Shown piece after piece: positions 1 to 20,307 of a stretch of 20,307 nt of DNA. A program made the position numbers and the translations under genes. Under the pieces are notes generated by a model, which ran no database searches, had not been told where the DNA came from, and saw nothing but the letters and a program-made list of their open reading frames with translations. Source of the stretch: a virus; the IMG/VR virus record IMGVR_UViG_3300050120_000176, positions 1-20,307 of that record; one strand, written 5' to 3'. Within the stretch, counting starts at the first letter, position 1; each line of letters opens with the position of its first letter.

Positions 1-6
1 GTTCAT
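1..6 (-). CDS. Start of a further gene, cut by the window edge
   Basis: The first six bases read ATG AAC on the minus strand, and this ATG overlaps the TGA stop of the preceding gene as ATGA. That is the coupling used repeatedly in this genome, so a further gene probably begins here and continues outside the window. Nothing can be said about its product. Confidence 0.4.
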
Positions 7-206
7 TTCACTAGCTCCAGGTGTTTATACAACTTGTATTCAACGATGTCACTTGGCTCACCATAGTGCATCCAGCCAACGATTCCAGCCGAAACAACTT
101 GCACTATCCCGGCCCGTGTTCGCACTTCAACAACAGTATCGGGATTCACCGGCCCTTTTAGGGGGTGGTCTGCACCATTCCAAGGTGTCCAATCACCGTG
201 AATCAT
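3..206 (-). CDS. Small conserved phage protein, W-x2-W type, unknown function
   Basis: A 67-residue product. Two tryptophans near the N-terminus (WTPWNG), a central VEVRTRAG strand and a C-terminal W-x-H then DIVEYKLY resemble a short beta-rich domain common in phages, usually WxxWxGG...P...VEVR...W.H...DI..YR. No function is established for it that I know of. The start ATG overlaps the TGA of the zinc-ribbon gene upstream (ATGA), and GGAG lies about nine bases before it. Its own stop overlaps the next ATG at the window edge, so it is part of a coupled run of small genes. Confidence 0.75.
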   Translation of the reverse strand: MIHGDWTPWNGADHPLKGPVNPDTVVEVRTRAGIVQVVSAGIVGWMHYGEPSDIVEYKLYKHLELVK

Positions 207-376
207 TTCACTGACTCCGGTAGTTGCTCGACACCTGTGGTTCGCAGGTTACAGGGCCGCCATTCGTGGCCGCACGACTGACATTGATGGGTAGCGTGTG
301 GAGGATTGCGCCATCCCTTCTCGACGTTGGGCTTATCGATGTGCTGGGTATGACACCTTGGGCAATACAGAATCAT
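203..376 (-). CDS. Small zinc-ribbon phage protein
   Basis: A 57-residue product. It begins MILYCPRCH and contains a second pair, CQSCGHEW, giving a CxxC...CxxC zinc ribbon. The middle segment GWRNPPHATHQC and the ending (WRP, then TTGV) match a short zinc-ribbon protein seen in many phages, usually of the form CPxCxxxHID...WxNPPHxxHxCxxCGxxWRP. The zinc-binding role is inferred from the cysteines; the partner is unknown. The stop overlaps the next start (ATGA). No clear Shine-Dalgarno sequence precedes this ATG, so translation may depend on coupling or a weak site. Confidence 0.8.
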   Translation of the reverse strand: MILYCPRCHTQHIDKPNVEKGWRNPPHATHQCQSCGHEWRPCNLRTTGVEQLPESVK

Positions 377-396
377 CGGGATGCTGTTTTCACGTC

Positions 397-705
397 TTAT
401 GGAGTCTTCCTTAGAGGTCGGTCTTCCCGCTTGCCATTTTCATCTTCCAGGCCAACGAGGTAATCTAAACTACACTTCAACACCATCGCCAGGGCAATGA
501 TCGTATCTAAACGAGGCATCATTCTGCGATTTTCGAATCCAGTTATCGTGCTGACGTTGATACCACTCTGACGCGATAGCTCTATCAAGTCCATGCCCTT
601 GTCCATCCGGGCCTTCTTCAGTCGATAGCCCAAGACACCTTTACCGTCACAGTTTCTACTTTCGAGTCGCAAGATAGTCGGGCAGTTGATTAGATGGCTG
701 GTCAT
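397..705 (-). CDS. XRE-family helix-turn-helix regulator
   Basis: A 102-residue product. Residues around 25-85 form a Cro/CI-type helix-turn-helix: LGYRLKKARMDKGMDLIELS, then SGINVSTITGFENRRMMPRL, then ALAMVLKCSLDYLVGL. This is the normal layout of the family, with the recognition helix in the INVSTITGFEN segment. The N-terminal 25 residues and short C-terminal tail are outside the domain. It has a strong ribosome binding site (AAAGGAG, six bases before ATG), and the previous gene stops just upstream. It probably controls phage promoters, but its operators cannot be assigned from this window. No dimerisation or peptidase domain follows, so it is Cro-sized rather than CI-sized. Confidence 0.85.
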   Translation of the reverse strand: MTSHLINCPTILRLESRNCDGKGVLGYRLKKARMDKGMDLIELSRQSGINVSTITGFENRRMMPRLDTIIALAMVLKCSLDYLVGLEDENGKREDRPLRKTP

Positions 706-707
706 GC

Positions 708-935
708 TTAGCTCCTTTCTTTGACGTGCTCTGCGCGCAAGTGAGTTATACCCCGTTCTATGTTCTTCATTTCTTGGGCAACCACCGCACTATAGGCCAT
801 TGAAGCCGCTTGCTCGGCCCTCTTGTACGCACGAGTCAGGCAGTCTTTTCGGTAGTTCTCGACAATTTGTTCTATGTCCAGATCCTTGAACTTCACCTGG
901 GCTATGGAATGGCCTGCTGGTCTGTAGTCAGTCAT
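708..935 (-). CDS. Hypothetical protein, helical
   Basis: A 75-residue product that I do not recognise. After an N-terminal stretch ending KFKDLDIEQI it is rich in Ala, Glu, Lys and Arg with heptad-like spacing, suggesting mostly helix, perhaps a coiled coil. The ATG lies inside the end of the upstream gene (eight-base overlap), and its stop is three bases before the XRE-type gene. The tight packing and uninterrupted frame support a real gene; function is unknown. Confidence 0.6.
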   Translation of the reverse strand: MTDYRPAGHSIAQVKFKDLDIEQIVENYRKDCLTRAYKRAEQAASMAYSAVVAQEMKNIERGITHLRAEHVKERS

Positions 936-1206
936 TGTCGGAATCCTGCGCTTGTGCGTGTTGGCGGTGTTGAGCTTCGGCTATTAATTTGGCATTGCGT
1001 AGCGTGCGCTGAATCTTCGTGCATGTTACTACAGGGCCGCCCTGCCAGATAGATCCACCATCTAAACGCGTTGGTGGGTGGTCTTCTACTTCAATACGAT
1101 AACCCAATGCCAGTGCGCGGTCAGTCAACCCGGCAATCTGACGCTGGATAGACAGTAGTTCGTCTTCTATCTCGTGCTGGTCATTCAATTTGATTGCGCA
1201 GGCCAT
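928..1206 (-). CDS. Hypothetical protein with N-terminal coiled-coil look
   Basis: A 92-residue product of unknown function. The first 40 residues (HEIEDELLSIQRQIAGLTDR) look helical and possibly coiled. A middle part with HPPTRLDGGSIWQGGPVVTC follows, then a charged, glutamine-rich tail. The start has AGGAG five or six bases upstream, and that site overlaps the stop of the preceding gene. Nothing in it names a pathway. Confidence 0.65.
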   Translation of the reverse strand: MACAIKLNDQHEIEDELLSIQRQIAGLTDRALALGYRIEVEDHPPTRLDGGSIWQGGPVVTCTKIQRTLRNAKLIAEAQHRQHAQAQDSDND

Positions 1207-1208
1207 GG

Positions 1209-1544
1209 CTACTCCTGATTACTCAATGGTATGAACATGCTTCCCACGAACATCCCAAATATCTGGCGGCACGTCGTAATCTGGTCATGGGTGAGAGCGA
1301 CTACCGACATGTAGCGTTGTGCCCTGTCATAGCCCTTACCGGGAAACTCGCGGCTCATCAACGTCTCACTGTCCATATTTCTAAAGGCGGGATGAAATTG
1401 ACTACTGCCGTCCGAGAACACCAGCTTATGGGCATAGAGACTACCATCTGGCAACGGTTCTGCCGACATTGAGGATAGCAGGAATGCTTTCTGGCCTTCG
1501 AATCGAAATTCTTCTTCAGTCAGCACCTTAAACGGTATAGCCAT
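1209..1544 (-). CDS. Hypothetical protein downstream of the terminase
   Basis: A 111-residue product starting MAIPFKVLTEEEF. I chose this ATG over an upstream TTG at 1565 because AAGGAG sits five or six bases before it, whereas the TTG would start inside the palindromic repeat. It is predicted soluble, mixed alpha/beta, and I do not recognise the family. It is the first gene after the terminase large subunit, separated by about 57 bases holding the palindrome at 1560-1575. Position alone is not enough to call it a portal or head gene, and its length argues against a portal. Confidence 0.65.
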   Translation of the reverse strand: MAIPFKVLTEEEFRFEGQKAFLLSSMSAEPLPDGSLYAHKLVFSDGSSQFHPAFRNMDSETLMSREFPGKGYDRAQRYMSVVALTHDQITTCRQIFGMFVGSMFIPLSNQE

Positions 1545-1559
1545 ATCCACTCCTTGGCT

Positions 1560-1575
1560 CCGCAATTGATTGCGG
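1560..1575. repeat. 16-nt palindromic repeat, copy 1
   Basis: CCGCAATTGATTGCGG on the plus strand, one of five copies in the window. It can fold as a 6-bp stem with a 4-nt loop (UCAA in the minus-strand transcript). It lies between the large terminase stop and the next start, and the minus-strand flank GGCGCTGT is shared with the copy at 4081. The ribosome binding site of the next gene begins within about five bases of the hairpin, so it could affect translation or processing. No T-run follows, so it is not a standard intrinsic terminator. Confidence 0.85.
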
Positions 1576-1581
1576 ACAGCG

Positions 1582-1597
1582 CCGCTTTCGCGTGCGG
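1582..1597. repeat. Second CCGC...GCGG hairpin next to copy 1
   Basis: CCGCTTTCGCGTGCGG has the same length and the same CCGC and GCGG ends as the palindromic repeat six bases away, but a different centre. In the minus-strand RNA the centre gives CGC-GAAA-GCG, a stable GNRA tetraloop hairpin. It may be a diverged second copy or an independent hairpin. The large terminase stop is a few bases upstream. Confidence 0.5.
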
Positions 1598-1601
1598 AAA
1601 T

Positions 1602-2909
1602 CTAGGTTACCTTTTTGAAGATACCCTCACCCAATCCAAACACCACTGCTGGTCCATATACAAAAGCGTCGAGCAAGTCATCAGCCCGCTTGTACGCTTC
1701 CTTATCATTTAGGTAGAATTTCTCTATCTGGGCCAACAAATGGTTCTTGGTTTTGCCATTGTATTCCTTAACTTTGGTAAAAGCACATTCATGAATCTTT
1801 ACCTTATGCCCATAAACGTGCCCACTTACACCAATCGCCCTCCCATCTTTGCCTACCGCCGTGATGCCGCTGGGGATCGGTGTCGCCACGTAACCCTGTA
1901 GCGCGCATTGCTGGAGCAGAATAATACCGCTGGCTTTATCTTCAATGTAGACTCCGCCCTCACTATGCTCGTATCCGTAGCGGGCTTTCAATCTGTCCGA
2001 CCAGCGCTCCATGTTGGCATACACTCCCGGGAGCCAATCGATTAGCAGCGCGCCATCGATCTTCACCACATCCCAATCCAATAACGTAAGGGGTGCCCCG
2101 TTACCGTATTTGTTGAATGCCCAGTAACAAACCGCCGTGCCATCGTGAGCTACTCCGTCCTTAACCGCGCTATCAATGGTGGCAAGGATGTATTCACAAT
2201 TAACCGGGTCGCCTACAGGCTTCCCATTATTGAGCAGGTACTCAACTTTAAAGAATGCGTCGCCACCCCAGTTGATAAACTCGGCCAAAATCTCCTGTTT
2301 GTAAACCAGCGGTGGGTAGTCGTATATCAGCTTTGCGACATCCTCAGCGGGCAGGTAGGGATTCTGTGCTGTCGGGGCATGAAACTCGGTGAACCCATAC
2401 TGTGGGTCGTTACATATTGCGTAGAAGAAATTCTCGTCGTCGGCACCATTGGGCGTACTCATAACCACTGCCCGGCCTTTGCGGTCGATCAGTGTCGGCT
2501 TGATTGCCTTCTTCCATACGTCCAACATGTTGGGGCGTGTGAAAGCCCCTTCGTCAATGATCACCAAGTCATATTTGCGACCACGACCCGGCATTTCATT
2601 ACTACCATCGAGCGACCAGAAATCGATGCCCCCACCATTGACGGACTTGAACACCATCGTGCTCTTGTTCGCACTCTTCTTAATCGGTGCGAGCAGCACC
2701 TCAAGTTCGTTATAGGTTTCCGATACAGTCTTATACGTGGGAACAAAAATACCAACGTTGCGGCCCTTCCCTATGGCATCGCCAGCGAGAATCTTACCGT
2801 AGTCGGTCTTACCCCATCGACGGCCACATCGTAGGGCGAAATATCTAGTACGTGCATTCCAGGCATTAACCTGCCCTTGGTGGAATAGCGGGAGTTCAAG
2901 TGTTGGCAT
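1602..2909 (-). CDS. terL: Terminase large subunit (packaging ATPase and nuclease)
   Basis: A 435-residue product. It is the motor that pumps phage DNA into the prohead and cuts it. ATPase domain: Walker A GRRWGKT at residues 29-35, Walker B LVIIDE at 115-120, and coupling motif MSTPNG further on. C-terminal RNase H-like nuclease domain: ATIDSAVKD with an early acidic residue, then IEDKASG, then RADDLLDAFVYG near the end supply the expected acidic metal ligands. The length fits the family. The ATG overlaps the stop of the small subunit gene (TAATG), indicating coupled translation. The set of motifs identifies the protein without doubt, but I cannot assign headful or cos packaging from them. 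Confidence 0.97.
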   Translation of the reverse strand: MPTLELPLFHQGQVNAWNARTRYFALRCGRRWGKTDYGKILAGDAIGKGRNVGIFVPTYKTVSETYNELEVLLAPIKKSANKSTMVFKSVNGGGIDFWSLDGSNEMPGRGRKYDLVIIDEGAFTRPNMLDVWKKAIKPTLIDRKGRAVVMSTPNGADDENFFYAICNDPQYGFTEFHAPTAQNPYLPAEDVAKLIYDYPPLVYKQEILAEFINWGGDAFFKVEYLLNNGKPVGDPVNCEYILATIDSAVKDGVAHDGTAVCYWAFNKYGNGAPLTLLDWDVVKIDGALLIDWLPGVYANMERWSDRLKARYGYEHSEGGVYIEDKASGIILLQQCALQGYVATPIPSGITAVGKDGRAIGVSGHVYGHKVKIHECAFTKVKEYNGKTKNHLLAQIEKFYLNDKEAYKRADDLLDAFVYGPAVVFGLGEGIFKKVT

Positions 2910-4000
2910 TACAGGCCACCACCCGGTAGTTCATCCGGCAATCCGCCTGCACTGCCCCCGGGCACTCCACCGATGATCGTCACTACAGAATCCTTCTTCA
3001 ACAGCGCTGCTGCTTTCTCGCCAGAGATCGCGGACTTCGCCAACAGCTTCTGTCGCTTCTGTTCGTTCTCGTCTAGTTGATCGCGCATGATCTTCTGATC
3101 CACGCCAATCCGCAAACAGAATAACCGGAATTCCTCCTGGGTCATCTCGCTTGGTGTCTTACCGCTTTCTGGATCTGGAATCTCTGGCTCTGGGTTAGGT
3201 AAATCATCTGGTAACCCGCCCGTCATTGACACCCCGCCGCTTCCCTGATCGCCCGCCCATTCTGGTGGTGCATCACCAAATTCCTTGGGTAAAATCTTGC
3301 TCAACATAAATTTACGTGCCTCGATCTTCACCCGTGATCGTTGTACGTTGTCGGTCATCACAATCTCTTTCGTGCCATCAGCCTTATCTACGATAGTCAC
3401 TGACATGCAGGGTGTGTCAGCAATATGGATAGTCTCATCTGCCCACACCATCGCCCGCATTTGTTGTGCGAGGGCGTACCGTTCTCGTAAGTCCTTGTCC
3501 TCAACCACCCAGCGTAAGAACACACTGGTTCCTGGCATATTACGATCTTCACAGATCTTCCGTAGGGGTATGCCATCAATCACACGTTCAAGTATGTACT
3601 CTGCTACTTCTGGGCAATAGGCCATACCCATATCTGCTCTTGATCTGAAATGATCTTGGGCAATGAAATTAGCCACTACCCACCTGCGGGCTTTTTCACC
3701 GAGTACACAGTCGTTTAGTTCTTCTACAGCTAAGATGATTTCAGCCGCACTTATGCCGCCGCGCTTTCTGGCTTCATCTACTGTTTGTGGGATGTGGTAT
3801 TGGCGTAGTTCTTCTGCTAATTCTCTATCTACCCCGATTCGTTCATCGGCCCAGTTATTGAACTTATCTAAATATGCTTGGGCTTTTTTTTGATCGGTCT
3901 TACTCATGATCTGAGCTTTCTGCTCTGCTGCCAGTCGGTTTTTCTCATAGCCTTTCTTGGTCGGCTTTTTTGGCTGGGGGTTGAGAATATTAACTGTCAT
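2909..4000 (-). CDS. terS: Terminase small subunit-like protein with long C-terminal tail
   Basis: A 363-residue product starting MTVNILNPQPKK. The part from about residue 130 to 240 resembles the Sf6-type small terminase: an ICEDRNMPGTSVFLRWV helix-turn-helix, then a stretch of aligned helices with IADTPC, and then RSRVKIEARKFMLSKILPKEFGD, which is a family hallmark. This subunit normally recognises the packaging site and feeds the large subunit. It is unusually long, with an extra N-terminal region of about 100 residues and a Pro/Gly/Glu-rich tail carrying two copies of a GGLPDDLP-like motif. An in-frame extension upstream to a TTG at 4090 would begin inside the repeat at 4081, so I rejected it. 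The chosen ATG has no strong ribosome binding site. Confidence 0.85.
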   Translation of the reverse strand: MTVNILNPQPKKPTKKGYEKNRLAAEQKAQIMSKTDQKKAQAYLDKFNNWADERIGVDRELAEELRQYHIPQTVDEARKRGGISAAEIILAVEELNDCVLGEKARRWVVANFIAQDHFRSRADMGMAYCPEVAEYILERVIDGIPLRKICEDRNMPGTSVFLRWVVEDKDLRERYALAQQMRAMVWADETIHIADTPCMSVTIVDKADGTKEIVMTDNVQRSRVKIEARKFMLSKILPKEFGDAPPEWAGDQGSGGVSMTGGLPDDLPNPEPEIPDPESGKTPSEMTQEEFRLFCLRIGVDQKIMRDQLDENEQKRQKLLAKSAISGEKAAALLKKDSVVTIIGGVPGGSAGGLPDELPGGGL

Positions 4001-4080
4001 GATCGGGTCACTGCATGAGCGTGCTGGGAGGTCAGTGTACAACAGCTTGTGGGTGAACAACAACATGCCTATAGAGCGCT

Positions 4081-4096
4081 CCGCAATCAATTGCGG
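4081..4096. repeat. 16-nt palindromic repeat, copy 2
   Basis: CCGCAATCAATTGCGG on the plus strand. The flanks extend the pairing: GCGCT on one side matches AGCGC on the other after a two-base bulge, making this the longest stem of the five. It lies just after the stop of the small membrane protein gene and 81 bases before the small terminase start. The minus-strand flank GGCGCTGT is shared with copy 1. Confidence 0.85.
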
Positions 4097-4104
4097 ACAG
4101 CGCC

Positions 4105-4314
4105 CTACTTGAGCAATCGGATGTGTCTGTGCCTAAGTACGTTTTTACTCGTTTTTTGAGCTTTTTCTATGCAAGTACGGGCTTGTCGCTTGGCTAAAAA
4201 TGATCTGCCCGCATGGCGTGCGAGAGCGTAAACAATGGTTGCCCACCCAGCGAGCCATACAACACTGATAGCCCACCAGCTTATGGTCAAGAACCACTGT
4301 AGCGCATCCCGCAT
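4105..4314 (-). CDS. Small membrane protein, function unproven
   Basis: A 69-residue product. Residues about 7-31 (LQWFLTISWWAISVVWLAGW onward) make one clear transmembrane helix, followed by a basic tail rich in Lys, Arg and His. A single N-terminal helix with a cytosolic basic tail would fit a pinholin, a spanin or another small inner-membrane protein; nothing decides between them. ATG at 4314 is preferred over ATG at 4330 because AGGGG lies before it and the 4330 frame reads as an unlikely cysteine-rich peptide. It lies directly upstream of the terminase genes. Confidence 0.6.
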   Translation of the reverse strand: MRDALQWFLTISWWAISVVWLAGWATIVYALARHAGRSFLAKRQARTCIEKAQKTSKNVLRHRHIRLLK

Positions 4315-4329
4315 TGCAGCCCCTGTGCA

Positions 4330-4515
4330 TTACACAGCTTGCCCAAAATGACAGGTAAGGCCTTTATTCTCGCGCTTGAGCAGGCGAGACAATTTGGTGC
4401 CAGCCGGGTTATTGACTGGACGAACTTGCCGCTGCGCCAAACGAATTGCTCGACGCTGGGCTTTGTTCAACAGCGGGTTCTTGAGGCGCTTGCTCAGACT
4501 GTGCTTGGTTTTCAT
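4330..4515 (-). CDS. Small very basic protein
   Basis: A 61-residue product starting MKTKHSLSKRLKNP. It is strongly basic (many Lys and Arg, as in KAQRRAIRLAQRQ), which suggests nucleic-acid binding, but no family is recognised. AGGAA precedes the ATG by about six bases. Its first 107 bases overlap the low-complexity end of the preceding gene in another frame. Its stop makes TAATG with an alternative downstream ATG. Confidence 0.55.
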   Translation of the reverse strand: MKTKHSLSKRLKNPLLNKAQRRAIRLAQRQVRPVNNPAGTKLSRLLKRENKGLTCHFGQAV

Positions 4516-4891
4516 TTGTGGTTCCTGTTTGTAGATCGGCAGAAGCAACAGATTTGCCGCTTGCCTGAGGTTTGGTGCCCGGTTGTACTACAGGGGGCGG
4601 GGGTTCTACATGTACTACAGGTGGTGTTTGCACCACCGGTGCCAGTGGGTCGGGGGGTGTATAGCCTGGGAACACTTGGGGACCACCAAGGCGGGCGTTC
4701 GGTGCGCGATAGGTCAGCACCAAATTTTCTGGGCCAGTCAGCGCAGTGGTGATGCCACCCTGAGGCTTATCGAATTGCACACGCACAAACCCGACAAATA
4801 CTTCTACGACTGTGCCGGTGTAAGGTTGCAAACCACCGGTAGGGCTGGGGCACTCCACCTTGTCAGCCACTTGAGGGGTATAGGTGTTCAT
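4409..4891 (-). CDS. SH3-like/KOW-like domain protein with Pro/Ser-rich tail
   Basis: A 160-residue product. Residues 5-60 look like a small beta-barrel of SH3/KOW type: VADKVECPSP, then TGTVVEVFVGFVRVQFDKP, then LVLTY. From about residue 75 to the end it is low complexity, first Pro/Val-rich and then Gln/Ser/Ala-rich, ending in a serine run. The start is coupled to the gene before it (ATGA). The tail overlaps the small basic gene in another frame by 107 bases, which may explain its odd composition. The barrel assignment is by pattern only; the molecular role is unknown. Confidence 0.65.
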   Translation of the reverse strand: MNTYTPQVADKVECPSPTGGLQPYTGTVVEVFVGFVRVQFDKPQGGITTALTGPENLVLTYRAPNARLGGPQVFPGYTPPDPLAPVVQTPPVVHVEPPPPVVQPGTKPQASGKSVASADLQTGTTNENQAQSEQAPQEPAVEQSPASSNSFGAAASSSSQ

Positions 4892-5103
4892 GAACTCTCC
4901 TTGTTGTCACGCACTGCGCGTGTACTGACTTTCATTTCATAATTGCGCATAGCCAGGGGCGTGCGTGGCTCCAGACTGATTTCCAGCACTACTCCCATGC
5001 CCCGCGCCAAATCACATAAATCTTGTGCGCGTCGGGCAATGAACAACACCGGGTCACAATCGGGGCGTTGTCCCTCTCCATCTATGGTGGTATCAATGGA
5101 CAT
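4888..5103 (-). CDS. Conserved small phage protein
   Basis: A 71-residue product. A central helix (FIARRAQDLCDLARGMGVVL) is followed by EISLEPRTPLAMRNYEMKVS, which matches a short phage protein usually read as a helix plus PLAMGxYE and a strand. No function is known to me. The start lies inside the end of the preceding gene (11-base overlap) and the stop overlaps the next ATG (ATGA), so it belongs to the coupled run that starts at the promoter near 5.8 kb. Confidence 0.75.
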   Translation of the reverse strand: MSIDTTIDGEGQRPDCDPVLFIARRAQDLCDLARGMGVVLEISLEPRTPLAMRNYEMKVSTRAVRDNKESS

Positions 5104-5245
5104 CTTTCATCAGCCCCTTCTCGGTACAGTGTTTAAGGATAGCATCAGTGCAACCATTGATCCAGTCACTGGCCTTTACTTCTGTCTGGTGGGCTTCGAG
5201 TTCGCAGAGTGGGCAGTATTCAGAGCCGTCTTCTTTCTCACCCAT
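5093..5245 (-). CDS. Small cysteine-containing protein
   Basis: A 50-residue product. It begins MGEKEDGSEYCPLCELEAHQ, so a CxxC pair lies near the N-terminus, with further cysteines at the WINGC and KHC positions; it may bind zinc. GGAGG lies about ten bases upstream of the ATG, and the start overlaps the stop of the previous gene (TGATG). Both coupling and the ribosome binding site support it although it is short. Function unknown. Confidence 0.7.
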   Translation of the reverse strand: MGEKEDGSEYCPLCELEAHQTEVKASDWINGCTDAILKHCTEKGLMKDVH

Positions 5246-5439
5246 CAAATACAATCCTCCGGCCTGCACGCCACGCGTGTTGCAGGCACTGGACCGGGAT
5301 CTTGAATGATCACATATCGGCCATCAACCACGCGTACGTGTTTCATCGCGCACGGACACGCCGGTTGGCCGTCTTGCGGTCCCACGCAATTACAAGGCTG
5401 CACCGTATTATCAACCCCGGTATAAATGCCGTTAGTCAC
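5245..5439 (-). CDS. Small cysteine-rich phage protein with GTG start
   Basis: A 64-residue product. I place the start at a GTG because GGAGG sits six bases before it and the longer frame upstream is only a shadow of the neighbouring gene. The sequence has CNC, then CPCAMKHVRVVDGRYVII and a late Cys pair, so metal binding is possible. A CPCAM...V..DGR pattern is seen in small phage proteins of unknown role. It overlaps the preceding gene by eight bases and the following one through TGATG. Confidence 0.7.
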   Translation of the reverse strand: MTNGIYTGVDNTVQPCNCVGPQDGQPACPCAMKHVRVVDGRYVIIQDPGPVPATRVACRPEDCI

Positions 5440-5743
5440 GTTCGGCCTCCTGTTCAAGCTTGTCCATTTCCATTGTAGCAAAGCCCTCGGCCATGTCCTC
5501 GAAAGCCTTGAATAACATTTGCTTGTACACAACTCCCCATACAGCAGGTGAGACGGGGCCACCAAGAGCACTAATCGTGAGTGCTACGGCTGAATCATTC
5601 GATGTAAACCATTCGAAGGCCTCGTGAATATCGGCAATCGTGGGGTTGGTAGTGAGGCGCTTGTACTCCCTTGCGCCAATCAAATCCTTCTGCTCAGCAT
5701 AGGCGTCTTCATCCTCCAACCACTGAGCATGTCTACTTGACAT
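5432..5743 (-). CDS. Hypothetical protein, first gene after the 5.8 kb promoter
   Basis: A 103-residue product beginning MSSRHAQWLEDEDAY, acidic overall and mostly helical by composition. I do not recognise a family. ATG at 5743 is chosen over the in-frame ATG at 5755 because the latter is part of the leader motif ATGGAGT, which supplies a GGAG ribosome binding site six bases before 5743. It opens the operon driven by the promoter at 5776-5803. Confidence 0.7.
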   Translation of the reverse strand: MSSRHAQWLEDEDAYAEQKDLIGAREYKRLTTNPTIADIHEAFEWFTSNDSAVALTISALGGPVSPAVWGVVYKQMLFKAFEDMAEGFATMEMDKLEQEAERD

Positions 5744-5775
5744 GATGAACTCCATTTCAGTTGTACCAGCTATTC

Positions 5776-5803
5776 AATATAGCCCAAAACTGTTGTTTGT
5801 CAA
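5776..5803 (-). promoter_or_regulatory. Sigma70-type promoter with 16-bp spacer
   Basis: On the minus strand, TTGACA at 5803-5798 and TATATT at 5781-5776 are separated by exactly 16 bp. Twenty bases later comes the ATGGAGT leader motif at 5755-5749 and then the start of the 103-residue gene. The palindromic repeat at 5812-5827 lies eight bases upstream of the -35 box. One of five promoters with the same geometry. Confidence 0.85.
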
Positions 5804-5811
5804 AGGCATTT

Positions 5812-5827
5812 CCGCAATCAATTGCGG
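5812..5827. repeat. 16-nt palindromic repeat, copy 3
   Basis: CCGCAATCAATTGCGG on the plus strand. It sits one base after the stop of the 50-residue gene that follows the polymerase, and eight bases before the -35 box of the next promoter. The minus-strand stretch after it (GCGGAAA then CCTTTGACAAA) is nearly the same as at copy 4, so hairpin and promoter appear to travel together. Confidence 0.87.
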
Positions 5828-5828
5828 T

Positions 5829-5981
5829 CTACAGCATCCCATCAATTTTAACAAAGCGCTCATATTGTGAGCGCCACGTCATGAAATCCTGCACGGGCTG
5901 CTTGTAATACTGACGAAAAGCCTTTTCCGCCATATAGGCCAGAAATATTTCGGTCGTGGTTACTTCGTAGTCTAGTATCAT
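5829..5981 (-). CDS. 50-residue protein coupled to the polymerase
   Basis: A 50-residue product, MILDYEVTTTEIFLAYMAEK at the start and FVKIDGML at the end. Its ATG overlaps the polymerase stop (ATGA), so it is probably translated by ribosomes that finish the polymerase. It is rich in aromatic residues and probably helical (KAFRQYYKQPVQDFMTWRSQ). No family is recognised. A small polymerase accessory role is possible only by position. The palindrome follows its stop immediately. Confidence 0.7.
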   Translation of the reverse strand: MILDYEVTTTEIFLAYMAEKAFRQYYKQPVQDFMTWRSQYERFVKIDGML

Positions 5982-8900
5982 AATTTCAACTTCTTCATGT
6001 CCGCTAGGTTATACCCGTATTTTGCATCAGCGGTAAATTGCAACTGGGGATTCCAGCCAACTTTATTAAACGGAAGATTTTGCATAATGTCGAGTTGTAG
6101 CTTCGTGCATTCCTCGTACTTGTCTTCCCGGATGTAATCGTATCCAGCATCATGCACTGCCAAGCAGGGCACAATAATTTGCTGTTCAAACAACTGGGGC
6201 AACATAAGCTGGCACTCTGAGAATGTCCATATCATCATGTCACTCAGCGCGCCTTGAGTCGGACTGTTGATCGCCTGCCTCTCAGCCTGTGCTCTTATGT
6301 TTTGCAGCGGACTATCAATCAGCGGTAAATGCCGAATCCGGCCCAGTGGCCCACGAACTTGCTTGTACTTCTTGGCCTCCCGCTTTTGCTGTGCATGATA
6401 GTTCTTAAGCAGCGGATAAAGGGTAAAGAATGCGTGGTCAAATTCCTCGGACTCCATATGCGTTAGGTCTACGCCGTAATTAATCCGAGCATACTCAATG
6501 AATCCCTCCACTCCCATGCCATAGATCTTACCAAAGTTACCGGCCTTGCCCTTCTGCCGAGTTTCCTCGTACAGGTACACAAGTGCTGCGTCTGTCGAGT
6601 TCTTCATCGCAATCATTTCATCATAAGTGTATCCAGCCACCTTGGCGCTTGTCTTCACATGCAGATCCATGCCATTGCGATAGGACTCAATCATGCTGGT
6701 TTCATTCGCCAAACAGGCAATGACCTTCAACTCACCCTGCTCGTAATCGCGCTCGACAATCACATATCCCGGTGGTGCGATGTAGCACTCACGCAGGCGC
6801 TTAGTCCATTTAGTGTGTTTGGGTATGGTGTTGTGAACAACAATACCGTTTGCCACAAATGAATGGCTACTTTGAATGGTCAAGTCAAACGTCTCTCTAT
6901 ACCCAGCTTCTTCAATGGATATGAGAACTACTTCATTGAAATACCGTGAGTTGACAGTTTTGGACTCGTCAATGCTTGCTCCATTGGCATCCCAATCGAT
7001 AGCCGATAGTGCAATCTCCCTCGACTCATTCCATACTCCCTGGCCCACTGTGCCTCGGTCTGAGTTTTGCCATTGTGCGTCAGCATTTTGGTATTGCGTC
7101 TGTTTTCTGCCTGCTGCTTCCGTGTTGCCCAGTGGCAATTGCCTTTCTCGTAGTTGCCATTCACATTCTGACGTTCGATTGACCACCCTTCCCCGGGCTT
7201 CTCCCCCAAATCCGCAAGAAAATTCTCGAAAGCCAGCCACCGCTCGCATACTTGAATGCCACGACCCCCGTAATCTTTCCAATCCTTGCTGGTTTTGCTT
7301 AAACAGCGGTTTTTCATAGCCGTCCATGAATAGTATGTTGGGCTTGTGTATGTCTGGGTCCGATGTCCTAGGCCACTGCCTTTCGTCGGCATATGAAATA
7401 TCCCCAATAGTTAATTCATCTGTACGTACCCATCCTCTAGCCGTTAAAACTGGGTGATTAGCAGTACATTTGATGATTTGTCCATTAGAGAATTTTAATT
7501 CATAAACTTTCTTAATGCCATTGCAATATGTGCCTACAATGGGTTGCCATTTACCGGTGTGCGTTAATACAGCTAACCCACCTCCTTTGTGTTGAACTAA
7601 CCAATCCAAGCGTTTTAATCCTACATTTGTCGTTACTAAAGTTTCTCCAACCATGCATTGAACTGCTGGGTTCTTGACTGAAAGCCGTCCTGTATCAGCC
7701 CCCCCTTCATCGTTGTCTCGATCCCCAACAAAAAAGAAGTAATTGGGATGAAACTTTCCATCACTGCGCACGCATTTCATAAACCCACGGACGTAGGTGC
7801 CCAGGGTTTTAGTCAGGCTCCCATACTCGCCCAGCAACTCAATAAATGCCGTGGCTTCAGGAATATCCTTGAATTTCATCAAGCTATCTAATGACGTACT
7901 GGGCTTGCCACTCTTAGCCGTAAAGTCCATTGGCTTCAAATCCAGGCCCATGGGACTAAACATATAGTCATTAATGAAAGAGGCTTTGGTGATATTCAGC
8001 CCACCCGCCTTTTCCTCGTCCTGATGCTTGGCTACCAGCCGCCCGCCAACTATCTGTTTGGCCTTGTGGACAATCTTCAATGCTTCTGTTTCCAGATCGG
8101 ACTCAAGTGCGCGGAATTTCTCAGGGTCGATAAAGATACCGCCTCGCTCTACCAGTTCAAAAGCGCGTGCCGCTGGGTGCAGGATATTCACATAAAACTT
8201 GGCAAGTGCCGGGTCTTCCAACAACTCCACCTTCATCTTGTCAGCTACTTGCCAATCTGCATCCGTATCTCCACCCGCATATGGTAGGAGTTTTTCACGG
8301 GGTACGAGATCCATTCGTGCTTTGTCGACTGTTTGATCGAAGACATCGCTGTACCCTCCCAAAGAAGGAACATATATTTTTGTATGGACGTCGAGACCAT
8401 TAATCCTATTTTCATCGAGCAAACTCCCTACTAAGGTCGTGTCCAATTTGAAATTGGTACAGGTAAAGTCCCCGCGCTTCGCCAGCCAGCGCAAATCGTA
8501 CTTGAGGTTAGCCCCGCGCAGGCTAATCATCGGGCTACTCAACAGCCAACTAAGCCGCTGGGCAAATTCAAAGTTAGTGAGGCGGTCCTGTTCATGCTTG
8601 GCATTGTCGAAATAGACAACATCTGATTTGCCGGGTTCGCAAGTGACTTGAATACTTACTATGTACGCGCCTGGGTGGCCTGTAGCTGGATCGGGAAGCT
8701 TGTACTCATCCAAGCCCACTGTTTCAAGGTCAAGCGCTACAGGCACTGGCTGTTGGGTCTTGCAGTAGAGAGCGATGATTCGCTGTTGTATCTCTTGGAA
8801 GTGCTCGACGTATCGATACTCACCTAGCTTAGGTTCGATTGAACCCGTTGCAGCCAGTCGAGCTACCATGCCGGTGTCAGTCAGCAAGGTAATGAACATC

Positions 8901-9202
8901 CCGTAATCGACTTCTTTGATACCCGGGCTATAGCTCACCATTACCGGAATATCATTCGGCAGTGTCAGCACACGAGCGCGCATACTACCGATCTTTCTGT
9001 TCTTGGGTACTACTCCCATTTCTTGCAAAACTGCAAGCGAATCTGGCCCAAGCGCGAACACCGCATCAGGCTGAAGATCCGCTATCTCACCGTAATTCTG
9101 GACGTATTCTACCTTTAGATCAGGCTGCTGCCGGAGGGCTAAGGAGAGCGAGGACCGAACCTTGCTTGGCGGATAATTGCACCAAACGCACAGAGTCTTC
9201 AT
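5978..9202 (-). CDS. polA-like: Family A DNA polymerase with 3'-5' exonuclease, interrupted by an intein
   Basis: The precursor has 1074 residues; removing the 276-residue intein leaves 798. It is the phage replicative polymerase. Residues 1-145 look like a uracil-DNA-glycosylase-like fold found at the N-terminus of some phage polymerases (FALGPDSL, IGSMRARVL, MVSYSPG). The exonuclease domain has DLET (Asp158, Glu160), NLKYD (Asp236) and YAGGD (Asp312). Polymerase motifs: TGRLSVKNPAVQ before the intein, IPKHT after it, motif A ERDYEQGEL (Asp819), motif B RQKGKAGNFGKIYG, and motif C VHDAG (Asp1018), where the usual Glu after HD is Ala. I take ATG at 9202 (MKTLCVWC), weakly supported by GGGA upstream; ATG at 9214 is possible. 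The gene overlaps the preceding gene by 83 bases. Confidence 0.96.
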   Translation of the reverse strand: MKTLCVWCNYPPSKVRSSLSLALRQQPDLKVEYVQNYGEIADLQPDAVFALGPDSLAVLQEMGVVPKNRKIGSMRARVLTLPNDIPVMVSYSPGIKEVDYGMFITLLTDTGMVARLAATGSIEPKLGEYRYVEHFQEIQQRIIALYCKTQQPVPVALDLETVGLDEYKLPDPATGHPGAYIVSIQVTCEPGKSDVVYFDNAKHEQDRLTNFEFAQRLSWLLSSPMISLRGANLKYDLRWLAKRGDFTCTNFKLDTTLVGSLLDENRINGLDVHTKIYVPSLGGYSDVFDQTVDKARMDLVPREKLLPYAGGDTDADWQVADKMKVELLEDPALAKFYVNILHPAARAFELVERGGIFIDPEKFRALESDLETEALKIVHKAKQIVGGRLVAKHQDEEKAGGLNITKASFINDYMFSPMGLDLKPMDFTAKSGKPSTSLDSLMKFKDIPEATAFIELLGEYGSLTKTLGTYVRGFMKCVRSDGKFHPNYFFFVGDRDNDEGGADTGRLSVKNPAVQCMVGETLVTTNVGLKRLDWLVQHKGGGLAVLTHTGKWQPIVGTYCNGIKKVYELKFSNGQIIKCTANHPVLTARGWVRTDELTIGDISYADERQWPRTSDPDIHKPNILFMDGYEKPLFKQNQQGLERLRGSWHSSMRAVAGFREFSCGFGGEARGRVVNRTSECEWQLRERQLPLGNTEAAGRKQTQYQNADAQWQNSDRGTVGQGVWNESREIALSAIDWDANGASIDESKTVNSRYFNEVVLISIEEAGYRETFDLTIQSSHSFVANGIVVHNTIPKHTKWTKRLRECYIAPPGYVIVERDYEQGELKVIACLANETSMIESYRNGMDLHVKTSAKVAGYTYDEMIAMKNSTDAALVYLYEETRQKGKAGNFGKIYGMGVEGFIEYARINYGVDLTHMESEEFDHAFFTLYPLLKNYHAQQKREAKKYKQVRGPLGRIRHLPLIDSPLQNIRAQAERQAINSPTQGALSDMMIWTFSECQLMLPQLFEQQIIVPCLAVHDAGYDYIREDKYEECTKLQLDIMQNLPFNKVGWNPQLQFTADAKYGYNLADMKKLKL
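6830..7657 (-). other. Intein in the DNA polymerase
   Basis: The 828-base in-frame insert encodes 276 residues from Cys (codon 7657-7655) to Asn (codon 6832-6830). Block A is CMVGETLVTTNVGLKRLDWL, block B has TANHPVL with the conserved Thr and His, block F contains ETFDLTIQSSHSFVANG, and block G ends VVHN followed by Thr as the +1 nucleophile. All the residues needed for protein splicing are visible. It lies inside the TGRLS...Q-NIP signature of family A polymerases, a nearly invariant active-site segment. The splicing domains occupy roughly the first 85 and last 35 residues; the region between them is a poorly ordered Gln/Arg/Ser/Trp-rich linker because the same DNA encodes another protein in a different frame. 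Confidence 0.95.
6928..7392 (-). CDS. HNH-like homing endonuclease nested out of frame inside the intein
   Basis: A 154-residue product read in a different frame from the polymerase. Residues 20-60 contain the phage nuclease signature YYSWTAMKNRC...DYGGRGIQVCERW and residues 71-100 contain IERQNVNGNYEKGNCHWA followed by QAENRR, which matches a family of phage HNH-like endonucleases whose usual form is LDRIDNNGNYxPGNCRWA. Residues 105-142 look like a DNA-binding helix-turn-helix (THNGKTQTEAQWAREYGMSR). The usual first Asp/His position reads Glu/Gln here, so catalytic activity is uncertain. ATG at 7392 has GGGGA eight bases upstream; a TTG at 7407 is also in frame. The stop TAG lies before intein block F. 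A free-standing gene within the intein is the simplest reading. Confidence 0.85.
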   Translation of the reverse strand: MPTKGSGLGHRTQTYTSPTYYSWTAMKNRCLSKTSKDWKDYGGRGIQVCERWLAFENFLADLGEKPGEGWSIERQNVNGNYEKGNCHWATRKQQAENRRNTKMLTHNGKTQTEAQWAREYGMSRGRLHYRLSIGMPMEQALTSPKLSTHGISMK

Positions 9203-9602
9203 ACCAAGTCCCATTTGGGTTGTAACTATAGGCAGTAATCAGCCCGGGTTTTAGCTTGGTCAGGGTGTTGGCAATGCTCTTGCCGCCAAATCCCGTGCAG
9301 TCCTTCACATGCAGCTTAACGATGGACCCATCAACAACACAGACCATCAGGGGCTGGCAACTGGAACTGATTGCATAGAGCCATAGGTTGCCCATCACCT
9401 TAACAAAGAACCCGCACTGCGTGGGCGTGAGCACGTCGCTGACGACTACTACCTCGGCATCGATCCGCCACGGGCCTGCCAGCACTTTGCGCAAGTCGCA
9501 CCCACGCACTCGACCATCCGGCATTTCGTGTAACTCTACACCCAGTGCGTCAGCAACAGGGTAGAGCATAACATCTGGAATGTTTGAAGGGGTGTAACTC
9601 AT
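9120..9602 (-). CDS. Hypothetical protein upstream of the polymerase
   Basis: A 160-residue product beginning MSYTPSNIPDVMLYP. GGAG six bases before this ATG fixes the start over the TTG-like longer form. It is probably a soluble alpha/beta protein, with a strand-rich middle (IDAEVVVVSDV, LMVCVVDGSIVKLHV) and a Gly-rich segment CTGFGGKSIANTL. I recognise no domain. It overlaps the first 83 bases of the polymerase gene, so the two are likely translationally coupled. A replication accessory role is possible but rests on position only. Confidence 0.65.
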   Translation of the reverse strand: MSYTPSNIPDVMLYPVADALGVELHEMPDGRVRGCDLRKVLAGPWRIDAEVVVVSDVLTPTQCGFFVKVMGNLWLYAISSSCQPLMVCVVDGSIVKLHVKDCTGFGGKSIANTLTKLKPGLITAYSYNPNGTWYEDSVRLVQLSAKQGSVLALLSPPAAA

Positions 9603-9603
9603 T

Positions 9604-9846
9604 TCAGTCTCCAAGGGTATCAATAACTAATTCGTTAGGGAGCTTCTCGATTACGACTTTCTGCAAAAACACAGAATTCCAAAACAGGCTGAATTCCCAA
9701 AACCGACCGTCTTCTATCTCGACGCAATGGGCGTCCAGATCCGATCCGAAGCCAGTTAAGAAGTTATTGAACTTGATTACATCCCCTACCTTGAGGGGCT
9801 TTACCCGCTCAAGTAAGGATTGTGCGGCTTTTGTGTTTGTCTTCAT
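9604..9846 (-). CDS. Hypothetical protein, small beta-rich
   Basis: An 80-residue product starting MKTNTKAAQSLLERV. A short helix is followed by KPLKVGDVIKFNNFLTGFG and strand-like segments, resembling a small barrel, but the assignment is weak. The ATG overlaps the stop of the glycine-rich protein gene (TAATG), so it belongs to the operon that runs into the polymerase. Function unknown. Confidence 0.65.
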   Translation of the reverse strand: MKTNTKAAQSLLERVKPLKVGDVIKFNNFLTGFGSDLDAHCVEIEDGRFWEFSLFWNSVFLQKVVIEKLPNELVIDTLGD

Positions 9847-11024
9847 TATTGAAGCTCCGTTACATTTTTGATCTGTTGGTCAAAAGTAATGCCGCAATCA
9901 AATAAAAATGCGCCAATTATCCGTCCTGGGGGCACTCCGTCGCCCCCCATATGCACTGAAAAATGCGTATCGTGTTCGGTCATACCCAGGTTATGAAGGG
10001 CCATTAACTCGTCATTAAGGGCATTATCAAATTCAGCTCTAATACTGATCTTGCTGCCCTTAATCCGTGCCGCCAGCTTTACCCGTGGATTGATAGCCAT
10101 CACCGTGTAAATCGAAGCAGGGTCTGTTCCTGCTACCTTCTGGCCCACTTGTACTGCATCCCGCAGCTTGACAACACCCTCGGGCAGTACTACTGGGATA
10201 CTCGAAGGGGGGATTGGCTTAGCGTCTTTGGACTTCTTGGCCTTAGAAGGCTTCGGAACCGCCAAATCCACTATGAACTCAAGAGCCTTATCAGCAAGAA
10301 GAGCCTTATCGTGTTCTGCTTTGTCCTTGGCCGCTAGAATGTCTTCTTTCTCTGTATCCGATAAGCCCTTGGGTGTGAGAAAATCAGCACCGCTCTTAAG
10401 GATCGCAGCCATCAACTGCTTGTTTTCCTCAAGTATTGCTTTATCCTTCAGGGTATCCGGCCCATTGGATATCACATTAATTTGAAAAGGCGTACCAGAT
10501 GCTGCTCCGCCACCACCGAAGCCTGTACCGCTATCCCAAGGTTGCGCCGATGCCCCTCCCGTGCCATTCCCACCCCCGCCTGCCCCGCCTGAGAAGTGCA
10601 ACGGGCCTCCGCCACCAGACGCGCCATGAGTGGGGGCACCCGGCACATTGACTGATACCACTGATACCACTCCCTTGAGTGTGTCTGGTTTTCCAATCCC
10701 CGCCCCAGCGACAGCCTCACTCAGACCATTTTCTACATTGGAAATCGCTATCGATAGCGCGAATTTGTGGATAAAGTCGATAACCTGCTTCTTAACCTGC
10801 TCAAAGACTACTGGATTACCGGCCTTCTTCATCATTGATGAGGTATTCACCGGTAGATCCAGGGTCGCCTTGACGGTTTTATAGCTGGCCTTGATAGACG
10901 TGAACTCGGTGCTAATCACCGCGCCGATGTCAATCAGCGGATCGATATTTGCTTTTGTCCACTCGGGACCAAAGACCTCTTTAAAGAGAGCCTTCTGAGA
11001 CGCGGGGCTTAGGGACACAGCCAT
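9846..11024 (-). CDS. Two-part protein with glycine-rich hinge, unknown function
   Basis: A 392-residue product starting MAVSLSPASQKALFKE. The ribosome binding site AGGAGAAGGAGA directly precedes this ATG and fixes it over the upstream GTG-like start. Layout: an N-terminal helical part (about residues 1-125), a hinge of about 55 residues with repeated Gly and GGGG runs, a charged helical part (KDKAILEENKQLMAAIL, EKEDILAAKDKAEHDK), a Pro/Lys/Ser linker, and a C-terminal domain of about 105 residues with FSVHMGGDGVPPGRIIG. It is the first gene after the promoter at 11069-11096 and leads into the polymerase. The flexible hinge suggests a scaffold or nucleic-acid-binding adaptor; this is inference. 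Confidence 0.8.
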   Translation of the reverse strand: MAVSLSPASQKALFKEVFGPEWTKANIDPLIDIGAVISTEFTSIKASYKTVKATLDLPVNTSSMMKKAGNPVVFEQVKKQVIDFIHKFALSIAISNVENGLSEAVAGAGIGKPDTLKGVVSVVSVNVPGAPTHGASGGGGPLHFSGGAGGGGNGTGGASAQPWDSGTGFGGGGAASGTPFQINVISNGPDTLKDKAILEENKQLMAAILKSGADFLTPKGLSDTEKEDILAAKDKAEHDKALLADKALEFIVDLAVPKPSKAKKSKDAKPIPPSSIPVVLPEGVVKLRDAVQVGQKVAGTDPASIYTVMAINPRVKLAARIKGSKISIRAEFDNALNDELMALHNLGMTEHDTHFSVHMGGDGVPPGRIIGAFLFDCGITFDQQIKNVTELQ

Positions 11025-11068
11025 TCTCCTTCTCCTGTTACGCACTCCATTGCCAGGACTCCACGGTT

Positions 11069-11096
11069 AGTGTAGTGCATCGCCTACATTTGTCAA
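11069..11096 (-). promoter_or_regulatory. Sigma70-type promoter with 16-bp spacer
   Basis: TTGACA at 11096-11091, then 16 bp, then TACACT at 11074-11069 on the minus strand. The -35 box begins four bases after the stop of the phosphatase gene. The leader carries ATGGAGT at 11050-11044 and then a much stronger polypurine ribosome binding site before the glycine-rich protein. It probably drives the glycine-rich protein, two small genes, the polymerase and the 50-residue gene. Confidence 0.8.
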
Positions 11097-11099
11097 ATA

Positions 11100-11825
11100 T
11101 TACCAGATCAGCTTGGGTGATTCGACTGGGTAAATGTCGCGCACTGAATCGGCAAAACCCACTGTCTTCTTGTGACTGCCACCACTACTTCCTTGGTAGC
11201 CGTTGGTGCCTACTTTGTTGTCCCAGTGGCTTTCTACCCCGGTGCCACCCTTTGGGGATTTCGTTACCAAGAACTTTTTTGTTTCAGCCGCATCCTTGCA
11301 CGCGTAGTGGTCCATTAGGAATTTAACCTGGGATTGCGTCTCAACCGCCTTGTGACAGTAGTTCTTGCGTACGTATGCAATCGGGTCAGCCATGCCGGTC
11401 ATCACCGACACGACCGCCGCTAGGAATGTCCCTGTACGCCCGTGCCCGCCCATGCATCCCGCGTGTACCTTGCGGCCCGCACGAAGCTGCTCACACGTCC
11501 AATCCACGAGCTTGCGAAAAGATGCAGCATTGCTGGGGGGTGCCATATCGACAATGGGGTAATGAATCACCGTCACTGGCTTATAGCCCTTCATCCAGGG
11601 GTAAGTCACATTTGGGTTGACCGCATCAGTGCCGAAACCGATATACACCTCGGCATCAACCACTGCTGGAGTGGTGCCACTCCCGCCATAGATCTCGTAC
11701 TCCAGGCCGTCCAGGGCCTCGAATTTTAGCGCTGGGTGTGAATAGTAGCATGACAGCGAGCCACCTTTGCCTCCTTTCCACAGAAAATCGTCACCAGCCG
11801 CTGCGGTGCTATATTTTTTTGCCAT
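11100..11825 (-). CDS. Dual-specificity/tyrosine phosphatase-like protein (paralogue 2)
   Basis: A 241-residue product. The phosphatase loop is VHAGCMGGHGRTG at residues 120-132: Cys124 and Arg130 form the C-x5-R motif, and Asp93 in HYPIVDMAPP is well placed (31 residues before Cys) to act as general acid. Downstream YVRKNYCHKAVETQSQ matches the conserved helix of dual-specificity phosphatases. The common HC before x5-R is changed to HAGC. It would remove phosphate from Tyr, Ser/Thr or another phospho-substrate through a cysteine intermediate. The Gly/Lys-rich tail (about residues 190-225) is outside the domain. ATGGAGT lies in its leader, but no own promoter is seen; it shares a transcript with the 351-residue gene. 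Confidence 0.85.
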   Translation of the reverse strand: MAKKYSTAAAGDDFLWKGGKGGSLSCYYSHPALKFEALDGLEYEIYGGSGTTPAVVDAEVYIGFGTDAVNPNVTYPWMKGYKPVTVIHYPIVDMAPPSNAASFRKLVDWTCEQLRAGRKVHAGCMGGHGRTGTFLAAVVSVMTGMADPIAYVRKNYCHKAVETQSQVKFLMDHYACKDAAETKKFLVTKSPKGGTGVESHWDNKVGTNGYQGSSGGSHKKTVGFADSVRDIYPVESPKLIW

Positions 11826-11832
11826 TTCTAAG

Positions 11833-11839
11833 ACTCCAT
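11833..11839 (-). promoter_or_regulatory. ATGGAGT leader motif, promoterless copy
   Basis: ATGGAGT on the minus strand, eight bases before the start of the 241-residue phosphatase gene. It provides the GGAG ribosome binding site and reads as a tiny frame ATG-GAG-TCT-TAG. No promoter box precedes it, showing that the motif belongs to translation initiation rather than to the promoter alone. Confidence 0.6.
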
Positions 11840-11844
11840 TCTAG

Positions 11845-12900
11845 TTAGGCCGGTGTCAGCCGTTTATAAATCGGCACTTCTACTCCTGGGAGTATTTTAA
11901 ATACTCCCACCTGCTCGGCTTTGTAACCGTTAAAATCAATCGGTTTTCCCTTAGGCTTCCCATATTTCTTGTCTTGCAGGTTTTTGTACTGCGGGTAATG
12001 GTTGACCGACCCAAGAGCCTCGACCTTGTACCAGTCAACATAAGTACCAAATTCATTCCCGATGTGAGACTGTGCCTCCTTGAATAGAGCGCTCTGGGTC
12101 TTAGTCAGACTCCCGTAACCGTACTCGATAGCAAATTCAGGTATTTGGCCGCTGCGCTGTACATCGAGAATCCGCATGAAATCAGAACTGTAACTATCGT
12201 ACAACATGCCTTTATTGAACATAGGGCCATTATTGTGTGCCAGCGTGTACGCGGTATCCACCATCATTTCCTGGGTGGTCTTGCCATCCAAAAACTGATT
12301 CAGGCACTTGGTTATGTTCGCCCAGGGTAGGCCACCATAGCCCCCATTATAGCCGCCGTGACTAAACATCGCCTCGATAGCTTTGAAAAAATTACCTACA
12401 CTGCATTGAGGGGGGCTGTTCAAAAACGTAGTTACCACGGCACTACTGTTCTTACTTTTGATCTTGAAGTGAAACTCCTTAGGTCCAGTACCAAAGGGCT
12501 TAACGATATGCTTATCCCAAAAAGTGTCGGGCTTGGATGTTAGGTGTCTATTTTCCCTGGTGGTGATCAGCGCCATATACGATACAAGTCGGCTTCCCTG
12601 CTTGGAAACAATATCCTCGTACTCACGCATAATGCCAGCCGCCCACCCGGGCAGGGGTTCATGCCGTGTGAACTTGTCTTTGATGATTGAAGACAAGTGG
12701 TTGAACAAATAAAACTGGAAGGCTTCGTTATCAGGCGATACTAAGCAAGTCCCGTATTTGGCCTCTTCTTCCAGAGTGGTCTTGTACGTTTTGATGTTCG
12801 TCGCAAACGTCTGACATGACACATTTGCCAGATTGATCAAATGGAGTTGGGGTAAGCGCTCGAAGTAAGCCAGCGTATTATTTGGAATTGCCTTCACCAT
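11845..12900 (-). CDS. Orphan 351-residue protein between two phosphatases
   Basis: A 351-residue product starting MVKAIPNNTLAYFERLP; I do not recognise it. No signal peptide or membrane segment is visible. A basic middle part (FHFKIKSKNSSAVVTTFLN) precedes a Gly/Tyr-rich turn (HGGYNGGYGGLPW) and a striking segment, MMVDTAYTLAHNNGPMFNKG, that looks like a conserved core because of its His-Asn-Asn-Gly cluster. It is transcribed from a near-perfect promoter and followed by a phosphatase gene on the same unit, so it may be that enzyme's partner or substrate. The ATG lies close to GGAG (three bases); GTG at 12897 would give better spacing and differs by one residue. Confidence 0.8.
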   Translation of the reverse strand: MVKAIPNNTLAYFERLPQLHLINLANVSCQTFATNIKTYKTTLEEEAKYGTCLVSPDNEAFQFYLFNHLSSIIKDKFTRHEPLPGWAAGIMREYEDIVSKQGSRLVSYMALITTRENRHLTSKPDTFWDKHIVKPFGTGPKEFHFKIKSKNSSAVVTTFLNSPPQCSVGNFFKAIEAMFSHGGYNGGYGGLPWANITKCLNQFLDGKTTQEMMVDTAYTLAHNNGPMFNKGMLYDSYSSDFMRILDVQRSGQIPEFAIEYGYGSLTKTQSALFKEAQSHIGNEFGTYVDWYKVEALGSVNHYPQYKNLQDKKYGKPKGKPIDFNGYKAEQVGVFKILPGVEVPIYKRLTPA

Positions 12901-12928
12901 TCACTCCATTGATGTTACGACTGTTTTT

Positions 12929-12956
12929 AGTATAGCGCAATCGCGCCGTTTGTCAA
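12929..12956 (-). promoter_or_regulatory. Sigma70-type promoter with 16-bp spacer
   Basis: TTGACA at 12956-12951 and TATACT at 12934-12929 on the minus strand, 16 bp apart. The -35 box contains the TGA stop of the preceding 60-residue gene (12955-12953). The leader ends ACATCAATGGAGTGAA, a 16-base string also present in the leader at 17.28 kb. It drives the 351-residue orphan and the phosphatase after it. Confidence 0.9.
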
Positions 12957-13135
12957 TAATCGAATATGGGTTGCGGAATCACCGGTCTGATTCTCTCCAC
13001 CCAGGCCCAGTCGAAAATGATGCCCTGCATCAACAACTCGCAGCGTGCTTTGTGAGCGACCTCAGCGTAAGTGTCGGCCTGGAATTTCACTCTACTCCCA
13101 GACACCTGCCCATTGGCGTACCAAAGCTCGTACAT
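12953..13135 (-). CDS. Hypothetical 60-residue protein
   Basis: A 60-residue product starting MYELWYANGQVSG. It has alternating hydrophobic strands followed by a helix (TYAEVAHKARCELLMQG) and ends IPQPIFDY, an alpha/beta arrangement like a small RNA- or protein-binding fold, without a recognised family. The ATG overlaps the stop of the phosphatase gene before it (TGATG), with AAGG upstream. Its own stop codon lies within the -35 box of the next promoter. Confidence 0.7.
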   Translation of the reverse strand: MYELWYANGQVSGSRVKFQADTYAEVAHKARCELLMQGIIFDWAWVERIRPVIPQPIFDY

Positions 13136-13659
13136 CACCACGCCTTAAATTTCGATGGGGGTTTTGCGTCATAGCCGGGGGGTAAGTAAGTCAAGCAGTC
13201 GGCATGACGGAAGCGTGCTATGAGTTGCAGGGTTTTGATCAGATACCGAGTTTGCCATGGCACCACAAAATCCTCGACATACTTGTACTGTTGGGGTGTC
13301 TCGACTGCGTGCTTGTAGTAATTCGCTCGTACGTACTCCACCGGATTCTTCTCGCCAAAAGCCTTTGCCAAGATCGCCATGAACAGCCCGGTACGGCCTT
13401 TGCCGCCCATGCAGCCAACATATACCGCGCTACCAAAAGCCATTTCAACCACAGCATCGTGTAAGCCCTTAGTCACAAGCTTCACGTCGGGTATGTGGAA
13501 ATCACGGGTAGGAATATCAATTTCCTCCGCATCATGCGCCAGAGGCACTTCCTTAGCCATCTTGACACCGACCATGCCCTTAGGCTTCTCAATGTACGGC
13601 CCACCGAGTACCACGTAATGTTTGGTGCCGCGCACCGGCAGTTTGAGTTTGCCAAGCAT
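13135..13659 (-). CDS. Dual-specificity/tyrosine phosphatase-like protein (paralogue 1)
   Basis: A 174-residue product. The phosphatase loop is VYVGCMGGKGRTG at residues 79-91, with Cys83 and Arg89 in the C-x5-R motif. Asp53 in IPTRDFHIPD, 30 residues earlier, fits the general acid. The later YVRANYYKHAVETPQQ is the conserved helix of dual-specificity phosphatases. As in paralogue 2 the residues before Cys are not the usual His, here YVG. The protein is close to the minimal domain length. It opens a unit led by the promoter at 13688-13715 and is coupled to the next gene by TGATG. The in vivo substrate is unknown. Confidence 0.88.
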   Translation of the reverse strand: MLGKLKLPVRGTKHYVVLGGPYIEKPKGMVGVKMAKEVPLAHDAEEIDIPTRDFHIPDVKLVTKGLHDAVVEMAFGSAVYVGCMGGKGRTGLFMAILAKAFGEKNPVEYVRANYYKHAVETPQQYKYVEDFVVPWQTRYLIKTLQLIARFRHADCLTYLPPGYDAKPPSKFKAW

Positions 13660-13687
13660 TGCTATCTACTCCATTAGATGATTGACC

Positions 13688-13715
13688 AGTCTATCACTGG
13701 GTCCTGCTTTGTCAA
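13688..13715 (-). promoter_or_regulatory. Sigma70-type promoter with 16-bp spacer
   Basis: TTGACA at 13715-13710 and TAGACT at 13693-13688 on the minus strand, 16 bp apart. The -10 box is the weakest of the five. The leader contains ATGGAGTAG at 13674-13666, a two-codon frame that ends seven bases before the phosphatase ATG. The palindromic repeat at 13723-13738 lies seven bases upstream of the -35 box. Confidence 0.75.
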
Positions 13716-13722
13716 AGGGTTT

Positions 13723-13738
13723 CCGCAATTGATTGCGG
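13723..13738. repeat. 16-nt palindromic repeat, copy 4
   Basis: CCGCAATTGATTGCGG on the plus strand, between the stop of the zinc-knuckle gene and the promoter of phosphatase 1. Its minus-strand flanks are GGCTGT before and AAACCCTTTGACAAA after, close to those of copy 3 on the promoter side and of copies 1 and 2 on the other side. Confidence 0.87.
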
Positions 13739-13743
13739 ACAGC

Positions 13744-14061
13744 CTAAGGAAATTTCAAGTCAAAGTATCGCTCGATCAGGCCCACCCAGCCGCAGTAGGC
13801 ACAACCGTCGCCTTCACACTCGGTGCATTCTTCTTGTGCCATTTCCTGCCCCCTGCCCACTTGGGTAAGGTGCTTTTTGCACAACCACAGTACATTGTTG
13901 CCAGTCACCCACATTACCCACGAGTGATACCGCCGATTGCCGTGCGGGTGACTAATGATCGCCGCCCGGGTAATCATCACTTCAAGCTCATCCATGGTAA
14001 TAGCCGTTTCAGCCATCACGCGCAGGACTTGGGGAGCAAGGATGTACTTAGACTGTGACAT
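13744..14061 (-). CDS. Zinc-knuckle protein, unknown role
   Basis: A 105-residue product starting MSQSKYILAPQVLRV. The N-terminal half contains a helix (ITMDELEVMITRAAI) and a segment with HGNRRYHSWVMWV; the C-terminal part has ECTECEGDGCAYCGW, where CxxC and CxxC are separated by short Gly spacers, as in DnaJ-type zinc knuckles. Zinc binding is likely; function is not. The start lies two bases after the stop of the CsrA-like gene and has no strong ribosome binding site of its own, so it is probably coupled. Confidence 0.7.
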   Translation of the reverse strand: MSQSKYILAPQVLRVMAETAITMDELEVMITRAAIISHPHGNRRYHSWVMWVTGNNVLWLCKKHLTQVGRGQEMAQEECTECEGDGCAYCGWVGLIERYFDLKFP

Positions 14062-14062
14062 G

Positions 14063-14365
14063 CTAGTGCTTCGGGGGTTTGATACGGTGAATCGGGATCG
14101 AGGTGGGGGCTTCAAAAGTTAAACGACTGTGTGTTTCAGAATACCCTTCTGGCATATCCCAATTGGTAATCACGTTGTCATACACCCCACAGGATACAAA
14201 AACATCCGGGAGAATTTCAGTGCGTTCTTCGTCGGAAATAATGAACTCTGTTTTGCCTACTTCGATCTTTAGCTCCTTGCCGCCGTCTTCCACAGACACC
14301 ACCCGTAGCATTATATCGCCCACCTTAATCTTACTACCTCGGCGAACTCCTAGAGCCAAAGCCAT
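14063..14365 (-). CDS. CsrA-like RNA-binding regulator
   Basis: A 100-residue product. The N-terminus ALGVRRGSKIKVGDIMLRVV follows the CsrA beta-strand pattern, and the last part, LTFEAPTSIPIHR (residues 82-94), matches the CsrA core APKxVxVHR, including the Arg (here Arg94) that contacts RNA in the family. Between them is an insertion of about 40 residues (DEERTEILPDVFVS onward) not found in the roughly 60-residue bacterial protein. CsrA proteins bind ANGGA sequences, often over ribosome binding sites, and alter translation. Many leaders here contain AUGGA. It has a strong ribosome binding site, AAAGGAG. The CsrA call is by pattern and should be confirmed by profile search. Confidence 0.65.
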   Translation of the reverse strand: MALALGVRRGSKIKVGDIMLRVVSVEDGGKELKIEVGKTEFIISDEERTEILPDVFVSCGVYDNVITNWDMPEGYSETHSRLTFEAPTSIPIHRIKPPKH

Positions 14366-14368
14366 GAT

Positions 14369-14773
14369 CTACTCCTTTAGTAATTCCTGCGCCTGAGCCG
14401 TAACCGTCCAGAGACTGCCGCCCGCCATTCTTTTTCGGGCCGTGGTCTGCTGTACGAAGCCCTTGGCTTTCAATACATACAGGTAACTCGCTACTTCTTT
14501 CGCTCGGGTTATCCCGTTCGTGCCCGCAAGCCGTTGCGTAATTTGCCCACTGTCCGCCTCCACCAACTCAACTAAGGCCTTGAGCGTTACCAGTAGGTTC
14601 GATCCGGCTGGTGGTAGTTTTGGCTTTTGTCGTGGTTCAAGTTCTCCTAAACAAATCTGATCAAGTAATGAGGCCACTACCCTATGATACCCACACAGAC
14701 ATCGAAGTGTGACGTCTACCCTATCGCGTGACAGCCACGCGTTAGAACTCCCACATTTAGGGCAGTGTGACAT
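14369..14773 (-). CDS. Zinc-ribbon, winged-helix DNA-binding protein
   Basis: A 134-residue product. Residues 4-29 form a small zinc ribbon (CPKC then CLCGYH, so C-x2-C and C-x-C). Residues 60-133 look like a winged helix: LLVTLKALVELVEA, then a recognition region TRAKEVASYLYVLKAKGFV, then a wing with basic residues (TARKRMAGGSLWTV). This is a layout of transcription regulators, probably acting on phage DNA. Its own promoter carries a perfect palindrome over the -10 box, suggesting autoregulation. No Shine-Dalgarno sequence precedes the ATG, which is unusual here; the leader predicted from the -10 box is only about 20 bases. Confidence 0.75.
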   Translation of the reverse strand: MSHCPKCGSSNAWLSRDRVDVTLRCLCGYHRVVASLLDQICLGELEPRQKPKLPPAGSNLLVTLKALVELVEADSGQITQRLAGTNGITRAKEVASYLYVLKAKGFVQQTTARKRMAGGSLWTVTAQAQELLKE

Positions 14774-14776
14774 ATA

Positions 14777-14805
14777 AATGCTGGTAGTAGCGTGCCAGCA
14801 TTATA
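14777..14805 (-). promoter_or_regulatory. -10 box overlapped by an inverted repeat, probable operator
   Basis: TATAAT on the minus strand at 14805-14800 is a perfect -10 hexamer; no -35 box with normal spacing is convincing. AATGCTGG at 14777-14784 and CCAGCATT at 14795-14802 form an 8-bp perfect inverted repeat with a 10-base spacer. The right arm overlaps the -10 box and the whole lies just before the winged-helix gene, as expected for an autorepressor operator. A hairpin in the RNA leader is the alternative reading. Confidence 0.65.
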
Positions 14806-14831
14806 CATCACTCCCCCCTGTTAATCAGCAA

Positions 14832-16811
14832 CTACCGCATTTGTAGCGCCTGTACATCAGATATGAAACTCACATCCGGTCCCAGGGATCCATAACTTGC
14901 GTACTTAAATCCACCCTCCTTCTCTTTCCAAGCCACCACCATTTTTACCGCTTTCGCATACATATCCAGATCCCCGGAAAACACTAGCCCCTCGGCCAGT
15001 ATCAGATCTTCTAGTGTATTAATGCTGCGTATGACCTTCCACTGCTTATGCAAGCTCTCTGTCAAGCCAATCAGCACGAACTTCTTTTGATCGTCTGTAC
15101 GATAGGTGCCAAGCGCAGCGAGAAGCGGTAAATACCCGAACTGGTCCGGCTGGTCGAACAATTGGAAGAACCGCTTTTCAGCTTCAACAATTCTTGTTTG
15201 TCTCAAATCGATGTAAAGTGTATCGACTTGGGGCAATAACTTTTCAATGTTGGCAACGTCCTTAGCCATTAACTGTGGTGAAGGACTTGCGTGGTACAAA
15301 ACTACCTTTGCGCCTTGAGCATCAGGACCGTCAACAATGGGCACATATTTCAATGCCCCCCGCATGATCCGCAGGTAATGGGCCGCTGCTTCGTTTTCGT
15401 GCCCATCGATCACAGGCACTTCCATATCCCAGATTCTTCCCGTACCACCATCCATACCCAGGGTTTCACCTGCCTGAAATTGGATCAAAGGTAGACCCAC
15501 CCCCACAATACAGGGCTTGTTCATCCCACGAGCCACCACTGCCGCGTGGCAAGTACTGCCCCCTGTCATGGTAACAATCCCCTGCGCTGCATACATACCT
15601 GCAATATCATCAGGGGTCGTTTCATTAGTCACTAAAATGCACGGAATGCCTGCCTCCGCCGTAGCAACGGCTTGTTTGGCAGTAAGAACAATCCTGCCCG
15701 AAGTTACCCCACTACAGGCACTGATACCATTCGCCATCGGTTTTTTATCAAATTTTGGATTGATTACACACTGCTGGGCCTTGTCAAAATCCGTAATCTG
15801 GATCCGACTTGTCAATTGATCCCAACTAATTAGGCCTTCCTCCACCATGTCCACACCAATCTTTAGCGCGGCAATCGGTGTACGTTTGGCGTTACGCGTT
15901 TGGAGAATGTATAACTTTCCATCCTGTACCGTAAACTCCATATCCTGCACATCGCCCTTGAGTTTTTCAGCACGGTCAGATACTTCCGCAAGCTCCTGAG
16001 CGACTGCTTCATTCCAAGCTTTAAGTTCGGTAAGGGGCCTGGGCGTCGTACTGCCATCCACTACATCCTCGCCTTGAGCGTTCACCGCAAACTCACCAGT
16101 CAATTCATTTTCGCCCGTATCCGGGTTACGAGTGAACAGCACGCCCGTGCACGATTGGTCATTGAAGTTTCCAAATACCATGGCTTGCACAACCACCGCT
16201 GTGCCCCAGTCTTCAGGGATGTTATTGAGTTTGCGATAGATTTTTGCCCGGTCATTATTCCACGATTGGAATACCGCTTCAATCGACCCAAGCAACTGTT
16301 CCTGGGCTTTCGGGAAGTCCTCCCCAGTCAGTTCTTTATACTTGGGAAATGAATCTCCCGGTACTTCGCACCGGTCAAAGTGCTTTTTGTTGATGCCTTT
16401 AACCACTGCGCCATACATGTGAATCAAACGGTTTTCACTATTCAACACGCAGTCATTACCAATGCGTTTGGCCCATTCCAACACATTTGACTCATCGATT
16501 CCGACATTAAGAATAGTGTCCATCATCCCAGGGAGACTGACTCTCGCTCCGGAACGGACTGAAACCAACGGCATGTAACCAAAATGGTTTTCCAATTTCT
16601 TTAGAAAAGGTTTTATTTCTTTCGAAAGTTGTTTCAAAAACGTTTTCGGAGCTTTCTCATACGCAGCCATGTACTTACATGGAATAACAAACCCTGGAGG
16701 CACATTAAGGCCATTGCTCGCCATCCACACCAAGCCGCCTCCTTTCCCACCCAATACCTCAACTGAGGTTTCGGTAACTTGGTCCCCTAACCCAAACGAA
16801 TAAATATCCAT
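14832..16811 (-). CDS. PPDK-like phosphotransferase lacking the PEP-binding domain
   Basis: A 659-residue product starting MDIYSFGLG, with GGAG five bases before this ATG. The nucleotide-binding part has the PPDK signatures VSVRSGARVSLPGMMDT, GVLFTRNPDTGENEL, AQGEDVVDG and LYILQTRNAKRTP. The swivelling domain carries the catalytic histidine in GGSTCHAAVVARGMNKPC (His422). In PPDK this histidine is phosphorylated from ATP and Pi and passes phosphate to pyruvate. Here the C-terminal TIM barrel (about 340 residues) is missing and about 190 unrecognised residues replace it (DTLYIDLRQTR, PLLAALGTYRTDD). The phosphate acceptor is therefore unknown. It is transcribed with the HNH gene upstream. Confidence 0.92.
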   Translation of the reverse strand: MDIYSFGLGDQVTETSVEVLGGKGGGLVWMASNGLNVPPGFVIPCKYMAAYEKAPKTFLKQLSKEIKPFLKKLENHFGYMPLVSVRSGARVSLPGMMDTILNVGIDESNVLEWAKRIGNDCVLNSENRLIHMYGAVVKGINKKHFDRCEVPGDSFPKYKELTGEDFPKAQEQLLGSIEAVFQSWNNDRAKIYRKLNNIPEDWGTAVVVQAMVFGNFNDQSCTGVLFTRNPDTGENELTGEFAVNAQGEDVVDGSTTPRPLTELKAWNEAVAQELAEVSDRAEKLKGDVQDMEFTVQDGKLYILQTRNAKRTPIAALKIGVDMVEEGLISWDQLTSRIQITDFDKAQQCVINPKFDKKPMANGISACSGVTSGRIVLTAKQAVATAEAGIPCILVTNETTPDDIAGMYAAQGIVTMTGGSTCHAAVVARGMNKPCIVGVGLPLIQFQAGETLGMDGGTGRIWDMEVPVIDGHENEAAAHYLRIMRGALKYVPIVDGPDAQGAKVVLYHASPSPQLMAKDVANIEKLLPQVDTLYIDLRQTRIVEAEKRFFQLFDQPDQFGYLPLLAALGTYRTDDQKKFVLIGLTESLHKQWKVIRSINTLEDLILAEGLVFSGDLDMYAKAVKMVVAWKEKEGGFKYASYGSLGPDVSFISDVQALQMR

Positions 16812-16813
16812 TT

Positions 16814-16822
16814 TCACTCCAT
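16814..16822 (-). promoter_or_regulatory. ATGGAGTGA motif at the end of the HNH gene
   Basis: ATGGAGTGA on the minus strand is both the last sense codons plus stop of the HNH gene and the ribosome binding site for the PPDK-like gene, whose ATG lies two bases after the stop. Ribosomes ending the first gene are therefore placed to start the second. Confidence 0.65.
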
Positions 16823-17269
16823 TGAAAGTGTGAGTTTTCCACGCTTTCCCGTTGTCAATCTGCTTACATAGGGTTGGCTAATTCCAAATTGCTTTGCTAC
16901 TTCGGCTGTCGTTTTGCCAGATGCAACTTCAGCAATAATTGCCGTTATTACTTCTTTAGGCAGACGTTTACCGGATACCAATTGCGCTTTTTGGTTGTCA
17001 ACTACAGGAATTATTTCCACATTTCCTATAGCGTACGCCCCAACATCCCCTTTTCGGGCCATGCAGTACTGCCTGGAAGCACGACCACGTTGGTCATACT
17101 TACCAGAATTTTCCCATACCAAGTACCACTCACTAAATGACAAAAGGAATTCAATTCCACGCTGCCGTGCATGTGCTCGTTGGGCCGACCACTTCCCACG
17201 CGGGCTTTCTGCGTAGGCTTTCTGATTAGCTTTTAGGCGAGCTTTCGCTTGGGCGCTTATAGCAGGCAT
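16814..17269 (-). CDS. HNH-type endonuclease with C-terminal helix-turn-helix
   Basis: A 151-residue product starting MPAISAQAKARLKANQ. Residues 38-95 have the phage nuclease pattern RGIEFLLSFSEWYLVWE, then GKYDQRGRASRQYCMARKGD, then YAIGNVEIIPVVDNQ, a family of HNH-like phage endonucleases found as free-standing mobile genes. Residues 103-142 (LPKEVITAIIAEVASGKT, then AEVAKQFGISQPYVSRL) form a resolvase-type helix-turn-helix for DNA binding. The ATG follows the leader ATGGAGTGAAC. The last three codons, ATG GAG TGA, are themselves the leader motif for the PPDK-like gene downstream. Confidence 0.82.
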   Translation of the reverse strand: MPAISAQAKARLKANQKAYAESPRGKWSAQRAHARQRGIEFLLSFSEWYLVWENSGKYDQRGRASRQYCMARKGDVGAYAIGNVEIIPVVDNQKAQLVSGKRLPKEVITAIIAEVASGKTTAEVAKQFGISQPYVSRLTTGKRGKLTLSME

Positions 17270-17299
17270 GTTCACTCCATTGATGTTTCGTGCCATTAC

Positions 17300-17327
17300 A
17301 TTATAGCACTAGTGCAACGTTTGTCAA
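17300..17327 (-). promoter_or_regulatory. Consensus sigma70 promoter with 16-bp spacer
   Basis: TTGACA at 17327-17322 and TATAAT at 17305-17300 on the minus strand are both perfect hexamers, 16 bp apart. Nineteen bases after the -10 box comes ATGGAGT, within ACATCAATGGAGTGAA. It drives the HNH gene and the PPDK-like gene. It should be the strongest promoter of the window. Confidence 0.93.
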
Positions 17328-17335
17328 TCGGGGGT

Positions 17336-17644
17336 TTATTCGACGGGCGGTTCCGCAATTAACTGCGGAGGATCTTCTGGGCGAATACGGAATTCCCAGT
17401 AGGTGTGTTTGCGTGTAAGGCCATCGATTGCTCGCTGGGCTTCCTCTACTGTGCGGTAGCGCCCCCATATACGCCAGCGTCGTTTTTCCACGGCTCGAAG
17501 TATCCCGCCGTGGGTATATTCCCCCCAACGGGACTCCACAACCACGGGTCGGTCCTTCTTGGACTTACCGGTAACAGCCTTTTGTTCGGTTATGCCGCGA
17601 CGTGCATCCTTTGCCGCATTGCAGTCTTCCCTGTACGAGCGCAT
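17336..17644 (-). CDS. Small basic phage protein
   Basis: A 102-residue product starting MRSYREDCNAAKDARRG. After a basic N-terminus (TGKSKKDRP) it contains VVVESRWGEYTHG, then EKRRWRIWGRYRTVEEAQRA and RKHTYWEFRIRPED, a pattern I know from small phage proteins of unknown role. The end of the gene contains the palindromic repeat, which encodes PQLIAE there. The frame stays open upstream to 17788, but that part overlaps the previous gene. The ATG has only GGGTGGG upstream, so the exact start is uncertain. Confidence 0.65.
   Translation of the reverse strand: MRSYREDCNAAKDARRGITEQKAVTGKSKKDRPVVVESRWGEYTHGGILRAVEKRRWRIWGRYRTVEEAQRAIDGLTRKHTYWEFRIRPEDPPQLIAEPPVE
17353..17368. repeat. 16-nt palindromic repeat, copy 5 (variant, inside a gene)
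   Basis: CCGCAATTAACTGCGG on the plus strand. It lies within the end of the 102-residue gene and 25 bases upstream of the -35 box of the strongest promoter. One base differs from perfect symmetry. In the minus-strand RNA the change gives a G-U pair in the stem, while in the other strand it would be an A-C mismatch, so the structure is kept in the transcribed strand only. Confidence 0.75.
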
Positions 17645-18023
17645 TTTCCCACCCTTCGGTTCGTGTTCGACGGGCGAACTTTTCCGCTCGTCGTGATGCC
17701 CTACTCCCCGAATCCCAATAGTCCATGACACAGCTATTGGATTGTGTTTTTCCCAACTGCTTGCCCAGCGCCACGAACTTGCTACCACCTAAGCTAATGG
17801 CTTCATACGCTTCGCCATTGCCGGTGTTAAACCAGTAAACTGTACCAGCCGTGATTTTAAACGTACTGCCAGAGCCAGATATCGTTACATCAGCGGTGTT
17901 AGCTTCTTCCAGCTTTGTATGGTACTCCTCCCATGGGTCCGGTGGTTCGTGTTCTGACCGGATATCCCACTCAGTACCATCCACTCGTACTACTTCCCGC
18001 TGACGAACTTGATTGTTGTCCAT
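17565..18023 (-). CDS. Hypothetical protein with possible beta-rich domain
   Basis: A 152-residue product starting MDNNQVRQREVVRVDG. The start overlaps the stop of the gene before it (TAATG). Residues 10-100 are acidic, then strand-rich with ADVTISGSGSTFKITAGT, YWFNTGNGEAYEAISLGG. The last 55 residues turn basic and cysteine-rich and share DNA with the next gene in another frame (80 bases), so they may be read through after a frameshift or be an overprinted tail. No family recognised. Confidence 0.55.
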   Translation of the reverse strand: MDNNQVRQREVVRVDGTEWDIRSEHEPPDPWEEYHTKLEEANTADVTISGSGSTFKITAGTVYWFNTGNGEAYEAISLGGSKFVALGKQLGKTQSNSCVMDYWDSGSRASRRAEKFARRTRTEGWENALVQGRLQCGKGCTSRHNRTKGCYR

Positions 18024-18238
18024 TATCTTTTTCCCGTGCTGCACTGCTCACGCCACTGTTTCCGATAGAACTTCATTTTCTTCACCGGCCACCAATCCCG
18101 ATGTTTTTGCTGCTGGGATCCGAGCACGCGCAGTGACCCCAACAAACACCTAGCTTCATCCCGGCGTTGCTCAGCCAGCGTGCGCCACACTATTCGGTAA
18201 GTGCCGCGTCCAAAATGAATCGATATGTTACGACTCAT
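18023..18238 (-). CDS. Small basic protein
   Basis: A 71-residue product starting MSRNISIHFGRGTYRIVW. It is basic, with repeated Arg and Lys (EQRRDEARCLLG, VKKMKFYRKQWRE). Function unknown. Its ATG lies inside the end of the DUF4031 gene and its stop forms TAATG with the next start; these overlaps are its main support. Confidence 0.6.
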   Translation of the reverse strand: MSRNISIHFGRGTYRIVWRTLAEQRRDEARCLLGSLRVLGSQQQKHRDWWPVKKMKFYRKQWREQCSTGKR

Positions 18239-18578
18239 TTTCTTTCTCTAACCGGGCCTCGCGTCTCACCTTCCAAAAGTACTCAAGCCATTCAATGGCG
18301 TCAGCCGGATCACCCAATTCACATGTCTGCCGACGCCTGAAATTCATGGCCGCCAGTTGACGTAGGGTAATTTGCACCGCCCCAGCAGCGACCGCCAGCT
18401 TGCGCTTGCTCAAGCAGATATCGAAATGGCTATCGTGAGCCGGGGGCGCTTGGTGCCATTTACGAGGCACGCCGATGGTATCAGCCATCGCCAGCAATTC
18501 CTCATCGGTATCTGCCACCATATGGCACATAGTCATCCGGCCAAATTGGGCTTCCATGTCGTCTACAAAGACACTCAT
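18228..18578 (-). CDS. DUF4031-like protein
   Basis: A 116-residue product. MSVFVDDMEAQFGRMTMCHM, then ADTDEELLAMADTIGV, then HFDICLSKRKLAVAAGA, matches the DUF4031 family common in phages and some bacteria (usual form VYVDDM...GRMxMCHMxADTxxELHAMA...HYDIxLSKRxxAxxxGA). The conserved Asp, His and Lys residues suggest an enzyme, but no activity is known to me. The ATG overlaps the preceding stop (ATGA). The C-terminal helix (DAIEWLEYFWKVRREARLE) is an addition beyond the core. Confidence 0.9.
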   Translation of the reverse strand: MSVFVDDMEAQFGRMTMCHMVADTDEELLAMADTIGVPRKWHQAPPAHDSHFDICLSKRKLAVAAGAVQITLRQLAAMNFRRRQTCELGDPADAIEWLEYFWKVRREARLEKENES

Positions 18579-18763
18579 TTGGCGTCCCCAACTGAGTGGT
18601 ACATTTCCAAGCCCGCACTACCCAAAATCGAATAGTCTCCAGCCACTTTGAACTCCACACGTTTGACCGTGCCATCCGGGTGATACTCAATAGCCTTCAC
18701 CGTGGGACACATGGGCGAGGCATGAATCAGCCCGCACCACCGACAAGGGTTATTCGTGGTCAT
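18575..18763 (-). CDS. Small zinc-motif phage protein
   Basis: A 62-residue product starting MTTNNPCRWCGLIHASPMCP. The CxxC...C with His suggests a zinc-binding site; then TVKAIEYHPDGTVKRVEFKV forms a two-strand hairpin. The CxWCGxxH...CPxVKAIEY...DGTVKRVEF pattern recurs in small phage proteins. The start is fixed by GGAGGTGGCTC before ATG; the longer in-frame extension upstream is a shadow of the neighbouring gene. Its stop overlaps the DUF4031 start (ATGA). Confidence 0.8.
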   Translation of the reverse strand: MTTNNPCRWCGLIHASPMCPTVKAIEYHPDGTVKRVEFKVAGDYSILGSAGLEMYHSVGDAK

Positions 18764-18962
18764 GAGCCACCTCCACTTCGTGCCAAGGGCCGCTCGCGCC
18801 GCCCCACATTTGAACAATATCCGATTTGAGCATGAACCAGTTATAGACCGGGTAGACCGTCTCACCTACCCAGTCCACGTCGATATACAACAGCTTTGAG
18901 ATTACGTGCCCGATGCCATATAGCACCCAGGCCCCAATCAGCGCCGCGAATTTCTTAATCAT
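18750..18962 (-). CDS. Small membrane-associated phage protein
   Basis: A 70-residue product starting MIKKFAALIGAWVLYGIGHV. The first 25 residues form a probable transmembrane or membrane-lying helix, followed by VYPVYNWFMLKSDIVQMWGG and GPW near the end. A YGIGHxxS...YPxYNxxM...S...Q...GPW pattern is found in small phage proteins next to packaging or head genes; the function is not known to me. GAGG precedes the ATG by six bases, and it starts inside the end of the previous small gene. Confidence 0.75.
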   Translation of the reverse strand: MIKKFAALIGAWVLYGIGHVISKLLYIDVDWVGETVYPVYNWFMLKSDIVQMWGGASGPWHEVEVAHDHE

Positions 18963-19074
18963 TGAACGCCTCGCAATACCACTCAATGAACTGCTCATAG
19001 GTCCAGCCGGGGCGTTTGAGCCGCAATTCCAAAAACAATAGGAATAGCTGGGTGGTGTTCGTTTCCAGACTCAT
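18955..19074 (-). CDS. 39-residue protein
   Basis: A 39-residue product starting MSLETNTTQLFLLFLELR and ending FIEWYCEAFND. The second half (GWTYEQFIEWYCEAF) looks like an amphipathic helix rich in aromatic residues. The ATG overlaps the preceding stop (ATGA) and its stop lies inside the next gene's start region, so it fills an otherwise empty gap. No family is recognised with certainty. Confidence 0.65.
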   Translation of the reverse strand: MSLETNTTQLFLLFLELRLKRPGWTYEQFIEWYCEAFND

Positions 19075-19289
19075 GAGCTTTTCCCAGTTCCGCCGCACTC
19101 GGTGCAAATCACAATTCCCCACGGGGGATCATCCCGCATACCACGACCATAGCAGTAAGTACAAATACCTGCCTTCTCCATCGCCGCCCAGCGTCCATCA
19201 AATTCAGCCTGTGCCTTCCTATCAGCCACCTTCTTCAGGTGTACAGCCTTTTGATGCCGAAGGATCAACGCCTTAATTAAGTCAGTCAT
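19071..19289 (-). CDS. Small DnaJ-type zinc-knuckle protein
   Basis: A 72-residue product starting MTDLIKALILRHQKAVH. A basic helix is followed by CTYCYGRGMRDDPPWG and CTECGGTG, two CxxCxGxG half-knuckles as in the DnaJ cysteine-rich region, which bind zinc. The J domain and chaperone body are absent, so it is an isolated finger. ATG at 19289 overlaps the previous gene's end; ATG at 19307 with AAAGAG before it is an alternative that adds six residues. Its stop makes ATGA with the next small gene. Confidence 0.75.
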   Translation of the reverse strand: MTDLIKALILRHQKAVHLKKVADRKAQAEFDGRWAAMEKAGICTYCYGRGMRDDPPWGIVICTECGGTGKSS

Positions 19290-19803
19290 TGCCTGTTCTC
19301 GGATCATCGGGACTCTTTAAGTGCTCACGCCACGGCACTTTCACCCCATTGATACGAAATCCCCACCCGCCTTTCTTAGGCCCGAGGATAAACAACGTCC
19401 ACACTCCGTCTGGGGGCACATGAACGATGTTATGAAATTCCCCGAACTTAATCGCCGCCGAATCACCTGCCTCGCGCCAATACAAACCCTCGTCGCGTTC
19501 CTCAACATAATGATTCTTAAGTATAAACGTCCGCGCATTCACCGGGTGGTCATGTGGCTCTGGGAAAAGATCTCGCCTTAGAATCTGGTGTACCCGGGCA
19601 CTCCAGGGAAACCAAGGGTGAGGCTTGATATTGTCCCCAGCGTTATCGCCATTGAACAACCACCACCGGTTCATATAACCTGGAAGATGAAAATACTGGG
19701 TCTTCATTGCTTGCTTAATAATCGCATCAGCAACGCACGGAATTGCCAGCACTTTAGCCACACGATTCCAAAACCAATCAACTATTTTTTCGTAGATACT
19801 CAA
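19282..19803 (-). CDS. Cupin-like phage protein with TTG start
   Basis: A 173-residue product starting at TTG with the strong site GGAGG six bases upstream; upstream in-frame ATG would lie inside the HNH gene. After an N-terminal helical part (YEKIVDWFWNRVAKVL) and HLPGYMNRWWLF comes a double-stranded beta-helix pattern: ARVHQILRRDLFPEPHDHPV, with HDH giving the first metal-binding motif, then AAIKFGEFHNIVHV and VWTLFILGPKKGGWGF for the second. Cupins bind metal or small ligands and may be enzymes or binding proteins; I cannot say which here. It overlaps the HNH gene end by 26 bases. Confidence 0.8.
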   Translation of the reverse strand: MSIYEKIVDWFWNRVAKVLAIPCVADAIIKQAMKTQYFHLPGYMNRWWLFNGDNAGDNIKPHPWFPWSARVHQILRRDLFPEPHDHPVNARTFILKNHYVEERDEGLYWREAGDSAAIKFGEFHNIVHVPPDGVWTLFILGPKKGGWGFRINGVKVPWREHLKSPDDPRTGND

Positions 19804-20227
19804 TTGCAGCCTCCAGAAAATTTGGATTATCCCTAAAATGCCCAAGACCCGAGTTGCACAGACCGCACAACAAACCCCTAATTTTGCCACTGCCGTGATG
19901 GTGGTCAACCACTACTCCGGTAAAGCCATTACCATTTTCAAATAAGGTCATTTTACAAATCGAACAACGCCCTTCCTGACGATCAAATAAAACTCTAAAT
20001 TCAGTCTCGGTCAAGCCGTACTTGTGCTTCCAACGATAACCTCTCGTCTTTGGCTGTATCTTACTTTTCCAGTATCTTTGAGCATAACTTTTAGATTGAG
20101 CATCGCAGCAAACTTTGCATTGATGCTTCATCCCATCTTTGGTGTGTTTAGACTTATAGAAGGATGCAGTAGGCTTATACCGCTTGCACTTACTGCATCG
20201 CTTCGGGTTAGTGATTGTTACGGTCAA
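19778..20227 (-). CDS. Endonuclease VII-like HNH endonuclease
   Basis: A 149-residue product. An N-terminal zinc finger uses CSKC (11-14) and CKVC (37-40); the nuclease part has YGLTETEFRVLFDRQEGRCS, then CSIC (88-91), VVVDHHHGSGKIRGLLCGLC (DHHH at 108-111; Cys121 and Cys124), and GLGHFRDNPNFLEAAIEYL at the end. This is the phage T4 endonuclease VII family layout; T4 endonuclease VII cuts branched DNA, while many phage relatives are homing enzymes. The start is TTG, overlapping the TGA of the preceding gene as TTGA; no ATG is in frame. Its position between two small genes suggests a mobile insertion. Confidence 0.9.
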   Translation of the reverse strand: MTVTITNPKRCSKCKRYKPTASFYKSKHTKDGMKHQCKVCCDAQSKSYAQRYWKSKIQPKTRGYRWKHKYGLTETEFRVLFDRQEGRCSICKMTLFENGNGFTGVVVDHHHGSGKIRGLLCGLCNSGLGHFRDNPNFLEAAIEYLRKNS

Positions 20228-20307
20228 ATGCTATTGACCTTTGGCGCATCAGCCCTGCCGACCCGGTTCAACAACTGGGCTAGTTCATCTGGAGAATGGT
20301 CGTACCA
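20224..20307 (-). CDS. C-terminal end of a gene running in from the right edge
   Basis: The last 27 codons before a TGA are visible (WYDHSPDELAQLLNRVGRAD, then APKVNSI). The segment is helical and its gene starts outside the window. No family can be named. Its stop overlaps the TTG start of the endonuclease gene, so the two are probably coupled. Confidence 0.65.
   Translation of the reverse strand, partial: WYDHSPDELAQLLNRVGRADAPKVNSI

Follow-up and report, generated by a model that had tools for sequence, protein, structure and literature searches.

The kinase encoded in the analysed window, a 20,307-nucleotide stretch of viral DNA (IMG/VR record IMGVR_UViG_3300050120_000176, positions 1 to 20,307), forms, together with two phosphatases, the phrog_20946 protein and a specific family A DNA polymerase (PolA), one conserved replication-linked module, as shown by synteny and co-occurrence; no description of this cassette was found in the literature searched. 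The balance of the sequence evidence tips, if narrowly, towards a kinase derived from pyruvate phosphate dikinase (PPDK) that would no longer use pyruvate and would work as a phosphohistidine kinase within a replication-linked phosphotransfer module, with its acceptor in trans and chemistry on DNA or nucleotides as its purpose. The features concerned are listed below, with family frequencies among 80 IMG/VR loci collected using phrog_20946 as the anchor, in which gene order was scored wherever the contig reaches far enough.

14832..16817, minus strand: PPDK-like phosphohistidine kinase, 661 aa, GTG start
14835..15350, minus strand: variable C-terminal domain of the kinase (residues ~490-661), without a homologue by sequence outside the kinase family
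14369..14773, minus strand: 134-aa protein with a Cys-rich N-terminus (CPKC...CLC; a Zn ribbon by eye), family in 28/80 loci
14063..14365, minus strand: CsrA-like protein, 100 aa, family in 75/80 loci
13744..14115, minus strand: 123-aa protein with CxxC motifs, family in 70/80 loci
13135..13659, minus strand: PTP1, PTP/DSP-type phosphatase, 174 aa, P-loop GCMGGKGRTG, PTP-SAK 1.8e-7
11845..12900, minus strand: phrog_20946 protein, 351 aa, all-helical, from profile match and predicted structure
11100..11825, minus strand: PTP2, PTP/DSP-type phosphatase, 241 aa, P-loop GCMGGHGRTG, PTP-SAK 1.9e-8
9846..11045, minus strand: 399-aa protein with no assigned function, its C-terminal ~110 aa conserved, family in 74/80 loci
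9604..9846, minus strand: 80-aa protein, family in 68/80 loci
5978..9214, minus strand: family A DNA polymerase containing an intein; in isolates, polymerase type and cassette go together one to one

The kinase comprises an ATP-grasp domain (residues ~1-340), a His domain (~360-465, with His424), a linker (466-489) and the variable C-terminal domain (490-661); the first-pass annotation had described the same ORF, counted from its second Met, as 14832-16811. Pfam recognizes PPDK_N at 1.1e-44 and the mobile His domain, PEP-utilizers, at 1.6e-22, PDB PPDK sequences align as far as residue 485, and the phrog_18609 profile matches residues 17-478 with an E-value of 2.7e-158 and 529.5 bits, which places the protein in that family. 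All ATP-grasp catalytic residues of PPDK are present. By alignment to PDB sequences, K25, R88, D292, E294, Q306, R308, T422 and H424 correspond to PPDK K22, R92, D321, E323, Q335, R337, T453 and H455, a numbering checked on the PDB mutant titles K22A, R337A and T453A. Except for residue 292, which is D or E, these positions are invariant in 61/61 phage homologues, including the T422 and H424 of the TxHA signature that carries the catalytic His. The intact ATP-binding and phosphohistidine signatures reported by the first-pass annotation are therefore borne out by Pfam domains and invariant residues alike, its His422 being His424 here, and its view that the gene has not simply decayed agrees with the invariance of the catalytic residues across the 61 homologues, which rules out a pseudogene. 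The AF2 model of the kinase has a mean pLDDT of 91.9, with a dip around residues 541-560, and the phage rows of the kinase tree fit one origin in a sampling that includes few cellular PPDKs and two badly cut rows.

The PEP/pyruvate barrel of PPDK, which had been called missing from the letters of the window, is indeed absent by sequence. Each of seven barrel motifs (GLCRTE, GTND, CGE and similar) occurs in 0/61 phage homologues, against positive results in 4-7 of 9 cellular PPDK/EI-type control sequences, and the motifs are likewise missing from the Vibrio, Rhizobium and Rhodobacter versions of the kinase. Pfam yields no PEP_utilizers_C match in the protein and nothing past residue 460. The C-terminal ~190 aa, first described as unrecognised, gave no match in Pfam or PDB sequence searches, including any to STAS or another known C-terminal fold, and HHalign against cellular PPDK barrels gave a correctly registered match for the linker helix (466-489) alone and no homology beyond it. 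Structural comparison reaches further. In a VIA-align comparison of the whole AF2 model with 1kbl, 641 of the 661 residues are aligned (Z 41.0, rmsd 8.8). As the aligned stretch crosses the PPDK barrel region, the C-terminal domain may be what is left of a strongly reduced barrel. On enzyme I (2wqd), 289 of the last 303 kinase residues are aligned at poor rmsd, while rifampin phosphotransferase (RPH), which has no barrel, aligns to the model only as far as residue 466; Foldseek alignment lengths for the kinase looked global and were left out of the barrel judgement.

From the same observations, the first-pass annotation had argued that the new C-terminal part replaces the acceptor domain and that the phosphate may go to something other than pyruvate. 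The second idea is the natural reading of motifs found in none of the 61 homologues; the first does not fit the conservation pattern. Traced in other phages, as had been proposed, the domain is present in relatives, but it varies from 132 to 235 aa in length (~130-165 aa in several subfamilies). No other part of the kinase is less conserved, and no column of the domain is invariant, which makes it an improbable acceptor site.

These results bear directly on the published role of the gene. Papers on Vibrio cassette phages call it an auxiliary metabolic PPDK (PMC12038007, PMC9229204, PMC10141217), which would feed glycolysis or gluconeogenesis, and one of them, the J26 paper, overlapped residues 1-527 with PPDK 1GGO, called the four-stranded C-terminal domain a TIM barrel and docked PEP into the model. 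PPDKs are the best known relatives of the kinase, and the docking and the structural alignment across the barrel region both speak for this role. Against it stand the loss of all seven barrel motifs, a C-terminal domain that is unconserved and roughly half as long as the barrel, an alignment to PPDK of only 489/691 residues in the J26 paper itself, and a score against TIGR01828 far under the cut-off (457.6 bits versus 843.45, the best stretch covering profile positions 186-520 of 865). With the barrel motifs missing, we reject a glycolytic PPDK as scarcely credible; use of pyruvate by the kinase is very unlikely, and the published label "pyruvate phosphate dikinase" is almost certainly wrong for the sequences at hand.

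The surroundings of the gene point elsewhere. A block with the order kinase, small ORFs, PTP1, a phrog_20946 protein of ~340 aa, PTP2 and DNA polymerase A is common to Stenotrophomonas phages DLP3 and DLP5, Rhodobacter RcZahn and Rhizobium TM16 and, except for PTP2, also to Vibrio 1.215. Around phrog_20946 in the IMG/VR loci, the kinase lies upstream in 65/65, PTP1 upstream in 75/75, PTP2 downstream in 74/74 and PolA downstream in 70/70; four further small or medium families of the block recur in 68-75 of the 80 loci, and a fifth in 28/80. Kinase and phrog_20946 mark identical sets of isolates, each occurring in 39 genome records and additionally on a short fragment of Vibrio phage VHS1, with Vibrio, Stenotrophomonas, Rhizobium and Rhodobacter as hosts. 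Among 50,697 phage records, the best 40 relatives of the window's PolA are all from cassette phages (194-307 bits), the next phages reaching at most 168. Co-occurrence is partly a matter of common descent, since most cassette phages share their terminase and polymerase types.

The block behaves as a unit, because the window genes flanking the island on both sides recur in 0/80 loci and because the large terminase of the window (1602-2909 and 2909-4090, both on the minus strand) bears no relationship to the DLP3-type terminase that most cassette phages carry. This sequence pattern suggests that the island has been transferred between phage types and here sits in a different phage background, although the terminase mismatch may instead come from a chimeric contig. 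Vibrio-type loci such as 1.215 have no recognizable PTP2, so not every part of the cassette is indispensable.

Several other features of the block were recorded. At the PTP2 position of Vibrio phage 1.215.A (locus L005, 8025-8855) lies an unrelated gene without a PTP motif, whose equivalents are annotated as "transporter" or as pyruvate decarboxylase in other Vibrio phages. The CsrA-like protein matches Pfam CsrA at E=4e-4, under the curated cut-off, and has an apparent insertion; this phage-encoded, CsrA-like regulator is fixed in the replication block. The polymerase carries an intein (Pfam Intein_splicing, 9e-14) at residues ~563-795, which places it after the exonuclease part and before the final portion of the polymerase domain.

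Both phosphatases are of the PTP/DSP type, with the CX5R motif kept in the loci inspected, a nearly invariant general-acid Asp column and Pfam PTP-SAK matches above the cut-off; the P-loop of PTP2 reads GCIGGHGRT in most relatives, and PTP1 is homologous in sequence to archaeal PTPs in the PDB. The label "thymidylate synthase" attached to PTP2 relatives (DLP3_141, DLP05_143 and phrog_17568) is ruled out, the CX5R P-loop being that of a PTP. Between the two genes, phrog_20946 has 18 invariant residues among 74 members, including E116, R118, D215, H222, N223, K230, D246 and Q248, and its confident, all-helical model (pLDDT 94.2) finds no PDB relative: there is no match by sequence, Foldseek E-values never fall below 0.74, and VIA Z-scores stay at or below 3.7. 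The protein thus apparently adopts a new fold, although a missing fold match is no proof of one. Its conservation makes it look like an enzyme of unrecognised fold, and it is a better candidate for the acceptor side than the C-terminal domain of the kinase.

A sequence of steps can be proposed from these parts. The invariant catalytic residues indicate that His424 would be charged from ATP with a phosphoryl or pyrophosphoryl group. PPDK chemistry runs via pyrophosphohistidine, so transfer of a pyrophosphoryl group is also possible. The swivelling His domain would then pass the group in trans, most likely to a substrate held by phrog_20946, and the two PTPs would act on the phosphorylated intermediate or product, for clean-up or reversal. 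Since two phosphatases, phrog_20946 and a single type of DNA polymerase always accompany the kinase, its target is probably not pyruvate but something connected with phage DNA. The weakest step is the purpose, which may be phosphorylation-dependent chemistry on phage DNA or nucleotides, that is, genome modification; taken alone, we regard this purpose as a serious possibility that falls somewhat short of even.

The same genes could be read in three other ways. The presence of a kinase and two PTP-fold phosphatases in one block, the kinship of these phosphatases to archaeal protein tyrosine phosphatases and the CsrA-like regulator beside them would all suit reversible protein phosphorylation, in which phosphate from His424 would go to a host protein, to phrog_20946 or to the polymerase and be taken off again by the PTPs, providing a replication switch. 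PPDK-family enzymes, however, act mostly on small molecules or carbohydrates, the 18 invariant residues of phrog_20946 resemble an active site rather than a phosphorylation target, and a regulatory switch could do without a conserved pair of phosphatases belonging to different subtypes; we consider this reading unlikely, if worth keeping in mind. Nucleotide or energy metabolism, meaning interconversion of ATP, AMP, phosphate and pyrophosphate or phosphorylation of a nucleotide precursor for the adjoining polymerase, would make use of the intact ATP-grasp and His domains and account for the constant company of PolA. Such a partial reaction, however, leaves phrog_20946, which is unlike any known nucleotide enzyme, and both PTPs without a task, and we give it little credence.

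Repair of nucleic acid ends, or evasion of defence, would cast the PTP-SAK-like domains as nucleic acid phosphatases and let the kinase restore phosphates after RNA or DNA damage by host defence. Both PTPs exceed the cut-off of PTP-SAK, a family presumably named after RNA-repair proteins, but the conserved block holds neither a ligase nor a nuclease, the search for defence families returned no PADLOC match, and we know of no precedent for PPDK chemistry on nucleic acid ends, all of which makes this explanation improbable. Phosphotransfer in trans in the service of DNA or nucleotide chemistry is the reading that we carry forward.

Two cassette phages offer a link to DNA modification. DLP5 DNA was cut by 4/36 restriction enzymes and described as heavily modified (PMC5834331), and DLP3 DNA resists 15/15, in a study that did not determine the modification chemistry (PMC7326821); for Vibrio or Rhodobacter cassette phages, no restriction data were found in the literature searched. 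Neither DLP3 nor DLP5 has a thymidylate-synthase-type hydroxymethylase, HMUDK_hel, ADDT or QueC, the HMUDK_hel and ADDT searches having found the positive controls W-14 and Vi01; a Tet_JBP search gave no match, and its control gave none either. Both phages also possess a cluster of sugar and glycosyltransferase genes, and the greater part of their gene content has no annotation. This cluster is a rival source of modification, and the link between the cassette and DNA is for that reason suggestive only. In DLP3, genes DLP3_096-102 (locus L123, 18671-24096) encode a PIG-L deacetylase, WcaG, WecE and a glycosyltransferase beside ParB, and in Rhizobium TM16, epimerase, aminotransferase and glycosyltransferase genes adjoin ParB; these ParB-linked sets are possible DNA glycosylation genes in some cassette phages.

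The most specific form of the proposal goes further: an enzyme of the phosphohistidine or pyrophosphohistidine type, rather than a P-loop kinase, would phosphorylate DNA bases or nucleotides with phrog_20946, of apparently new fold, as the helical acceptor protein, the PTPs would process the product, and the dedicated PolA would copy the modified template. We put it forward tentatively, as a guess more apt to fail than to hold. If true, a PPDK-derived route would be a new kind of phage genome modification and would explain the restriction resistance of DLP3 and DLP5.

At least 39 deposited phage genomes carry the kinase gene, usually annotated and published as a PPDK that boosts host glycolysis. 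Instead of this glycolytic label, the analysis offers a conserved set of enzymes that is linked to one type of DNA polymerase and includes an unexplained helical protein; with the heavily modified DNA of DLP3 and DLP5, the nature and origin of the modification become a directly testable question.

Comparison with known systems sets the cassette among several partial counterparts. In the W-14 and ViI pathways of thymidine hypermodification, DNA bases are phosphorylated and then substituted, which resembles the chemistry proposed here; the enzymes differ, as DLP3 and DLP5 lack HMUDK_hel, ADDT and the hydroxymethylase, and the 74 members of phrog_20946 have no Pfam match and hence none to HMUDK_hel or ADDT. 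PPDK itself (EC 2.7.9.1; TIGR01828; 1kbl) shares with the phage kinase the ATP-grasp domain, the swivelling phosphohistidine domain, the linker and all catalytic residues of the first two domains. It differs in its barrel, which in the phage enzyme is absent or cut to a variable domain of ~130-235 aa without active-site motifs, and in genetic context, the phage gene always being grouped with two PTPs, phrog_20946 and PolA. PEP synthase is more distant (TIGR01418, 100.9 against a cut-off of 739.75).

Short cellular PPDK-like families without the barrel are already known, as are relatives with acceptors other than pyruvate. The short "PPDK" model NF004531/PRK05878 (534 positions) ends near the His domain and matches kinase residues 12-477; the window kinase falls just below its cut-off of 456 with 422.5 bits, and the DLP3 homologue passes it with 460.5. 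Unlike that family, the window kinase has an extra C-terminal domain and lies in a phage gene neighbourhood that is new. Bacillus phage G gp139 (365 aa; locus L130) is likewise a phage PPDK-like protein without a barrel, but it is very short, with ATP-grasp and His parts only and no C-terminal domain, and no cassette gene is annotated in the 8.8 kb around it; it adjoins an FtsZ-like gene.

RPH and the PigC/RedH ligases combine PPDK-type ATP-grasp and His domains with a non-pyruvate acceptor. The kinase scores far under the PigC/RedH cut-offs and, against RPH (NF041857), reaches 62.2 with a cut-off of 999. In RPH the His domain is C-terminal (chain residues ~760-865) and the acceptor domain internal, whereas the His domain of the kinase occupies residues 363-461 of 661 and is followed by another domain. 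The two-component kinase HpeHI (PMC12167813; PDB 9goj) also combines PPDK/PEP-synthase-type chemistry and divided functions with phosphorylation of an acceptor other than pyruvate; there the ATP-grasp and His parts lie on separate chains, whereas in the phage kinase these two parts are fused and it is the acceptor part that is apparently separate.
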